From the NCBI GenBank assembly GCA_036374795.1, contig DASUTC010000347.1, forward strand, positions 1 through 64,000: a stretch of 64,000 bases of DNA. Reading direction: 5' to 3'. The notes below the pieces were generated by a model that saw nothing but the letters and a program-made list of their open reading frames with translations, did no database searches and had not been told where the DNA came from. How positions within the stretch are numbered: the stretch's first letter is position 1; each line of letters begins with the position of its first letter. A program made the position numbers and the translations under genes. Below, one piece after another: positions 1-64,000 of the stretch. The DNA comes from Herpetosiphonaceae bacterium. Its GTDB lineage: Bacteria; Chloroflexota; Chloroflexia; Chloroflexales; Kallotenuaceae.

Positions 1-79
1 CTACTTTCAGTTCTACAACACCCGGAGGCCCCACCAAAGCCTGGGGTATCGTACTCCAGCCGAAGTGCATGATGCATGA
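1..79 (+). pseudogene. IS3-family transposase orfB, C-terminal end (cut by window edge)
   Basis: Read from base 2, this encodes the last 25 residues of an IS3 orfB product (YFQFYNTRRPHQSLGYRTP, then AEVHDA and a stop). It differs only at scattered positions from the end of the full orfB at 1103-1178. The rest of the copy lies outside the window, so completeness cannot be judged. Confidence 0.75.
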
Positions 80-149
80 TGCATGATGATGGGTTTACTT
101 ATTTTCGGCGATTCGTGGTCTTGACAAAGGGACCAACCATAGAAAACCC

Positions 150-361
150 TCAGCCAGCTCGCCAGCGAGTTTGAGGTCCACCCGACCCAGATTACCCAAT
201 GGAAGAAACAGTTGCTCGACGGTGGCAGCCGCCTCTTTGGGCAGCAGCACCTGCGCGAGGAACGCGAGCAGACGGCGCGCGAGGCCGAACTCTTTGAGCA
301 GATTGGGCGCCTCAAGATGGAACTGGAATGGCTGAAAAAAAAAGCTGATCGGTTCGGTTGA
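150..361 (+). pseudogene. IS3-family transposase orfA, 5'-truncated
   Basis: This encodes the C-terminal part of a typical IS3 orfA protein. It has the end of the helix-turn-helix (KTLSQLASEFEVHPTQITQW) followed by the leucine-zipper-like helix running into LEWLKKKADRFG and a stop. The N-terminus and start codon are lost at the junction with the preceding IS copy. A run of nine A (335-343) lies where IS3 elements shift frame into orfB. Here orfB is in the +1 (equivalently -2) frame, not the usual -1. Confidence 0.75.
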
Positions 362-1178
362 GGACAAACGGGCGCTGATTGAGCCGCAGCATCCCACGCT
401 GAGTATTCGGCGGCAATGTGACTTGGTCGGCTTGAGCCGGGCATCCTATTATTATGAGGCCGTGCCGGAAGATCCCGTGAACCTGGAAGTGATGCGGCGC
501 ATCGATGCGCAGTACCTGGAAACACCCTTCTATGGCTGGCCGAAAATGACCGCAGCCCTGCGGCGGCAGGGCTATCAGGTCAATGGCAAACGGGTGCGCC
601 GCTTGATGCGCCTGATGGGCTTGCAGGCCATTACGGTGCGGAAACGCCCAGCGACGAGTACCCCCGGGCATCGGATCTATCCATATCTGCTGCGCGGTGC
701 CGCGATTGAGCGGCCAAATCAGGTGTGGTCTGCTGATATTACCTATGTGCCGATGCCGCGCGGCTTTGTGTATCTGGTGGCGATTATGGATTGGTTCAGC
801 CGCTATGTCATCGCGTGGGCACTCTCGAATAGCATGGAAGGGAGTTTCTGTCGCACCGCGCTGCAGCAGGCGCTCAGCCGGGGAACGCCGAGGATCTTCA
901 ATACCGATCAGGGTAGCCAGTTCACAGCGCAGGGCTTTACCGCGCTGCTCGAACTGGCGGGGGTCCAGATCAGTATGGACGGACGAGGACGCGTGTTTGA
1001 CAACATCTTTGTCGAGCGGCTCTGGCGGACCGTCAAATACGAGTACCTGTATGTATATGACCATGAGAGCGTGCCAGCCGTCGCGGCGGGCCTGGACGCC
1101 TACTTTCAGTTCTACAACACCCAGCGGCCACACCAAAGCCTGGGGTATCGCACGCCTGCTGAGGTGCATGATGCATGA
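336..1178 (+). CDS. IS3-family transposase orfB (DDE integrase domain)
   Basis: The open frame starts just after the A-run at 335-343; the first ATG is at 423. The product has the HTH_21 region (LVGLSRASYYYE), the rve integrase core and the DDE triad: Asp in VWSADITYVPM, Asp in NTDQGSQFT and Glu in NIFVERLWRTVKYEY. It ends with the family-typical QRPHQSLGYRTPAEVHDA. It would normally be made as an OrfAB fusion by frameshifting. With orfA truncated and the frame relation unusual, function of this copy is doubtful although orfB itself is intact. Confidence 0.85.
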   Translation, partial: KKKLIGSVEDKRALIEPQHPTLSIRRQCDLVGLSRASYYYEAVPEDPVNLEVMRRIDAQYLETPFYGWPKMTAALRRQGYQVNGKRVRRLMRLMGLQAITVRKRPATSTPGHRIYPYLLRGAAIERPNQVWSADITYVPMPRGFVYLVAIMDWFSRYVIAWALSNSMEGSFCRTALQQALSRGTPRIFNTDQGSQFTAQGFTALLELAGVQISMDGRGRVFDNIFVERLWRTVKYEYLYVYDHESVPAVAAGLDAYFQFYNTQRPHQSLGYRTPAEVHDA

Positions 1179-1245
1179 TGATGGGTTTATCTATTTTCGG
1201 CGATTCGTGGTCTAGACAAAGGGACCAAGCATACAGTCAACGTGA

Positions 1246-1604
1246 AGGCATGGAGGTGTTCCCGTCAATAAAACTGGACGCTCCTATACCAAACCAGTTG
1301 ATATACGGGTCGCTCATGCAGTTGCTGCTTGGGAGCAAGTACGACCTTCGCAGCCCCTTTACTTGATCCTAAAACAAATGAATTGGTTCATTACTTGTTT
1401 GCATTTCTTGTGCTTCTTGAAGAGAAAAAACGACATTTGCTGCATATGAAGCAAGATATTCCGCTGACAGATTTGGAACTGGCAGCTGTTGAAGGAGATC
1501 TGGAGGCAACCGAAAAGCTCATTGAGCAGCTCACAGATGTACCGACACCAGCCGGCCCAACACCATGTGAACTGCAAGAAAACAGAGAGCATTTGGAGGA
1601 CTAG
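1246..1604 (+). pseudogene. Tyrosine recombinase remnant with internal deletion and frameshift
   Basis: Two pieces in two frames resemble a large tyrosine-type site-specific integrase family common in Chloroflexota and Firmicutes. The upstream piece (from 1246) reads RHGGVPVNKTGRSYTKPVD, then a stretch ending AWEQVRPSQPLYL. After a frame change near 1360 it continues LLDPKTNELVHYLFAF. It then jumps to what looks like the family C-terminus (LLHMKQDIPLTDLELAAVEG, later ADVPTPAGPTP-like). The catalytic H-x-x-R and Tyr region that should lie between is absent. The family call is from memory of such proteins. Alternatively the second piece (1329-1604) could be a small gene starting at a TTG. Confidence 0.5.
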
Positions 1605-1612
1605 CACGAAGA

Positions 1613-1669
1613 GCCCATGTCAAGGACGCCGTAGGCGCTTGCGAGCGGAGCAACGTCCTTGACATGGGC
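1613..1669. repeat. Perfect 16-bp inverted repeat with 25-nt loop
   Basis: The arms GCCCATGTCAAGGACG (1613-1628) and their exact complement (1654-1669) flank a 25-nt GC-rich loop. It lies just after the recombinase remnant and could be a terminator-like structure or the trace of a mobile-element end. No T-run follows. Confidence 0.6.
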
Positions 1670-1697
1670 GATAGAGTTGGTACTCATGCTCTCCAGC

Positions 1698-1729
1698 GAA
1701 GCCAAAACAACTTAGGTTGTTTTGGCTTC
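1698..1729. terminator. 14-bp hairpin between convergent genes
   Basis: GAAGCCAAAACAAC (1698-1711), a TTAG loop and the exact complement (1716-1729) form a perfect hairpin. It stands about 35 bp past the stop of the leftward HEPN gene. The A-rich first arm reads as a T-rich tract on the minus strand, so it can serve as that gene's terminator. Confidence 0.55.
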
Positions 1730-1762
1730 TGACTCGCGGCGAGCGATCATGACTCCAAATCA

Positions 1763-2839
1763 TCATACACCAACGATGAAGTATTCAGAAAGCTTTTGAT
1801 ACACTTTTTTCTTCTTTCTGATTAAAGATACAACGTATAGGCGGAAATCATGAGTCGCAGCAAGAGCTTTGTCAACTTCCGAGAAACTCGGAAAATATCC
1901 TTTATGAGCAATAACATTTCTTAGTAAATACACATCTTTGTACCATCGTCCCAGTTCTGTTGTAGGGTTATTTATGTCCCATTTACCTCCAAGTCTTAGG
2001 TGGAATTCTTTTTTTACCATTGTCATGAAAGGTATTTGTTCCCGCAATAATTCTGCTTCCACATCACTTTTACCTTCATGCAAAAGTATATTGATGTACA
2101 AAGTGTTGAGAAATTCTTCAATCGACATCTGAGCATAGAGAACTGCATCTTGATAAAATCCGTCTTTAAATTGCCTCCTAGCCTTCATAAGTAGTTCTTC
2201 ATGTAAAATAAATGGATTAATTTTTTGGTTAATAATATGTACATAAACAACAACATCATTAAGTATATCCTCTGACAAAGTTTCTAATTTTTGTGGAAGG
2301 TTCTCGTTTAAATAAAAGAGTCCTTCTCGCATATTATGCCAATTACTTAGCGCTATACAACGAAAGAAGCATGTGAAATGGAGCATTTCCTTGGAAACTC
2401 TGTACGTATTTATATTCTTTGTCTTTATAAGATAAGCGATGATATAGAAATTCAGTTTCTCCATAAGAGTATCGAAGTATGCTGTTAGGTCCAAGTTTTC
2501 GCCGAAAATGTCAATTTCCTCAGAAGTGGTATAAATCATCTCAACTCTAGAGTTCTTTATATCTACTGTTGGTGCATCTTCCTGACCAGGTATGAGACTC
2601 TCTTCTCGAACGATTTCAAAGAACTTGTAAGTGCAAATTGCTTTTTTTTCTACATGAATTGAAAGCGTTGCTTCTTGAGGAAAGGGTAAATAGAAGGGTA
2701 ATATTATGGAAAATTCAACAACGCTTTTTGGGTTAAATCCTAATATACCGGCTGCAGGTCTTATAAATTTATAGAAATTCCATTCTGTCAGCGAAAATAC
2801 TTGATTGAATGTACTGTTCTCTTCCATGAAGATATTCAC
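1763..2839 (-). CDS. HEPN-domain protein, low-GC, possible defence or toxin function
   Basis: The 358-residue protein has two parts. The N-terminal part is a beta-rich region of unknown family. The C-terminal helical part resembles HEPN: an amphipathic helix (FYQDAVLYAQMSIEEFLNTL) followed by RNVIAH at residues 307-312, matching the R-N-x3-H signature of HEPN ribonucleases. Codon use is strongly AT-rich, unlike the GC-rich neighbours, which points to recent transfer. HEPN proteins are often RNA-cutting toxins or abortive-infection effectors. That role is inference here, and no MNT-type antitoxin gene is adjacent. Confidence 0.7.
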   Translation of the reverse strand: MNIFMEENSTFNQVFSLTEWNFYKFIRPAAGILGFNPKSVVEFSIILPFYLPFPQEATLSIHVEKKAICTYKFFEIVREESLIPGQEDAPTVDIKNSRVEMIYTTSEEIDIFGENLDLTAYFDTLMEKLNFYIIAYLIKTKNINTYRVSKEMLHFTCFFRCIALSNWHNMREGLFYLNENLPQKLETLSEDILNDVVVYVHIINQKINPFILHEELLMKARRQFKDGFYQDAVLYAQMSIEEFLNTLYINILLHEGKSDVEAELLREQIPFMTMVKKEFHLRLGGKWDINNPTTELGRWYKDVYLLRNVIAHKGYFPSFSEVDKALAATHDFRLYVVSLIRKKKKVYQKLSEYFIVGV

Positions 2840-2954
2840 CTTACTCAGCCGTCGAAGCTAGAACTTTGGCTTGGCAACCCCGCTACTACCCCAGAACTTC
2901 TCACAAGAATTCAGCCTTATTTGTGCTTGATTGCGCCAATGATAGCTTAAGTCC

Positions 2955-3197
2955 TTGTTCAAGCAAAGGCTCTATAGCCTTAACATTGCCAGCAGAGCCG
3001 CCGCCGCCCGCGCAAACGGACGTCTGGGGGGACGTCCACGAAAACCCCTCGGGGAAATCCCCTGTACGTGCGGAGCCGAAACGACGGACCACGTCCCTGG
3101 CTGTCCACGAGGACGCGCGATCCGGTATCGTGCCGCGCGCGATCACGCCGCTGCCGCGTCTCGCGAGGAATCGTCAGATCCCCCGTCAGGATGGTGA
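2955..3197 (+). CDS. Small protein with basic stretch and possible zinc-binding cysteines
   Basis: From residue 13 the frame has GC-rich codon use and a coherent protein: SRAAAARANGRLGGRPRKPL, then CTCGAETTDHVPGC, which could bind one metal ion, then an acidic tail. The start is uncertain: TTG at 2955 lies in the AT-rich flank, and composition changes near 2985, so the true N-terminus may have been lost at the HEPN-island boundary. Its 3' end overlaps the convergent transglycosylase gene by 55 bp. No function is recognised. Confidence 0.45.
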   Translation: MFKQRLYSLNIASRAAAARANGRLGGRPRKPLGEIPCTCGAETTDHVPGCPRGRAIRYRAARDHAAAASREESSDPPSGW

Positions 3198-4111
3198 GAC
3201 GCCTCCGACTGCCGGATGCTCACAGTTTCAAAGGTGAGTCGGGCCGCAGCGAGTGGCAACGCGCGTCCCGTGGCTGCGGCAAGATTGCACAGCGCGAGGT
3301 GCAGGCGATCCGTCGGTGTGGGATCAGCGATCACGGCCCGCGGCTGTCCCCAGAGCCGTCCTTCCGCCGCGAGTTGAGCGTATGCGCTGGAGTCCACCGA
3401 GTCAACGCCGGCCTGGAAGAGGGTTTCCACCAGATCAGGGTTTCCGAGACCAAAGACGTGCACAGGAAGGCGACCGATCTCTTCGCGCACGGCCGCAATG
3501 ATCGAGCGGATGAGGTCCACATTGCGCACGCGCGGCACGAGGCCGCCGATCGCCACGCCGTCGAAACCCTTCCCCACGTATTCCCTGACACAGCTCCGCG
3601 CGCTCTCTGCATCCCACGCCTGGACCACCGCGTACAGAGGAAGGTCGCGGCGCCGGCGATTGTGCAAGGCCCAAAGGGCGTTTGCCATCGTCAGCTGCTG
3701 GCGCCGACGGGCCTCGTCATCAGGGACGCCAGGTGGAATAGGCAGATCCAGCGTAAAGGCGACCTCTGCGACGCGCTCCTGCAGCTCCAACACATCAAAT
3801 GGACGGACCGTTTCCTGCTCAGTGCCATCACGCGCGATCACAATGGTTCCCAGCCCCTGCTCCTCACGCACCTGCGATCCCGCAAGTAGCGCCGCGAAGC
3901 CGCCGGAGTCGACCAGTACCGGGATGGCGGGCGGCTCTGTCATCTGCTTGGCATAGTGATAACTGACCATCACCGCTGGCGCGAGACGCGGCAGATAGGG
4001 ACGAATCAACCGGTCGAGCGGGTACGTGTTCCCGAACGTTGTGACCGGAATATAGGCGGGGAATCGGATGATTCCCCGCCGGGTTTGCAGCACGCGTGGA
4101 CCAGTAGTCAA
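3143..4111 (-). CDS. tRNA-guanine transglycosylase-like protein (DpdA-like)
   Basis: The 322-residue TIM-barrel protein aligns with the TGT family. It has DSGGF at 68-72, an Asp at 122 in AFTLDLPIPP, the substrate-pocket GG at 189-190 (GVAIGGL), then GLGNPDLVETLFQAGVDSVD with the expected nucleophile Asp240. The CxCxxC...H zinc site of bacterial queuosine TGT is not seen. The length, the DSSAY context and the genetic linkage resemble DpdA, the enzyme that places 7-deazaguanine bases into DNA. It overlaps the upstream helicase gene by 4 bp (ATGA), so the two are made together. No preQ0 synthesis genes are in the window; the host would have to supply the precursor. An unusual tRNA-modifying TGT remains possible. 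Confidence 0.75.
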   Translation of the reverse strand: MTTGPRVLQTRRGIIRFPAYIPVTTFGNTYPLDRLIRPYLPRLAPAVMVSYHYAKQMTEPPAIPVLVDSGGFAALLAGSQVREEQGLGTIVIARDGTEQETVRPFDVLELQERVAEVAFTLDLPIPPGVPDDEARRRQQLTMANALWALHNRRRRDLPLYAVVQAWDAESARSCVREYVGKGFDGVAIGGLVPRVRNVDLIRSIIAAVREEIGRLPVHVFGLGNPDLVETLFQAGVDSVDSSAYAQLAAEGRLWGQPRAVIADPTPTDRLHLALCNLAAATGRALPLAAARLTFETVSIRQSEASHHPDGGSDDSSRDAAAA

Positions 4112-6546
4112 CGTGGTATCCTCCTCGTGACGTTTCCTGATCGATCAAACCACAGATCAAAGAGATTCAGGAGGTTCTGATCAACCACCTCTTCCATGCG
4201 GCGAGACCATGATTCAATCTCCGAATCACCGCGGGCGAGCAGCACGGCCAGGGAATGCTTGCACCGGTGCCCTCGCTCTGCATCCGGACACGCGCACCGT
4301 GGTGCTCCGGCGACCATCCGCACTTGCCGGGGTTCACTTCCACCCCGCACCTCGTACAGTTCCTCTCCTCGATCGCTCACGGTGAGGTCCAGCGCACGCC
4401 GCAGCCGATACGGGTCAAGATCTGCTGGCCAGCCTGAAGGTTTGAGGATCGCCATGCCTCCCCGCTCCTCGTACCGGAGTGCTGAACGCGAACGAACGAG
4501 GCCACTCGCAGCTTCGACAAGACGCTTGGCGCGAGCAGGGCTGATGCCAGGGACATTCGCTACCTCGGCAGGATCAGCGATCGCGACGTCCTCCAGATGG
4601 GCCAACCCTGCCGCACGAAGGCGACTGGCCAGCGCTGGTCCAACGCCAGGAATGAGGGTTAATGTGGCCGCCGCCTCGTCCATGCCAGCGGTCATCATCC
4701 GCGTGAGCGCCCGCACACGCTCGACCAGGGGCACATACGCCTCGTCGAGCTCCATCAGCGCCTGGAGCTGAGTCGATGGCGGCTCCACAACAGCTTCCAT
4801 CGCCGGGATCAGTCGGCTCAGGGACTCATGAAGTCGATCGACCTCAAAGGCATAGCAGCCGTGGATCTCCGCGACCGCCGCGGCATTCCCGGTCCGGGTC
4901 CAATCCCGCGCGACCAGGGCAGTTTTGCATGCGAAGAGCAGCCGCCGTCCCCCCACGCCAAGCAGTTCCTGCAGCTCAGGCCGCGTTCGTCTGAGGAGCG
5001 TTGATGATTCGCGACGCAGGCGTTCAGTAAGATCGTCCAACTCCTCGAAATCGACGCGGATGACCGGTTCACAGTCATCGCTGGTCGCTGCAACGACCAG
5101 CAGGTCAAAGAAGGTCAGATCGTCATTTGTGCCCAGGACACGCCGGAAGTGAAGCATCGTGGACGGCGCGAGCATGGAGCGCACTGCCGCACGCCCGATC
5201 TTCGTTGGGAGCAGCCGCTGGGAGGGGTGCTTCGGATCTTCGCCCTGCATGATCACCATGCCCGCCGCGACCATGGTGTCGAGCACGCGACGCACATCGG
5301 GAAGAATCCGCTGTTTGGCGGCCAGCGAGAGACGGAGAACAGCTTCAAGGTGCGAGGTCGTCCGAGCAAGACCGCTCGTCACCTCAATCAAGACCTGCTC
5401 GGCAACGGCTCGTTCATCGATGAGTCCAGAACGCACCGGCTCAAACCGACCGCGCTCGTAGTGCTGCACCTCGCGATCCCAGGTCGGGGCAATCAATACC
5501 GCCTCGCCGAGGGTGTCGAAGCCTGGCCGTCCAGCTCGGCCCACGCGCTGCCAAACGGTGTTTGTCCGCAGCGGAACATAGTCACTCCCGTCAAACTGCT
5601 GAACATCGTACAGCACCACCTGGCGCACCGGCAGATTGAGCCCCATCTCCAGGGTGCCGGTGGCGACAACGACATCCACGTCGCCTGCTCGGAGCCGACC
5701 CTCGACGGCGCGACGCGCCGTCTGGTCCAGACCAGCATGATGGTGCGCCGCTCGCAGTCCAGCATTGCACAGTTCTCTCGCGAGCTGCTCACTCCGCCGC
5801 CGACTCTGCACGAACACCAGGCTGCGACCGCCAGCCTTCAGTGTTGAAGTAACGAGATCCGTGAGGAGTTGAGGTTTCTGATCAGCGCGCTTGAAGCGGA
5901 CGATCTTCCAGTGGAGCGGGATGGGACGCCAGTCCGAAACATACTCGATGCCGTCTAACCACGCAGCGAGCTCTTGCCGATTGCCGAGCGTCGCTGAGAG
6001 GCCGATGATGCGCGCAAAGGGGTTGAGCCGGCGAAGCCGGGAGATCGCTCCCTCTAACCGCGCTCCCCGGCCGACGTCGCCCAGTAAATGAAGTTCGTCG
6101 ACGATGACCAGATCGACTTCTGGGAGCCAGGCCCAATGCTCACGCCAGAAGCGGGTACAGGCGTCGAGCCGCTCGGGTGTCATCACGAGCAGCCGTGCTT
6201 TCTCGAACGGGACGGGATACGGTCTTCCCGGGATACCATAGTCCCCCGTAAAGACGCCCACCGCTGTATTCCCGAAACGCTCCCCCCAGCGATGCGCTAG
6301 CTCGGTGGCCAGCGCACGGAGCGGCGTAAGGTAGATTGCTCGAAGCCCTGCGCTCAACGTCTGCGCGATCGCGTGCTCGGCCAGCCACGTCTTGCCGCTT
6401 CCCGTCGGCATCTGCAGCACGCAATTAAAGCCAGACGTGAGTAAACCACAGTCAAGGACGTCCCGCTGGGGCGGTGTGAGCCAGGTGTGAGCGTCAGGAC
6501 CTGACCAAAGATCTGTATTTGATGGAATTGAAGAATCTTGGAGCAT
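4108..6546 (-). CDS. Ski2-like DEAD/DEAH-box helicase with helix-hairpin-helix and SWIM zinc finger
   Basis: This is a superfamily 2 helicase of about 810 residues. It has Walker A MPTGSGKTW, DELH box VIVDELHLLGD, motif III SATLG, motif IV VFVQSRRRSEQ, motif V VVATGTLEMGLNLP and motif VI QRVGRAGRPG. After a winged-helix-like region it carries an HhH pair (IPGVGPALASRLRAAG and VPGISPARAKRL), as in Hel308/Ski2 proteins. Near the C-terminus is a SWIM finger (CACPDAERGHRCKH). I chose ATG 6546 because AGGAAG stands 8 nt before it; an upstream ATG at 6573 has no clear Shine-Dalgarno. Coupled by ATGA to the DpdA-like gene, it may act as the DNA-translocating partner of that modification. Confidence 0.85.
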   Translation of the reverse strand: MLQDSSIPSNTDLWSGPDAHTWLTPPQRDVLDCGLLTSGFNCVLQMPTGSGKTWLAEHAIAQTLSAGLRAIYLTPLRALATELAHRWGERFGNTAVGVFTGDYGIPGRPYPVPFEKARLLVMTPERLDACTRFWREHWAWLPEVDLVIVDELHLLGDVGRGARLEGAISRLRRLNPFARIIGLSATLGNRQELAAWLDGIEYVSDWRPIPLHWKIVRFKRADQKPQLLTDLVTSTLKAGGRSLVFVQSRRRSEQLARELCNAGLRAAHHHAGLDQTARRAVEGRLRAGDVDVVVATGTLEMGLNLPVRQVVLYDVQQFDGSDYVPLRTNTVWQRVGRAGRPGFDTLGEAVLIAPTWDREVQHYERGRFEPVRSGLIDERAVAEQVLIEVTSGLARTTSHLEAVLRLSLAAKQRILPDVRRVLDTMVAAGMVIMQGEDPKHPSQRLLPTKIGRAAVRSMLAPSTMLHFRRVLGTNDDLTFFDLLVVAATSDDCEPVIRVDFEELDDLTERLRRESSTLLRRTRPELQELLGVGGRRLLFACKTALVARDWTRTGNAAAVAEIHGCYAFEVDRLHESLSRLIPAMEAVVEPPSTQLQALMELDEAYVPLVERVRALTRMMTAGMDEAAATLTLIPGVGPALASRLRAAGLAHLEDVAIADPAEVANVPGISPARAKRLVEAASGLVRSRSALRYEERGGMAILKPSGWPADLDPYRLRRALDLTVSDRGEELYEVRGGSEPRQVRMVAGAPRCACPDAERGHRCKHSLAVLLARGDSEIESWSRRMEEVVDQNLLNLFDLWFDRSGNVTRRIPR

Positions 6547-6625
6547 GCCAGCTTCCTGGTTCAAAACGGACATGGCTGCTCAAGCTGAATATCAATCCGC
6601 CGGAGCAGCCTGCTTACAAGGCGGC

Positions 6626-7585
6626 CTATGATCGGTGTACGTCCCAGGGCACCGCAATCGAACCACCGGTCGCAGCCTCAACGTCACCTTGCAGGTCGGC
6701 GATCGCTTCAACCACGGATGCCCCAGCATCGGTCATGATCGATCGCAGCGCGGAGACACGGGCAGCACGTTTCAGGGTCTGTTCCGCGTGCAGCAACACC
6801 AGCGCGGCCTGCAACCCGTCGAGGCCAAAGAGCTTAACGTTTAGGCGAGCCATTCGGGTGCAGAGGGAATCAGCGTCAATGCCAACATACGACACCAGGC
6901 CCAATGCATTCGCCCACGCCGGATACTGCGTCGACGCAGCAAGGAGCATGCGGCCGCTGCCACACGCCGGGTCGATGACCGTTATCCGCTCGATATGCGG
7001 GGCTGCGTGCGGGAGGACGCGAGCGATGCGCCAGGCCAATGCCTGATCACCGGCGAGGTGCGATCCGTCCGCGTGTGCCGCCTGCGCGTCCGGTGATTTC
7101 GCGATGGCCGCGGCGATCCGCGCCTCGACCGCGGCCGCGCCGTCGAGGATCGCCATCTGCGCCATCGCCAGGCACACGTTCCACGGCGTGAAGAACTGTC
7201 CGCGCTGATCATCCCCCAGGCACGCGTGCATAGAGACCGCGCCGATGTCGTCAGACACCTGATTGGCTGCTCCCGCCAGTAATGCCCCGCACGCCTGGCT
7301 CAACAACGAACACGCGTCCGGATGCTGGTACCGAGGCGCCAGCGTCGCCCAGACAGCATCGGCCGTTGCCGGGGAAGGCAGGGGTGCTGGAGCACCCGAC
7401 ATGAGGTTGCGCCACGGTGCGTGCAGATCGTCAAGCACCGCCTCCACCAGGTCGAGCCAGTCGGTGAAGACCTGCCCGAGGCTGGGACCGCAGCGGGCGG
7501 AACAGCGGTCCAGGAGGTCGAGGATGTCGGTGGCGCTCGGTGAGCGCAGCGCACGAGCGCGGCGTGGTGTTCTGCGTTTTCCCAC
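6626..7585 (-). CDS. N-6 DNA methylase, N-terminal half only (SAM-binding part)
   Basis: The 319-residue protein contains the first part of a type I HsdM-like methylase: a helical N-domain (QVFTDWLDLVEAVLDDL), GQFFTPWNV, the SAM motif VIDPACGSGRML and the acidic motif II (GIDADS). It stops before the catalytic NPPY/F motif. It is clearly paralogous to the half-methylase at 34570-35412. A GTG start at 7585 has GAGGG 8 nt upstream. It lies 9 bp after the preceding gene and about 80 bp before the helicase, so it is probably in their operon. Either it needs a separately encoded catalytic half (one exists at 46552) or it binds SAM or DNA without catalysis. Confidence 0.75.
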   Translation of the reverse strand: MGKRRTPRRARALRSPSATDILDLLDRCSARCGPSLGQVFTDWLDLVEAVLDDLHAPWRNLMSGAPAPLPSPATADAVWATLAPRYQHPDACSLLSQACGALLAGAANQVSDDIGAVSMHACLGDDQRGQFFTPWNVCLAMAQMAILDGAAAVEARIAAAIAKSPDAQAAHADGSHLAGDQALAWRIARVLPHAAPHIERITVIDPACGSGRMLLAASTQYPAWANALGLVSYVGIDADSLCTRMARLNVKLFGLDGLQAALVLLHAEQTLKRAARVSALRSIMTDAGASVVEAIADLQGDVEAATGGSIAVPWDVHRS

Positions 7586-7594
7586 GATCTACCC

Positions 7595-7870
7595 TCACAT
7601 TGCCGGAGAGCACGTGGGATCTGCTCCATCCGTGCTCAGAGCGGTGCCGTCGATCGAATCATCATCGACCCCCAGATACTCCCAAACCTCATCGCCGGCG
7701 GTGGCCACCACCAGTGCGATGGCAGCCTCTGGGGTCGGCGCGTGGATCTGGCGCCGTTGTCGGACGGTGGCGGTCGCCGTAATCTCGACCTGGAAGACTC
7801 GGTCAGCCGACACGGTGTCTTCCTGGGGCCTGGTCGTCGCAGTGCTGCCGGTGTTCTGCATGGATGTCAT
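7595..7870 (-). CDS. Small acidic protein of unknown function
   Basis: The 91-residue product has one compact segment: FQVEITATATVRQRRQIHAP followed by a helix PEAAIALVVATAGDEVWEYL, then an acidic tail. The start at 7870 is preferred because the upstream extension is low-complexity; AAGGTAGG lies just before it. It lies inside the long leftward operon, 9 bp before the half-methylase. Beta-strand/helix composition suggests a small alpha-beta fold, but no family is recognised. Confidence 0.6.
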   Translation of the reverse strand: MTSMQNTGSTATTRPQEDTVSADRVFQVEITATATVRQRRQIHAPTPEAAIALVVATAGDEVWEYLGVDDDSIDGTALSTDGADPTCSPAM

Positions 7871-7943
7871 ACGCCTACCTTCATCGTTGACTGATCGTGC
7901 GGAGCTGGACGATGCTCTCCGCCGCGAAGGCTTCCCGTTCAGG

Positions 7944-8516
7944 CTAGAACTGATAGGCAACGCGCCACAGGTACGGCGCACATGGTTCTGTCAACACGAC
8001 GCGTGGTCGTTGGCCAAGGTTCGACCGCACCCAGGTAGCAACAGCTGCCGGTGGGGAATGGGCCTGGCCGTGCCAGATCAGGCCACCGATCGGCAGATCC
8101 GCTTCGGGGTAGCAGCCGACGACCAGGTCCTGCGCGGAGCGCCCGATCAGGTACATGCGCGACTCGCCCGTTGCCGCTGCCTGAACCCACCCGGGAACCA
8201 TCCCAAACGGATAGCTGGACACCGCCGGCAGCGGAAAGCCGTCCGCCGGCGCGCCAATCGAGATCGGCGGCGCGGACAGATAGACGAACTGTTGAAGCGC
8301 CTGGAGGATCTGGGCCGCGCGGGCGACATCCTGGCGCTCGCCCGCGACGGCGAGATGCTCCACCGTGATGCCCCCAGCGCCGTGCACGTTCCAGGTGGAA
8401 GGATCGGGGATGATATGGCAGAGGCGCAGCTGCTGCACCGCCGCCGCGCGCTGCGCCGCATCAAAGGCGATCGCGTGCTGTATCCAGAGTCGGTGTGTTG
8501 GCGTCGACGACGGCAT
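7944..8516 (-). CDS. Hypothetical protein in the leftward replication/modification run
   Basis: About 190 residues from ATG 8516, chosen because GAGGAAC stands 8 nt upstream and because the 73 residues before it in the same frame are low-complexity arginine/serine. It begins MPSSTPTHRLWIQHAIAFDA and is rich in tryptophan, proline and glycine, with no transmembrane segment or known motif. It sits 19 bp after the small gene at 8536 and 73 bp before the next gene start. I do not recognise a function. Confidence 0.65.
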   Translation of the reverse strand: MPSSTPTHRLWIQHAIAFDAAQRAAAVQQLRLCHIIPDPSTWNVHGAGGITVEHLAVAGERQDVARAAQILQALQQFVYLSAPPISIGAPADGFPLPAVSSYPFGMVPGWVQAAATGESRMYLIGRSAQDLVVGCYPEADLPIGGLIWHGQAHSPPAAVATWVRSNLGQRPRVVLTEPCAPYLWRVAYQF

Positions 8517-8535
8517 ACCGATGTTCCTCGTGCCG

Positions 8536-8775
8536 CTAGGCGGCCGCTTGCTGATCCGATCGGGCGGGCTGCGGTGCCGGAAAAGGCATGATCGTCGGCT
8601 CCGGTTCGACGCCGATGCCATGCTGGCGCAGCACCGCCTCGGCGCGCAGGATCGTTCGGCGCATCGCGTGGCAGAACAGAACCCACCACACGCCGCGCCG
8701 TTTAGCTGAGGTACCCTCTGGGTCTGGCACCCCACGGCGGTGAGGCGGGTTTCTTGCTGGCTGCAGCCAGAACAC
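8536..8775 (-). CDS. Small protein of unknown function
   Basis: The 79-residue frame has a convincing helical core, VWWVLFCHAMRRTILRAEAV, then LRQHGIGVEPEP, a proline-rich piece and DQQAAA. It ends 19 bp before the next operon gene. The start is uncertain: GTG 8775 has a weak AGG upstream, and an internal GTG before WWVLF is possible. Position and codon use support it being real, but no family is recognised. Confidence 0.45.
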   Translation of the reverse strand: MFWLQPARNPPHRRGVPDPEGTSAKRRGVWWVLFCHAMRRTILRAEAVLRQHGIGVEPEPTIMPFPAPQPARSDQQAAA

Positions 8776-8796
8776 CGTCAGCCTGCGTTCTGGAGC

Positions 8797-9519
8797 CTAC
8801 CCCACCTCCCGCTCCGGTACCACCGCCAGCGCGTCCAGAATCGTCTGGAGCAGCACCGACGCGCGCCCCCGATACAGCCGAGACGGCAGGCGCAGCGCCG
8901 TCCGCAGCTCGGCCAGCTTGCGGTAGAAGCTGCGCTCGGGCAGCACGCCCAGCTTGGCAGCCCGGTCGATCGTCGGGGCCTGGGCCAACGCGACCAGCAG
9001 GGAGAGGAGGCGCGGATCGACCAGGGGCCGTGGCGGCGCGGGAATCCCGACATACGCAGGCAGCACCTGGGGGTGCCGCGCGCGACCCACCACCCCAGGA
9101 TGACGCAGCCAGAGCGCCAGATCGGTCGCCGCCACGTCGTCCGATACCACGGCATACACGGCGGAACAGCTCGGCGCGAGCCGGTGGAGCCGCCGGTCGG
9201 TCGGCAGCGTGAGCAGCAGGGTTGGCACGGTGGGATGGTGTGTGACCAACTCGTCCAGCACCCGGGCTTGCATGACAGCACTCATACCCCGGGTATCCAG
9301 GAGCAGCGGCCCGCGCACGGGCGGCAGCACGCGCGTCCCTGGCGGTGGCGGCACGTCCTCGCGATCGCTCTGGAGCAGCAGGACATGACCGGCAATGCCC
9401 GCCGCATGGAGGCGGGGGATCAGCGCGCGCCGGCGCGCCACGGTCGAGAGCAGCGACACGGACACGCTGGGTCGGTGCTCCCGCACCGGCACCTGATCAT
9501 GCGTGTACAGCGCCATCAT
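8797..9519 (-). CDS. Receiver-like/HTH protein of unknown function
   Basis: The 240-residue protein starts at an ATG overlapping the protease stop (ATGA). The N-terminal 120 residues alternate strands and helices like a degenerate response-regulator receiver (VSLLSTVARRRALIPRLHAA, HVLLLQSD, GPLLLDTRG, PTLLLTLPTD). The C-terminus has a possible helix-turn-helix (DRAAKLGVLPERSFYRKLAE). Its overall build resembles the protein at 14973-15917, so both may be degenerate two-component-type regulators of this operon. This is structural inference only. Confidence 0.6.
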   Translation of the reverse strand: MMALYTHDQVPVREHRPSVSVSLLSTVARRRALIPRLHAAGIAGHVLLLQSDREDVPPPPGTRVLPPVRGPLLLDTRGMSAVMQARVLDELVTHHPTVPTLLLTLPTDRRLHRLAPSCSAVYAVVSDDVAATDLALWLRHPGVVGRARHPQVLPAYVGIPAPPRPLVDPRLLSLLVALAQAPTIDRAAKLGVLPERSFYRKLAELRTALRLPSRLYRGRASVLLQTILDALAVVPEREVG

Positions 9520-11615
9520 CGCCCCACCAGCGGCACCCAGGCCCGCACGGTCGGCACGAATGGCAGCGTCACGAGCGGATCGCCGAGGATGCCGAAGCTG
9601 TAGGCCAGGTCGGTGTCCTCCCCGCTCGCCAGCACCGCCCGCAGCCCGGCGAGATGTGCAGATCCTAGCGTCCGCTCACCGCTTGGGGCAAAGAGCGTCG
9701 GCAGCAGCCCGTCCAAGAACCGCGCGTGCCCAGTATTGACGCCTTGCCCCGTCGCCGACAGGCTTGCGACCACGCCGCCGCCCCCATGCAGCACCAGGCG
9801 CTCGTCGGTGGTCATCAACGTCGGATTCGCCCAGTCGCCGCTCAGGCAGGTCAGGCTGAGCAGGATCGGCAGCCGCTCCCCGTTCGTTCGCGCATCGGCG
9901 TCGTAGAGATACCAGAGGTAGGGGGTTGGTGCGTTTGGCGTCGTCTCGGCCCACTGCCAGGGCGAGCCATGCCCAACGTAGATCCACAGCGCCGCGCCCG
10001 GCTCGGTGCTGGATGGGAGCAGCGGGCAGGCCCGATCATGCGGCGATCCACCATCCAGCGCGCGGAACAGGCGGCAGCGGAGTTCGGCAACATCGCGGTA
10101 ATACCCCTGCCCGGTCGGACGATCCGGCGCGTAAGAGAACTGCTGGGTGTGCATCCCCAGTGGCAACAGCGCCGCCGCCCGCTCGGCGGTTGCCACAAAG
10201 CTGCCCGCCGGATCGACGCGCCCATCTGCCTCGCGGTCGTTGTCGGTCACGAGCAGCGCCTGCGTGCGCCAGGAACCAGCAGGCGGGGCTGTGAGCAAGC
10301 GCGCTGTTTTGCGCACGATTGTCTGCGCATCGGCGAGCGTCCGCGCTGGGAGGCGTCCGATCGGAAGATCGGGCAGCGGGTCGTCGAGCGGATCGCTCGT
10401 GTCTATGCGCGTGTAGCAGGTGTCACAGGCGATCTCGCCCCGACTGGGATCGGCGTCCACGAAGTAGGGCGGGATGAAGGTGGGATCAGGTGTGCCTGGC
10501 TCCACGCGCATGCGGGCGTTTCCGGCTCCCACGAGCAGCACGGCACGCGGGGCGGGCTGCCACTGGGCGACAGCGGTGCGAATCAGGCTGCGGATTGCCT
10601 CCGGGTCGCGCTCGCCCCAGGACCAGGCGTCATACGCCGTTTGCACATCGACCACGCCCACGGCCTCGCCGCGCTGCCGATGGGCGGCAATCAGCGGATC
10701 GAGCGCCGGGCGGAGCGTGTGATGGGTGATGATGAGGTACGTCGCGCTGGACTGGTTCGGCGCTGGTCCCTGGCGCGGATCAAACACTGGCCCGCGCTCG
10801 ACGAGTGGCGTGCGGGGTGTCGCGGGATAGGCCGGGCGTATATCGGGCAGCGCCACCCAGTCCAGCAGCACCCGATCCCCGTGACTGTCTGCAATCGTTA
10901 CGTCAAGCTGAAGCACGCCCGGCAGCACGGTAAACGGAAGACGCACGCTGCCCAGGTACGCCTCTCTCCCGCTCCAGGTGATCGGATCGAGCATGTGACC
11001 ATTGGCGGTGAGCGCCAGTGTATGCGTTTGGACGGTGGTGCCGACGACAGCAAGCTGGAGTCGCGTGCCTGCTGGCGCGGAGACGGGCAATGCGAGGCGG
11101 ATGCTGGCGTGATCCCGCTCCGGCACGTTGACCAGTTCCCTCCCATACCAGCGGTCGCCGTGCAGCGACGGCCAGCGCGTCTGGTACAGGGCATCGTCTT
11201 CCCAGCGCAGCGGATCGCCTGGCGCGAACTGGGGGGTGCCGCGCAGGCCCGGCGTCGCCTCCACCGAGAGCCAGTATACCGACTCGCGGCTAAAGCGGCT
11301 TCCATTCAGCCGTCCGATGAACTGCAGCGTGTCCTGGGGATCGAGCCGACCATCATGACCATCGGTTACGTCAAGTGGTTGTGGCTGGCCCTGATGCCAC
11401 AGGTGGACGTGTCGAGGATCGATCGCCGCGAGATCCCAGCCCGCTGCTGTCAACGCGTCGGCAGCGATCTGTTGCAGCCCGGCTTCGGTCACACGCACGC
11501 GGAGCGCGTCCGGGCGGGAGACGAGCGGGTTGGTCAGGAGAAGCACGGTCGCACGGCTCTGGGCCGGAACGAGCAGGGGTGCGAACACCAGGATCAGGAT
11601 GAAGCAGCAACGCAT
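9516..11615 (-). CDS. Secreted gingipain-like cysteine protease (peptidase family C25)
   Basis: This 699-residue protein begins with a signal peptide (RCCFILILVFAPLLVPAQS) and a beta-rich region of about 300 residues. A C25-type caspase-fold domain follows, with catalytic His549 in IYVGHGSPWQW and Cys590 in LSLTCLSGDW, the expected H-then-C order and spacing. A parallel segment, HGGGGVVASLSATG, is also typical of C25. GGGGAG lies 8 nt before the ATG. It is translationally coupled to the downstream gene. A secreted protease in the middle of a replication operon is unusual; processing of element-encoded surface proteins is one possibility. Confidence 0.8.
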   Translation of the reverse strand: MRCCFILILVFAPLLVPAQSRATVLLLTNPLVSRPDALRVRVTEAGLQQIAADALTAAGWDLAAIDPRHVHLWHQGQPQPLDVTDGHDGRLDPQDTLQFIGRLNGSRFSRESVYWLSVEATPGLRGTPQFAPGDPLRWEDDALYQTRWPSLHGDRWYGRELVNVPERDHASIRLALPVSAPAGTRLQLAVVGTTVQTHTLALTANGHMLDPITWSGREAYLGSVRLPFTVLPGVLQLDVTIADSHGDRVLLDWVALPDIRPAYPATPRTPLVERGPVFDPRQGPAPNQSSATYLIITHHTLRPALDPLIAAHRQRGEAVGVVDVQTAYDAWSWGERDPEAIRSLIRTAVAQWQPAPRAVLLVGAGNARMRVEPGTPDPTFIPPYFVDADPSRGEIACDTCYTRIDTSDPLDDPLPDLPIGRLPARTLADAQTIVRKTARLLTAPPAGSWRTQALLVTDNDREADGRVDPAGSFVATAERAAALLPLGMHTQQFSYAPDRPTGQGYYRDVAELRCRLFRALDGGSPHDRACPLLPSSTEPGAALWIYVGHGSPWQWAETTPNAPTPYLWYLYDADARTNGERLPILLSLTCLSGDWANPTLMTTDERLVLHGGGGVVASLSATGQGVNTGHARFLDGLLPTLFAPSGERTLGSAHLAGLRAVLASGEDTDLAYSFGILGDPLVTLPFVPTVRAWVPLVGR

Positions 11616-11629
11616 CTTGGTCGTCTCCC

Positions 11630-12100
11630 CTAGCCCTGCGCCCGCTGGTCGAGCAGCCTGGCCCGGTCCGCCGCTCGGAGCGCCAGCTCCTGGGCCTGCT
11701 CACTTACGCGTTCGGCGGTCTCGGCCACCATCCGCATCGTCGCCGCATCGGTCAGCACCGATACGGGTAACGCCCCGCCGGGACACCGGGTCAGCAGCGT
11801 GTCCCAGGCCGTCGTCAGCTCGCGGAGGGTGCTCGCCAGGTGCGACGCATTCGTGTCCAACGCGACCACAGGCTCAAGCGCGGCGTCGAGAGCGGTTAGT
11901 GCCGCGCCCGGCTGTTTGGCCCGGAGGAGTTCGGCGAGCTGGCTCAAAAACGGCAGGATCTGCTCGCCCTGCTCAAGCGCGGCTTCCAGCAGCGGCAGAT
12001 CGGGCAAGTCGCGGTCAGCCAGGCCCTGGTGGAGCGCGGCACGTTCAATCGCGGTCAAGAGCGGCAGCGCCACCGGCGGCGCGGGATCGGCTTGAGTCAT
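11630..12100 (-). CDS. Helical hypothetical protein
   Basis: The 156-residue product starts at an ATG overlapping the previous stop (ATGA), with TGGAGG 8 nt before it. It is almost all alpha-helical and alanine/leucine-rich, with heptad-like stretches (ILPFLSQLAELLRAKQPGAA and a C-terminal AETAERVSEQAQELALRAAD), suggesting a coiled-coil bundle. It has no signal or membrane segment. It could be a structural or partner protein for its operon neighbours. No family is recognised. Confidence 0.65.
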   Translation of the reverse strand: MTQADPAPPVALPLLTAIERAALHQGLADRDLPDLPLLEAALEQGEQILPFLSQLAELLRAKQPGAALTALDAALEPVVALDTNASHLASTLRELTTAWDTLLTRCPGGALPVSVLTDAATMRMVAETAERVSEQAQELALRAADRARLLDQRAQG

Positions 12101-12654
12101 CGCAGATACCTCCAAAAGATTTCATGAGACGGGATAACCGGCGTTGGTCTCGCCAGCACGCGCAGAATCTGCAGCGTGGCGCGGGCATCGGCGAGCGCGT
12201 GCGGCGTGGGGTGAATCGGGATCTGCTGTTCGCGACAGGCGGTCGCAAAGGAACAGGGCCGGGAGCGCCGTTTGGCGCGGCAGTACAGTTCGCCGACCCC
12301 ACGCCACTCGGCGTACATGAGGGTTACGCCCAGACGGCGGGCCGTGTGCCGGAGCAGGCTACGGTCGGATGCCACGTGGTAGCTGGCCACGAACCGATTG
12401 GTCAGCAGCGCGGCGAGCCGGGGCCAGACCACCTCGATCGGTGGCAGGTCGGACCAGAGCGGGGTCGGGCCGAGCGGACGGATGTGCGTATGCAGCAGCA
12501 CGCGGCCGTGCCGGTCGAGCAGCGCGACCGCGCCGAGCGCGGCCTGATCGCGGTGTCCAATCACCTCGGTGGCGAGGACCACGAGGCGATCGTCGTCGAG
12601 CAGGGAACGGACGATGGCGGAGGGCGCAGACGAGCAGGCAAGGGTCGCGCTCAT
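12097..12654 (-). CDS. DnaQ-like (DEDDh) exonuclease-fold protein with altered first motif
   Basis: The 185-residue product resembles 3'-5' exonucleases: strand LVVLATEVIG at the ExoI position, ASDRSLLRHTARRLG at ExoII, and HALADARATLQIL at ExoIII with the His-x3-Asp pair. The ExoI motif normally reads DTE/DxE; here the first Asp is Ala (ATE), so one metal ligand is missing. The start at 12654 overlaps the upstream stop (ATGA). Next to the DnaA-N-type gene it would suit proofreading or primer handling, but activity is doubtful. Confidence 0.65.
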   Translation of the reverse strand: MSATLACSSAPSAIVRSLLDDDRLVVLATEVIGHRDQAALGAVALLDRHGRVLLHTHIRPLGPTPLWSDLPPIEVVWPRLAALLTNRFVASYHVASDRSLLRHTARRLGVTLMYAEWRGVGELYCRAKRRSRPCSFATACREQQIPIHPTPHALADARATLQILRVLARPTPVIPSHEIFWRYLR

Positions 12655-14972
12655 GCGTAGCTCCGATAGACGGCCTGGCTCGGCTCCAGCACCACCTGGA
12701 CCTGCACCACCTGCCGGGTCTGCTGCTGTAAGGCGTGGGCAATGAGTGGCACATACGCGGCGGTCACCTGATCGCGGGCGAAGATGTTGGGCGTGGCCAC
12801 GATCGCCTCGCCCGGCGTCAACTCGACCAGCGCGGTCTGCTCCAGCCAGGTCGCATAATCCTGCGTCGGGACATGCTCCAACAACTGTCGCTGCACGCCG
12901 CTCCACACCTCCTGCCAGGCCCGCTGCTCGGCGGAGATCGGCGGTGGCGGCGGTGGTGCTGCCACGGGCGGGGCAGGCCGGGCTGCCGGTCGGCGTGGCG
13001 GCAGCTGCGGATGGTCCTGGGGCAAGTGCCCGGAGCCGATGCCCCAGGTCAGCCAGGCGGCGCGGTTCTTGAGGTCCTCAGCCCGCGCGTCGGCCTCGGC
13101 GATCCAGGCACGCAGATAGTCCTCGGTCATGGCGGGGGTCAGCAGACTGGTGCTGACGCCTGCCGCTCGGAGCAGCGTGTGGCGCGGATCGTCGGCGGCA
13201 CGGGCGGGCACGTCGCGCAAGGGCAGCGGCGGCTGGAACCGACGGTGGCGCAGCGCCCCGTGCTGCAGCGCCCGGCGGAGCGCGGCAGGCGAGACCCGGG
13301 GCGGTGGCGTCTCCGTCCAGCGTTCGACGACCCGCCAGCAGGCGTCCTCCTGCGCCGTGAACAACTCCTGGAGCGCGTGGTAGTCCGCCGGTCGCACATC
13401 CCGCAGGTGGTCAGCGCGTCCGATCTGGCGATAGACGTGCAGAAACGCAAACCAATCTCGGCCCTCGGTCAGCTGGGGCAGGTGCGCCGGGAGCAGGGTC
13501 AGTGCCTGCTCGACGCACGCCTGGAAGGTGTCGCTGGTGATCGCGTCGCTGAACGTGCGCGGTCGATCCGGCAGCGACACGACCGCCCGCAAGGCTGCCA
13601 GGATGATGCCGATCGGGATCTGCCACCGTTTGAACTGCCGCTCGGCGGCTTTTTTCTCGCCCGGCGTGTGGGGATAGCGGGTGTCGCTCCCGGTCAGGAT
13701 GCGGTTGACGGCCTGCCAGAAGGCGGCGTCCTGCCGCGTGCTGGCCAGCTCGGCGGCGTCCAGGTATCGCTCGACGTCGAGCCCCATGTCGCCGACGGTT
13801 TCGGAGATCGTGTCGCTGGGTGAATCGTGAGTCGCTGTGGGGATCGTGTCGTTGGTAGACTCCTGAGTCGCTTTAAGATTCTCCGTTAACGAACGATCCG
13901 CCAGCGACAACGACGCGATCGGCGGCGACACCGGAACGGACGGCTCCTGGAGCGGCTGTCGGCGGTGTGTCGCTCGCGGTGCGGGATCGCCAGCGACATC
14001 ACCATGATCCGCCAGCGACATCGGTTCAAGAGTCGCTGGCGGATCGGAATCACCAGCGACACACGGATAGTCCGGCAGCGACCGCGCGGACGGTGGCAAT
14101 CCATAATCGTGATCACCAGCGACATACGCCTGCGCTGCCGCATCCTGGGTGGTCGCATCATCCTCGCCCGGCACGACCGTCTCCTCGGCAGGCGCATCCG
14201 GCGTCGGCATTGGGGCATCGGCTGGCGCAAGCGGCATGGCGTCCCCGCCGAACCAGCCTGCGCCGCCGCTGTCCATCCCACTCCCTGTCGTCGGATCGCT
14301 CCCGCCACCGCCGTCGTCGCGCTGCTGGGCCGTCACGAGATACGCGCTGAGCTCTGCCTGCGCTTGGTCGCGTCGTGCTCGTACCCGCGCCGCCTGCGCG
14401 ATCCAGGCCCGCGCTTGGCGACGGTAGGTCAAGAGCGCCGTCGCGCCGTGGAGTTCGGAGAAGAGCCGCACCCAGCGCGCATCCCGGATCAGGTGGGGCA
14501 GCAGGTCCGGCCACACCCCATCCTCGTAGAAGAGCGCCGCAGGATCAGCCGCCTGGAGCAGCCCAGCCTGCCGGAGTGCTTGCACCGCCGCCAGCGCCAG
14601 CGGGTGCTCAGCCTGGGTCGGATCGAGCGCGGGCAGTAGCGCGGTGAACACCCGATCCAGCACGGTCCAGTCGAGGGGCGGCGGCTCGGCGGGGACCACC
14701 CCACGGGCGTCGTCCGGGCCCGCAGGCGGCACCCACGGCGGGCGCAGGAGCAATCCGGTCACGGTCAGCAGGTAGAGCGGTCCGGCGATCTGCCACGGCT
14801 CGTGGAGCCCAAGCCGGGCTTGCAGCATGGCCGGGTTCGGCGCGGCGGGTGGCAGGAGCAACGGACGCTTCGCCCGCTGGTGCACTGCTTCCGCGGCGAG
14901 ATACTGAACGAGCAGCACGCCGGTCGGGCTGACGAGCGGCGTCCAGTCGAGGCAGAGTGGCGTAGTGGGCAT
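12651..14972 (-). CDS. Large replication protein with C-terminal DnaA-N-like domain
   Basis: This 773-residue protein has three parts: an N-terminal helical region (about 1-220), a low-complexity middle (about 220-400) with repeated VAGD and SLAD motifs, and a helical region (FWQAVNRILTGSDTRYPHTP, then a Lys/Arg-rich segment). The C-terminal domain of about 85 residues reads like DnaA domain I (VWSGVQRQLLEHVPTQDYAT, WLEQTALVELTPGEAIVATP, then ARDQVTAAYVPLI). In DnaA and plasmid or phage initiators that domain binds helicase. The DNA encoding the low-complexity middle carries iteron-like repeats. The ATG directly follows the stop of the preceding gene, with GGAGGAG inside that gene's end. I infer a replication initiator or helicase loader; no AAA+ domain is present. 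Confidence 0.7.
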   Translation of the reverse strand: MPTTPLCLDWTPLVSPTGVLLVQYLAAEAVHQRAKRPLLLPPAAPNPAMLQARLGLHEPWQIAGPLYLLTVTGLLLRPPWVPPAGPDDARGVVPAEPPPLDWTVLDRVFTALLPALDPTQAEHPLALAAVQALRQAGLLQAADPAALFYEDGVWPDLLPHLIRDARWVRLFSELHGATALLTYRRQARAWIAQAARVRARRDQAQAELSAYLVTAQQRDDGGGGSDPTTGSGMDSGGAGWFGGDAMPLAPADAPMPTPDAPAEETVVPGEDDATTQDAAAQAYVAGDHDYGLPPSARSLPDYPCVAGDSDPPATLEPMSLADHGDVAGDPAPRATHRRQPLQEPSVPVSPPIASLSLADRSLTENLKATQESTNDTIPTATHDSPSDTISETVGDMGLDVERYLDAAELASTRQDAAFWQAVNRILTGSDTRYPHTPGEKKAAERQFKRWQIPIGIILAALRAVVSLPDRPRTFSDAITSDTFQACVEQALTLLPAHLPQLTEGRDWFAFLHVYRQIGRADHLRDVRPADYHALQELFTAQEDACWRVVERWTETPPPRVSPAALRRALQHGALRHRRFQPPLPLRDVPARAADDPRHTLLRAAGVSTSLLTPAMTEDYLRAWIAEADARAEDLKNRAAWLTWGIGSGHLPQDHPQLPPRRPAARPAPPVAAPPPPPPISAEQRAWQEVWSGVQRQLLEHVPTQDYATWLEQTALVELTPGEAIVATPNIFARDQVTAAYVPLIAHALQQQTRQVVQVQVVLEPSQAVYRSYA
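13811..14124. repeat. Iteron-like repeats inside the replication gene (candidate origin)
   Basis: At least ten copies of a 9-bp core TGTCGCTGG (complement CCAGCGACA, few mismatches) occur within 315 bp. They start at 13811, 13830, 13847, 13866, then (other orientation) 13901, 13990, 14012, 14053, 14074 and 14116, with an inverted copy at 14031. Spacing is 17-22 bp, close to two helical turns. An AT-richer stretch with TTAAGATTCTCCGTTAAC lies at about 13873-13890 between the two orientations. Iterons inside an initiator gene occur in lambdoid O genes and some plasmids. The origin call is inference. Confidence 0.55.
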
Positions 14973-15917
14973 TTAGGTCTCCTCCCAGGCTCCACGAGAC
15001 TGCGCGAGGCGAAATTCCTGGGCGATCCGCTCCGGCAGACGATTGATCACGGCATACACCCGGCTGTCTTCATACAGCTGCTGATCGACAAAGAAGCGCA
15101 CGATCTCCTTCCGCTCCCAGCCGTCCAGAAAGAACTGGAGGACGTCGGCCTCCAGCGGGAAACGTTCGTCCCAGGCGTCCACCAGCGATTGGAGTCGGCG
15201 GCGCGCGGCTTTCGCTCCCCCAAGTGTCCGCAGGATGCGCTTCATCTCCGCGCTGGTGGCCCGCGCGCGCAGGGCGTCGGTGAGCGGGTAGCGCGTGAGC
15301 CAGCCGAGCAGCAGCCGCGCCTCGGTCGCGGTCCAGAGCGGGATCTGCGCGACGCGGACGGCGGGGAGGACGCGCGCGGCGGCCTGCTGGTAGGCACGGG
15401 TCGCTGGGTCACTCGGCGGGAGCGAAGCCGGGCAGCGGGCCAGCTGATCCAGGAGCGCCGTCACGCGGGTGCGGAGCGGGCGGTGGAGGATCACATGACA
15501 CCCGGCGAGATACGCTTCGGCGTCGAGATCGGGGGCCGGGGGCGTGACCAGGCCGATCAGCCAGGCCGGATGGAGCGTGCCTGCGTGCATCTGCTGCGCG
15601 AGGACGGCGGCGAGCTGCGGCGCGGCCAGCTCGGGGAAGCCCGGCTCGTGGGCGTGGAGATCGAGCAGGATCAGCGCGGGGGCCGGGGTGGTTTTTCGGT
15701 CGAGCAGGCGCTGCGCGAGCGTGTAGCCGTCGAGCAACGTCTGGGCGTGGTGGACGGGCGCGTTCGCCAGCGGCCAGCGGTGCGCGCCGATAGTGATGCG
15801 TTTCGGACGGGCGAATCTGGGCATGCGAGGCGCTCCGGTGGGGGGGTTCTCGGCATGGGGGGCGCGGCTGGACTGAGGGGTGATAGGGTCACAGCCGGGG
15901 TGGTGCGGGAGGATCAT
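14973..15917 (-). CDS. Receiver-like protein of the replication operon
   Basis: The 314-residue protein starts at an ATG overlapping the preceding stop (ATGA) with a strong GGAGG 7 nt before it. Residues about 35-160 look like a receiver fold (ALILLDLHAHEPGF in the phosphorylation-loop position, AWLIGLVTPPAPDLDAEAYL, CHVILHRPLRTRVTALLDQL). The C-terminal half is helical with a possible DNA-binding unit (DSRVYAVINRLPERIAQEF). It immediately precedes the DnaA-N-type gene and supplies that gene's Shine-Dalgarno. It is probably a pseudo-response regulator controlling replication; this is inference. Confidence 0.6.
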   Translation of the reverse strand: MILPHHPGCDPITPQSSRAPHAENPPTGAPRMPRFARPKRITIGAHRWPLANAPVHHAQTLLDGYTLAQRLLDRKTTPAPALILLDLHAHEPGFPELAAPQLAAVLAQQMHAGTLHPAWLIGLVTPPAPDLDAEAYLAGCHVILHRPLRTRVTALLDQLARCPASLPPSDPATRAYQQAAARVLPAVRVAQIPLWTATEARLLLGWLTRYPLTDALRARATSAEMKRILRTLGGAKAARRRLQSLVDAWDERFPLEADVLQFFLDGWERKEIVRFFVDQQLYEDSRVYAVINRLPERIAQEFRLAQSRGAWEET

Positions 15918-16168
15918 GAATCACCTCCGGTCTCTGGCGGCGTGGCCCGCTGCGCCCGCCACTGCTGGAGGCGCTCGCGACCGGCGGCCGTGAGCTGGAG
16001 ATCGGCGGGCCAGCCCGGCAGGGTGGGGGTGATCGTGAGCAGGCCCTGACGCTCCAGCCCATGCAGGGCATGGTGGGCGAGCGAGGGTGCCGTCATCCCC
16101 AGTGCACGAGCAATCATCCGCTGCGATGGCGACGTGGGGTGGGTTGGGTGGACAGGGCTGGGATGCAT
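15914..16168 (-). CDS. Small winged-helix (MarR-like) DNA-binding protein
   Basis: The 84-residue protein has a winged-helix pattern: SQRMIARALGMTAPSLAHHA as recognition helices, LHGLERQGLLTITPTLPGWP as the wing, then LTAAGRERLQQW. This matches the compact MarR/PadR type DNA-binding core. It overlaps the next gene by 4 bp. Translation may start at 16168 or at an internal Met. It is likely a local regulator of the replication genes. Confidence 0.65.
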   Translation of the reverse strand: MHPSPVHPTHPTSPSQRMIARALGMTAPSLAHHALHGLERQGLLTITPTLPGWPADLQLTAAGRERLQQWRAQRATPPETGGDS

Positions 16169-16236
16169 GGCGGCGATGGGGTATCCTTTCGGTGGCAGCT
16201 CTGTACGGGTGCGTGGGTCGGCGTGAAGTTTCGATG

Positions 16237-17091
16237 TTATGTCAATGCTCTCGTGCGCTCAGGCTGAAAAGACCACGGTTCGCCAGTGAGGTCGCGCCAG
16301 GGCGCGTGAAGTACACCCCGCCCCACGTCATCACGCGAACAGCAAACGGTTGGATGAGCTGTGACGTGTTCGGACAGCAGGCGTGTCACCTCGGCGCAGC
16401 GTTCGGGTGTCGCCAGTATCAGCAGCGGAATGCTATCCTGCCCGTCCTGCGCTCCATGCCTGATCCAGCGTTCAAACACCTGGTGCTGGCCTTGGCGCTC
16501 AACATAGAGCAGGTACCTGGTGGTCTCTGTCTCATCGGGTGCAGCGGATAGCCAAGGCAGCCAATCGGCGGCTTGTGTCGCACCTGGCTCCCAAACAATC
16601 GACAGCACGGCATCTGGCTGCGGTGGCTGATCAACGGGCAATGGCGTGGGATAGAGCAGTGATGCGCTGAGATTGGCGCTGGCGCAGACAGGTCGCTGGC
16701 GGGTTTCGAGAATGAACTGCACCACCAGTGTCCGCACGTCGATTCGCACGCGCCACTCCTCGGTCTCGCGGGGTGTGCTGGGCCGGTTGAGATCCGGCGG
16801 GTGGCGCTGGGGTGCCGAGGGCCGTTCTTGGCGAAGCTGGGCGAGTCCTTTGGTGGTGATTGCCCAGACGTGGCACCGTTCGCCGTGGCGCAGTCGCCAG
16901 TGGCTATGGGTGATCAGCCCGGCTTCCATCAGCGCCATCAGCGCAAGGCGCACGGTGGAGGCAAATGCTTCGGGAAAGCACAAGGCGTGGAGCTGCGCGA
17001 GGGTCGCGCAGCCGAGCTGGGCCAGCGTCGCGAGGACGCGGGGGGTAGCAGAGTCGTGTTGGGGTGAGCATATAGGGTGGTTTCCGACCAT
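16237..17091 (-). CDS. Replication-relaxation family protein
   Basis: The 284-residue protein begins with a winged-helix domain (ATPRVLATLAQLGCATLAQL, then LMEAGLITHSHWRL and VWAITTKGLAQL). An alpha-beta domain follows (DAVLSIVWEP, TTRYLLYVERQGQHQVFERW, SIPLLILATPERCAEVTRLL) like the restriction-fold half of Replic_Relax proteins, which occur on actinobacterial and chloroflexal plasmids and ICEs. GGAGAAC stands before ATG 17091. As the first gene of the leftward run, it probably acts in initiation or transfer of the element. Confidence 0.65.
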   Translation of the reverse strand: MVGNHPICSPQHDSATPRVLATLAQLGCATLAQLHALCFPEAFASTVRLALMALMEAGLITHSHWRLRHGERCHVWAITTKGLAQLRQERPSAPQRHPPDLNRPSTPRETEEWRVRIDVRTLVVQFILETRQRPVCASANLSASLLYPTPLPVDQPPQPDAVLSIVWEPGATQAADWLPWLSAAPDETETTRYLLYVERQGQHQVFERWIRHGAQDGQDSIPLLILATPERCAEVTRLLSEHVTAHPTVCCSRDDVGRGVLHAPWRDLTGEPWSFQPERTRALT

Positions 17092-17173
17092 GCCGGTTCT
17101 CCAAAAACATCGTTATCGCTGGAGAACTGTATCGTGCCGGGTTGTCGGTGTCGTCATGCTTGGTCATACTGCG

Positions 17174-17214
17174 AGGTCATGATTAAGTCATGCAGGAGGT
17201 CATGGTTGAGTCAT
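17174..17214. promoter_or_regulatory. Two 18-bp direct repeats upstream of the replication-relaxation gene
   Basis: AGGTCATGATTAAGTCAT (17174-17191) and AGGTCATGGTTGAGTCAT (17197-17214) are 23 bp apart with two differences. Further GGTCAT/GTCAT half-sites occur at 17152-17167. They lie about 85 bp before the leftward gene start and would suit an operator or iteron for that gene's winged-helix product. Inference from position and repetition only. Confidence 0.5.
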
Positions 17215-17244
17215 AATGGGGTCCTAGATGCGTTGGCATCTAAA

Positions 17245-17269
17245 TGCCCGACCCTGCTTTGGTCGGGCA
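17245..17269 (-). terminator. Terminator hairpin of the two-component operon
   Basis: TGCCCGACC (17245-17253) pairs exactly with GGTCGGGCA (17261-17269) around a 7-nt loop. It lies 27 bp beyond the stop of the leftward response regulator, and an AT-rich ATTTAG follows on the minus strand. A second small palindrome (AGATGC...GCATCT) is adjacent at 17226-17241. Confidence 0.6.
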
Positions 17270-17295
17270 TCTTCGTGAGGAAACGGGGAAGATGG

Positions 17296-17934
17296 TTAGA
17301 GTAAGCCGATTGATCGGGCGTGTTGGACGGCCTGGACCCGATCACGCACGCCAAGCTTGCCGAGGATTTTGGTGAGGTGGTTTTTCACGGTCCCTTCACT
17401 CAGTGTGAGCATATCCGCGATGGTCCGATTCGAGAACCCGCGTGCTACCAGATGTAAAACTTGCTGTTCACGCGGCGAGAGATTGACATCGTGATGCGCC
17501 TGGACCGGCCCGAAACGGAACGTCGCTGCGACTTGCGCGGCCACTGAGGAGTCGAGGACCACCCCACCCTGCATCGCTTCGCGGATCGCCTCACTAATCC
17601 TCTGCGCGGGAACATTCTTCAACAGATAGCCAGCAATCCCGGCGCGTAATCCTTCAAAGATATACTGATCATTCAAGAAGGTTGTCAGCAAAATCACTCG
17701 GCACTGGGGGAGGTCGGATTGCAGCCGCCAGGCCGCAACCAGCCCATCTTGCTTGTGCATTTTGATGTCGAGCAGGACCACATCAGGCCGGAGTTGCAAC
17801 GCCAGCGCAACGGCCTGCTCGCTGCTATAGGCTTCTCCAACCACCTGAATGTCGGCGGCGTCTAAGAGGATATTGCGGACGCCTTCACAAATGAGCGGCT
17901 CATCATCAACCAACAGGACGCGAATGCGGCTCAT
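17296..17934 (-). CDS. NarL/LuxR-family response regulator
   Basis: The 212-residue protein has a receiver domain (VLLVDDEPLICEGV acidic pair; phospho-acceptor Asp in DVVLLDIKMHK; switch Thr in VILLTTF; Lys in YLLKNV) and a C-terminal LuxR helix-turn-helix (LSPREQQVLHLVARGFSNRT, LSEGTVKNHLTKILGKLGV). Length and layout are standard for NarL-type regulators. It overlaps the sensor kinase gene by 4 bp, so the two are a cognate pair. Confidence 0.93.
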   Translation of the reverse strand: MSRIRVLLVDDEPLICEGVRNILLDAADIQVVGEAYSSEQAVALALQLRPDVVLLDIKMHKQDGLVAAWRLQSDLPQCRVILLTTFLNDQYIFEGLRAGIAGYLLKNVPAQRISEAIREAMQGGVVLDSSVAAQVAATFRFGPVQAHHDVNLSPREQQVLHLVARGFSNRTIADMLTLSEGTVKNHLTKILGKLGVRDRVQAVQHARSIGLL

Positions 17935-19559
17935 CGTGGCACCTCGATCGCGACCGTAAATCCTTCCTCGGACACAGTATGGGTATGGACCGTGCCGCCA
18001 ATGCGCGCGACACGTTCGCGCATAATCGCGAGACCCATACCGCCACTGGTCGGACTACCCCCTTGTCCATTATCTTCGATCACCAGGCGGATCTGCGCTG
18101 CATCACTATAGTCGAGAATGAGGTTTGCATGCGTCGCGTCGGCATGTTTGAGAATGTTGGTTAATGCTTCTTGGGCGGCACGAAACAACACCGCTTTCGT
18201 TTCCAGGGGGAGCGGGTGTGGCTCGCCAATCACAATCAACTCGGCTTGAAGACCTGCGAGCTGCGTTTCGTACACAAGCTCCTGGATAACCTCTGGGAGC
18301 GGGCGATCGTCGATCGACGAATTGCGGAGCGCGGCGACCGACCGCTGGACTGCGGTCAGGGCTTCGGCGGTCAGGTGTTGAGCACGGGCAACGGAAACCC
18401 GCGCTTGCTCTGGATGATGGGTGAAGAGGGTGTGCGCCCCGCTCAGTTGCAGGTTGGCAATGGTCAGGTAACGCCCCAGATCGTCATGCAGTTCGCCCGC
18501 CACCCGGTTGCGCTCGGCTGCTCGCGCGAGATCCTCCGCTTCGATCCGCGCCTGGTACAGAGCCAGGGTCACGCGCCGATAGTCAAAGACCGCCATGACT
18601 TCATGGACAACCGCAGCGACGATCAATACACCAACCAATGCGCGTGGTGCGCTCCCCACCATGGTGGCAGCAGCAAACGCGAACAGGACCATGACGAACG
18701 GGAATAAGGCCCAGAGCAGCCACTCGGTCAGCGGCATGGTGCTGGGTTGGCTCCTCGGCTTCCGTGGCTTGTAGGTGGCGTCGCGATAGGCTGCAAGGGC
18801 AAGCAGCGTGCTGTGCAGCGCATACAGGGGCATGGGTACCGCCTGGAGATCCTGGCCCCACGGTGCCCACGACAAGGTAAAGAAGAACGTGTCGGCAAGC
18901 AACAGCGGAAACAAACACAATAAGATGTACGGGACAATGGGACGGCTGTTGTGCTTGTAGCGCACGCCGACGATCCCGAAGGCAAAGATCAGCCCAATAT
19001 CGAACGCCAGACTCGGCGTGACGCTTTGGGCACGTGCGGTCCACGGCCAGGCGGGTTGGATGATCGGAAGCAGCGTCTGCATCAAGACCAGGGTAGAAAT
19101 TCCAACCGTCAAACCCGCCACAATAATCCGCCAGGTACTGCCCACCCACCACGTGCGCTTCTGGAGATACAGCGCGGTAGCGGCAAACGAGAACAGGTAG
19201 ATCAATACCCAGAGCAGGCGCATGGGTACGGCAGCGATCGTGGCACCTTGCGTGATCTTGAGAAAGCTAAATGCTGCCGCACAACACAAAGCCACTCCAT
19301 CACAGAACCAGGTCCACCGTTTGTGATCGCGTTCCAAGTAGGCGGTGTAAAACAGCATCCCGGCAGCACCCATCGTCGCAAGCGGTCTTAGGAGTTGGAT
19401 CGATGGGCTTAGTTGACCCCCTGCATCGGCAGACGTTACCATGAGATACATCTGGAGCACGGGGATACCGCAGAGGAGCCACAGCACCAGAGTAGGCCAA
19501 CCAAGCTGGCGTGTGTGCTTACGAATGTGTATGCGAGGCAGCAGCGTCACGGTGCTCAT
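17931..19559 (-). CDS. Membrane sensor histidine kinase (HisKA_3/NarX type)
   Basis: About 542 residues. The N-terminal half has roughly eight membrane helices (for example LGWPTLVLWLLCGIPVLQMY and the pair around FPFVMVLFAFAAATMVGSAP). The kinase half has a HisKA_3 dimerisation helix with the phosphorylated His in ELHDDLGRYLTIANLQLSGA, an N-box region (AQEALTNILKHADA) and a G-box (VIEDNGQGGSPTSGGMGLAI). The start at 19559 is the first ATG after a low-complexity extension and lies 22 bp after the methyltransferase stop. Its stimulus is probably detected by the membrane domain; nothing identifies it. Confidence 0.9.
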   Translation of the reverse strand: MSTVTLLPRIHIRKHTRQLGWPTLVLWLLCGIPVLQMYLMVTSADAGGQLSPSIQLLRPLATMGAAGMLFYTAYLERDHKRWTWFCDGVALCCAAAFSFLKITQGATIAAVPMRLLWVLIYLFSFAATALYLQKRTWWVGSTWRIIVAGLTVGISTLVLMQTLLPIIQPAWPWTARAQSVTPSLAFDIGLIFAFGIVGVRYKHNSRPIVPYILLCLFPLLLADTFFFTLSWAPWGQDLQAVPMPLYALHSTLLALAAYRDATYKPRKPRSQPSTMPLTEWLLWALFPFVMVLFAFAAATMVGSAPRALVGVLIVAAVVHEVMAVFDYRRVTLALYQARIEAEDLARAAERNRVAGELHDDLGRYLTIANLQLSGAHTLFTHHPEQARVSVARAQHLTAEALTAVQRSVAALRNSSIDDRPLPEVIQELVYETQLAGLQAELIVIGEPHPLPLETKAVLFRAAQEALTNILKHADATHANLILDYSDAAQIRLVIEDNGQGGSPTSGGMGLAIMRERVARIGGTVHTHTVSEEGFTVAIEVPR

Positions 19560-19581
19560 CCTGTGTGTTAAGAGTCGTGCA

Positions 19582-20232
19582 TTACGTCTGTCCGGTGAAG
19601 AAGGCAACACAGCCTCGTGTCTGCAACGTATAGGTATGGAACTGTTCTTTCAGGACATCTTCGAGATCTGCCAGCGTATCCTCGGCATTGCCGAAGATGC
19701 CTTTTTCGTTGTAGGTCTTCAAAAAGGAGCGAGCTAACGCACCTTGGGGGACGTTCTTGCCAAGAATCGTTGTCCCAAAGATAACACCGCCGGGATTCAA
19801 GACCTGCTTGAGCGACTCGAACACGACGGCTTTGCTCATGAAGTTGCCCGGCAGGATATGGAAGACGTAATTAATGCCGATCGAGTCAAACTTCGGAGCA
19901 GAAAGGTGCAGCGGCTCTAACACATTGACCTGGTGAGTCGCTGGTTGGTAGCGACGAATGCGCTCGGCGGCGCGTTGCAGATTGACCTCGTTGATGTCGA
20001 GGAGCATGATGCGGGGGTTTGGAGCAGGAAACTGACATTGGTCGAGGAAATAACCCGTCCCCACGCCAACATCGAGATGGTTCGCTGAAATATGCTGGTT
20101 GTAGAACGCAAGGATATGCTTGGTTGGACATTTCCACACGAATGTGTTTGAGAACCAGAGCACGCTCCAGTCGTAGACGGAAATAACGGGTTTATTGCGG
20201 ACGGGCCGAGGGGTCGTCGTATTGCTGGTCAT
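19582..20232 (-). CDS. Class I SAM-dependent methyltransferase
   Basis: The 216-residue protein shows a Rossmann-type methyltransferase: motif I HLDVGVGTGYFLD, motif II IMLLDINEVNLQRAAERI, motif III FDSIGINYVFHILPG and motif IV LNPGGVIFGTTIL. The family is that of small-molecule methyltransferases similar to UbiE-type or pigment and antibiotic biosynthesis enzymes; the substrate is not evident. It precedes the kinase/regulator pair on the same strand, with only 22 bp between, and may be co-transcribed. Confidence 0.85.
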   Translation of the reverse strand: MTSNTTTPRPVRNKPVISVYDWSVLWFSNTFVWKCPTKHILAFYNQHISANHLDVGVGTGYFLDQCQFPAPNPRIMLLDINEVNLQRAAERIRRYQPATHQVNVLEPLHLSAPKFDSIGINYVFHILPGNFMSKAVVFESLKQVLNPGGVIFGTTILGKNVPQGALARSFLKTYNEKGIFGNAEDTLADLEDVLKEQFHTYTLQTRGCVAFFTGQT

Positions 20233-20461
20233 CGATCACACATCCTTAGCACGAAGATCAGGAGGAGAGACGCACACGAGCGTCTCGTCCTTATACGTCA
20301 GAATGGTTGATAGATTAACACATTTTTATGACACGTTTGTGTGATTGATAAAACCGCGTAGCGCACCTCCCCATTATACCATCTGATTGTAATTCCTCAA
20401 TCATGGTTTGAGTAATGCCAAACCACGCCTGACTGGTATGCTCGTTGCCGTAGCGAGGTCT

Positions 20462-20815
20462 ATGAGCGATGTACTAAATGTCCAGGCACTGCGATCGCTG
20501 CGTGAGGCACGCGGCTGGGATCAGCTGACGTTAGCTCGCGCTGCTGGCGTCGATCCGTCCGTGATCTCGCGGCTTGAACGCGGCATCCAGGTCGATCTGC
20601 GGGCTTCCGTCCTGGTTGCGCTGGCACGCGCCCTCCAAACATCCGTTGACTCCTTGGTCGTTCCACCCCAGGACCAACCGCCGTCCGCAACCGTCCTCGA
20701 ACTCTCCGTCGTGTATGCGGAACTCGCCCAGTTGCCAAGCGTCCAACAACGGCAGGTTGCCGCTATTCTGCGGGCCTACCTATCAACCGTGGCAGAGACC
20801 GATCGGGAAACCTAA
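20462..20815 (+). CDS. XRE-family transcriptional regulator
   Basis: 117 residues with a Cro/C1-type helix-turn-helix at residues about 8-62 (ALRSLREARGWDQLTLARAA, VDPSVISRLERGIQVDLRAS, VLVALARALQTSVDSLV) and a helical tail. ATG 20462 is preferred because GAGG lies 6 nt upstream; a TTG 54 bp earlier is in frame but lacks a ribosome site. It is divergent from the methyltransferase, with about 230 bp of AT-richer DNA between them. Confidence 0.85.
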   Translation: MSDVLNVQALRSLREARGWDQLTLARAAGVDPSVISRLERGIQVDLRASVLVALARALQTSVDSLVVPPQDQPPSATVLELSVVYAELAQLPSVQQRQVAAILRAYLSTVAETDRET

Positions 20816-20835
20816 CGCCTTCAAAGAACGCGGCC

Positions 20836-20862
20836 TTTCCGCATGAAAGGAAAATGCGGAAA
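20836..20862. promoter_or_regulatory. Inverted repeat between the XRE gene and the next gene
   Basis: TTTCCGCAT (20836-20844) is repeated inverted as ATGCGGAAA (20854-20862) around an A/G-rich 9-nt loop. It is followed by the palindrome GGAAATTTCC (20858-20867). It lies 20 bp after the XRE stop and 70 bp before the next start, so it could be a weak terminator or an operator for the XRE protein. Confidence 0.45.
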
Positions 20863-20933
20863 TTTCCACGAATTTTCGCGCCGCTCCCTTGCTATGCTAT
20901 AGTCAATCGTATAACTTCCTTCTGGAGGCTCCG

Positions 20934-21395
20934 GTGAGTTGCTATCTGCTCTACGACCACTTCGATCACCTGCTGGATGAGCTGCAGCACGCCCAGCGGA
21001 CGCACCCTGAGATCCAAGCGTATGTCAAGCTCCTTGAACAGCACACCGAGCGGGACGGGAGGATCACGCTGGAAAGCGCGATCGTTGTCACCTGGATCGC
21101 GCTCACCGAGGGGATCATTCATGCCGCCCGCATGCTCGTCGATCGGCTGGAGCTGCCCGCCGATGATCCGCAGCGCGAGCGCCACGCGGAGCGACATCGC
21201 GAGCAGGGGCGGGAAGCGCGTGCGATTGTGATGCGGACGCTGCACGATTGGGGCGTGCCGCCGGATCTGAACCTCTTACTCACCGCGGGGTTGCGCGAGG
21301 ATCTGACGCGGCTGGAGACGACGCAACTGTTGTGGGAGGTCGGTGCTGCGCCAGGGATGGACGGGGATCGGCAGTTGGTGCCGTTGGCGTGGTGA
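20934..21395 (+). CDS. Helical hypothetical protein
   Basis: The 153-residue product starts at GTG 20934, with CTGGAGG 5 nt before it. It begins SCYLLYDHFDHLLDELQHAQ and is helical throughout, with charged heptads (DDPQRERHAERHREQGREAR) and no membrane segment. It is probably a soluble helical bundle. It follows the XRE gene on the same strand. No family is recognised. Confidence 0.65.
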   Translation: MSCYLLYDHFDHLLDELQHAQRTHPEIQAYVKLLEQHTERDGRITLESAIVVTWIALTEGIIHAARMLVDRLELPADDPQRERHAERHREQGREARAIVMRTLHDWGVPPDLNLLLTAGLREDLTRLETTQLLWEVGAAPGMDGDRQLVPLAW

Positions 21396-22010
21396 TCAGC
21401 TCGTGAAGCAGCGCCGTTCTCAGTGACGGGTGTTCAGGGGAGCGTGCCGTCGGCATACGGGGTCACGTTCCCGTCGACATGCGCCACGCGGCACGCGGTT
21501 CTCGCCGTGCGCGTGGCGCAAGCTGTCGCGAGTTTCAGGCTCCCGTGGGGAAGTACCGACTGAGGACGATTTTCGGACGGCGTTGGAGGCGGCGCGTTGG
21601 GCTGGTGAGAGAGGCGGGTGATAGTAGATAGGGGAAGACAGCACCCAACCTATCAAGCTCGTGAAGCCGAGTTATTCCTTATCATCCACTGAGCGATAGA
21701 TCCGTTAGGATACCTTCAACCATCGTTCTGCTGAACTCGGGTCCTGTTGGGCTACCTAATCTTAATTTTATGCAGCCATTACCATTCCTGAATTCATCCC
21801 GTTATATCCTTTTATTGACACTAATGATATACTCGTGCTAATCGCTATCGTAGCGCTGTACTCCTTTCCCCAATTTTTCGAACACTACAGCCAAAATTTC
21901 GCGATCATCATATATCGAGCAGCGGTCTGGCTAGTTATCCTTACTTCAAGTAAACAGCATCGTAGTCTAATAGCCTTTGGTTCAAAAACCTTCTACTAGG
22001 TGGTGAACTG
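21396..22010. other. Gene-free region with a strong hairpin
   Basis: No credible gene is seen. A GC-rich hairpin at 21480-21520 (TGCGCCACGCGGCACG pairing with CGTGCGCGTGGCGCA, one bulge, 10-nt loop) could end transcription from the left. The remaining 350 bp are AT-rich and likely hold the promoter of the secreted-protein cluster. A TAATGATATACT-like box lies near 21822-21834 but I could not fix a -35. Confidence 0.5.
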
Positions 22011-23576
22011 GTGAATTATGGAGATCGAGGATCGAGTATCCACGGCCAGGGGCTACGTGTATGTTTGTTGTCTTTGCTTATAAGCCTGCTGCTTGGGCCT
22101 GTATCGTTTTCGCTTATTGAAGAAAGTAGTGCGCAGGCTAAAGCTGCGTCTGGTGCTCGTCTCGCTCCGACCGCTTCGACACAATCCTTAGAATTGCATG
22201 ACTTCGAGACTGATGCTGATTTGCTTGAATGGCGTGAGCAAGAGACGGTACAGCGTTCCACAGAACATGCCTATAGTGGTCAATCAGCGGTGAAAATTAC
22301 CCTACCAGTTGAAGCAGAGCGACAAACGAATTTCTTTCGCCATTGGGATTATTCATTCCAAGCCAGCAGGGTGCTGGTACGAGTGTATTGGCCTGCACAT
22401 GAGGAAGTAACCATTATTTGGGCACAAATCTGTGCGGATATAGAAGGTGGATGCTTTGACCTACCAGCGATTAAGCGCGGTGAATGGAATACATATACTC
22501 TGAACTTGTCTGAGAGAGTAGGTGGCAACCCACCACAGCCTCTAGATCAAGTACTGCTTCCTGGGCTTGTTTTTCAAGGAGGGTTACGTGGAGTAGCTGA
22601 TGCACCAGCTACCACGATGCCTATCTATATTGATGCGATTGAAATATCTCGACCTGCAGGACCGCACCGTGCCTTTCTGCCACTGGTAAGAGGACCACAT
22701 GCTCCTAAACTCCTTTTTGGGATGGGTCCAGAGGCCGACACAGCCAGAGAGTCGCGGCTTGTGACCGAAGCTCCAGTACGAATGCTATCTAGCTGGTACA
22801 ACGGGCCAAGTGATCTACCTTGGATGACAAGCTGGAAAGACGACCTCGTTCCAGAATCATACGCAGCAGGACTTGCCTTACATCTTATCGTGTACACAAA
22901 CGAACCCGAGACGCAGTTTCCAACAGCCTATGGCACAGGTTGTGGACGAGCTTATCCGATGTCTGCCCGCTTTCCTGATGATATGCGCCAACTTGCTCAA
23001 ACGTTTGCAGGCGTAGCCAACGGCCCTCCATTCTACGTGACCATGTTTACAGAGTTTCAAACCTATGCGTGCATAGACAATGCCTGGAACCCAAGCCCAG
23101 AGGTCAATGCTTACTATCGTGCGCTTCAAGATCGGTACCGCGAAACGATGGCTATCTTTCGTCAGTATGCACCTAATGCAAAGGTTTCACTCGGATGGGG
23201 TGGGTGGCAAGCACGGTGGGATGAACCGGCAATTGGCGGCGGTCGATCGATGTTTCAATACTTTGCGGTCTTACTGCATGCGTCCGACTTCCAAAGCTTC
23301 CAGGCGATGCAAGTAGATAGTAACGTCGCCGATGTACGGAACATGGTCGCCATGCTCGGCGCGTATGGTCCTGTCATGCTGGCGCATTACAAGCCAGATA
23401 ATGAGTCCCAAGCGACCTTTGAGCAAGATGTGCAAGCGATGTTAACTGATGCCTATTTGTCTGATGTAACGACGGCAGGATTATTTGCATGGAGCTTCAT
23501 GGATCATACAAATCTTTCTGCATCAGAGAACATCTATCGCTATACGAAACATGCTGTTAGTCGTTTTGGGTCCTAA
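22011..23576 (+). CDS. Secreted beta-sandwich plus glycosidase-like protein
   Basis: The 521-residue protein starts at GTG 22011 and has a signal peptide (VCLLSLLISLLLGPVSFSLI). Residues about 60-220 form a carbohydrate-binding-like beta-sandwich: LHDFETDADLLEWREQETVQ, then WNTYTLNLSE, and ending TTMPIYIDAIEIS. Residues about 240-520 look like a TIM-barrel glycoside-hydrolase-type domain (FYVTMFTEFQTY with a possible catalytic Glu, KVSLGWGGW, VTTAGLFAWSFMDH). The same beta-sandwich recurs in the next two large genes. It is probably a surface or extracellular carbohydrate-active protein. Confidence 0.75.
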   Translation: MNYGDRGSSIHGQGLRVCLLSLLISLLLGPVSFSLIEESSAQAKAASGARLAPTASTQSLELHDFETDADLLEWREQETVQRSTEHAYSGQSAVKITLPVEAERQTNFFRHWDYSFQASRVLVRVYWPAHEEVTIIWAQICADIEGGCFDLPAIKRGEWNTYTLNLSERVGGNPPQPLDQVLLPGLVFQGGLRGVADAPATTMPIYIDAIEISRPAGPHRAFLPLVRGPHAPKLLFGMGPEADTARESRLVTEAPVRMLSSWYNGPSDLPWMTSWKDDLVPESYAAGLALHLIVYTNEPETQFPTAYGTGCGRAYPMSARFPDDMRQLAQTFAGVANGPPFYVTMFTEFQTYACIDNAWNPSPEVNAYYRALQDRYRETMAIFRQYAPNAKVSLGWGGWQARWDEPAIGGGRSMFQYFAVLLHASDFQSFQAMQVDSNVADVRNMVAMLGAYGPVMLAHYKPDNESQATFEQDVQAMLTDAYLSDVTTAGLFAWSFMDHTNLSASENIYRYTKHAVSRFGS

Positions 23577-23671
23577 CGATTCATCTAACCTAGATCGTTG
23601 CCTGCGCCAATACGCATGGCGCAAGACCAAATTTCCTTATCTGACTGGCATATTCGTAATAGAGGTTACCT

Positions 23672-25321
23672 ATGGGGTTCTCTGCTAGTTGCAAAAACGT
23701 TGCACTCATCACGGTAATTATCCTTGGGCTTGCTGGTTTATCAGCAGTACCTGCGCGAGTGGATGCTGTATTCATTGATGAACCGTCCCAAGTGTATGAC
23801 TTCGAGACGGATGCCGAGTTACGCGAGTGGCGTGAGCAGAGTCTCGTGCAGCGATCGACCGACTATGCGTTTACTGGCCAATCTGCTGTAAAAGCAACGT
23901 TACCCGTTCTACCGGGACAGCAAGCAGATTTTTTTCTGCATTGGGATCACCCATTTACTGCGGCACAGGTTGTGATTCATCTCTACTGGCCGAGATTAGA
24001 CCAGGTTAATATTGCCTGGACTCAAATATGTGGTGCAGCAGAACAACTCGTGTGCTTTGATTTACCACCCATCAAGCGTGGCACCTGGAATACTTATACC
24101 CTCAACTTTACGGAAAAACCGGTTGGTAATCCTCCACAATCTCTTGCGCAAGTAGAAGTTAACAGCCTTATCTTTCAAGGAGGCTTGCGTGGAGCTGTAG
24201 ATGCAACGACGACCACGATGCCGATTTACATTGATGCCATTGAACTCCGTAGTACCCCTGTCGAAACGCCGCCTGATGCTCACCTAGGATTGTACGATTT
24301 TGAAGTTGATGCAGACATGCAGGCATGGCAGGAGCAGGAACTCGTCGAGCGTTCCGCAGATTACGTATTTGGTGGAGAGTCAGCAGTAAAAGTAGCTCTT
24401 CCTGTACAAGAGACACGGCAAGCTGATTTCTTTCTACATTGGCAGCAAACCTTTACAGCAGCGAAAGTGTTCGTCCGCGTGTATTGGCCAGTGGCGAGTC
24501 AAGTTGAAATAGCGTGGACACAAGTATGCGTGGACGTGGACCGCGGGTGTTTCGATCTGCCGCCTGTTAAGCGTGGGGCATGGAATACTTATACGTTGAA
24601 CTTGTCTGAGAAGGTCGTTGGTACTCCACCAAAACCCCTTACGCAGGTGGAAGTGCCAGGTCTCGTTTTCCAAGGTCGGTTGCAACCAGCAACAGGAGCA
24701 GGGTCCACGATCATGCCTATCTACATAGATGCAATTGAATTACTAGGCAACTCCGATAGCGTACCGACGCGATCTCATCCAGTCGTATCATCACGAACCT
24801 ATGAGGTGGGATCAGATTTCCAATCCTATTGGCAAAGAAACGGTGGCCTCCCAGTGTTTGGTTTCGCCAAAACTCCTCCTTATACCGACGGTCAACGAAT
24901 GGCCCAAATATACGAGCGGACTCGCTTGGAGGCATATCCTGAAAATCAACCCCCTTATGACATCCAGCTTGGGCTGCTCGGCGAGCAGCGCTTACTCCAG
25001 CTTGGTCGGGTATGGCAGAACGAGTCTGGTGCCTCCCGACAGAGAGGGTGTCGTTTCTTTGCCGAAACCCAACACAATCTTTGTGAGCCTTTCCTGAGCT
25101 ACTGGCGTAGTCACGGTCTTGAGTTCGATGGACGCCGTGGTAAGAGCGAGGCTGAAAGCTTAGCTCTATTTGGATATCCTCTAACTGAGGCAGTCCCGGA
25201 AGCTGGAGCAGACGGTGTGAGCCGATACACCCAATGGTTTCAACGAGTGCGCTTTGAAGATCATGGCACGCAGGGTGTTCTTCTTGGGCTGTTAGGGAAT
25301 GAGGTCTTCAATCAGCCTTGA
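23672..25321 (+). CDS. Secreted protein with two beta-sandwich modules and a C-terminal repeat domain
   Basis: The 549-residue protein has a signal peptide (NVALITVIILGLAGLSAVPA) and AGAGG before ATG 23672. Two copies of the module seen in the previous gene follow (about 40-200, YDFETDAELREWREQSLVQR; about 208-375, YDFEVDADMQAWQEQELVER), each ending TMPIYIDAIEL. The C-terminal 170 residues carry a pattern common in Chloroflexota exported proteins (SDFQSYWQRNGGLPVFGFAK and FLSYWRSHGLEFDGR...LALFGYPLTE). Likely function is extracellular binding; no catalytic site was seen. Confidence 0.75.
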   Translation: MGFSASCKNVALITVIILGLAGLSAVPARVDAVFIDEPSQVYDFETDAELREWREQSLVQRSTDYAFTGQSAVKATLPVLPGQQADFFLHWDHPFTAAQVVIHLYWPRLDQVNIAWTQICGAAEQLVCFDLPPIKRGTWNTYTLNFTEKPVGNPPQSLAQVEVNSLIFQGGLRGAVDATTTTMPIYIDAIELRSTPVETPPDAHLGLYDFEVDADMQAWQEQELVERSADYVFGGESAVKVALPVQETRQADFFLHWQQTFTAAKVFVRVYWPVASQVEIAWTQVCVDVDRGCFDLPPVKRGAWNTYTLNLSEKVVGTPPKPLTQVEVPGLVFQGRLQPATGAGSTIMPIYIDAIELLGNSDSVPTRSHPVVSSRTYEVGSDFQSYWQRNGGLPVFGFAKTPPYTDGQRMAQIYERTRLEAYPENQPPYDIQLGLLGEQRLLQLGRVWQNESGASRQRGCRFFAETQHNLCEPFLSYWRSHGLEFDGRRGKSEAESLALFGYPLTEAVPEAGADGVSRYTQWFQRVRFEDHGTQGVLLGLLGNEVFNQP

Positions 25322-25354
25322 GAGTCAATACAGCTGACAAAGGACAATGGTTTT

Positions 25355-25828
25355 ATGATTATGTGGAATATTCTAATCCTCATAGTGGAAGTGATTAGCA
25401 ATCTTCTTGCTAATGTGATTGCTACTTTTATAACACCTTACTTCAAAAACCGTAAGAAATTACTCATTTCGATATTTGTCGCATTAATAATGTTTTTGAT
25501 GATAAACAGGTACCCAGAGAACGTAGACATATCTGACTGGTCTTACTGGCAAAATAAGCCATCCTTAGAATATACAGTCCACATACAAGATAGTATTACT
25601 GGTGATGATATAGAAGACGCAGAAGTCCAACTTGAAATTGGTATAGCACCACCACAATTAAAGAACACCCGCACTGATGGCTCTGTTACATTCGAGGTCA
25701 GCACTTCATATCTTGGTCAATTAGGTACCCTCATTGTTAAGGCTCCGTATTACAAAAGACGTACGAAGGATATAACTGTAATGGAAGATTCAGCCACTGA
25801 GCTTATTTTACTTCAACCAGCACCTTAG
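25355..25828 (+). CDS. Membrane-anchored Ig-like domain protein
   Basis: 157 residues: two N-terminal membrane helices (ILILIVEVISNLLANVIATF and LISIFVALIMFLMI) followed by an exported beta-rich domain (TVHIQDSITGDDIEDAEVQL, ending ITVMEDSATELILLQP) similar in pattern to PEGA/carboxypeptidase-regulatory domains. AT-rich codon use matches its neighbours. It lies 33 bp after the previous gene and 32 bp before the next, so it is probably in one operon with them. Confidence 0.7.
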   Translation: MIMWNILILIVEVISNLLANVIATFITPYFKNRKKLLISIFVALIMFLMINRYPENVDISDWSYWQNKPSLEYTVHIQDSITGDDIEDAEVQLEIGIAPPQLKNTRTDGSVTFEVSTSYLGQLGTLIVKAPYYKRRTKDITVMEDSATELILLQPAP

Positions 25829-25860
25829 CTCTAAGTAGTCTTTGCATAAGGAAAACGTTT

Positions 25861-26892
25861 ATGGCAGAACAAGTGAACAAAAGTTCATTTACCCGATTTA
25901 CAGCGTTTCTTGTAGTCGTGTTATTCGCATGGAGTTTAGAGGGGTGTGGTAGCCCAGATCAGGGTGGATATGCTGTCTACGTCAAATCACAAGCAACAAA
26001 TGATAGTATAGCAGCGAAAGTCACCATGACTATCGATGGCTTGCCACCTGACGAAAAGTTTACTGCTGATGATGGGTATGTCAGATTTCCTTTACGCAAC
26101 GTTCCTAGTGGAACGAACGCTACGATAAATGTTGAAGCGGACGGTTTTTTTTCTAGGACAATAACAATCGATGTCACCACTAGCGGAACCTTTACCATAA
26201 AGCTTGATCCAGTTAGTGCTACCATACCAGATCTCACGCCAACACCTGAGCCTAGTTTGTCAAACATACCAAGTGCAAGTCCTTCATCCTCTCCCACATC
26301 TACCGAAACCTTGTTACCAAGCAATACCGCTGCCGTCCCTGCGACAGCTACAGAAGTGCAGGCCACAGTACAAACAACAGTGCTGAGTACACAGCCTACA
26401 TCACAACCAGTCTTTATACCAGATGGTAACGCAGAACTTCATAGCTTTGAGAGAGACGCTGAATTGAAGGAGTGGCGCGAAGTACAACTCATACGCGAGG
26501 GAGAGCTTTCAAAAGAACAAGCTCTTCATGGCGAATACTCAGTGAAGTTCACTCCTGCTGTTCAGGTAAATCAAGAAGAAACGTTTTACTACCACTGGGA
26601 TCATCCTTTGATAGACGTAGACAACGTTGTTGTGCGAATCTTTTTTTCAGAGGCACCAGGAGTTGAGTTTACATTCTTTGAGATTTGTGGCGAGGAGCCG
26701 CAGAAATGTGTCCGAGTTGCTCCGCCCCGTCAAGGGCGATGGAATACATTCACTTTACCATTAGAGGATCTCGGTTTGGATAAAACGACAGTAAAAACAC
26801 TCCTTATTCAAGGAGGATTAAGGGCAAACCGAGATACTACAGTTAACACTATGCCGATCTACATTGATGCGATTGAAATTTTTCGACAATAG
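25861..26892 (+). CDS. Lipoprotein with PEGA-like and beta-sandwich modules
   Basis: The 343-residue protein has a lipoprotein signal (FLVVVLFAWSLEGCG, lipid-attached Cys). It continues with a PEGA/carboxypeptidase-regulatory-like domain (VYVKSQATNDSIAAKVTMTI), a Ser/Thr/Pro-rich linker of about 65 residues, and a C-terminal copy of the module of the previous genes (LHSFERDAELKEWREVQLIR, ending NTMPIYIDAIEIF). It looks like the surface anchor of the cluster. Confidence 0.75.
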   Translation: MAEQVNKSSFTRFTAFLVVVLFAWSLEGCGSPDQGGYAVYVKSQATNDSIAAKVTMTIDGLPPDEKFTADDGYVRFPLRNVPSGTNATINVEADGFFSRTITIDVTTSGTFTIKLDPVSATIPDLTPTPEPSLSNIPSASPSSSPTSTETLLPSNTAAVPATATEVQATVQTTVLSTQPTSQPVFIPDGNAELHSFERDAELKEWREVQLIREGELSKEQALHGEYSVKFTPAVQVNQEETFYYHWDHPLIDVDNVVVRIFFSEAPGVEFTFFEICGEEPQKCVRVAPPRQGRWNTFTLPLEDLGLDKTTVKTLLIQGGLRANRDTTVNTMPIYIDAIEIFRQ

Positions 26893-27388
26893 ACCGAGTC
26901 AGCTTACGACGAGAAAGACTAAGCCCAACAGACTCGGTGGGGTCAACTGTTCTTTAACATATCAGCGTTTGGCGGAACAACGGTTGTGGTGCAAGGAGCG
27001 CAAACGGTCCTGCTGCCCGTTTACACGCACCAAGCGACTCATTTCATAGCCAGGCTATCACCCGGACCACGTTCATGCTCACGGCGGGGTGCGGGTGGTG
27101 GTGAGAAGGCGATAACGATCATGGGGTAGAGAGAGGAGTTTCCAGTAAGGTCTTGATCTTCCGCTCCACCCACGCCTACGGCTTGGTCATGTTCGGGTAG
27201 TCAAAGACGAAATGATACGTCTGATTTGGTGCTTCAACGCGCGCCGACCATGTGCAGTCATTATTCATGCGCTCGACGCCGCCAAGATAGCCTCATAAGT
27301 TTGCCACGAGCATCCTGCTTTGCGTTCGTATCCAGAACATCAGTACATTTCCTTAGCAGCAATATCCACATTGCTTAGCCAAATCGCT
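26893..27388. other. Gene-free region with decayed coding remnants
   Basis: Nothing intact. On the minus strand roughly 27293 to 27120 reads GYLGGVERMNNDCTWSARVE, then APNQTYHFVFDYPNMTKP, a stop, and in the same frame AWVERKIKTLLETPLSTP and another stop. This looks like a gene interrupted by a nonsense change. No family is recognised. Confidence 0.4.
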
Positions 27389-28390
27389 TCAAATATCCAC
27401 TAACTGAAGTGCTTCTTTAAACGACAGTTCGCCGCTATGCAATTGCTCAATATACGCTTGTACCTCTTTTGTAGTTGGTAATCCTTTAATTGCTAACCTC
27501 GTTGGAAGTTGGCGTCGCTGCAATAGTTCATTCATCATAAATAGAATATGTTCACGCAAGATCGCCATTGAGTGGGCGAATCTCAATTCTCGATAGACCA
27601 TGAAATACTCTAGTGTCTGTTCCCGCCACATAGAACGTCCTGGCCATCCCCATAAGGCCGTTTCATGAGCCATTGCCAACTCTTGCTGTTCATGGAAGTC
27701 ACGAAATGTGAAGTCGGTAGCTTGTGGAGGCTTATCCAGCTGTGTCATTGCAAATGTAGGTAGGGTTGTGCTGGCCCGCGCCATTGCCCGCAGCATAGCC
27801 CGATGACTGCGGGGAGTACCTAGTTCTTCGGGCAAAGACACCGACCACACCTGACTGTTCGTTAGATGAATAAAACGCTTCCTCTGCTGTGCTTGCTCTA
27901 CACGAGGAATTAACTGGAAGGTATGCCCTGCGATGTTAATGATGCGCCCAGGAATAAGCACAACCTGAAAACGACGTGAGCCAAGCAACGGCTCTAGTAT
28001 CTGCACATCTGTTGGATTTGCCCCTTCAGGTTCACCCCAAGGCACTACCTCATAATGAACACATCCACGATAAGCAAGTTGATGGGCTATATCTGTAATA
28101 AATTCGGAAAGTCCTTGGGTGAAACTATAGTGGTTCCTATGCTGGTGGCTGACAAAAGCCTCAGAGATAATAGTGCGAAAAGCTGATTCATTCGGCGTGA
28201 CCTCGATAGTAAAGGCTCGCCCAGGCTGTGCACGTCCACCGATTGGCATAATAGACTGACGAACATCATCAATAAACATCCATACATGAGCAAACGACTC
28301 AAGCTCTTGACGATGTTGCTGTTGTTCCGATGGAAAGTAGGAGATCGTTTTTCGCTGAAACCCATCATCATGTTGCCAAGCAGTATGCAT
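27389..28390 (-). CDS. Hypothetical protein downstream of the large membrane protein
   Basis: 333 residues, soluble, mixed alpha/beta (FQVVLIPGRIINIAGHTFQL, VWSVSLPEELGTPRSHRAML) with a helical C-terminus (LRFAHSMAILREHILFMMNE, EVQAYIEQLHSGELSFKEAL). No catalytic motif or signal peptide is evident. It begins 5 bp after the stop of the 885-residue membrane protein, so the two are co-translated and probably work together. Function unknown. Confidence 0.7.
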   Translation of the reverse strand: MHTAWQHDDGFQRKTISYFPSEQQQHRQELESFAHVWMFIDDVRQSIMPIGGRAQPGRAFTIEVTPNESAFRTIISEAFVSHQHRNHYSFTQGLSEFITDIAHQLAYRGCVHYEVVPWGEPEGANPTDVQILEPLLGSRRFQVVLIPGRIINIAGHTFQLIPRVEQAQQRKRFIHLTNSQVWSVSLPEELGTPRSHRAMLRAMARASTTLPTFAMTQLDKPPQATDFTFRDFHEQQELAMAHETALWGWPGRSMWREQTLEYFMVYRELRFAHSMAILREHILFMMNELLQRRQLPTRLAIKGLPTTKEVQAYIEQLHSGELSFKEALQLVDI

Positions 28391-28395
28391 TATCG

Positions 28396-31053
28396 TTACC
28401 CTTCGCCCGTTTCTTCATCTGTCCCTACATCCGGCAGTTCGTTATTTGTCTTCCCAGCCTGATCACTTTGTTGCGTGCTATCCAGTTCTTGCTGCCGTTC
28501 AAGGGCTTCTGCCAAATCAGGCCGATTTTCAAACTCAACTTTGTCGGCCTCCGGACGTTGTTGTAGATACAGGGTCACGAAAATGTCCAGGCCATTATAG
28601 ATGGAAGGAATCATATCTCGGTACACACTACCCATCACCCGAACTAACTGGCTTGGATGGTCAATGATCTCCACATACTGCTCTATCAGGCGATAGCTAT
28701 TTATGTGAAACGGTTTTCGGGGAAGTGACCGTAACATAGCATTTACCTGCATCTCCCACTTCTGCCGTAAGAGGGCACGATGGGGAATCAGAGACATATT
28801 ACGAAAACCATCAAGAATGAACACCCACGTCTCTAGTAATGCTTCGCTGTCTTCACGTTGGAAGTAGGAATCCCAAACTGTCTGACAAGTTGTCCAGAGT
28901 GTTGGGTTCTGATGAAGTTCACTGTAAAACTTCGCATAGCCACTCAACTCCGCTAGGTCAACAAGTGGGGCAGACGAAGCAGATAGCTGATTTCTTGCTG
29001 GCCAATCTTTCGTCTTTTTTCGCAGACGATCATGCATAATGAGTGTGCCATTGAAGTAGAGGGGGAAGATATTAGCAAAGGTATCAGGATCATTAGAAAC
29101 TAATGTGGCAAAGGATTCGTCACCGGCTAGATGGACTGCGTGACCTAAGTAATCTGGTAACTCTTGGCTTTCATGGGTAGTAGCAAGTGAAGGAATGCAA
29201 CGAGCTAAAGATATTGCGAGAGCCTTTTGTGCCGTGTTAATATCTTCGGCTATCTTCTCCCAGTCCCATGTTGGCCAAGGTAACATGGTATGTATGTTTG
29301 CAGTTTCTAAATCTTCTACAAGTTTCTTTATGATGGACAAGTGGTGGATAAGTTTGTTGTAGAATTCCAAGCCACGAGAAACCAATTCCGCTGCGAGTAA
29401 AGATTTCTTATTATCTAGCCAGTAGGTTGCAGTGTTGAGGTAGTAGGATGAACCTATGGTTAGCACCAATTGTACTTGTTCGGCAAGTACCTCAGCTAAT
29501 GACTGGAATATTTGCATTCGTAAATACCAGTTGGCGCTCACCACTTTGCCTTCCGCAATTTGCTCGAAAGATACTCCACGTCGAACTTCCTCAATACGAG
29601 TCACTACTTGTATCGGTAGGCTGAGTCGGTACACAGCATCCGTTCGTTGCCATCTCAAACCTTCAATAGCCTCTGTTAGTTTTCCTGTATTGATTTGCTC
29701 AGCATGTTTGCACAAATTAAGTAGCAGTCTTATTGGGAACAAGCCAAGATAATCTACTACTTGCATTTGCTCGGCTACGCGACCTTCTACGATTGTGTTC
29801 ATGTCCATGGTTGTTGGCACTTGCTCAAGAAACGCCCCAACTGTTGTTGTAAGGCGAGTCAAGAACTGCTCTCCATACGCCACATTCCATCCGTAGCCGA
29901 GAGCGGCAAAGACCGCGTCCTGATTGGCCAGAACACGAAGCATTACACTCGTTCGTCCATCTGCGATGCAACGGCGAATAGCATCAAGTTGTAGGTCGCA
30001 GAGCCGCTTTTCTATCCAATCCATGTCTGGAATGAGTTCTGGTTGAAGGCTTGTCCGTGTCTGCGCAGCCATACCAACCTCAATAGGTGAGGCTAAATAC
30101 CAATCTTTATGGTGAGGAACATACCCCCACCATCGACTTTTCGAGGGGATATAATGTTTACGTGTCAGATAGTTGGGAAGGAAGGTTGCGGTTTTGGCCA
30201 GCAATGTAGCGAGCGCTTCGCGTTGTAGCGAAGGCTCCTCATGGGCCATAGCCACAAGCGACTCGATACCTTTGAGTTCGGTGTCTGCGCGCTGGTGATA
30301 ATACTGCTGGAATGAGTAATCATCCCAGGCATATCCACTAATGGTTGCTTGGCGACTCCACCGATTCAAATCGCCAAACACTACATCTGCTAACAAGGTG
30401 GGATCGAAGAACAGGAAGACCCGCCGTGCAAGCTTTGCAAATGAAACCACTGCAAAACAGCTGAACAATGCGATTACCAGAATACTGCTCTTTGGGCGCA
30501 GTTCCCAGACGACACCAGCTGCTAATAACATGAGACAAATAATTGTTAAGGAGATCAGAAATCGAGAATAGACGTTGCCAACTCGTTCTTGCACGAGTAA
30601 GTCTCGGATTTGTTGTGAAACCCTAGCATAGAGAGTACCTGCAACTGTGTTGATACTGGTGAAATAAAGGGTGAGAAAGATACCAATAACGGTGATGACA
30701 CCGATCAATAAACCATCGTAGGAACTATTACTGGCAGCATCAACATTCTCAAAGAGAGCAGTAATTGGCCTTGGTAGTGCTACATATTGTGTAAGCAGGC
30801 TACCAAATGTAGGAATCGCGAGAATGCATCCAACATAAAGCGCCGCACGGACGATTGGTCCAAGTGCCGTGAAAAACAAGGAGGAGATGATAAGCACGCC
30901 GGTAGAGAGATCTACGGTGGAATATTGAGCCCGAAAGCCTGAGGCAGACAAGCGGAAACGCAGTCGGCGTAGTGTTGAGCGCAGCTGCCAGTAAAATTGA
31001 TATACACTAAATCGGGTACCAAGACGTAGGAAGAAACGCTTCATCTGTATCAA
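28396..31053 (-). CDS. Large membrane protein of unknown function (DUF2254-like N-terminus)
   Basis: 885 residues. The first 230 contain about four to five membrane helices (LIISSLFFTALGPIVRAALY, LLIGVITVIGIFLTLYFTSI, FLISLTIICLMLLAAGVVW, ILVIALFSCFAVVSFAKLAR). The pattern of hydrophobic pairs and TVAGTLYARVSQQIRDLL resembles DUF2254-type predicted membrane proteins. The long cytoplasmic remainder is helical, ending in a charged tail. It forms a two-gene unit with the downstream protein. Codon use is lower in GC than in the replication region. Confidence 0.65.
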   Translation of the reverse strand: MIQMKRFFLRLGTRFSVYQFYWQLRSTLRRLRFRLSASGFRAQYSTVDLSTGVLIISSLFFTALGPIVRAALYVGCILAIPTFGSLLTQYVALPRPITALFENVDAASNSSYDGLLIGVITVIGIFLTLYFTSINTVAGTLYARVSQQIRDLLVQERVGNVYSRFLISLTIICLMLLAAGVVWELRPKSSILVIALFSCFAVVSFAKLARRVFLFFDPTLLADVVFGDLNRWSRQATISGYAWDDYSFQQYYHQRADTELKGIESLVAMAHEEPSLQREALATLLAKTATFLPNYLTRKHYIPSKSRWWGYVPHHKDWYLASPIEVGMAAQTRTSLQPELIPDMDWIEKRLCDLQLDAIRRCIADGRTSVMLRVLANQDAVFAALGYGWNVAYGEQFLTRLTTTVGAFLEQVPTTMDMNTIVEGRVAEQMQVVDYLGLFPIRLLLNLCKHAEQINTGKLTEAIEGLRWQRTDAVYRLSLPIQVVTRIEEVRRGVSFEQIAEGKVVSANWYLRMQIFQSLAEVLAEQVQLVLTIGSSYYLNTATYWLDNKKSLLAAELVSRGLEFYNKLIHHLSIIKKLVEDLETANIHTMLPWPTWDWEKIAEDINTAQKALAISLARCIPSLATTHESQELPDYLGHAVHLAGDESFATLVSNDPDTFANIFPLYFNGTLIMHDRLRKKTKDWPARNQLSASSAPLVDLAELSGYAKFYSELHQNPTLWTTCQTVWDSYFQREDSEALLETWVFILDGFRNMSLIPHRALLRQKWEMQVNAMLRSLPRKPFHINSYRLIEQYVEIIDHPSQLVRVMGSVYRDMIPSIYNGLDIFVTLYLQQRPEADKVEFENRPDLAEALERQQELDSTQQSDQAGKTNNELPDVGTDEETGEG

Positions 31054-31126
31054 TCATTTCATGCTAATTTGATAAATGTTACACGATATGAGACCACGGT
31101 TCCCGCCAGTGATCTCATACGTCATT

Positions 31127-32248
31127 TTACTGCTGCTCGGCTTTCAAGTCACGTAGCAACCGCGCAAACATGGCTTGATAGGCGTTGTGGTCTTTCCACT
31201 GGCGGAAGTCGCCAATGTGCCGTCCCTTGCGCAGCATCACCGCCCAATCCTGCGCAGTGGTGAGTACGGCATCATCGAGCCGCAGCGGATACAACATGGT
31301 GCGCCCTTCTCCTGCTTCACAGGTACAAGCGAGATCGACCTCATACTTCACCCACGGACTCAGCACCGCCGCCTCGGAGAGCAGCAGCACGACTTTATCA
31401 TGCAATCGGATTGCCTCGTCAATGCCGCGCACGATAACTTCACCGGGCGTCAGATCATGTGGCGCAAGCCAACAGCGTACGCCCTTGGCTTGGAGGTCTG
31501 CATACAGGCGTTCAGCAAGGGCATCGTCGTGGCTGCTGTAGCTGATGAAACAAGAGTAATAGTCGATGGGCCGCTCGGCAGCCACAAGGGAGCGAGCATA
31601 CTCGATCATCGAGTCGGGGACCCCACAGCCCCGCAAAAAGACTTCGGGGATCTGGCCTCGCGATTTGTAGAGCGTTTCGATGCCAATGTGGGAGGGCGAG
31701 ACATGGTACAAGGTGTCGAGGCCATGGATGTCTCGGAGATCGACATTGGCGAAGATCGTACCACCGATCTTCGCTCTCTTCATCTGCACGTCGCTAAGAA
31801 GAGATGGTGACAGATTGACTCCACACAGATCAGCCCTATAGAAGTTGGTCCGTATAAGGTGAGACTCTGTCAGATCTACCTTTTGGACGAGAGCGCCTTG
31901 GAGCTTAGCATCTCGAAAACTTACGCCCCGAAGGTTAGCCCCATATAGAATGGCGTCTTGGAGGTTAGCATCGTCGAGGATGGCCGCATACAGGTTGGCT
32001 TCACTGAGATCAACACCATGGAAGTTTGCTCCCTCAAAGTGAGCCCTATGGGGCTTAGTTTCTTCGAAGATGATCCTCTCAAAGTCACGTCTAGCGAAAA
32101 TGGTTCCACGGAAGTCGGGCATATGGCGATTAGGTTTCTGAAGCTCGGCATGTGAGAGATCCGGCCTCACATCAGGATTCTCCTCCCGCCACTTATTCCA
32201 CTGCCATACACCCAGCCTCAGAATCGCCAGATGCTCCTCGTTCGCCAT
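31127..32248 (-). CDS. Pentapeptide-repeat plus TIR-domain protein
   Basis: 373 residues. About 45-195 is a pentapeptide-repeat beta-helix (repeated A[ND]LxxA blocks such as ANLYAAILDDANLQDAILYG). Residues about 230-370 form a TIR domain: YSCFISYSSHDDALAERLYA, WLAPHDLTPGE, VVLLLSEAAVLSPWVKYEVD. Glu303 in WVKYEVDLA sits where catalytic NAD-cleaving TIR proteins keep their Glu. Such fusions occur in filamentous and multicellular bacteria and are candidates for NAD-depleting immune effectors; the trigger would be sensed elsewhere. A small repressor gene lies just upstream. Confidence 0.85.
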   Translation of the reverse strand: MANEEHLAILRLGVWQWNKWREENPDVRPDLSHAELQKPNRHMPDFRGTIFARRDFERIIFEETKPHRAHFEGANFHGVDLSEANLYAAILDDANLQDAILYGANLRGVSFRDAKLQGALVQKVDLTESHLIRTNFYRADLCGVNLSPSLLSDVQMKRAKIGGTIFANVDLRDIHGLDTLYHVSPSHIGIETLYKSRGQIPEVFLRGCGVPDSMIEYARSLVAAERPIDYYSCFISYSSHDDALAERLYADLQAKGVRCWLAPHDLTPGEVIVRGIDEAIRLHDKVVLLLSEAAVLSPWVKYEVDLACTCEAGEGRTMLYPLRLDDAVLTTAQDWAVMLRKGRHIGDFRQWKDHNAYQAMFARLLRDLKAEQQ

Positions 32249-32385
32249 ACGCTGCTCCTGTCGCGTCGGGGTAGAGGTAAATTACCTAGAGGTAATGTTT
32301 GCTAGAATAGGAGGGCGTGGTGCTGATCGGCTAGCAATCGTCCAGCACGCACGCCTACGGCCAAGGGCCGGTACTCGTCCGATTG

Positions 32386-32637
32386 CTAGACGGCGATGAG
32401 TACCGGCAGGCTGTTCCCCAGTGGTTCCCCAGTCAGTTCATCTCCATTTTCAATCAATCGCACGACAGGGACATGGAGTGCAGCAGCAAGTTTTTCAAGG
32501 GTCCGAATCGATACATCACGATCAGGATTATTCCAAAGCTCCCAGACGGTTTTATAGGACACATCGGCGCGCCTGGATAGCTTGGCAATGTCCAGCCCTT
32601 GGGCCTCAGCGATCTCCTTGATCCGAATACGAGCCAT
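32386..32637 (-). CDS. Small Cro/C1-type repressor
   Basis: 83 residues, almost entirely an XRE helix-turn-helix: RIKEIAEAQGLDIAKLSRRA, VSYKTVWELWNNPDRDVSIR, TLEKLAAALHVPVVRLIE. It is divergent from the SWIM-finger gene, and the 178-bp intergenic region holds a palindrome that would suit it as operator. It is probably an autoregulator of the divergent pair. Confidence 0.8.
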   Translation of the reverse strand: MARIRIKEIAEAQGLDIAKLSRRADVSYKTVWELWNNPDRDVSIRTLEKLAAALHVPVVRLIENGDELTGEPLGNSLPVLIAV

Positions 32638-32689
32638 GCGGTTCCCCTTTGCTATGTGGTGTACTATATCACCCTCATGTTATGTAGTC

Positions 32690-32736
32690 TAGTCTATAGA
32701 TTAGAATATTGACAAAGAGGACATATGTAGTATAGT
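32690..32736 (+). promoter_or_regulatory. Promoter and palindromic operator between divergent genes
   Basis: A rightward promoter with TTGACA at 32709-32714 and TATAGT at 32731-32736 (16-bp spacer) precedes the SWIM-finger gene. Just upstream, CTAGTCTATAGATTAG (about 32690-32705) is a near-perfect palindrome differing only at one wobble pair. It contains AATCTATAG on the minus strand, reminiscent of the element's conserved spacer. It is a likely site for the adjacent Cro/C1-type protein. Confidence 0.5.
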
Positions 32737-32815
32737 ATATATACCAAAGTAAATAGAGTTCGACACGACGAGTACTCGTATCGAACCCTTAGCCCACCGG
32801 AAGGAGTTCTCTTCC

Positions 32816-33073
32816 ATGAGCGTACCTGCGATTCTACCACAGCCCTCCACCGACACCCTGACCATCGATTACTACCTCGACGGCGACACGCTGATCATCG
32901 CCTCCGCGACCATTCCCGGTCGGCTCTACGTCACCACGTCCAAAGACTGCTCCTGCCCAGCCGGTCTGCATGAGCTACCCTGCAAGCACGCCGAGTTGCG
33001 CCTCAGTCTGCTCCGCCCGCGGACGGATGCCGCGCTGGTCCTCACGCTCGACCAGGCCGACGCGCTGTTCTAA
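32816..33073 (+). CDS. Small SWIM-type zinc finger protein
   Basis: 85 residues; AAGGAG precedes ATG 32816. The core is a SWIM finger with C-x-C-x7-C-x-H ligands (CSCPAGLHELPCKH) flanked by short strands (DTLIIASATIPGRLYVTTSK). It is a SWIM domain with almost nothing else. Similar fingers end the helicase at 4108 and form the core of the protein at 36251, suggesting a shared DNA- or protein-binding function in this element. Confidence 0.75.
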   Translation: MSVPAILPQPSTDTLTIDYYLDGDTLIIASATIPGRLYVTTSKDCSCPAGLHELPCKHAELRLSLLRPRTDAALVLTLDQADALF

Positions 33074-33126
33074 CTATTCCAGCCCGGCGAGTCGCCCCCA
33101 CCTCGCCCATTTCATAGGAACAGCGC

Positions 33127-34551
33127 ATGATCCGGCGGTCCTTTAAATATCGCTACTATCCAACACAGACCCAGGCGGAACGCCTCTCGGCGTGGCAGCG
33201 GGCCTGCCATGAGGTCCAGCGCCTCTGTATTCTCCAGCGCCGGATCGCCTGGAAGAAACGCACGACGCTCTACAGCGGGCAGAAGCCGATGAAACCGCAG
33301 CCATCCTATTACAGTCAAGGCCCGGAGGTCACGCAGCTTCGCCAAGTCTATCCCGATCTCGCCGATGTGCCTGCCGACACCATGAATGCGATGGTCGCAC
33401 GGGTCGATACTGCCTATCAGCGCATGTTCAAGGAGCGCAAGGCAGGACGGCGGGCAACCGTCCGGTGGGCCGACAAACCAGAACACATCGGCTTGCATTT
33501 TCGCGGGCAGGACCGGGGCACGGGCATCACGCCCACAGGTGGACGCCATGCCTTTGTCCGGCTGGCAAAGGCAGGCAAACTGGGAACGCTCCGTATCCGC
33601 TATCACCGCCCGATTCCTGAAGGCGCGGAGATCAAGCAGGCCCACATCACCCGTGCCGCCGATGGGTGGTATATCTCGTTCTCGTGTCTCATTCCTGCGC
33701 CTGCACCGCTCCCAGCAGCACACAAAGACGTGAATGGTGTGGACCTCGGCTGCATCCACGAGGGCGATCGGCAGCGGATCGCCGTCGTCGATGATGGGCG
33801 GATCTACCGTAGCACGAGTGGCCTCAAGCGCAATGCCAAACGGTTAGCCACCCTGCAAAAGCTGGTCAGCAAGCGCCGCGTCCGAGGTACAGCGAAACAT
33901 GCTGATCCCAACAGCAAACGGACCACCAGACGGCGGCAGAAAATCGCCCGACTGCACCAGCGGATTGCGCGCCAGCGCGAGCATACGTTGCAATACACGG
34001 CGCGGCGACTCGTCGATACGGCAGACGTAACGGTCTTTGAGGATATTTCGTGGAAACCACTCCGACGGCGCGGCAAGGGGCGGCGGAAGCGGGGATTGAA
34101 CCGGGCGATGAGCACCGCCAGCCCTGGGCGTCTAGTTGCATTGACCCAGGAGAAGGCAGATGCAGCCAATCGTTCGATACAAAAGGTGCCTGCACGCGGC
34201 ACGTCACAACAGTGCAGCGTCTGTGGAGATGACAAGACACACAAACCGCTGAAGGTGCGCCGCTGGGTCTGCCAGGTCTGTCGCACCGAACACGACAGAG
34301 ACGTGAATGCGGCGAAGAATGTCAAGCAACGTTTTAAGAGCGATTCAGGGCCATGCAGGTCCGGTGTGCGCGGGGAGGAGGCTGCTGGCGAGACCAGCGA
34401 ACAGCCTTCGACGAACCGCGAAGGAGCTGCGGCTCCACGGCGCGAGCAACGCGCCACCAGCCGAATCGATCATGATTCAGATTTGCACCCTGCAAGGTAT
34501 GAGGATTTTAGGCAAGCACTCTTCGATTTTGGGGATTGGGATGCGCCATAA
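33127..34551 (+). CDS. tnpB: TnpB RNA-guided nuclease (IS200/IS605 group, no TnpA nearby)
   Basis: 474 residues with the TnpB layout: N-terminal FKYRYYPTQTQAERL, RuvC-I Asp206 in NGVDLGC, RuvC-II Glu305 in VTVFEDISW, a four-Cys zinc ribbon (Cys363, 366, 382, 385: CSVC...CQVC) and RuvC-III Asp392 in HDRDVNAAKN. All catalytic residues are present, so it should be an active RNA-guided DNA nuclease. No tnpA lies nearby, so it cannot move on its own. The last 75 residues are low-complexity and overlap the predicted guide RNA. AGGA precedes the ATG. Confidence 0.9.
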   Translation: MIRRSFKYRYYPTQTQAERLSAWQRACHEVQRLCILQRRIAWKKRTTLYSGQKPMKPQPSYYSQGPEVTQLRQVYPDLADVPADTMNAMVARVDTAYQRMFKERKAGRRATVRWADKPEHIGLHFRGQDRGTGITPTGGRHAFVRLAKAGKLGTLRIRYHRPIPEGAEIKQAHITRAADGWYISFSCLIPAPAPLPAAHKDVNGVDLGCIHEGDRQRIAVVDDGRIYRSTSGLKRNAKRLATLQKLVSKRRVRGTAKHADPNSKRTTRRRQKIARLHQRIARQREHTLQYTARRLVDTADVTVFEDISWKPLRRRGKGRRKRGLNRAMSTASPGRLVALTQEKADAANRSIQKVPARGTSQQCSVCGDDKTHKPLKVRRWVCQVCRTEHDRDVNAAKNVKQRFKSDSGPCRSGVRGEEAAGETSEQPSTNREGAAAPRREQRATSRIDHDSDLHPARYEDFRQALFDFGDWDAP

Positions 34552-34560
34552 TGTGGGATT
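34340..34560 (+). ncRNA. Probable omega RNA (guide RNA) at the tnpB 3' end
   Basis: The end of tnpB and its flank hold three consecutive hairpins: GCTGG/CCAGC at 34384-34398, CCTTCG/CGAAGG at 34405-34424 and GGAGC/GCTCC at 34423-34436. This is where TnpB guide RNAs are encoded. The guide would be the sequence just past the element's right end, which I place only roughly at 34500-34560. Inference from family knowledge and the hairpins. Confidence 0.5.
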
Positions 34561-34569
34561 GCATGAAGA

Positions 34570-35412
34570 TCAGACTCGATTCGGCTGGTGCAGGAGCTGA
34601 TTCATCCATGGATCGAACTGTTCTGAGGCGGAAACCAGGAAGGCCGCGCTCCCGACACATGGGTCGTACACCGTCACGGGTTCATAGTGCTCGATGGCGT
34701 GCGGAATGACGCGCGCGATCAACCAGGCCAGCGCCACCTCGCCTTCCAGCGTGCTGCCTGCCAGCAGCGCTGCCTGGGCGGCTGGAGACTGTGCAATCGC
34801 GGCTTGGAGCTGCGCATGCACCTGGCTCCGCCCATCACCGATCGTCAGTCTCGTGATCAGCGAGGTGAGTGACGTCGGTGTAAAAAATTGACCAAGGGTC
34901 GCGTTCGGCCAGCCCCATTGCATGTAGATGGTGCCAACAATATCGACAAAGCCGACGGTCGTGCTCATCCGCAGCTCGGCAAATGCTTGGAGGAAATAAT
35001 CGAGATAGTGCTCCTTCGCCCCCTCACGGTAGGGATAGGTCTGCCGCAGTCGGACGAGTAATGCGACGACCTCCGGCGGATCTGGCGCAAAGGTTCCGGT
35101 CTCGGCGAGCGCCTGCTCGTGTTTCGGCTCCATGTCCAGCAGGGCATGCACCAGTTCAATCCAATCGGTAAACACCTCGGCTGGTCGCCGGCCAACGACG
35201 GTGCAGCGTTCAAGCAGCCGGATGATGGTTTTGACCGTCCTGGCTTCAAAGCCCTGGGTGTCCTCAGGAGCGGCGGATCGGGCTGGCGAGATGCCCGGTT
35301 CCGGTTTCGCTGCTGGCCGGGTGCTTGCCGATTCTGCACCTGAGGACGTGGTCGGCTTCCGCTGTTTTGCAGGACGCGCTGGACGCGTGGAAGCGGCACG
35401 CTTACTGGTCAT
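34570..35412 (-). CDS. N-6 DNA methylase, N-terminal half only
   Basis: 280 residues. After an 50-residue basic low-complexity head come the helical domain (EVFTDWIELVHALLDM), LGQFFTPTSLTSL and the SAM motif VTVYDPCVGSAAFLVSASEQ; the protein ends about 15 residues later, without NPPY/F. It matches the half-methylase at 6626-7585 through most of its length (for example IAQSPAAQAALLAGS against IAKSPDAQAAHADGS). It is the last gene of the operon from the 36.8-kb promoter and overlaps the preceding small gene by 11 bp. Confidence 0.75.
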   Translation of the reverse strand: MTSKRAASTRPARPAKQRKPTTSSGAESASTRPAAKPEPGISPARSAAPEDTQGFEARTVKTIIRLLERCTVVGRRPAEVFTDWIELVHALLDMEPKHEQALAETGTFAPDPPEVVALLVRLRQTYPYREGAKEHYLDYFLQAFAELRMSTTVGFVDIVGTIYMQWGWPNATLGQFFTPTSLTSLITRLTIGDGRSQVHAQLQAAIAQSPAAQAALLAGSTLEGEVALAWLIARVIPHAIEHYEPVTVYDPCVGSAAFLVSASEQFDPWMNQLLHQPNRV

Positions 35413-35581
35413 CGGTGACTCCTGGTACGAACAGTGGCGAGAGGTCGGCGATCACGACCGCATCGATCGGCGCATCGTCCTCCTGGACCGCGCCCTGAGG
35501 CCATGCCTTCAGCTCAATCCGACCCTGATGCCGCGCGATCAGGACCGCCGCGTGTTCCCGATCGTCTGGCGTCTCGAACAT
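35402..35581 (-). CDS. Small hypothetical protein between operon genes
   Basis: 59 residues from ATG 35581: MFETPDDREHAAVLIARHQG, then RIELKAWPQGAVQEDDAPID and a hydrophobic end (AVVIADLSPLF). It starts 16 bp after the stop of the upstream gene in the same frame, and its stop overlaps the methylase-half start by 11 bp. Codon use matches its neighbours. No Shine-Dalgarno is visible, so it may depend on translational coupling. Confidence 0.55.
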   Translation of the reverse strand: MFETPDDREHAAVLIARHQGRIELKAWPQGAVQEDDAPIDAVVIADLSPLFVPGVTDDQ

Positions 35582-35596
35582 GAGCCAGATGCCGGT

Positions 35597-36223
35597 CTAT
35601 CGGTGGACCCGCAGCCGCGCGACGACCGGCTGGGCATCCGCGTCGCCACTGTCCCAGAGCCGGATCGGAACATCGACGACGTCGGGCAGCTGCGCATCGG
35701 CGGCGGGCAGCGCCTCGAAGAGTACGAGGGCCGTTTCCAAGGCGCGGAGATCGACCGCCGGCACGGCGATGGCTTCCGCGTCGGCACAGTCGGGATAGAA
35801 TCCGGCGCTGATCACGGCTCGCCCAGCCGCAAGGACCTCGGCGAGCGCCAGGGTGCGCGCGTCGGCGACCGCAGGCGCGTCCGTCTGCAGCTGCACGACC
35901 AGGTGCTGCGCTTCGAGCACCTGCGTGACAAAGCGCTCGCGAGCCGCGGGAATCGCATCCGGATCGCGGGGAATGCGGGCGGTCCAGAGCGGGAGCGGGT
36001 GCTGCCAGGTGGTGCGGTCGGCCAGGACGCCGCTTTGGAGGCCGACGACCCCCCAGTGGCTCAGGGTGCTCTGCTCGCCGATCGACACCAGCAGCGGGCC
36101 GCTGAACGGGATGGTGAGCGGCTGCCCGAAGGCCACCAGGGCAACCCCAGCCTGGTTCGCCGCGACCAGCTGGCGGAGCTGCGTCTGCTGCGCGGTACTC
36201 AGGATCGCTGTGGAATGCTGCAT
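35597..36223 (-). CDS. Hypothetical alpha/beta protein
   Basis: 208 residues from ATG 36223, chosen for the AGAAGGA 8 nt upstream. Features include LRQLVAANQAGVALVAFGQP, LLVSIGEQSTLSHWGVVGLQ and a long acidic helix ALAEVLAAGRAVISAGFYP. No known motif. Second gene of the four-gene operon from the 36.8-kb promoter. Confidence 0.65.
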   Translation of the reverse strand: MQHSTAILSTAQQTQLRQLVAANQAGVALVAFGQPLTIPFSGPLLVSIGEQSTLSHWGVVGLQSGVLADRTTWQHPLPLWTARIPRDPDAIPAARERFVTQVLEAQHLVVQLQTDAPAVADARTLALAEVLAAGRAVISAGFYPDCADAEAIAVPAVDLRALETALVLFEALPAADAQLPDVVDVPIRLWDSGDADAQPVVARLRVHR

Positions 36224-36250
36224 GCTGTGCGTCCTTCTCTGGTCCATCAG

Positions 36251-36712
36251 TTAGGCGGCAGGTGGATTCAGGTAGGCTGCCCCGCCACGCGCGCGGACTG
36301 GCTGAGCACGCCGGTCGTGCTGGACGGCACCCCGCCGCGGTGCCCGGCGCGCGAACGGTGAGGGCGGGCAGGGACTGGCGAGGACCGCCCGCACGCTCGC
36401 GCCCATGAGTTGAATCGCCAGCAGCACCATCAGCAGGCCCCGGTGCCAGCAGAAGGTGTGGTAGAGCAGGCAGGCTTCGCAATCGCACAGGTCGAGATCG
36501 GTGTCGTACAGGACGTCCGGATTGCGACTCGACTGCACCCGGAGATGGTTCCCCGTCAGCTCAAACACGATGCCGCGGCGCAGCTGGCGCACGGCCTTGT
36601 CCAAGGCATTATGGAAAGAGGGGGTGGGACTCTGGGCCTTTAAGCCGCGGACAACGGCCTCGGCGACGGGAAGATCGATCGTGGTGATGGGTTGAGCGGT
36701 TGGTCCCAGCAT
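36251..36712 (-). CDS. SWIM-like zinc finger protein
   Basis: 153 residues from ATG 36712. A helical N-terminus (VAEAVVRGLKAQSPTPSFHN) leads into a strand-rich part and a SWIM-like finger C-x-C-x9-C-x-H in CDCEACLLYHTFCWHR, followed by a hydrophobic helix and an Arg/Pro-rich tail. Inputs and partners are unknown. First gene of the operon from the conserved promoter at 36825-36853, giving a leader of about 105 nt. Confidence 0.65.
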   Translation of the reverse strand: MLGPTAQPITTIDLPVAEAVVRGLKAQSPTPSFHNALDKAVRQLRRGIVFELTGNHLRVQSSRNPDVLYDTDLDLCDCEACLLYHTFCWHRGLLMVLLAIQLMGASVRAVLASPCPPSPFARRAPRRGAVQHDRRAQPVRARGGAAYLNPPAA

Positions 36713-36824
36713 GGCGAGTGGCCTCGTTCGGTGTCGGCGCTGCGCGTGGCGACGGCAGCAGGGTACGATTCGGGTCGTGTCGAGCTGTTGGGTTGTGCTT
36801 CGATAGCATGGGTCTGTTATCTGT

Positions 36825-36853
36825 ATTGTATCATAATAGATTACAATTGTCAA
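36825..36853 (-). promoter_or_regulatory. Conserved element promoter, copy A
   Basis: On the minus strand: TTGACA (36848-36853), 17-bp spacer ATTGTAATCTATTATGA and TACAAT (36825-36830). It drives the SWIM/methylase-half operon. The spacer is shared with five other promoters in the window. Confidence 0.85.
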
Positions 36854-37100
36854 TATACCATACTGTTATACGTGGGTGGGAACCGTGCGTGAACGTGCTG
36901 CCCATCGCCGTGCTCGGCGGTATTGCGACCAGCGATCTCCGGGACCCGCGTGCTGCCACGCCGGTGTCCGTCCCTGCTGGCGTGGCTGCGATCGCGGGTC
37001 CTGCACGCAACGGGTCCGATCTGACCGATTCTGGTGTCAAATGTGACGGGAAACCGGCGGCGGGCCGTGCTAGCCTGAAGGTACGAAGAAGGAGGCGATC

Positions 37101-38123
37101 ATGAACAACGCACGGACGATCCGAACGATCCTGACCCTGCTCGGTGCCGCCGCATGGATGCTCGCCAGTTTGGGATTCATCGCGCCAACCCAGGCGCGCG
37201 CGGAACCGCGATCCGGGACCACGCTGGATCTCGGTCCCTTGGGGGACGTCAATAGTACTGCGCAGGACATCAATAACCGGGGCCAGGTGGTGGGCAGCAG
37301 GTATCCGGGTGATGGCAGGGTGAGCGCCTTCCTCTGGAGCGCCGAGACCGGCATGGTTGATCTCGGCACGCTGGGGGGGCCATCCTCCTACGCCACCGCG
37401 ATCAATGACCGGGGGCAGGTGGTGGGCTGGGCGACCAGCGCCGATGGCATAGGGCACGCCTTCCTCTGGAGCGCCGAGACCGGCATGGTCACCATCGACC
37501 ATCCGGACACGGTGTTCAGCTATGCCGCTGACCTCAATGACCAGGGGCAGGTGGTGGGCGCTGCGACCAGCGCCAATGGCGGGGAGCATGCCTTTGTGTG
37601 GAGCGCCGAGACCGGCATGGTCGATCTGGGCAGCTTAGGGGGTTCCGTGAGCGAAGCGTATGGGATCAACGATCGGGGCCAGGTCGTTGGCACCAGCGCC
37701 ACCCCCTCCGGTGAGGGACGTGCCTTTGTGTGGAGCGCCGAGACCGGCATGGTCGATCTGGACACGTTCGGCGGCACGTGGTCCGCAGCATACAGCATCA
37801 ACCAGCACGGGGAGGTGGTCGGCCACGACATCGATGGTGAGTCCCACAGCTTCCGCTGGACGGCGCAGGACGGCATGCAGGATCTGGGCACCTTTGGCAG
37901 AGCAGGCAGTGGTGCCAACAGCATCAACAAACATGGGCAGGTCGTCGGCTGGACGTCCCACCAGGGCTTCGTGCAGGGCTACGTGTGGAGCGAGAAACGC
38001 GGTTTTGAGCTGATCGGTTCGCTGGTCAGCGCCAGGAGTGTGAATGACCGCGGACAGGTGGTTGGGTATCTCCTCACCGAGGCGGGTTACTGGCACGCCG
38101 CGCTGTGGACCGGCGCGCGGTAG
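37101..38123 (+). CDS. Secreted HAF-repeat protein
   Basis: 340 residues with a signal peptide ending near ARAEP and AAGGAGG before ATG 37101. The rest consists of about seven repeats of 40-48 residues, each with an INDRGQVVG block and a FLWSAETGMVDLGTLGG block, the signature of the extracellular HAF/WD-like repeat family. Such proteins form beta-propeller-like or stacked folds; function is unknown. The DNA repeats match the protein repeats. It is divergent from the promoter at 36.8 kb. Confidence 0.8.
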   Translation: MNNARTIRTILTLLGAAAWMLASLGFIAPTQARAEPRSGTTLDLGPLGDVNSTAQDINNRGQVVGSRYPGDGRVSAFLWSAETGMVDLGTLGGPSSYATAINDRGQVVGWATSADGIGHAFLWSAETGMVTIDHPDTVFSYAADLNDQGQVVGAATSANGGEHAFVWSAETGMVDLGSLGGSVSEAYGINDRGQVVGTSATPSGEGRAFVWSAETGMVDLDTFGGTWSAAYSINQHGEVVGHDIDGESHSFRWTAQDGMQDLGTFGRAGSGANSINKHGQVVGWTSHQGFVQGYVWSEKRGFELIGSLVSARSVNDRGQVVGYLLTEAGYWHAALWTGAR

Positions 38124-38134
38124 CTCGCACGCCT

Positions 38135-38162
38135 GGGGACGGTGGTGTTCGCCACCGTCCCC
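38135..38162 (+). terminator. Hairpin after the HAF-repeat gene
   Basis: GGGGACGGTGG (38135-38145) pairs perfectly with CCACCGTCCCC (38152-38162) around a 6-nt loop, 12 bp after the stop. No T-run follows. The remaining gene-free DNA to 38433 is GC-rich and holds an inverted copy of part of this motif (GACGGTGGCGAACA near 38257), but no gene. Confidence 0.6.
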
Positions 38163-38433
38163 GGTCCGGAGCCGGAGCGGGCACCCACCCGCCGGTGGGG
38201 CGCGACGGAGCCGGACACCAGCAGCCCCACCAATCGACGGCTCGGTGGTCCGTCGACGGTGGCGAACAGCAGCAGGCGCAGAAATCACCCACAGCCCGGC
38301 GGTGGACGCATCGACCCAGCAACGATCCCGCTGGTTGCGTGCGGGTCTTCGGTCGGTGATCGGCGTGCGCGGGGACCGCTGGTGGGGCGAGGGGTGACGC
38401 GTGGGAACCACGGGCGCTGGTTGGTGTCCAGGG

Positions 38434-38895
38434 TCAGCCACCAGGCGTCGCGCGCAGCCAGTCTTTCAACTGCTGGCGCTGCCTGCCGAGCCCACCCAGG
38501 GCGATGACGAGGCCGGGCAGATCCAGGAGCGCATCCGCCCGGATGAGGGCGGATCGGTAGGTGTATCCCATGACGACGAGCGTGGACGTGACGCCTGGAA
38601 GCAGCGGAACCACGATGTGCGCCCATTGCGCGCGCAGCACCGGTTCGAGTTCCAGAACCTGCTGGGCCGTCATTGTACGGTCGTAGGCGGGAATCGGATC
38701 GGTTGGCCGGAGGAACCCGAATTCGGCGCTCAGGATCAGCACCTGCGGCAGCGTGACGCCCTCCCGTTCGGCCTTGTTCAGCGTGTGATAGGCCCCACCC
38801 GTGTAGCGCTCGCGAGCTGGCAGCAGGCCAGGATCAGTCCGCTTCGATTTCGAGCAGGCGATCAGGAGCAATCGTTGGGACGTAGGCTGGGACAT
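38434..38895 (-). CDS. DUF6884/YaaA-like protein
   Basis: 153 residues from ATG 38895, with AAGAAGGA upstream. The N-terminal RLLLIACSKSKRTDPGLLPA, followed by LPARERYTGGAYHTLNK, VLILSAEFGFLRPTDPIPAY and TLVVMGYTY, matches the DUF6884 pattern, distantly related to YaaA. The biochemical role is not established. Last gene of the five-gene operon from the 43.24-kb promoter. Confidence 0.7.
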   Translation of the reverse strand: MSQPTSQRLLLIACSKSKRTDPGLLPARERYTGGAYHTLNKAEREGVTLPQVLILSAEFGFLRPTDPIPAYDRTMTAQQVLELEPVLRAQWAHIVVPLLPGVTSTLVVMGYTYRSALIRADALLDLPGLVIALGGLGRQRQQLKDWLRATPGG

Positions 38896-38940
38896 GGGTA
38901 ATTCCTTCTTCAGCAACGAATGTCGGGGGAGGTGGCGTGA

Positions 38941-39492
38941 TCACTGGGTCGGTTCTTCCAGCGCAGCCCGGTAGTCGTCCAGCGTAAAGCCCCCGAGCCG
39001 GAGGAGATCGGCCAATGAGAGGCGCAGATGCTCGACCAGCTCGGTGTCGCCATGCCAGGCCCCAATCACCACCTGCCGGGTTTCCTGCATGACGGCGACA
39101 ACGACACCGTCGCGAGCGTCTCGGGCCAAGCCCCGAGCAGACGTCAGGAACGGCCCAACGTACTCGGCAATGGCGGTCGGACTCTCATCTTCCAGCACCG
39201 CCTCGAAGATCTCGAACAGCGCGGCATCGAGCGGCGTGTGCGGCCCCCAGGGATAGCCCTCGGTCGCTTCCTGCAACAACGCATAGCTGTCGGGGCTATC
39301 CGCGCCGGCGAAGACGCGGACATTAAACGCATCGTCGGTCCGCTTGAGACACACCGTCAGGATGCCGTCGGCCACGCTGGCATCGGCCAACCAGCCGCCG
39401 TCGTTCGCCGATGACGCCTGAGCAACATGCGCCAGCGCGCGTTGCAATCCGTCGAATGTCGAAAGATCGGGTTTGGTAATGAGGTGCGTCAC
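38941..39492 (-). CDS. Hypothetical acidic protein
   Basis: 183 residues. GTG 39492 is chosen as start because GGAGGTA lies 6 nt before it; the longer frame lacks a ribosome site. Acidic, mixed alpha/beta (LTVCLKRTDDAFNVRVFAGA, GVVVAVMQETRQVVIGAWHG), ending in a helical DLLRLGGFTLDDYRAALEE. No motif recognised. Fourth gene of its operon. Confidence 0.65.
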   Translation of the reverse strand: MTHLITKPDLSTFDGLQRALAHVAQASSANDGGWLADASVADGILTVCLKRTDDAFNVRVFAGADSPDSYALLQEATEGYPWGPHTPLDAALFEIFEAVLEDESPTAIAEYVGPFLTSARGLARDARDGVVVAVMQETRQVVIGAWHGDTELVEHLRLSLADLLRLGGFTLDDYRAALEEPTQ

Positions 39493-39579
39493 TGCTGTAC
39501 CTCCGCAACGAATGCCTGGAACGAACACATCGGGAAGCCGTTGCCGGTGCGATCGACGTGCGGACCGGTCCGCAATCCG

Positions 39580-40512
39580 TCACGCTGACGTGTCCTGCTC
39601 CTCAGGCTCGATCAGCACGTGCGGTCGATGGCATTGCAGCCAGGCCCTGGCCTGCACCGCGTCGACATAGCACTCAAAACCCATACCGCGTCGCAGCTGG
39701 ATATACGCGAACATGGCCCGCACCCGCGAGTCATAGGTCTCGGCGCGTTCGGCAACCCGGTCCGCCGCCAGATCGCCGCCAAAGTCGATCGCGATCAGCT
39801 TGCGCAGCTCCTCGTCGGTCGCCGACGCAAAAAACGGCGTGGCGTCGAAGCGATCGCCGGTTTCGCAGCCGAGGTCGATTATCCAATCGTCCGTGTGGCA
39901 GCTTGCCCACACCGTTGGTCCGAGCAGCGCCGGATCGAGGCGCGCCGGAGCGAACGGCTGCCCTGGTTCGCTCGCGCTGGCGTCACGATCCGCGACGCGG
40001 TGGAACCAGACATGCCGGATCGTCGTAGCGGGGGAATCGTGCGGCGCGTGGGTCATCCAGTAGCGCGCGACGGCGGCTGCCGCGATGGCGTCGTCTGGTG
40101 TGTCGGCGGGCATGGCGACCGACTCGATCGCCCACAACCGGCTGCCATCGGCCAGCTCGCGAGCGACTCCAAGCTCGACGATCTGCGTGCCGGACGTCGA
40201 GCGGGGACCGTGGCGATACCGCCCGCGGACCTCCGCGATCGTTTCCGGCGGGATGCCTTGATCGGCCGCAATCGCCAGCAGCCAGGCCGTCCCGTTGGCC
40301 CGCTGCCACACATAGCCCGCGCCGACCGGCAGGCCCGCCACGTCCAAGCGGGTTTGCTGCGCAAACTCCTCGTGGGTGAAGCCATGATCCTGAATCGCGT
40401 GATTCTGGATTCCCACCAGGGAACCATATCGGTCCAGGTGTAATTCGTCTGCGGAACGGCCGCAGCAGAGACAGATCAGCAGCCAGGATTGTGGATGGAC
40501 TGGTGCAGTCAT
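39580..40512 (-). CDS. Hypothetical protein with N-terminal cysteine cluster
   Basis: 310 residues from ATG 40512, with GAGG upstream. The N-terminus has LLICLCCGRSADELHLDRYG, a possible half zinc site. Then comes an alpha/beta region (YVWQRANGTAWLLAIAADQG, RHVWFHRVADRDA, WASCHTDDWIIDLGCETGDR) and a C-terminal helix RVRAMFAYIQLRRGMGFECY. No known family. It starts 7 bp after the preceding gene, indicating co-translation. Confidence 0.65.
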   Translation of the reverse strand: MTAPVHPQSWLLICLCCGRSADELHLDRYGSLVGIQNHAIQDHGFTHEEFAQQTRLDVAGLPVGAGYVWQRANGTAWLLAIAADQGIPPETIAEVRGRYRHGPRSTSGTQIVELGVARELADGSRLWAIESVAMPADTPDDAIAAAAVARYWMTHAPHDSPATTIRHVWFHRVADRDASASEPGQPFAPARLDPALLGPTVWASCHTDDWIIDLGCETGDRFDATPFFASATDEELRKLIAIDFGGDLAADRVAERAETYDSRVRAMFAYIQLRRGMGFECYVDAVQARAWLQCHRPHVLIEPEEQDTSA

Positions 40513-40519
40513 AGGGGCC

Positions 40520-41311
40520 TCAGATGATCGGTGCGGTATTGACCGGCACCAGGACAATCGGTTGATCCGGCGAGGTCGGGACGTTCTGGACCTGAAGACC
40601 GGCATCGGTGAGAACAGAGCAGATTAGCGCTGCATCTCCAGCCCAGCAGAGTCGCATGGGTTTCACCTGCCGCTCACAGCCATCGAAGGCGGCCATGTCG
40701 CCGGGCGCGACAACCAGGTAGCGCCCCTGATCGCGCAGAGTCTGCCACCTGGCGGCATCATCAGCGTCCAGGTGGGTGTGGCACAGGTAGCCATGCTGGT
40801 GCTTCAACGTGCGGAGCGCAGCGAGGAGCTGCGCGCGTGGCGTTGGCGCCAGCACATGGGCGGGCAGCGCGTAGCCGACCTTGGAAAGCACGGTGAGGCA
40901 GCTCCGAATCCTGATCCAGAGATCGCGCTCCCTGGCGGGCGTGCTGGCAGCATCCTGGATGCACGAACTGATTCCGCTGGCCATGAGGCACGCCTGATGA
41001 CCGGCATAGTTGGGAATCCGCTGTGCATCCCGCCGCAGCTTGATGGTATCGATCACATACTCACCGAACAGCGCAACGGTTTCGTTCAGGACCAGCACGC
41101 CAATCTGTGGGGTGATCCCCGCCTCAACCTGCGTGGCTACCGCCGTGATCCGATCGGCAAGCGAGCGATAGGACGCTTCCAGATCCCGGTCGTGTTCGGT
41201 GACGTGGTGTCGCTCCGCCATGGCCGTGTATGGCCTGGTGCAGGAGTGTGCCTTGCGCGTATAGGCGTCGGCATAGCCCCGTAGTTGCTCAGTGGTCAGC
41301 GGAAACGGCAT
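40520..41311 (-). CDS. Hypothetical helical protein
   Basis: 263 residues from ATG 41311, with ACAGGAG upstream. It is mostly helical (TEQLRGYADAYTRKAHSCTR, LEASYRSLADRITAVATQVE) with a C-terminal alpha/beta part (GRYLVVAPGDMAAFDGCERQ, MRLCWAGDAALICSVLTDAG). No motif or membrane segment is recognised. Second gene of the ligase operon. Confidence 0.65.
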   Translation of the reverse strand: MPFPLTTEQLRGYADAYTRKAHSCTRPYTAMAERHHVTEHDRDLEASYRSLADRITAVATQVEAGITPQIGVLVLNETVALFGEYVIDTIKLRRDAQRIPNYAGHQACLMASGISSCIQDAASTPARERDLWIRIRSCLTVLSKVGYALPAHVLAPTPRAQLLAALRTLKHQHGYLCHTHLDADDAARWQTLRDQGRYLVVAPGDMAAFDGCERQVKPMRLCWAGDAALICSVLTDAGLQVQNVPTSPDQPIVLVPVNTAPII

Positions 41312-41443
41312 GCGGAAACTCCTGTCGATGGTTGGCCGTGCGCCAGCATACGAACCTGGAACCTGCGGCGGTTGAAGCGGACGCGCTGCCAGTGCGCTCC
41401 TCACTCCTGCGGGCGGACCCGAGGCCCGCCCGCAGATTCCGGC

Positions 41444-43177
41444 TTAGGCCGCCAGCCGCTGCTCGCCGGTCAGCCAGATCGTGGTATCCGGCAACGTCCA
41501 GGTCAGAATCGTGATCCCCGGCTCGTCGCTCGCCGACTCGCGGGCCTCGCTCTGATCAAGATCCGCAGCAGTGAAGCCATGCTCGGCGATGGCGTGTTCG
41601 CGGAGCGCTGCCAGCTCATCCTGCCCATCCTGCTGGGCATCCGGCAGCGCCGCGGCAGACGTGCCGCAGACCTGGCACATCAGATTGGACATACCCGCCT
41701 GCGGGGTGGGGGCCACCTGCCGCACCTCGGTCGAGAAGCGGCAGTCCGTCGGCAGCTTGTCGCCCGCGGGGCGAATGTCGATCAGGACCGGACGATTGAG
41801 CTGCCGGTTCATCGTCATCCGCTCGGTGCGCACCGTCACCACGATGTCGCGCTCGCCTGCATCCCAGCGGCGCTGCAGGTCGTCGCGCTGCGCGTCGGTC
41901 ATCCCGGTGCCGACTTCGCCGATCGCGACCAGCGTGCCGTCGTCCTCATACAAGCCACAGACGATCGCGCCGACGCGGCCCGTGTGGCGGCCCTTCCCTG
42001 GCTGAATGCCCATGACGACGGCATCGATCGTATTGAACCCGAATTTCACCTTGGTCCAGGCCCGGGTGCGGGCATCCTGGTAGGTCGCGGTCGCGTCGCG
42101 GAACACGATCCCTTCCCACCCCGCAGCCATACCGCGATCAAACATCGCCCGCTTGCCCGCCTCGTCGGCGGCGCTTTCGACAAGCAGGATGACATCTTGC
42201 TCGCCCAGCGTGCCGATGACGGCTTTCAGCAGCGTCAGGCGCACATCCTGGCGCGTTGCGAGCTTGCTGGTCATCGCCGGACAGGCCAGCAGGTCGAAGG
42301 CGACAAAACACTGCCGTGTCGCGTCCATGCCGACGTAGAGGGCTTCCTGCCCGTCATTGGTCAGGCCAACCAGTTCGCCGTCGATCGATGTTCCGGCAGG
42401 CAGCTTCGTCGCAAGCGCCTCGATATGCGCCGGACACGGAACGCCGCCGCCGCTGCGATTGGTCATCACCACCTCGCCCCCGGTCAGCACATGAATCTGC
42501 GCGCGCCGACCTTCCATTTTGCGGGTCGCAATCCAGGTCGGGTTGCTCAGGAACGGTTCCGCCATCGCTCGGATGCGGGCCACGTCGTCGGCGATCGCCA
42601 ATTCCTTCGCTGGTTCGCAGAGCATCACCGCGACCGGATACGGCGTGGCGGGTGCAGCAACTGGTGCCGGAGCGGGTGCCGCCGAAACAGGCGCAGCGGG
42701 GTGTTCCGGCGGGCTGGGGTGCGCTGTGGCCTGGGCGGTCGGTGCGGCCTGGGGTGCCGGAGCGGGTGCTGGCTGAGCGGGCGCGGGTGTTGCCGGAGTC
42801 GTGTTCGTCCCCTGGGCGGCATACTGACGACGTGCCGACGGCAGGAGTGTGAGCGGGCGACCGACCTGCCAGAGCTGATCGTGCAGCGGCAGATCGCCGT
42901 TCGCATCCAGGCTCTTGCTCCAGGCCGCCGCGCCGTAGGCGCTGATCGTCCCCGCCAGCATGGTCACATACGAGCGCGGGCTGCCCTTGCGCTTCTTATC
43001 GGCCTGCTTGAGCAGCGCCTTGAAAGCGTCCTCGCGGCTGGAACCCGTGTAGAGCGTTCCCTGGGCGATACTGCCCTGGGTGTAGGCGTTGACCACGAAT
43101 GTCCCGCCTCGGTCCTCAACGACGATCTCGTAGGTCGCTCCGGTGTGGGCCATCCCCCCAAAATATCCAACCAGCAT
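41444..43177 (-). CDS. ATP-dependent DNA ligase-like protein with Pro/Ala linker
   Basis: 577 residues. A small N-terminal domain (1-100, WGR-like in pattern: ATYEIVVEDRGGTFVVNAYT) is followed by a Pro/Ala-rich linker (127-180). The nucleotidyltransferase domain has motif I RKMEGRR (Lys220; the usual K-x-D-G reads K-M-E-G), SIDGELVG at 264-271, GWEGIVFRD and WTKVKFG, then an OB-fold region (GRVGAIVCGLYEDDGTLVAI). The C-terminus has CQVCG and paired His that could hold zinc. It should seal nicks in DNA or possibly RNA; Asp-to-Glu in motif I is unusual. It is first in an operon from a conserved promoter. Confidence 0.8.
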   Translation of the reverse strand: MLVGYFGGMAHTGATYEIVVEDRGGTFVVNAYTQGSIAQGTLYTGSSREDAFKALLKQADKKRKGSPRSYVTMLAGTISAYGAAAWSKSLDANGDLPLHDQLWQVGRPLTLLPSARRQYAAQGTNTTPATPAPAQPAPAPAPQAAPTAQATAHPSPPEHPAAPVSAAPAPAPVAAPATPYPVAVMLCEPAKELAIADDVARIRAMAEPFLSNPTWIATRKMEGRRAQIHVLTGGEVVMTNRSGGGVPCPAHIEALATKLPAGTSIDGELVGLTNDGQEALYVGMDATRQCFVAFDLLACPAMTSKLATRQDVRLTLLKAVIGTLGEQDVILLVESAADEAGKRAMFDRGMAAGWEGIVFRDATATYQDARTRAWTKVKFGFNTIDAVVMGIQPGKGRHTGRVGAIVCGLYEDDGTLVAIGEVGTGMTDAQRDDLQRRWDAGERDIVVTVRTERMTMNRQLNRPVLIDIRPAGDKLPTDCRFSTEVRQVAPTPQAGMSNLMCQVCGTSAAALPDAQQDGQDELAALREHAIAEHGFTAADLDQSEARESASDEPGITILTWTLPDTTIWLTGEQRLAA

Positions 43178-43240
43178 CTCTGCGCTCCTTGAACGATGGC
43201 GAATGGGTCGCGTGCGCGGGTCCGTTCTTTCCTTGCTATA

Positions 43241-43269
43241 ATTATATCATAATAGATTACAGTTGTCAA
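43241..43269 (-). promoter_or_regulatory. Conserved element promoter, copy B
   Basis: On the minus strand: TTGACA (43264-43269), spacer ACTGTAATCTATTATGA (17 bp) and consensus TATAAT (43241-43246), about 60 bp before the ligase start. It is the best match to a sigma-70 consensus in the window. Confidence 0.9.
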
Positions 43270-43729
43270 TACACCAAAACGTTTTGACTTGACACGGGTT
43301 TTTTGCTGTTCCCTGCGTCGGCGGTGGACCCACGCGGTGATGCACCCACGGGCAGATGGGCGTTCTTGGGGGAATGGTCAACGGTGGACGTTCTCGGCAT
43401 CGTTGAGGAAGTGATCGGAGGAACGCACGCTACTCCATGAAGCTGATCCAGCACTTTAGGTCGCGGTGGATGAGATTCGTCGATCGCGTGACCAACTCGT
43501 AATCTCAGTTATTGCCGGGGCGATGGTCGTTGAATCAGCAACTGATGAATTCATCCATGCTACAGTATAGCCGTAGCCGTGTTCCCAGACTGGGACGCCC
43601 CAACGTTGCATTGACAGGGACATGGTATGCTGGCAAAATCATGGTTACGCAATGATCCCCTTCGCCAGTATCGTTGAAAGGTGTCCGGATGCAGTCTTTT
43701 CATCGCAGGATGACGGCAGGGGCTACCCA
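43270..43729 (+). promoter_or_regulatory. Gene-free region with a possible CHAT promoter
   Basis: No gene is evident. TTGACA at 43611-43616 followed after 17 bp by CAAAAT (43634-43639) could drive the CHAT gene with a leader of about 85 nt. The rest has no repeats or coding signal that I can support. Confidence 0.4.
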
Positions 43730-45931
43730 ATGAAGCGATCATTTCTTAGCATTAGCGTCCTCGTCCTCCTCAGCGTGCTCATTGCAGTGCAGGCGCTGCT
43801 CGGCAATATAGTTGCCAATCAACTCCAAGACTGGCTTGGTCCGTGGTCGAAATACGCCCTCCCTGCCTTACTTGTGATCGTCTTTGGGCTGATAAGCAAC
43901 GCCCTCCGTGACCGGTCACGGAGGGCGTTGCCCCCACGGTGGGACCCGTCACGGAGCGAGTTGTCCCCACCACGGAGGGCGGTGCCCCCACGGCTGAACC
44001 GTTCGCAGGCCACTATCCGCGTACCGCCTGACATTTCGAGCGATGCCGCCCCCGAATCGCTTGTCAGTCCGAACTCCACCGATCCCTTTACCGGACAGAC
44101 AGACTCGCAAAAAGAACTGCCTGACGAACCTTTCGTACGATTTATCAATACCTGCTTAACGAGCTATGGAGATCACACTGTTGTAGATGCAAAAACCAGT
44201 TTAGGAGCAAAAAAAGACTATGAGCTGAGGATTGACATTGGCCGCTTGTCGCCCAAGAGCGTCGTTCAAAATGCTCCTGAGAAGCCCTTTCCTAGCGAGC
44301 GTCTCCCGGAAACCACGCATGGGCATTGGCTGGAAGCCATTGTCGTGAGTGATGACTTTACGATTCCTATCCGTCGCCATCATCTTTTCCTCCCCAAGAT
44401 TGGACCAAGTTGGGTATGCGCGTGCCCGCCCGGAAGCGACCACATATGCACCATAGATACTCGCAGTTCATGCCTCTTCATTCCATTACGCTCACCACAG
44501 AATAGTGGTACTGCCCGCTTACGAATCTCGCTCTACTATCAGAAAAATCTTCTCCAATCACAGCTACTAACTGCCGAAATTACTGAGGTCGAACGCGAGG
44601 GGAATGGTTACGGTGCTTGGATCGACTATACACTGACGGCTACATTAGGCGATATAAGTTATTTGCCACCCCGCACCGTCAATATTTTGACGAATCACAA
44701 TGCCGATGGAACACATAAGATTATGATCAACGGCCCAGAATCTGACCTTGCTTTCAATTTGACGGAAGGGCAAATGGGCGATACGGTCCAGCTTGCGAGA
44801 GAGGCTCTCCGGCAGGTGCATTTCACGGTCATTGGTGGACATCTGGGCAGCAAGAAGCAACGGGAAAATCTTTACCATCCCAGAAATAATTCTAAAAACA
44901 AGAAAGATTTTGTTGCCGATCTTGCGAAGCTAGCACAACACGGGCAGACACTGTGGTTACTCTTATTAGAGGGCGAGGAAGATTGGTGGGAGACACTTCT
45001 AGAGCCATCCATGATCCAGGTTGCCCGTGTCGTCGGCAGCAGATTTGTCTTTCCTTGGGCATTATTGTACGACATTCCACTTGCCCCAGATGAGGACTAC
45101 GAACTCTGTCCGCTTCTCCAGGAGTGGGATAGTGCTAAGAGTCTGCTTCGCGATACGTCCCTTCGGCGTTGTCCTTTCGAGAGTGAACACGAGCCAGTGA
45201 ACTTCCTCTGTCCTTTTGGCTTCTGGGGCTTCAAGCATAGTATCGAACAGCTTCCCTCGATGCCACGGGGCTGGGATCTCCCTCTTGAGATTTCGATCAC
45301 CAATCAGCCACCGGATATGGTCATGGGTCTTAGCCTTGCCCTGGATAACACGCTAACAAACCACCATATTAACAAGTTAAAGGAACTACAGTTCCGATTG
45401 ATTGCGTGTGACTCACGAGCCAAATTTGCTGAGACTCTGGTGGACCCACACGAGGTGATATACTTTTACTGTCATGGTCGAGGAAAATCAGTTCCTGGAA
45501 TCAGTCAACAAATTCCTTTGCTTGAAATAGGACGGGATGAGCCAATTGAACCGAGCCACATCACTACATGGCGCCGTGCAAAATGGCCGAAACACCATTG
45601 GAAGGCGACATCACCCTTAATCTTTATCAATGGCTGTCACACGGTTGAAATTACGCCGGAGACACTGCTTACGTTTGTTGATACGTTTTCCAAAGCCTAT
45701 GCAGCAGGTGTTCTCGGGACAGAAATTACGGTGGATCAAGCCGTAGCAAGTGAGGCGGGAGAAGCCTTCTTCAAGCATTTTCAGAACCAGGAAACGGTCG
45801 GTGAAGCGTTACATCAGATGCGTCTTCATTTTCTGGAGAAAGGTAATCTCCTTGGCCTCGCCTACACAGCCTATTGTTCTGCAAGTCTAAAGCTTGTGAA
45901 GCGTGACGGTCAGACCGAGCGTGCGTTGTAA
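43730..45931 (+). CDS. Membrane-anchored CHAT-domain (caspase-like) protease
   Basis: 733 residues from ATG 43730, with AGGGG upstream. Two N-terminal membrane helices (LSISVLVLLSVLIAVQALLG and ALPALLVIVFGLI) are followed by an Arg/Pro-rich linker with three imperfect DNA repeats, then a long beta/alpha region. The C-terminal CHAT domain has catalytic His582 in IYFYCHGRG and Cys636 in LIFINGCHTVE. CHAT proteases act in bacterial immunity and programmed death, for example with gasdermin or Cas7-11; no gasdermin or CRISPR gene is adjacent here. A small membrane protein follows. The linker DNA contains a 36-bp perfect palindrome. Confidence 0.85.
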   Translation: MKRSFLSISVLVLLSVLIAVQALLGNIVANQLQDWLGPWSKYALPALLVIVFGLISNALRDRSRRALPPRWDPSRSELSPPRRAVPPRLNRSQATIRVPPDISSDAAPESLVSPNSTDPFTGQTDSQKELPDEPFVRFINTCLTSYGDHTVVDAKTSLGAKKDYELRIDIGRLSPKSVVQNAPEKPFPSERLPETTHGHWLEAIVVSDDFTIPIRRHHLFLPKIGPSWVCACPPGSDHICTIDTRSSCLFIPLRSPQNSGTARLRISLYYQKNLLQSQLLTAEITEVEREGNGYGAWIDYTLTATLGDISYLPPRTVNILTNHNADGTHKIMINGPESDLAFNLTEGQMGDTVQLAREALRQVHFTVIGGHLGSKKQRENLYHPRNNSKNKKDFVADLAKLAQHGQTLWLLLLEGEEDWWETLLEPSMIQVARVVGSRFVFPWALLYDIPLAPDEDYELCPLLQEWDSAKSLLRDTSLRRCPFESEHEPVNFLCPFGFWGFKHSIEQLPSMPRGWDLPLEISITNQPPDMVMGLSLALDNTLTNHHINKLKELQFRLIACDSRAKFAETLVDPHEVIYFYCHGRGKSVPGISQQIPLLEIGRDEPIEPSHITTWRRAKWPKHHWKATSPLIFINGCHTVEITPETLLTFVDTFSKAYAAGVLGTEITVDQAVASEAGEAFFKHFQNQETVGEALHQMRLHFLEKGNLLGLAYTAYCSASLKLVKRDGQTERAL
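43896..43931. repeat. Perfect 36-bp palindrome inside the CHAT gene
   Basis: Half-site GCAACGCCCTCCGTGACC (43896-43913) is followed at once by its exact reverse complement (43914-43931), with no spacer. It encodes NALRDRSRRAL at the end of the second membrane helix. Two imperfect copies of the second half follow (about 43950-43993), giving the repeated Arg/Pro linker. Confidence 0.85.
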
Positions 45932-46080
45932 TTTCTAAAGATTCACCGCTAGATACGATTTTGAATAGCAGCGGTTTGTCTTTTGAGCACTTAAACACGC
46001 ATATACGTTGACCAAAGTCTTGCGCTTATTAACGCCGACATCAGTAATATGAATGCGATTTCCTAGAAAGGAGCTATAGG

Positions 46081-46353
46081 ATGTCTGTCCCAGTATGGGG
46101 TGCCGGATGTTTTGGTCTCGTCGTAGGATGGATCTGCTACCGAACACTGCGTCGTAAAGAGGGTGTAACAGCGCTATCCGATATTGCAACAGTCATTGGG
46201 GCGATAGGTGGTGGGGCTGTTGTGTCCCTCTTCCAGAGCGAAGATCTGTTTGGTTGGTATTCAATTGGACTGGCGATTGGGTTTTTTGCATATTTCATTG
46301 TGGGATTGATTGTCGATGGAAAAGAGTCGGCAGGTCGTTGGATGGGAAGTTAA
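46081..46353 (+). CDS. Small membrane protein
   Basis: 90 residues with AAAGGAG before ATG 46081. Two to three hydrophobic helices: VWGAGCFGLVVGWICYRTL, DIATVIGAIGGGAVVSLFQ and GWYSIGLAIGFFAYFIVGLI. It lies 149 bp after the CHAT gene on the same strand and may be its membrane partner. The helix pattern is like small holin-like or regulatory membrane proteins, but no family is assigned. Confidence 0.7.
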   Translation: MSVPVWGAGCFGLVVGWICYRTLRRKEGVTALSDIATVIGAIGGGAVVSLFQSEDLFGWYSIGLAIGFFAYFIVGLIVDGKESAGRWMGS

Positions 46354-46417
46354 GCTGTACGAGTCCTGACCGTACCTGTATCACGGCTCCATTTCTTATC
46401 ATCATTCCGCTATATAA

Positions 46418-46446
46418 CGTATATCACTAGAGATTACAGTTTTTAA
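46418..46446 (-). promoter_or_regulatory. Decayed copy of the conserved promoter (copy G)
   Basis: On the minus strand the spacer ACTGTAATCTCTAGTGA (46424-46440) matches the family consensus at 15-16 of 17 positions. The -35 (TTAAAA) and -10 (TATACG) have diverged. It points at the end of the rightward small membrane gene, so it is probably non-functional as a promoter; the conserved spacer suggests a protein-binding site. Confidence 0.55.
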
Positions 46447-46551
46447 TCCCGGTTACACAAATAATCCCATGCTTTCGCTGAACAGGGATTACAAGATCAT
46501 CCACTACCATAGACGATTCTGCCGCGGTGGATGCCGGTCAACGTGGAAGCG

Positions 46552-47340
46552 TCAACAACCTTGATTCAGCAACACCTGCAATTCGTCGAGCGTCTGCAGG
46601 ATCGTGCGTTGGTTCTCCAATAACCGCTGAATAATGACCCGCGGATCGTCGTACTGGATCGCAGGTGCGCGTTGCGGCTGGTAGCGACGTGCATCAAGCT
46701 CGTAGGCTGGACCAAGCGCGTCGACGGGCGTCTCCCAGGTCTCCATCGCGTCCGGATCGATCGTCACGGGAGCCGGCGATCGTCGTGCGCGTCGCGCGCG
46801 CTGCGGCGTCGCTGGACCGGCATAGAACCGGATCTGCCTGGTGCGACCTTCCGCGTGCACCATCAGGATGCTGGTACGCACGCCGGCATAGGGGTAAAAC
46901 ACATCGCTAGGCAGGGAAATAATCGTCTGCAGCGCGTGGTCTTCAACCAGGGTTTTGCGGAGTTTCACCAGCACCTTGGTCGAACCGAACAGCATGCCGT
47001 CGGGGAGAATCACGGCGATCCGGCCACCGCGGCGCACCTGCTTTAAGATCGCCGCCGTGCACAGGATCTCGGTTTTCGTTCCCCACGCTTTCACGTCGGG
47101 ACGGACATCCGGCAGATAGCACGCTCCACCAAACGGTGGGTTGCTCACGATGACGTCATGCTGCGTTTCATCAGCGTCGGCGATCGTGTCGCGCTGGGCG
47201 ATCGCCTGGCGTGGTACGCGGGAGGACCCTGGGTGCTGGGCGGCGGATCGAGGTGTGGACGGTGGAACCCAGCCAGCCGCGCGCAAGAGCAGCCCACTGC
47301 TGACCATGCCGTCCAGGGGTGGTGCGGCCATCGTCATCAT
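46552..47340 (-). CDS. N-6 DNA methylase, catalytic C-terminal half only
   Basis: 262 residues from ATG 47340, overlapping the previous stop (ATGA). After a 50-residue low-complexity head, ETQHDVIVSNPPFGGACYLP gives catalytic motif IV (NPPF), followed by LCTAAILKQVRRGGRIAVIL, PDGMLFGS and FYPYAGVRTSILMV as in HsdM. No SAM-binding DPxxGSG is present. It complements the halves at 6626 and 34570. It ends with a helical RVIIQRLLENQRTILQTLDE, similar to a methylase-specificity subunit contact helix. Last gene of the operon from 50 kb. Confidence 0.75.
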   Translation of the reverse strand: MMTMAAPPLDGMVSSGLLLRAAGWVPPSTPRSAAQHPGSSRVPRQAIAQRDTIADADETQHDVIVSNPPFGGACYLPDVRPDVKAWGTKTEILCTAAILKQVRRGGRIAVILPDGMLFGSTKVLVKLRKTLVEDHALQTIISLPSDVFYPYAGVRTSILMVHAEGRTRQIRFYAGPATPQRARRARRSPAPVTIDPDAMETWETPVDALGPAYELDARRYQPQRAPAIQYDDPRVIIQRLLENQRTILQTLDELQVLLNQGC

Positions 47341-48209
47341 GGTGCAGCTCGTTGCGTCGTGTGTGTCTGCACCAGGTGGCACAGCTCGCGGACCACGCGT
47401 GTCCCAAGCGGCTCGCCAATGAGCGCCGTGAGGGCGATGGTTGCCCGCTCCACGTCGCCGGCGGTGATCGCGGCCCAGATCTGGCGCAGCACGAGCTCAT
47501 GCGCTGTATCGAGCAGCTGGGCGGCTGGTTGCTCCTCGGATTGTGCCAGCGCATCAAGCGCCTCGTCAAGCAGGTCAATCCGCTCACACGCCGCGGAATG
47601 ACCATCGAACATCCAGGTGATGCCGGAATCACCATCATGATCGGCGATGGCCGCGCGCAGGTTGCGTGCAGCGCGAGCCAGCGCTTCCAGGGCCGCGCGC
47701 CGGGTTCCTTGCTCAAGGATGGACTCGTCGGGGTGATCGGCAGCCCGGAGACCTTCCTGAAGCCGTTGCCGCGCCCAGAGTCGACCCGGACGCCAACCAA
47801 CATTCCCCAGTATCCAGTCCGCGTCATCCGCTGCCTCTTTGAGGATGCGGCCGGCCCGCAGCGCAGCAAGTAAGACGGGATCAAGGTGATCGCCGGCGGC
47901 GAGTTGGCATTCAGCCAGGCGCTGCTCGGCGAGGCCCAGACTTGCCATGGCAACCGTTGCCTGGTCGAGCGCCAGATCGCGATCGCGAAGGATGCTTTCT
48001 ACCGTTCGCGCGCGATCACGCAGCACGGACTCGTCGAGGAGCTGGAGGAGGTGATCGCGCGCGATCTTGCCGCGCTGCTCGTTCCAGCGACTGGCGGCCG
48101 TGGCCCACGCGCTCAGTACACATTGGAGTTCGGCGATCCGTTCATGTGCCGCGTCCAGTTGAGCCTGGAGATCATCTGCTGGAGCTGGCGTCACGGGTGG
48201 TGTTTCCAC
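47337..48209 (-). CDS. Hypothetical coiled-coil protein
   Basis: 290 residues from GTG 48209, with AAGGAGG just before it. The N-terminal half is coiled-coil-like (LQAQLDAAHERIAELQCVLS, SILRDRDLALDQATVAMASL), the rest helical (GTRRAALEALARAARNLRAA, ERIDLLDEALDALAQSEEQP). It is translationally coupled to the catalytic methylase half, so it may be a specificity or assembly partner. This is inference; no target-recognition domain was identified. Confidence 0.65.
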   Translation of the reverse strand: METPPVTPAPADDLQAQLDAAHERIAELQCVLSAWATAASRWNEQRGKIARDHLLQLLDESVLRDRARTVESILRDRDLALDQATVAMASLGLAEQRLAECQLAAGDHLDPVLLAALRAGRILKEAADDADWILGNVGWRPGRLWARQRLQEGLRAADHPDESILEQGTRRAALEALARAARNLRAAIADHDGDSGITWMFDGHSAACERIDLLDEALDALAQSEEQPAAQLLDTAHELVLRQIWAAITAGDVERATIALTALIGEPLGTRVVRELCHLVQTHTTQRAAP

Positions 48210-48234
48210 GAAGCCTCCTTGTCGATGGTGGCTG

Positions 48235-48666
48235 CTACGATTCATCAATCTCGTGAGGCGTGGCGTGCTTGAGGCCCGGCACGACGAGCCAGAACCATTG
48301 CCGGCATTTGAAGAGCCGCAGCTCCAGCAATGCATCAGGAAAGGTCTGGCCGCCATGCCCCTGCCAGTGGCCCAGATTGGTCAGCTGCTGCTTGGCGCAC
48401 GGCGGACACAGATCGCCAGGCTGCCCCTTGTCGATCGAGTACGTTGGGTCGGCCGGATCGAGCGGCTGCGGCGCCGGGATACGCCCATGCTTCGAGTAGG
48501 GGCATGGCTGGCCGCCAAGCACGCTCGGAATATGTCCCGAGCAGATCAGCGCGTCCGGATAGGTGACACCACCGGCACCAAGAAACAGCGCCCGTGGAGG
48601 GTGCAGCAGCTGGTTCGGCTCGGGACTGTCAGGAATCGGTGGATCACGCTCTGGTAATGTCGTCAT
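48235..48666 (-). CDS. Hypothetical protein with cysteine pairs
   Basis: 143 residues from ATG 48666, overlapping the stop of the preceding gene by 23 bp. Cys-rich with GQPCPYSKHGR and GDLCPPCAKQQL plus His residues, so it could bind zinc. The C-terminus reads LFKCRQWFWLVVPGLKHATP. No known family. It lies between a DNA-binding protein gene and the coiled-coil gene in the same operon. Confidence 0.65.
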   Translation of the reverse strand: MTTLPERDPPIPDSPEPNQLLHPPRALFLGAGGVTYPDALICSGHIPSVLGGQPCPYSKHGRIPAPQPLDPADPTYSIDKGQPGDLCPPCAKQQLTNLGHWQGHGGQTFPDALLELRLFKCRQWFWLVVPGLKHATPHEIDES

Positions 48667-49597
48667 CGCCTGCCTCGGTCTCATTTGCTGGTTGGGCCGC
48701 CTGACGCGGCCCGCGTCGATGATACCGGACGTGGGGCGGCACAACGTCCGCCAGGGTTTCGCTCCACACGAAGTGCGTCCGGCCGATCTTGATCGCCTGA
48801 ATCTCGCCGCGCTTCGCCCAGACCGCCACGCGCCGGGCATCGACGCCGTAGCGGGCCGCAATCTCGGGATACGTTAGCCAGGTGCCGGTCGCCTGCGCCC
48901 GAATCGCTTCGGCCTCGGCGCGCCAGATGGGATCGCGAATCGTTCGGGGCTCCCAGGTGGCCCACCCGTCGTGCACGGCGAGGAACTCTTGGATGGCCGC
49001 GTCAGTGACCAAGTACGTGCGTTTTTTGGCCTTGGGCCGTCTGGCATCGTCGTTCCGTCGTGCCGTGAGCCACCCATGCCGCCGCCACAGATCCGGCAGC
49101 TTGTCCGGAACGCCAAACAGCCGGGCAACGCCGAGCAGCGACCGCACCTGGATCGTTTGCCCGCGCATGGCGCGAACGCCGCCAAACCGCTCCGTCCGCT
49201 GGCACACCGCTGCATACGAGCGGTTTAATTGCTTGGCGACCTGGAACAATGGCAAGCCATTCTGAACGAGCCGTTGGAGCTCCTCGTCGTCCGTCGGACT
49301 CCAGTCCGGCAGCTCAAAGCGTTCTGTTGTGCGAATGCGCCCGCTGGCGTACAGTTCCTTCCGCTTTTCCCGAACGCCGTGAAGTGGGCGCTGCAGTACC
49401 CGCGCCTGCGCTTCAAGCGGCAGGGTCGCGTGCGTTCTGATGAGAAACGCGATTTCCTCCGGCCTCCAATGTTTGTATGTCCGTGCCGACCCATGGATCG
49501 GCGCGGCAACAATCTTTGGAGACCGTCGCCATTTCGGGCGCGGCCTCCGGCGTTGGAGCCCCTGGTGCGCCTGGTTAAGCTCGCTCCGTGGGCTCAT
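48644..49597 (-). CDS. Multi-domain DNA-binding protein (Myb-like repeats and HTH)
   Basis: 317 residues from ATG 49597, whose first bases overlap the previous stop. After a basic head there are two Myb/SANT-like units (KHWRPEEIAFLIRTHATLPL, EAQARVLQRPLHGVREKRKE; then PDWSPTDDEELQRLVQNGLP, LFQVAKQLNRSYAAVCQRTE). A C-terminal MerR/excisionase-like unit follows (TWLTYPEIAARYGVDARRVA, VWAKRGEIQAIKIGRTHFVW). Several DNA-binding units in one chain suggest an architectural or regulatory protein. It is a candidate for the protein that reads the conserved promoter spacer. Confidence 0.7.
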   Translation of the reverse strand: MSPRSELNQAHQGLQRRRPRPKWRRSPKIVAAPIHGSARTYKHWRPEEIAFLIRTHATLPLEAQARVLQRPLHGVREKRKELYASGRIRTTERFELPDWSPTDDEELQRLVQNGLPLFQVAKQLNRSYAAVCQRTERFGGVRAMRGQTIQVRSLLGVARLFGVPDKLPDLWRRHGWLTARRNDDARRPKAKKRTYLVTDAAIQEFLAVHDGWATWEPRTIRDPIWRAEAEAIRAQATGTWLTYPEIAARYGVDARRVAVWAKRGEIQAIKIGRTHFVWSETLADVVPPHVRYHRRGPRQAAQPANETEAGDDDITRA

Positions 49598-49986
49598 CGG
49601 GCGCACCGCAGGATGTTGGGGTCGAGCCGCTCGATCGTCCGCACCGCCGGATCGTCGCGTCGCGTCGCGGTCGACAGCTCGAAGCACACTACGGTATCGA
49701 CCCTGACCCCCAGCGCCTGCGCTGCGGTTGCCCGCTCGCGAAAGCCGTCGGGATGATCGAACCGGACCGTAACGGTCGTCCCATCCGGATGTGGTTCGAC
49801 GGTGACGACGTCGGCCCGTACCCATTCGGTGGTGGGCTGGCTTGCCATCGACGGCAGGCTGGTGCTGGCCCGTGAAATGAGCGTGCGCGCGGCGGAGACC
49901 TTATCCCACGACGGCATCTCCGGCTGGGCCATCACCACCAGCCCGCCGAGGATCAGCAGAACACCGACGAATACCAAACCGCGCAT
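49594..49986 (-). CDS. Small exported or membrane-anchored protein
   Basis: 130 residues with an N-terminal hydrophobic segment (GLVFVGVLLILGGLVVMAQP), then a beta-rich domain (RADVVTVEPHPDGTTVTVRF, RVDTVVCFELSTA). It overlaps the DNA-binding gene by 4 bp. It begins about 60 bp past the tRNA-like gene, so it may be the first protein made from the long transcript starting at 52.2 kb. Function unknown. Confidence 0.65.
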   Translation of the reverse strand: MRGLVFVGVLLILGGLVVMAQPEMPSWDKVSAARTLISRASTSLPSMASQPTTEWVRADVVTVEPHPDGTTVTVRFDHPDGFRERATAAQALGVRVDTVVCFELSTATRRDDPAVRTIERLDPNILRCAR

Positions 49987-50044
49987 GGCGCACCTCCTGA
50001 TCCAGGTTGTTGCAGTGGACGAGGGTCGAGGTGAACGCGTGTTG

Positions 50045-50116
50045 TGGCGTTGGCAAGAGTCAAACTTGCGACCTCCGCACTGCGATGCGGTGCTCTGTCC
50101 ACTGAGCTACAACGCC
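50045..50116 (-). tRNA. tRNA-like gene with non-standard anticodon loop
   Basis: A full cloverleaf folds on the minus strand. It has a perfect 7-bp acceptor (GGCGTTG/CAACGCC), TA, D-arm GCTC-AGTGGACA-GAGC, anticodon stem CCGCA/TGCGG, T-arm GCAAG-TTTGACT-CTTGC and a discriminator A. CCA is not encoded. The anticodon loop is 6 nt (TCGCAG) if all five pairs form, or 8 nt (ATCGCAGT) with four, so the identity cannot be read. The D-arm resembles tRNA-Arg. It directly follows the proposed giant RNA. Confidence 0.7.
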
Positions 50117-50125
50117 CCAAGGAGG

Positions 50126-52213
50126 CGACTGGTCCCGAGCGGTTACGGCCTCGGTGTGAAGCCACACACGAAACCCTAGAGGCAGCGGCCGTAACCCGCT
50201 GCATCCGGTATCTCATGCCTGACCATGACGCGCCCGCTGAGGCGGCGTCCCCTGTGGTCGAGCGTGGTGCGTCGCTCTCGTCGGCAGCCAATGGTGCTGC
50301 GCCGCTGATCCCGCCTGGCCAGGAGCCTGAGACGACGAGCAGCGAGGCTACTTGGGCTCCGGGTGCTACGCCGGATTCCGTTGGTCCTCCACGGCTCCCC
50401 GTCGAAGGGTAGCACCTCCTCGACAAGGCTCGATCAATGGCGCATCCATGGGATGAAGCTGCCGACGACAGCGACGCATCTCTGCCGTCGTGCGCAGTGC
50501 CTCGGCATGCGCGTTGCCGACGCGTGGTCGTTGCCCATGAGCCGGGTGTCGGCGGAAGGAGCACCCTCATCCCACGCCAGCGGAGTCTTGCCGGCGCCGG
50601 CCTGCGAAAACCGACCGACCTGTGGCTCATGGGGCATACTGCATTGGCGGGGACGGCCGTGGCCTGCGGCGGTTGCGGTGTCACGCGCAAATCCGTGGGG
50701 TGACACCCACGCATCCGTCCCCTATCCCTGCCAATCTCATCGCGCTCCTCGCCGCCGGACAGCCTGCGCAGCATCTCGCGATGCCGGCCTGCCGACCGAC
50801 GGCAGGAACACGGGTCCAGTCTTGCCCGTTCGTGGCGATCGAGCAGCGCGACTGGCGACGCCTGGCCAGACCGGGCAGCGGCGATCCGCTGGGCCGGCCA
50901 ATTCCGGAGAACGCATCGGTGCGTGCTCAGTCTGACCACTCCTACGGTGCGGGCGCGGGCAGCGGCTGGTCATCGACACGAATTGGCGGTTCCTGTCGAT
51001 GGTGATGCCGACGACCTGCATCGCCAGCCACTGCTGGTTGAATCACCCGAGGCGATACCTGGCTTGGCGGGTGACAGCCGCCACCGCCGACCGCTGCCGT
51101 TGTCCAACGCAACGGGTGGTGCATCGCTGAGACCAGCGTGCTTCACACGTCAGGGATCGATCGTCGGTGCCACTGGTCGAGCGCGCATCGGCGCTCTGGA
51201 CGAGAACGGCCTGACAGGTGCGTCAATAGCCTGCCCGTTCCCGTCCAGAGGGTCGATATGGGGATGCCAGATTGCGCGGTCGCCGTGGAAAACGGTGCAA
51301 GATGGGCGAAGGCTCTGGACCGGTCTACGGAGCCCGCCGCGCAATCGAGCGGAGGCGACGGCCAATGGATCGCAGCCGTAACCGTTCCTGTGAACGGCGA
51401 CGACCTTGCCCACCGGCAGCATCGCGAGCATGTGTGTCGAGCGTCGAGCGGCGCTCTCGGCAGGGCGGCAGCCAGGCCCCGATCCAGCTCCGGTACCGTC
51501 CGGTTCCCACGCCGTCCGGCCCGGTGACTGCATCGGGGGTGGGAACCTGGCTCATTCCGCCCTCCCGAGAAGGTCGCTCTGTACTCGATGGAACTCCTGC
51601 ATGTGCATGGCGAGGAGCAGGACGCGATCGGCATCGCGTCGGTCAGCAGTTTCGGCCACCTTCCACCACAGGTCGCTGGACCGTACGAGGCGGTACGCAA
51701 CGAACACGAGCCTGTGCGAGGCCAGATTCTCTGATGCGACCATCGCCGCATTTCAGCCCGGTTTGTCTTCAAGGGATTTGCCCTTTGTCCCTCTACCTAC
51801 CGGTCCTGGAGCTGACTTCTAACCACGACTACCGCTCCCGGAGCGGCGGCGGCTCCTGCCATCCAACGTCCGTGGCGTCGGTGATCATCGCGGTCATGTC
51901 ACGCGAATGACAGTACCATCTGCCGAGTTCTCTTGCGTCCCCAGCATGTGATAATCACCGCCACCCCGGCCCGGTTTGTGTCCCGCTTCAGGAATAACCC
52001 CGCACGGTTCAGCGATCTGACGGCTCGGTCAGATCGCTCGCGGGAGCGGGCTGGTGATACAGCCGGAACTGCGCCGGACGCACGGCCCGGTCACCAGAAG
52101 AGATAGACATCGATCGGGTTGTTCAGGTGCGCTCTGCCTCGCTCGTAGCGGCAGCCCAGATCCCCTCTTGCCTCGGGGAACGGCTGACGGAGATCGCATC
52201 TCCGTCCTGACCC
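50126..52213 (-). ncRNA. Candidate giant structured non-coding RNA (about 2.1 kb)
   Basis: No frame on either strand gives a believable protein, although GC is high and long open frames occur by chance. The region has its own strong leftward promoter (52220-52248) and is packed with inverted repeats: 52186-52206 (9-bp stem, 3-nt loop), 52011-52038 (11 bp, 6-nt loop), 52051-52097 (7 bp, enclosing others), 51621-51640 (8 bp, 4-nt loop), 51502-51547 (9 bp), 51382-51397 (6 bp), 51194-51250 (9 bp plus 5 bp across a 2x2 loop), 50677-50707 (7 bp), 50522-50577 (6+5+4 bp nested) and 50139-50199 (12 bp, one bulge). The predicted 5' end starts 7 nt before the first hairpin; the 3' end runs into the tRNA-like gene. 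Scale and layout recall GOLLD, ROOL or OLE RNAs, but I see no sequence link to them. Confidence 0.6.
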
Positions 52214-52219
52214 TAGCTA

Positions 52220-52248
52220 AGTATAGCATGGTAGATTACAGTTGTCAA
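52220..52248 (-). promoter_or_regulatory. Conserved element promoter, copy C (drives the candidate giant RNA)
   Basis: On the minus strand: TTGACA (52243-52248), spacer ACTGTAATCTACCATGC (17 bp) and TATACT (52220-52225). Transcription would start near 52213. No start codon with a ribosome site follows, which supports an RNA product. Confidence 0.85.
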
Positions 52249-52472
52249 TAGATGATTTTGTTTAGACGGTGGTGTTGGCGTGCTCTGACGGGTGGAGCCC
52301 GTGCGACGATGGCAGGCCATGCGGTGTGAGCCGTCACCGCTGTTGACTTGGTTCGGCTGGCACCGGTCGCGTTGCGGAGATGCCCAAATGGCGCGGCCCG
52401 GGGTCTGGGCGATCCGGTCGCCCTGAGGAAGCGAACCGCCCAGCCAGCCATCTTCAGCACCCCGATGGATGA

Positions 52473-53837
52473 TCACGCCAGGTAGTCGCGCAGCCTGGCG
52501 CCGAACGCGGGATGGCGGAGCTTGCGCAGCGCCTCGGCTTCGATCTGGCGGATACGCTCGCGGGTGAGGCCCTCGACCAGCTCCCCGACTTCTTCCAGCG
52601 TGCGGTGTTGGCCATCGTCCAGGCCAAACCGCAGGCGAATCACGCGGCGTTCCCGCGCCGGAAGCCGATCCAGAATCTCGTCGAGGTCTGCCCGTAACTG
52701 GGCCTGCGCGACCTGATCAAAGGTTGCGGCATGGGTTTGGTCGGCGACCAGCTCACCGAGCCGGATCTCGTCGCCGTCCTTGCTGGCATAGACGGGTTTC
52801 TCCAGCGATTCCGGCTGCGCGGTCCGGGTCAGGTAGGTGGTGTACTTGTCGAGGGACCACCCGAGCGCGTCCGCCATGTCTTGATGGCTCGGCGTGCGAT
52901 TCAAGCTCGTGGCGAGCGCTGCCCGGGTCCGGTTGACGGCGGTCATCGTGTCGGTCATGTGTACGGGCAGGCGAATCGTGCGCCCCTGCTCGGCCAAGGC
53001 CCGGGTCACGGCCTGGCGAATCCACCACGAGGCATAGGTCGAGAACTTGAACCCCTTGGTATGATCGAACTTGCCGACGGCCCGCATCAGCCCGATATTG
53101 CCTTCTTGAATCAGATCCAGGAACGTGAGACCCTGACCACGGTATTTCTTGGCGATACTGACCACGAGGCGCAGATTGGCCTGGATCATGCGCGCGCGGG
53201 CGTCCGCTCCGGCCTGCACGAGCTGCCGGAGCAGCGCTGTGGTGTCCGCGTCCAGGTGTGCATCCGGATCGGCAAGCTGCTCCTGGGCCAATCGTCCGGT
53301 CTCCATCGCCTTGGCAAGCTCGACTTCTTCCTGCGCGGTGAGCAAGGCGGTCTGCCCAATCTCCCGCAGGTAGAGCCGGAGCGGATCGTCATCCACCTCG
53401 ACGCCAACATCAGTCTCGATCTCGTCCGCTTCCGGCTCCAGCACGTAGAACGCGGGTGGCTCGTCCGCGTCCTCCGACGGGATCGCGGCGCCTGCACCAG
53501 CGGGTGCCAGCGCGGGCGTGCTGGTTCGGTGGGGGGTATCGTAGGCTGCTCCGGCGGAACCGTCGGGCACGTCCCGCCCCGCGTGCGTTCCGCTCGCGCT
53601 CGGTGCGACGATCGGCGTCAGGTGACCACCCGTCAGGCGATGCGCCTTGATCCGATGCATCTTGATGGCGCGGCCGGCTGGCTTTTGAACGGAACAGCCT
53701 GGATAGCCACACGCAACCATGGCACCAGTACCCGATTGGTTGCGCGGCACCTCAGGGTTTGCCTCGCCGCGAGGTGTGTCCACCAGCGCTATCGTGGTTG
53801 AGATTCTTTGAGGGGGAATACGTGTAATGACAGCCAT
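52473..53837 (-). CDS. Primary-type sigma-70 factor with N-terminal C2H2-like finger
   Basis: 454 residues from ATG 53837, with GGGGAG upstream. The N-terminus carries [20 protein letters not shown] followed by IKAH, a possible C2-H2 zinc finger, then an acidic linker. Sigma regions follow: 1.2 ([20 protein letters not shown]), 2 ([53 protein letters not shown]), 3 ([15 protein letters not shown]) and 4 ([37 protein letters not shown]). It is a full housekeeping-type sigma on an accessory element, transcribed from a copy of the conserved promoter, so it probably serves those promoters. Confidence 0.9.
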
Positions 53838-54036
53838 ATCATCTCCCCGCGGCGAAGCCACGTATGCTCTGCCTCAAGCGCTATGCTGCCTGGGCGGTGA
53901 TCGGGTGCTGAAGTATCGGTGAAACGGCAACCGTGGCGGGGGATCACGAGTCCTCCGCCACGTCGGGCTCTTGCGTACCACCTTCGGTTTCGCTCGCGCC
54001 GGCATCGGCAGCGGATACCACGCGCATCCGTATCCA

Positions 54037-54065
54037 AGTATATCTATATACATTACTATTGTCAA
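54037..54065 (-). promoter_or_regulatory. Conserved element promoter, copy D (sigma factor)
   Basis: On the minus strand: TTGACA (54060-54065), spacer ATAGTAATGTATATAGA (17 bp) and TATACT (54037-54042). The leader to the sigma gene is about 195 nt. This is the most divergent intact spacer of the family. Confidence 0.8.
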
Positions 54066-54117
54066 GATACTAAAAGATATAGGTACAATTGTTGTTTAGT
54101 ATGTATTGAGTTCGTGT

Positions 54118-54123
54118 TATACT
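54118..54123 (+). promoter_or_regulatory. Promoter -10 box of a predicted leaderless operon
   Basis: TATACT at 54118-54123 is a good -10. It stands only 7 nt before ATG 54131, so transcription should start at or next to the start codon. The -35 is poor (TTGTTT at 54092-54097 with a 20-bp gap). It is divergent from promoter D. Confidence 0.5.
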
Positions 54124-54130
54124 CGTCGTC

Positions 54131-54334
54131 ATGATTCCAGGGGACCAATCGGTCCTTCGATCTCCACCATGCACCTGTTGGGTATGTTGCACCCGATCCG
54201 AAGACCGGGTGCGGGTTGAAACACGAGGGGTACGCACGACGGGTATTGGTTCGCCATCCTCAGGATGGCGCTCGGTCTATCAGGAGGCGGCGCTTCCACG
54301 CATTGAGGTGGATCTCTGCGCCGAACACACGTGA
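54131..54334 (+). CDS. Small cysteine-rich protein, first gene of the RHH operon
   Basis: 67 residues beginning MIPGDQSVLRSPPCTCWVCC, a cysteine cluster that could hold zinc, with Arg-rich and acidic parts after it and a final DLCAEH. The stop overlaps the next start (GTGA). No ribosome site fits upstream; the predicted leaderless transcript would explain this. Function unknown, possibly a partner of the DNA-binding proteins that follow. Confidence 0.6.
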   Translation: MIPGDQSVLRSPPCTCWVCCTRSEDRVRVETRGVRTTGIGSPSSGWRSVYQEAALPRIEVDLCAEHT

Positions 54335-54750
54335 AGCGTGATGAGGATCTGGTCAACATTAATCTTGCCAAATCGCTAAATGAGCGGATCAATCGCCTGG
54401 TGGCGAGTCTCAAGGAGCAGCAGTTGCTGACCGGCGGTCCACCGGCACCGACCCGCACGGAGTTGGTCGTCGATCTGCTCACCGCCGCCGTAGCGGAGGC
54501 CGAGGCGCAGCGCGCCCAGGGGCAGATCCCGCCCGCGGTCCAGCCGGTCGCCACGGAGCGGACGATGACGGTCCTGGTGCCGCGCGCGCTCCAGCAGCGC
54601 CTGCAGCGGGAGTGCCAGCAGCGGACCAATGAACTGCCCCGCGCGCAGCGGTATACCGTGCCGATGCTCCATCTGGTGAACTTTTTGCTGCTGCCCGCGA
54701 TCGAGCAGCGCGAAGCGGACCTGAACCACCCAGCAGGGAGACGTCCATGA
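54331..54750 (+). CDS. Tandem ribbon-helix-helix-like protein
   Basis: 139 residues from GTG 54331. Two RHH-like units appear: VNINLAKSLNERINRLVASL with TRTELVVDLLTAAVAEAE, and TMTVLVPRALQQRLQRECQQ with VPMLHLVNFLLLPAIEQRE. Each has a short strand with alternating polar residues and two helices. It overlaps both neighbours by 4 bp. It is a candidate regulator of element promoters. Confidence 0.65.
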   Translation: MKRDEDLVNINLAKSLNERINRLVASLKEQQLLTGGPPAPTRTELVVDLLTAAVAEAEAQRAQGQIPPAVQPVATERTMTVLVPRALQQRLQRECQQRTNELPRAQRYTVPMLHLVNFLLLPAIEQREADLNHPAGRRP

Positions 54751-55157
54751 CCAACCCAGCAACCGATTATGAAAGTCAGAATCCGCGGGTGACGATGCCC
54801 AAAGCAGTGTATGATCGGGCGCTCCTGGGGGCACTGCAGCTGTCCCGCACCGAGGACCAGCCGATCACGCGCCGGGATTTGGTTGAGACGGCGATCGCCA
54901 CGTATCTGGAGCAGGCCCAGCAGGCCCGCGCCGCCGGGCAGCCGCTGACGGCGGAACGGGTCGCGATTCGCTCCGGCTCGCCCGGCGTCCGCATCAGCGC
55001 GGCGCTGCGGGCGGAGCTTGCCGCCGAAGCGCGGCAACAATCTGTGGAGCAGGCCAGCGACATCGGCGTGGGCCATGTGGCCACCGCCGCCATCACGTCC
55101 TATCTGGATGCGCGGGGAATTCCGTTTCCCGCCAGCAATCCACCGTCGTCGCCGTAA
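54747..55157 (+). CDS. Second tandem ribbon-helix-helix-like protein
   Basis: 136 residues. It repeats the layout of the previous gene: RVTMPKAVYDRALLGALQLS with TRRDLVETAIATYLEQAQQ, then GVRISAALRAELAAEARQQS with GVGHVATAAITSYLDARG. The pair probably arose by duplication and may form a heteromer on DNA. ATGA overlap with the upstream gene. Confidence 0.65.
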   Translation: MTNPATDYESQNPRVTMPKAVYDRALLGALQLSRTEDQPITRRDLVETAIATYLEQAQQARAAGQPLTAERVAIRSGSPGVRISAALRAELAAEARQQSVEQASDIGVGHVATAAITSYLDARGIPFPASNPPSSP

Positions 55158-55169
55158 GTTGTGCGACCA

Positions 55170-55344
55170 GTGAAGCAGGAAGCAGCCGCGGTCCACCATC
55201 ATCCTGCTGGTCCTGCTCGGCGTGCTGGTCGTGGAGCGGGGTGTATGCGGCATCATCGTTGCGGAACAACGCGCACACTGGCTCGGCACCTGGGCTCGGT
55301 ACGTCCCGCTCGTTTCCCAGTCGATCACCATTGATGTCTGTTGA
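55170..55344 (+). pseudogene. Frameshifted fragment like the CHAT protein's membrane anchor
   Basis: GTG 55170 opens VKQEAAAV. After a one-base shift near 55192-55195 the frame reads TIILLVLLGVLVVERGVCGI, then IVAEQRAHWLGTWARYVPLV to a stop. This matches the N-terminal helices of the CHAT protein (LVLLSVLIAVQALLGNIVAN, QLQDWLGPWSKYALP) position by position. It is probably a broken small membrane gene. Its stop overlaps the -35 of promoter E. Confidence 0.55.
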
Positions 55345-55369
55345 CAACTGTAATATATGGTGATAAAAT
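55341..55369 (+). promoter_or_regulatory. Conserved element promoter, copy E
   Basis: TTGACA (55341-55346), spacer ACTGTAATATATGGTGA (17 bp) and TAAAAT (55364-55369). It drives the genes at 55444 and 55973. Confidence 0.85.
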
Positions 55370-55443
55370 TCGGATAACGTTACCGTACAGCATCGTGGAG
55401 GTGCATTTCAGCAACATCCGTTGGTTGAAATGTACATGCTTGC

Positions 55444-55899
55444 ATGACCCAATCTCTCCCCAGCACAGCCATCTCGCATCCGAACGGAGTCACGACCATC
55501 TATCGCGTAGCGGTCAAGGTCGGTGAGGACTTTTATACGCTCGAATCGGCGATCACCTTACCGCCGGACGCGACACCGGAACAGATCGACCAGGCCGTCG
55601 CAACCCGCGACGCGATCCACGCGGCCCAGGCGCCGGGCGTCAACGCCATTGTTGCGGCGCTCAAAGACGCCGCTGGCGAGCCAGCTTCACCGGAACAGCG
55701 CGGGTTCATCTACCGGCTGCTGCCCCAGGTGGGCTGGCAGGAAGCGGACCTCGTCGCCTATCTCGACGAGCACGGCCAGACGCCGGAAACCTTGACCAAG
55801 CGCCAGGCCAGCAAGCTGATCGACTACCTCAAGCGCATCAAGGACGGCTCCGTCGACAATCCGGTACAATTGGTCGATACCAACGGGATGCAGTTCTAA
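55444..55899 (+). CDS. Hypothetical protein with helical C-terminal domain
   Basis: 151 residues. The N-terminal half is beta-rich (TTIYRVAVKVGEDFYTLESA), followed by helices. The C-terminal part (SPEQRGFIYRLLPQVGWQEA, LTKRQASKLIDYLKRIKDG) resembles small helical domains found at the ends of phage and plasmid recombination or ssDNA-handling proteins. That is a weak resemblance. First gene after promoter E. Confidence 0.65.
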   Translation: MTQSLPSTAISHPNGVTTIYRVAVKVGEDFYTLESAITLPPDATPEQIDQAVATRDAIHAAQAPGVNAIVAALKDAAGEPASPEQRGFIYRLLPQVGWQEADLVAYLDEHGQTPETLTKRQASKLIDYLKRIKDGSVDNPVQLVDTNGMQF

Positions 55900-55972
55900 C
55901 GCATCCCGTTGCCCTGTGATCCGGCGTTCACCGATTCAATTGGCTCACCACGCTCCGTAAGGAACAGCCGCC

Positions 55973-56938
55973 ATGTCACCACGATCTCGTCCTCCAGGAC
56001 TGCCCGGCCGCGCCCAGATCGTTCCCCAGCCCCCCGCCGCATATCCGCTGCAGTACAGCAACGGCAACACGCTGATCAAACGACCGGGCGATGCCCGCTT
56101 TACGAAAGGCCCGGTGGGCTTTCACTGCGAAGCCGGCGGGCGGAATCCGGCCTTCGATCGCTTTGCGCGCAAATATGCCCTCCCGACGCTGGAGGTGAAG
56201 CATGAGCGGCAGGGTGGGTCTGAGATCAAGCCGCATTGGGATCTTGGCGAGACGATCAGCTTCATCCCGTTGACGCGGGGACCGGTTGCGCCGACGGTAT
56301 CGGCGAGCAAAGCGACACCGCACCTCCTCGCGCAGACGGCGGAGGCCGGGATCGGCCTCGTGTGGCCAGATAGCCCTCGCACGCAGCCAGGACACCCCCG
56401 CTCCATCAAGCCGGCGAAGAGCAAATTGGCCGTGCGGGGCTATCTGGTCCTCCGCGTCCAGGACGAGTTGCGCGTCTTTCCCCAGGTCGTCCAGCTCACG
56501 ACGACGGGGCGGATGACCGACAAACTGATGGCGGCGCTGCGCCTGCATGCGCTGGTCGCGGAAGCGGCCGATCTGCACTGGAACCGGCCACCAGACGACC
56601 CGGTCGGCTGCTATGAGCTGCGGTTGCCGCTGCGGGTGGGGCCTGAGGAGGAGTGGCAGGGCGGGCAGGGCGGTCAATCCACCGTCTGTCCGTTCGTCGC
56701 CGACCATCCGCAGGTGGACCTCCTGCTGGCGGCCGGGAAGCTGCTGCACGAGGACGAGATCTCGAAACGGCAGGCCCTGCTCAAACAAGCCGTGACTCCC
56801 GCGTACCTCGCGACCGTGAAGTTGAATGATCAGATCCTGGATCTCGTCGTTCGGGATTGGCCGCAGGTGCTGCTGTGGGCGCGCCAGTTCTGTTTCGGAT
56901 CGATTGAACCGTCCACCCAGGATTTCCACGACGAGTAA
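55973..56938 (+). CDS. Hypothetical protein, second gene after promoter E
   Basis: 321 residues: YPLQYSNGNTLIKRPGDARF, a central beta-rich region (LAVRGYLVLRVQDELRVFPQ, YELRLPLRVGPEEEWQ) and a helical C-terminus (HPQVDLLLAAGKLLHEDEIS, LNDQILDLVVRDWPQVLLW). No known motif. It is followed by a terminator, so the 55.4-56.9 kb pair is one transcript. Confidence 0.65.
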   Translation: MSPRSRPPGLPGRAQIVPQPPAAYPLQYSNGNTLIKRPGDARFTKGPVGFHCEAGGRNPAFDRFARKYALPTLEVKHERQGGSEIKPHWDLGETISFIPLTRGPVAPTVSASKATPHLLAQTAEAGIGLVWPDSPRTQPGHPRSIKPAKSKLAVRGYLVLRVQDELRVFPQVVQLTTTGRMTDKLMAALRLHALVAEAADLHWNRPPDDPVGCYELRLPLRVGPEEEWQGGQGGQSTVCPFVADHPQVDLLLAAGKLLHEDEISKRQALLKQAVTPAYLATVKLNDQILDLVVRDWPQVLLWARQFCFGSIEPSTQDFHDE

Positions 56939-57037
56939 ACGTCGAATCAACGCGGCTGCCAGCGCTCCCTGCGCGAACGGTATCCGTCCGGTGGCAGCCG
57001 CTGAACCCCGTGTTTTCATGCACTGACACGCGCGCTT

Positions 57038-57066
57038 AAACCAGCATGAGCTGCTGGTTTGTTTTT
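57038..57066 (+). terminator. Rho-independent terminator
   Basis: AAACCAGCA (57038-57046), loop TGAGC and TGCTGGTTT (57052-57060), then GTTTTT. It ends the transcript from promoter E, 26 bp before the -35 of promoter F. Confidence 0.85.
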
Positions 57067-57091
57067 CGTGTGGTGATAACTATATCATAGC

Positions 57092-57120
57092 TTGACAATT
57101 GTAATCTATAGTGATATAGT
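57092..57120 (+). promoter_or_regulatory. Conserved element promoter, copy F
   Basis: TTGACA (57092-57097), spacer ATTGTAATCTATAGTGA (17 bp) and TATAGT (57115-57120), about 80 bp before the first gene of the right-hand operon. Confidence 0.88.
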
Positions 57121-57198
57121 TATGTCGAACACTGGTGTTCGTTCGTCCAGCTGTTCCGTACTCGTGGTTTTCTTGAGCTGTCGCTGTAAGGATCGTCC

Positions 57199-58125
57199 AT
57201 GTCTCAGCTGCGCACGCCGTTATTTCGGGAGCTTCGGATTCCTGCTGCGATCGAGCAGGCGCTGCGCCAAGGCGCCTCTATCGCGATCAATCACAGCGGC
57301 GGCAAAGACTCCCAGGCAATGGAAGCGGTGCTCTGCGCCTGGCTCGCGTCGCAGGGACTGCTCCATCGCGCGTTTAGCATCCACTGCGATCTGGGCCGTG
57401 CTGAGTGGGTCTACTCGCTCCCGCAGTGCCGCCGCACCAGTGCCGCGCAGGGTATCCCGCTGGTCGAAGTTCGCCCACCCAACGGCGATCTGCTCGATTA
57501 TCTGGAGCGGAAAGCCGCGGCGGTGGCTGGCACCGGTACCCCGTTCTGGCCAAGCAAGCGGCACCGGTGGTGTACAAGCTTGAAGCGGGCAGCCTGCGAC
57601 AAGCATTTCCGGCGCTACCCGCTCATCATTTCTGCCGAAGGGATGCGCGCGGAAGAGAGTCGGGACCGCGCGAACAAACAGCCACTCGCGCTGCGCACGC
57701 AGATTACGGCCAAAGCGCTCCAATCCGGGTCGATCGACGAGGCGCTCGCCCAGCGCAGCGGGACGCAGCGGGTGGCATTAACGTGGCTGCCGATCCACGA
57801 CTGGACGGAAGCAGATGTCTGGCACGCCTGCGGAACAAGCCTGGATGAACTGTCCCACCGCCGCGAACTGTGGCGTGCTGGCGATCATCACCGGGCCGTT
57901 GATGGCTGGCCAGCGCATCGGGTCTATGTCATGGGCAACCACCGTGCGAGCTGCGCAATCTGCCTGCTCGCCGACCAGAATGACCTGCGCAATGGCGTCC
58001 GGTATCATCCTGAACTCGCCAGCGCCTATCTGCAGCTTGAGGCAACCACCGGCTGTACCTTTCGGCATGGTCGCTCGCTCGCGAGCCTGAGCGCCAGCGT
58101 TCCTGTCGCAGGGGGACATTCATGA
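57199..58125 (+). CDS. PAPS reductase/DndC-like PP-loop protein
   Basis: 308 residues. The N-terminal PP-loop motif INHSGGKDSQAME is followed by FSIHCDLGRAEW, and WCTSLKRAACDK matches the CysH-family segment that follows the nucleotide site. The C-terminal half has HDWTEADVWHACG and HRASCAICLLADQNDLRNG with a Cys pair. It belongs to the phosphoadenosine-phosphosulfate reductase superfamily (CysH, DndC, or ATP-pyrophosphatase-type modifiers). In an element operon, a role in nucleic-acid modification is more likely than sulfate assimilation; this is inference. No dndB, dndD or dndE is seen. Confidence 0.8.
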   Translation: MSQLRTPLFRELRIPAAIEQALRQGASIAINHSGGKDSQAMEAVLCAWLASQGLLHRAFSIHCDLGRAEWVYSLPQCRRTSAAQGIPLVEVRPPNGDLLDYLERKAAAVAGTGTPFWPSKRHRWCTSLKRAACDKHFRRYPLIISAEGMRAEESRDRANKQPLALRTQITAKALQSGSIDEALAQRSGTQRVALTWLPIHDWTEADVWHACGTSLDELSHRRELWRAGDHHRAVDGWPAHRVYVMGNHRASCAICLLADQNDLRNGVRYHPELASAYLQLEATTGCTFRHGRSLASLSASVPVAGGHS

Positions 58126-58955
58126 AGCACGTACACGAACCCGAGCGGGATACAGTGAGCGAGCCGGACGGAGCCTGGTTTGATCCGACCGCGTCGATCC
58201 TCGATCCGGTGCGGGCGGCGGCTCGGCGCCCGTGGCCCCACGACATGCTGCCAAAAGATTATTTGATCACGAGCGGCCTGTACCGGCGGTTTATGGCTCC
58301 GAGCAGGCCGGCTGAGTCAGGCATGGCCCAGCCCGCGACAAGCCACGCGCTGCCGGACCGAACGACCGCGCCGACCACCTTGTTCGATCTCGATGCCGCG
58401 GGCGACTCTGATCCGGGGGGCGATGTTGGAGCGGAGCGCGCAGCACCAGGTGAACCGACCGCAGACACGGGTTTCGGACGCGGCGTACAGAAGCGACCGC
58501 CAACCAATCCAGCCCTGAAGAAAAAATACTACGCACTCAGGGCCAAGGCGAACAAGGTGCGTGGTCAGCATCCGCGCCAGGCCAGGACCCTCGACGCCCA
58601 GGCGGACGCGCTGATGGAGCCGGTCGCGCCCGAAGCGCCGTGGCGTGAGCGGCGGGTGGCGCAGCGCGCCGTCCAACCCCTCCCGGCGACCGATCCAGCC
58701 ACCGTTGATCTGACGTGGCTCGCTGGGGTCAGACGCACCATCGAGCGCTTAGGCCGCGGTACACCGTCTGAGCGCGAACGGGCCCAGGCGCTCCTGACCA
58801 TGATGGAGGCCCAGTTTAGCGCAGTGGGGCAGGCGCTGCCCGTGATTCCAGCGCCTGCCCCGGTGATCGTCCTTGCCGACCATCAATCTCGCACGAAGGA
58901 GACCCAGGATGTCCCTGCCACCGATTCCACCGCAGATGACCGACTTGCCGCGTAG
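58122..58955 (+). CDS. Hypothetical low-complexity/helical protein
   Basis: 277 residues, ATGA overlap with the PAPS-reductase-like gene. Short folded parts (WPHDMLPKDYLITSGLYRRF near the start, ALKKKYYALRAKANKVRGQH in the middle, VDLTWLAGVRRTIERLGRG) are joined by Pro/Ala-rich linkers. The basic KKKYYALRAKANKVRGQ helix could contact nucleic acid. Its strict coupling to the PP-loop gene suggests a joint function. No family is recognised. Confidence 0.6.
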   Translation: MKHVHEPERDTVSEPDGAWFDPTASILDPVRAAARRPWPHDMLPKDYLITSGLYRRFMAPSRPAESGMAQPATSHALPDRTTAPTTLFDLDAAGDSDPGGDVGAERAAPGEPTADTGFGRGVQKRPPTNPALKKKYYALRAKANKVRGQHPRQARTLDAQADALMEPVAPEAPWRERRVAQRAVQPLPATDPATVDLTWLAGVRRTIERLGRGTPSERERAQALLTMMEAQFSAVGQALPVIPAPAPVIVLADHQSRTKETQDVPATDSTADDRLAA

Positions 58956-59679
58956 CGGTGATCTGCCCGTACCGTTCACGGTTCTGTGGATGGATGACAA
59001 GCCAGATTTTCGGGTGAGCAATCCTGCGCGGGTGCTGGAATGCTACGCGCGGCGGCGCTGCGGGATCTGTGGTCGACCGCTCGACTATTGGATTGCCTTC
59101 GTCGGCGGACCGCTGTCCATCGCCAACCGGCTGTTCTTCGATGCCGCAATGCATGCGGCATGCGCGCGATTTGCGCTCGCGGTGTGTCCCTTTCTCGCGT
59201 TTCGGAACGCTGGCTACTCCAGCCGGCCGATTCCGGCGGGCGCGGCCTACGACCCGGCGATCGGCGCCGAGCGGCCGGAGATCTTCGGGTTGCTTGAGAC
59301 ATGGACCTATACGGTGGTCAAGCATCGCGGTGGCATCTATGCGCGAGCGGCAAAGCCACGGACGATCACCTGGTTCAATCATGCAGGCGAGTTCGGTGTC
59401 GGCCTGGCACCACCGCCGTGGCGCGATGTCGTGCTGCTGCTCGATGATCGTGACTCGCATGGCGTTGGCCATGACTGTGGTCTGTGCAACGCACAGGGGA
59501 TTTCCTATGGGGTCCGAATCGCAGATGCTGCGCGCGTTCGCTATGAGGCACCTGACGACATCGAGATGGGCTCGTTGGATGACGCGCATCTGGTCAGAAT
59601 CTACGGACCATCGGAACCAAGCGCGTTGGATCGCGCCCGAGCCTATTGTGCCGCCCACGGCTGGCGTATTCGCGAGTAA
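58909..59679 (+). CDS. Hypothetical protein with zinc-ribbon-like cysteines
   Basis: 256 residues from ATG 58909, with GGAGAC upstream; it starts 47 bp inside the previous gene in another frame. Residues about 45-110 hold CYARRRCGICGRPLDYWIAF, AAMHAACARFALAVCP, a treble-clef-like Cys/His arrangement. The remainder is alpha/beta, with HDCGLCNAQGISYG near the end. Probably metal-binding; no known family. Confidence 0.65.
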   Translation: MSLPPIPPQMTDLPRSGDLPVPFTVLWMDDKPDFRVSNPARVLECYARRRCGICGRPLDYWIAFVGGPLSIANRLFFDAAMHAACARFALAVCPFLAFRNAGYSSRPIPAGAAYDPAIGAERPEIFGLLETWTYTVVKHRGGIYARAAKPRTITWFNHAGEFGVGLAPPPWRDVVLLLDDRDSHGVGHDCGLCNAQGISYGVRIADAARVRYEAPDDIEMGSLDDAHLVRIYGPSEPSALDRARAYCAAHGWRIRE

Positions 59680-59690
59680 CGGAGACCGTC

Positions 59691-60146
59691 ATGCACCACG
59701 ATCCGAACCTGGCCCAGGTCTTCTTGGAGCAGCGTGACCAGACAAACATTACCAAGGAAATCGCTGCTGCCCTCCCGCTGCGACAGGCGGTCCTGCTTGG
59801 CGGCATGCCCGTCGTGGTGCTGGACACCGGCACGGACCAGGCGATCGCCGAACGTGTCGCGGCATTCGTGGCGCAGCACGGCCGGTACTCGACGCAATGG
59901 CTTTGGGATCATTCGTTAGGACAGATCGTGCTCGATGTGTCCAGCGTGCATCCGGAAACAACGCTCTTCGCCATCCGCTTCGAGTGGCCACGCGACCAGG
60001 CGTTGTTGACCGTGATGACCTTCCTCGGCTGGGTCGGCCTCACGGTCGACCGGATCGGTGATCCAGCCATCCAGGTGCTGCGGCTCACGCACAATGCGGA
60101 GGATCTGGCCGGGATTCTGCAGGCGAGTATCAGCCTGCGCCAATAG
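59691..60146 (+). CDS. Hypothetical protein
   Basis: 151 residues from ATG 59691, with GGAGACC upstream, 11 bp after the previous stop. An alpha/beta protein: AVLLGGMPVVVLDTGTDQAI, TTLFAIRFEWPRDQALLTVM, ending HNAEDLAGILQASISLRQ. No known motif. It is part of the operon from promoter F. Confidence 0.6.
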   Translation: MHHDPNLAQVFLEQRDQTNITKEIAAALPLRQAVLLGGMPVVVLDTGTDQAIAERVAAFVAQHGRYSTQWLWDHSLGQIVLDVSSVHPETTLFAIRFEWPRDQALLTVMTFLGWVGLTVDRIGDPAIQVLRLTHNAEDLAGILQASISLRQ

Positions 60147-60155
60147 GAATCGAGC

Positions 60156-61196
60156 ATGCCAACGCGAAAACATCGAACCACCGTGCAGCTGGCGTTGCGC
60201 GCGCAGGACGGACCCTCGCTCACCGTCCCGCCGCTCCAGATCCAGGCGACGCCCGATATTTCGATTCAGCACGTGACCGGAGCGCTGCGCAAACGCGCCT
60301 GTACGTTGCTGAAAAACCACTACACCAGCGCCGATGGTGGGGCCGGTCGGATGTACGCGGCGGTCCATCGCTCCGGCGAGGTCGTCGGCGCCGTCCTGAT
60401 CGGGGCCACGACCTCGGAGGCGCAATCGCGCTCCCTGGTCGGTCCGGATGTCCCAGTCCGCGTCGTGAAGCGCTTGTATTGCCGAGACGATGTGCCCGTC
60501 TACGAAAGTCTGCTCCTCCGGGCGGCCGCGCGCGATACCACCAACCAGCTCGGCGTCACGTGCGCGATTGCCGCCTACGCCGAGCCCTGCGCCCGCGACA
60601 CGCGGACCATGATCGGCATGGTCGGTAAGGTCTACGCGGTGAGTTCCTTTTTTCATGTTGGCTACTCGGGTCGGCGGCGCGCGTTGCTCGATGGGGATGG
60701 CAGCGTGCGGAGCCCGCGCCAGGGGAAAATCACGCTCACGTTGAAGACGACACCCGTCGGCTGGCGCTGGGTAGACCTGCCGCCGGCGCCGATCTGGCTG
60801 ACGATCGTCCCGCCGCAGGTGATCGTCGAGAACGGGGCGCTGCGCCTCACCAGCGAGCGCTGGCGGAAACGGGAGTGGCGGCGCGCCTGGGCGGCGCTCC
60901 CCCCGCAGCGCCGCGTCGCCGCGAAGCAGTGGACGGACCATGTAACGTGGCGGCGTCTGGAGCGGGCCGGACGGGTCGCGCTCTGGGAGCCCGCAGCGCA
61001 CGAGCTCCGCGCGGGGCTGCGCCGACAAAGCGCCTGGTGGTTCGGCGCCGATCTGCACCGGACGGCCGCTCCGGTGCTGCCGCCACGCCTGCAGGCGGAG
61101 CTCCCGCTTGCCATCGACGAGGATGAAACGACGGCCGGTCGCCAGTTTGTCCCAGTACGGATTCGCCCGGTGATGGTACCCAGTCTGGCTCCTTGA
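60156..61196 (+). CDS. Hypothetical protein with GNAT-like N-terminal pattern
   Basis: 346 residues. The first 180 have the pattern of an acyltransferase-like (GNAT/Mom-type) fold: LLKNHYTSADGGAGRMYAAV, GEVVGAVLIGATTSEAQS, VKRLYCRDDVPVYESLLLRA, TRTMIGMVGKVYAVSSFFHV. The C-terminal half is Arg/Trp-rich. Resemblance to Mom-like DNA-modifying acyltransferases is suggested by layout only. Nine bp after the previous gene. Confidence 0.55.
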   Translation: MPTRKHRTTVQLALRAQDGPSLTVPPLQIQATPDISIQHVTGALRKRACTLLKNHYTSADGGAGRMYAAVHRSGEVVGAVLIGATTSEAQSRSLVGPDVPVRVVKRLYCRDDVPVYESLLLRAAARDTTNQLGVTCAIAAYAEPCARDTRTMIGMVGKVYAVSSFFHVGYSGRRRALLDGDGSVRSPRQGKITLTLKTTPVGWRWVDLPPAPIWLTIVPPQVIVENGALRLTSERWRKREWRRAWAALPPQRRVAAKQWTDHVTWRRLERAGRVALWEPAAHELRAGLRRQSAWWFGADLHRTAAPVLPPRLQAELPLAIDEDETTAGRQFVPVRIRPVMVPSLAP

Positions 61197-61229
61197 AACG
61201 AACTTGCATGTCGACGCACGAGGACACCG

Positions 61230-61823
61230 ATGCACACCCTTCCTGCCATTGCCCAACCAATCTTCGCGATGTTTACCGGCTATGCTCCCCAGGTGCAGGC
61301 CACCTACGAGGTGACATGTAGCGGTCGCGGTTCGCTGCTGGTCGTGCATACCGCGCTGCGCTTTACCAAGCGCCGCATGCGTCCCGACCAGGCGGTACTG
61401 CGACACCACCGCGGTCAGCGCGTGAGCGCGTCCGATCTGCGTGATGTCAGGTACCTCTGTGTGACCGAGCTTGGGGTCTTTGCGCCGACCCGCGCGCTCC
61501 ACGTGCTGCTCGATGCCGCGCACGCCGCCCGGCACCATGGGGTTGGCCATCCGGAACTCGGCGTGGTTCGCTATTGCTGTGTCTCGCCGCAGACCTCCCT
61601 CCGGCGTGTTGGTCCTGGCGCTGCGCCGCCGTTGCCAGCGGCTCTCGTGGATGGTCGGCTACCCGCGCATCCACAGCTCTGGCAGGCGCCGCTCCGCCTG
61701 GCCGACCGGGGTCATGATGCACGCGAGCAACGCGGCGGCAGCCAGGCAGATCCCCAGCTGGCCACGCTTCCGCACTACTACCATCGACTCGCGGCCAGCG
61801 CCTGGCCAGCGGGCGCGTCATAA
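61230..61823 (+). CDS. Hypothetical protein
   Basis: 197 residues from ATG 61230. The first 120 residues have coherent beta-rich composition (VQATYEVTCSGRGSLLVVHT, SDLRDVRYLCVTELGVFAPT). The last 70 are Arg/Ala/Pro-rich and less convincing, so a frameshift near 61600 cannot be excluded. Function unknown. Confidence 0.5.
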   Translation: MHTLPAIAQPIFAMFTGYAPQVQATYEVTCSGRGSLLVVHTALRFTKRRMRPDQAVLRHHRGQRVSASDLRDVRYLCVTELGVFAPTRALHVLLDAAHAARHHGVGHPELGVVRYCCVSPQTSLRRVGPGAAPPLPAALVDGRLPAHPQLWQAPLRLADRGHDAREQRGGSQADPQLATLPHYYHRLAASAWPAGAS

Positions 61824-61843
61824 CACGAACAGGAGCTACCCCT

Positions 61844-62536
61844 ATGGCAACACCGAGGAGCACGCACCTCCAGCCCGTCGTTCCACATGTCCTGGTCATC
61901 GGCGAACGCCGACATGCGTACACGCTTGGTGCCATCGAGCGCCTTGCGGTGCGCTATGCCACCGCAGAAACGGTGCGCGTGGCAGGTCGGACCGCAAATA
62001 TCCGGCAGGCGCACTGCTGGTGCCTGCCCGATGATCAGGCATGGACCGAGGTTCAGTCATGTCATGCGGCCTTCCAAACGGCGCTCACCGCCCTGGCGGA
62101 TGGCCTGCGTGACCTCGGCCGCTATGCGGTCACGCTGCAAGCAGCCGGCGGACACAAGCAGCATCCCGACCTGCTCTGCCCGACCGTGATTCATTGTCCC
62201 GATCCGGATGCGCCTGCCGGAAACTGGCTGATCACGCACGATCAGCACGCCCTGCCGCGCTGCACCCGACACACGGTCGCGCGGCATACGGCGAAAATGA
62301 TCGAGGTCACGAGCGGTACCACCTATGACCTCGGCCTGCGCGATCAAGGCCACTACACGGTCTGTCCGACGGACGACGCCTGGGATCGGATCGCGCGCTT
62401 GCATGCGGAGGTCGAAGCAGCGGCCGCGGCCTGGAAGAAGCTCCGCGACCGGCTGGGAACCTACGACGCCGCGCAGGCCGATCGTCGGTATGCTGCGCTT
62501 CCCGGCGCGCAGCAGCTTGGGCTGTTTGCGCGCTAG
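61844..62536 (+). CDS. Hypothetical protein with cysteine/histidine motifs
   Basis: 230 residues starting 20 bp after the previous stop. The middle has AHCWCLPDDQAW and LPRCTRHTVARH; the C-terminus is a helix (AWDRIARLHAEVEAAAAAWK) ending QQLGLFAR, an end resembling a sliding-clamp-binding peptide. A domain with CWC and C-x2-H could bind metal. No family is recognised. Confidence 0.6.
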   Translation: MATPRSTHLQPVVPHVLVIGERRHAYTLGAIERLAVRYATAETVRVAGRTANIRQAHCWCLPDDQAWTEVQSCHAAFQTALTALADGLRDLGRYAVTLQAAGGHKQHPDLLCPTVIHCPDPDAPAGNWLITHDQHALPRCTRHTVARHTAKMIEVTSGTTYDLGLRDQGHYTVCPTDDAWDRIARLHAEVEAAAAAWKKLRDRLGTYDAAQADRRYAALPGAQQLGLFAR

Positions 62537-62555
62537 CGCAGAAGAGGTGGGGAAC

Positions 62556-62672
62556 ATGAGGACTGTCGGAGCTTGCGCAGGCGCGCTGGTGGGGACGATA
62601 GTAGCAGCAGGGCACGTTCGGGATGGCGGCCCCGTATCTCCATCGACCAAGGAGCGATCGCATGTCGTGTGA
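62556..62672 (+). CDS. Possible small protein (38 residues)
   Basis: ATG 62556 has GAGGTGGGG just upstream. The product MRTVGACAGALVGTIVAAGH, then VRDGGPVSPSTKERSHVV, is a short hydrophobic segment with a polar tail. The frame overlaps the next start by 11 bp. It is too short for firm support. Confidence 0.35.
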   Translation: MRTVGACAGALVGTIVAAGHVRDGGPVSPSTKERSHVV

Positions 62673-64000
62673 TTCGCGGCGAAAAAAGCTCGTGAAGCAC
62701 CTGTTAGGAGCCCGCGCGACTCCGGAAGCCGTGGGTGAACTGGAGCGTGGATATAAGGCCGCCTGCGGCCCGCTCACGGAAAAAGATCGGCCGCGTGAGC
62801 AGCTGCTGAAGACCATGGCCATGATGCAGCTGTGCGACCGGTATGGTCTGCCACGACCGGTGCATAGTTCCAGTGGATTGCCGCGGACACGGACACATCG
62901 AGCCTATGCGTATCTCTTCGACGAGCTGGCGCGCCGTGGAGCGTTTAGCCTGCCGGTTCCGGAAGACGCTCCCGTCGTCACGGCAACAGATGTGCCGATC
63001 TGGTCCATGGTCCACGAAGCGTGTGGCTGTCGTTCTCTGCGCGTGCCACCACCAGAAAAGTCACCAGACTATCCGTACTTTATGATGCTGAAAAAAGGCG
63101 GTGGCACGGGCTGCGAGCACCGCCAGACCCCGGTTGGCTATATTGGATGGTGCTTCGATCCTGGGTTTCGTGTCGTCGAGGCACCACCTCCTCGGCCTCT
63201 CTCCGGGCCAATCATCGGACCGGTCCCTCCTGGGATCTATGCGGCAGACGTGTATCGCAAACTCGATGCCATTCGTCAGATCGAGGATCGCGTTCAGCGA
63301 GCGAAGGACGTTGGTGATCTGGCCTATGTTGCGCCTTCTGAAAACCGGCAGCCGTTGCTGTGCGAGATGCTCTTCCACCTTGGGGCTGCGGATGCAGATG
63401 GGGTTGATGATTGGAAATGTATTCGTGAGTTGTGCAACATGGCAGACGATCTGGTCGAGGTCGGGGACGTGCCGAATGCACTCTTTCTGGTTCGGTCCAT
63501 CCAACGGACCTATCGCCTGAATGATGGGTTAACGCGACTGGTATGCAAGCTGCCGGCTCCCGATCGCGGACCGTACATTGATGAATGCTTGGATCGAGCA
63601 CGCTCAGACTATGACGGCGACCTGTCCCGCTTGAACATGATACAAACGCTCGTGTATACCGTTCAAGATGGTGAGCAGGCGCTCAAGATTCTCGCAACGT
63701 TCGAGCATCCGGCTCGACAGGCCGAAGCCTTTACGGTCTGTGCCAAACATCTGCCCGACACTGCCATTCCAGACCTGCTTAAAGCTGCGCGCACCATTGG
63801 TCGCCCCGATCGTGACTGGTCTTCTCGTGCAGAGGCCCTGGCTGCGCTGGTCCCACGCCTCACGGGAAGCGAACGCGACGGTGTCGTTGAAGAGGTATTG
63901 GCACTTGTGGAAAAACGCGGGCATCATTACACCCGTCAAAAAGCGCTCTCCGTTGCCGCCGGCGCAATGTCACCTGCCCAGCGCCGGCGAGCACTCACGA
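62662..64000 (+). CDS. Hypothetical protein with helical repeats (runs off the window)
   Basis: The frame is open from ATG 62662 (AAGGAG upstream) to the window end, at least 446 residues. The N-terminal half has Cys/His/Gly-rich segments (HEACGCRSLRVPPP, MLKKGGGTGCEHRQTPVGYI). The C-terminal half consists of helix-turn-helix repeats of about 35 residues (NMADDLVEVGDVPNALFLVR, SRLNMIQTLVYTVQDGEQAL, RAEALAALVPRLTGSERDGV), like HEAT/TPR-type solenoids. It is probably the last gene of the operon from promoter F within this window. No function is recognised. Confidence 0.65.
   Translation, partial: MSCDSRRKKLVKHLLGARATPEAVGELERGYKAACGPLTEKDRPREQLLKTMAMMQLCDRYGLPRPVHSSSGLPRTRTHRAYAYLFDELARRGAFSLPVPEDAPVVTATDVPIWSMVHEACGCRSLRVPPPEKSPDYPYFMMLKKGGGTGCEHRQTPVGYIGWCFDPGFRVVEAPPPRPLSGPIIGPVPPGIYAADVYRKLDAIRQIEDRVQRAKDVGDLAYVAPSENRQPLLCEMLFHLGAADADGVDDWKCIRELCNMADDLVEVGDVPNALFLVRSIQRTYRLNDGLTRLVCKLPAPDRGPYIDECLDRARSDYDGDLSRLNMIQTLVYTVQDGEQALKILATFEHPARQAEAFTVCAKHLPDTAIPDLLKAARTIGRPDRDWSSRAEALAALVPRLTGSERDGVVEEVLALVEKRGHHYTRQKALSVAAGAMSPAQRRRALT

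Follow-up and report, generated by a model that had tools for sequence, protein, structure and literature searches.

To our knowledge, few giant RNAs have so far been described in bacteria, and their functions are open. Two of them have recently been seen forming RNA-only cages. GOLLD assembles as a homo-oligomeric cage with kissing loops. HEARO is a large mobile-element RNA accompanied by an HNH-type protein gene. OLE is a large, ornate RNA of ~600 nt that occurs mostly in Bacillota and works with protein partners. GOLLD is a large structured RNA of mobile elements with a tRNA or pseudo-tRNA nearby or inside (PMC12286853, PMC6582537), and both GOLLD and ROOL come from phage and prophage genomes, where tRNA islands are often close by (PMC12286853). 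On a megaplasmid of L. salivarius, where a ROOL-type RNA has been discussed together with an HTH gene, deletion of this RNA lowered the megaplasmid/chromosome ratio (PMC5643018).

The locus described here, a predicted structured RNA of ~2.1 kb, shares some of these traits. As with GOLLD, it lies on a mobile element by a tRNA, here immediately downstream and on a contig that also encodes TraG-D_C and ParB. However, many GOLLD members are described as >800 nt, the predicted RNA is more than twice the size that is usually given for GOLLD, and a single tRNA is present here rather than an array. ROOL is likewise phage- or megaplasmid-borne, often has tRNA islands nearby and, in the L. salivarius discussion, an HTH gene, but measures about 500-660 nt (520-659) against 2.1 kb from promoter to tRNA in this case (both ends predicted). 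OLE is also a large non-coding RNA, though of only ~600 nt, and the HNH-type partner gene of HEARO has no recognised counterpart beside the RNA. Structured 5′ leaders and riboswitches are similar in standing ahead of a Shine-Dalgarno-led operon, but differ in length, in the tRNA that lies between and in that no such family was matched. In Rfam 15, tRNA was the sole family at gathering score, and a search with E up to 5 added three weak matches far under their cut-offs, none of them a giant RNA. The first-pass annotation of this DNA, from the sequence alone, had seen no match to GOLLD, ROOL, OLE or HEARO. By the Rfam test the predicted RNA is thus a member of none of these families, and it resembles GOLLD and ROOL in its working at most by analogy.

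Genomic setting

The window analysed comprises the first 64 kb of contig C347 (206.5 kb), from a genome of 7.75 Mb in 373 contigs. C347 encodes TraG-D_C, FtsK/SpoIIIE, ParB, an ATP-dependent DNA ligase and a phage-type sigma factor, and with this gene content it looks like a large conjugative plasmid or an integrative element. A sister element on contig C231 of the same genome is syntenic and 77-88% identical on either side of window positions 48636-52479, where it carries ~128 bp instead. The entire unit is therefore present or absent as one block. Its features are as follows:

48636-52479, no strand assigned: 3.8-kb unit of RNA, tRNA and two genes
52220-52248, minus: promoter TTGACA-17-TATACT of the element promoter family TTGACAAYTGTAATCTAYYATGATAYAAT; predicted transcription start near 52213
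50117-52213, minus: predicted giant structured RNA, ~2.1 kb, non-coding; no coding signal, 13% folding excess in both halves
50044-50116, minus: tRNA gene with cloverleaf (Rfam RF00005, 58.8 bits versus a gathering score of 29)
49991-49998, minus: perfect Shine-Dalgarno AGGAGGTG of the 130-aa gene
49594-49986, minus: gene for a 130-aa protein with a hydrophobic N-terminus; weak, possible remote homologues in genomes of the same order
48644-49597, minus: gene for a 317-aa HTH/D5-like regulator, its start overlapping the preceding stop (ATGA)

Other genes of the two elements were recorded in passing. An N6-type DNA methyltransferase gene (window 46552-47382), whose match covers just part of its Pfam and PHROG models, is 88% identical to its copy in the sister element, and a phage-type PAPS-reductase-like gene (phrog_424; 57199-58125) has an element-family promoter ahead of it. 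A candidate opal suppressor, a tRNA with anticodon UCA (ARAGORN: SeC; C231:16378-16455, or L026:4379-4456, minus strand), stands directly behind the DNA ligase gene of the sister element. When the proteins neighbouring 50126-52213 were searched in viral contigs, only general sigma-factor relatives were found.

Promoter

The first-pass annotation had placed a near-consensus promoter of the element's own family ahead of the RNA, and TTGACA-17-TATACT at 52248-52220 confirms it. A pattern search of this genome for the TTGACAAYTGTAATCTAYYATGATAYAAT family recovered nine sites (six on C347, two on C231 and one on C102), and a more diverged site at 54065, ahead of the sigma gene, makes ten. The same pattern gave 0 sites in 149 relatives, and a reversed control pattern had no match. 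On C347 the family stands at window positions 36853, 43269, 52248, 54065, 55341 and 57092 and at contig position 199987. An ORF of at least 80 aa begins no more than 170 nt from six of these seven sites; the only exception is 52248, where no ORF of that size begins within ~400 nt downstream.

A fixed block, TTGACAANTGTAANNTANNATG, recurs in the promoter family ahead of many element genes on C347, C231 and C102. The same promoter pattern occurs in AT-rich viral contigs, including four times in IMGVR_UViG_3300042923_000502, and the viral copies often directly precede a Shine-Dalgarno sequence and start codon. The block-containing pattern may be a shared operator mark. In public collections it was found mostly in AT-rich MAG and viral contigs and did not lead to relatives of the element.

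The tRNA and the downstream genes

The tRNA at 50044-50116 starts just beyond the last helix of the predicted RNA, and its score of 58.8 bits supports by calculation the earlier claim that the transcript leads into a tRNA-like gene. Its anticodon loop is only 6 nt long (UCGCAG), T-loop position 56 is U rather than C, and no CCA is encoded. The short anticodon loop and the U at position 56 make its decoding ability doubtful, and it may be chiefly a processing signal. Relatives of this tRNA occur on plasmids and in one phage, where the annotation, on which alone they were judged, held nothing suggestive of an adjacent giant RNA. The 317-aa regulator has relatives on C367, another contig of the genome (38-40% identity), and in genome G003 (35%); an in-frame TGA considered in these relatives proved to be located at the natural C-terminus.

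Between the promoter and the tRNA and genes, no terminators were found apart from weak sites such as chance alone would produce. The predicted RNA probably heads an operon with the tRNA, the 130-aa protein and the HTH regulator, and we infer that the unit of RNA, tRNA and two genes is transcribed as one. Such an operon makes a long structured leader a live alternative, in which the 2.1 kb would be the 5′ part of a single mRNA that controls the tRNA and both protein genes, with no independent RNA. The common strand and lack of an intervening terminator are consistent with this, as are the perfect Shine-Dalgarno, the ATGA that couples the two genes and the presence or absence of the 3.8-kb unit as a whole. 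However, 2.1 kb far exceeds the usual length of a leader, the structure is spread evenly across both halves rather than concentrated near the genes, and excision of the intervening tRNA by RNase P would part the leader from its mRNA. We consider a leader unlikely, though it is the strongest of the competing explanations.

Searches for homologues

No homologue of the region was found by blastn in two overlapping sets of 200 relatives and 400 genomes from the phylum (nearly 500 genomes in all), in 50,697 phage records or in 72,556 plasmid records; outside the tRNA the matches were short and at chance level, the best lying inside rpoB. Single-sequence covariance models of three domains (R1, R2 and R3) likewise found no homologue in 150-340 genomes or the sister elements, and the best R3 match, which fell antisense within a coding gene, was rejected.

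Folding of the predicted RNA

The principal structural features of the minus-strand transcript, in 5′ to 3′ order, are:

52186-52206, minus: first hairpin, 9 bp, perfect, 7 nt past the predicted start
52011-52038, minus: 11-bp perfect hairpin (p=0.98)
51434-51591, minus: long rod-like domain (helix pairing probability 0.96-1.0; covariance model R1)
51194-51250, minus: hairpin with a continuous 16-bp helix when G-U pairs are allowed
50738-50942, minus: compact multi-hairpin domain with the sole GNRA loop (GCGA)
50264-50482, minus: domain whose closing helix spans 21 bp and has one mismatch (50268-50289/50457-50478)
50138-50237, minus: 3′ strand of long-range helices with 50949-51095, which close the 3′ half (p 0.74-0.98)

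All of the stems named in the first-pass annotation exist (52011-52038, 52186-52206, 51502-51547, 51621-51640 and 51194-51250), and longer-range pairs such as 50268-50289/50457-50478 occur in addition to these local helices. When perfect stems of 8 bp or longer and loops of no more than 40 are counted, the region 50126-52213 has nine hairpins. Its dinucleotide shuffles have 1.9 +/- 1.5, and 42 GC-rich pieces from elsewhere on C347 average 3.4 +/- 2.0, with one of the 42 also having nine. The rod at 51434-51591, whose helix 51437-51588 is among the high-probability pairings, overlaps the 120-nt window of largest local excess (z -5.7).

The full 2088-nt minus strand has a minimum free energy of -1075.8 kcal/mol versus -962 +/- 11 in dinucleotide shuffles. 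Shuffling in 60-nt blocks, which keeps local composition, gave -970.6 +/- 12.5, with z-scores of -8.4 for the minus strand and -5.9 for the plus strand, and the difference between strands is -52.7 kcal versus -10.4 +/- 9.2 in shuffles. The z-scores from dinucleotide shuffles looked overwhelming, but are read more cautiously in the light of block shuffles and control windows. As shuffle z-scores can mislead, percent excess was also compared in 1044-nt windows with strand-specific block shuffles, the region being represented by two independent halves and one overlapping window. Its excess was 13.1, 13.5 and 13.8% on the minus strand and 5.7-9.8% on the plus strand, against a mean of 0.9% (sd 2.6, best 7.0%) over both strands of 28 GC-matched C347 windows. 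The folding excess of the region is more than chance. Two AT-richer stretches of C347, 1100-2144 and 90800-92344 (GC 0.44-0.52), which were picked as extreme, show 10-25% excess on both strands and so equal or exceed it; within the latter, 91248-91847 contains a few long hairpins, including one of 16 bp near contig position 91310 (GCTGTATTTTACAG). Ornate features were not enriched in the single-sequence fold model, in which one of 33 loops was of the GNRA type, and in this model, built on one sequence, no two loops were complementary over 5 bp or more.

These values bear on a second explanation, in which the region is decayed or neutral non-coding DNA, such as remnants of a gene or tRNA region, that is rich in hairpins by chance. 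The empty homologue searches and a sister element that does without the unit would fit such decay; matches to other genes, e.g., rpoB, are short and at chance level only, and high GC favours hairpins. Against this, both halves exceed composition-matched shuffles and lie about five standard deviations over the GC-matched windows, the consensus promoter is intact and the six frames hold no recognisable remnant. Decay is therefore also unlikely, and marginally more so than a leader.

A third possibility places the function in the DNA itself, with hairpins that form in the single-stranded DNA of a conjugative element as its transfer origin, as leading-region signals or as signals for single-strand replication. 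The contig does encode conjugation-type and partition genes (TraG-D_C, FtsK, ParB), and the plus strand too folds above expectation. Moreover, a fold that allows no G-U pairs keeps most of the excess, with little loss in size, and by itself the excess is thus no proof of selection on RNA rather than DNA. The preference for the minus strand is nevertheless consistent, a consensus promoter reads into the region, and the hairpins extend over 2 kb instead of clustering at a single site, which together make a role at the DNA level improbable.

Coding potential

A codon-position model trained on the genes of the window and applied to all frames of both strands across 50120-52450 gave scores below zero for nearly all frames. 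Only three were mildly positive, of 63 aa (51552-51743, minus strand), 48 aa (plus strand) and 33 aa, and six-frame translations of 50126-52213 had zero matches to Pfam and PHROGs, in line with the earlier observation that the region holds no plausible protein. That the 63-aa frame is a small translated gene, ATGA-linked to a 76-aa frame and set in mere spacer, is very improbable: its codon score is weakly positive and the start of the next frame overlaps it, but the adjoining 76-aa frame scores negative, the 63-aa frame matches nothing in Pfam, phages or plasmids and has, by eye, no Shine-Dalgarno ahead of it, and both frames lie mostly within high-probability stems.

Proposed mechanism and significance

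The reading we favour, and regard as probable, is that the region encodes an orphan giant structured non-coding RNA of ~2.1 kb that is driven by an element promoter, freed by RNase P at the tRNA and similar to GOLLD and ROOL in action, though to neither by match. The giant RNA proposed in the first-pass annotation is partly supported, in that calculation bears out a large, structured, minus-strand RNA with its own promoter that runs into a tRNA; in addition, the unit is more than a lone RNA, as it heads a probable operon.

Transcription would proceed leftward from the element's own promoter class through the ~2.1-kb RNA, and the primary transcript would extend through the tRNA into the two protein genes. 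Cleavage by RNase P at the 5′ end of the tRNA (predicted site 50116/50117) would free the RNA, giving it a defined 3′ end, and presumably leave the tRNA and a short mRNA. By analogy with ROOL and GOLLD, the RNA would probably act as a stable folded particle that serves maintenance of the element or its use of the translation machinery.

More tentatively, and with slightly less than even confidence, we suggest that this is the first member of a new class of giant bacterial RNA, ~2.1 kb long and organised in an operon with an RNase P-freed tRNA and an HTH regulator on a conjugative-type element. If so, giant bacterial RNAs would reach a larger size than before, with a 2-kb RNA that belongs to no Rfam family, and a unit that one element carries and its sister in the same genome cleanly lacks would offer a natural pair for testing the role of such RNAs in mobile elements.
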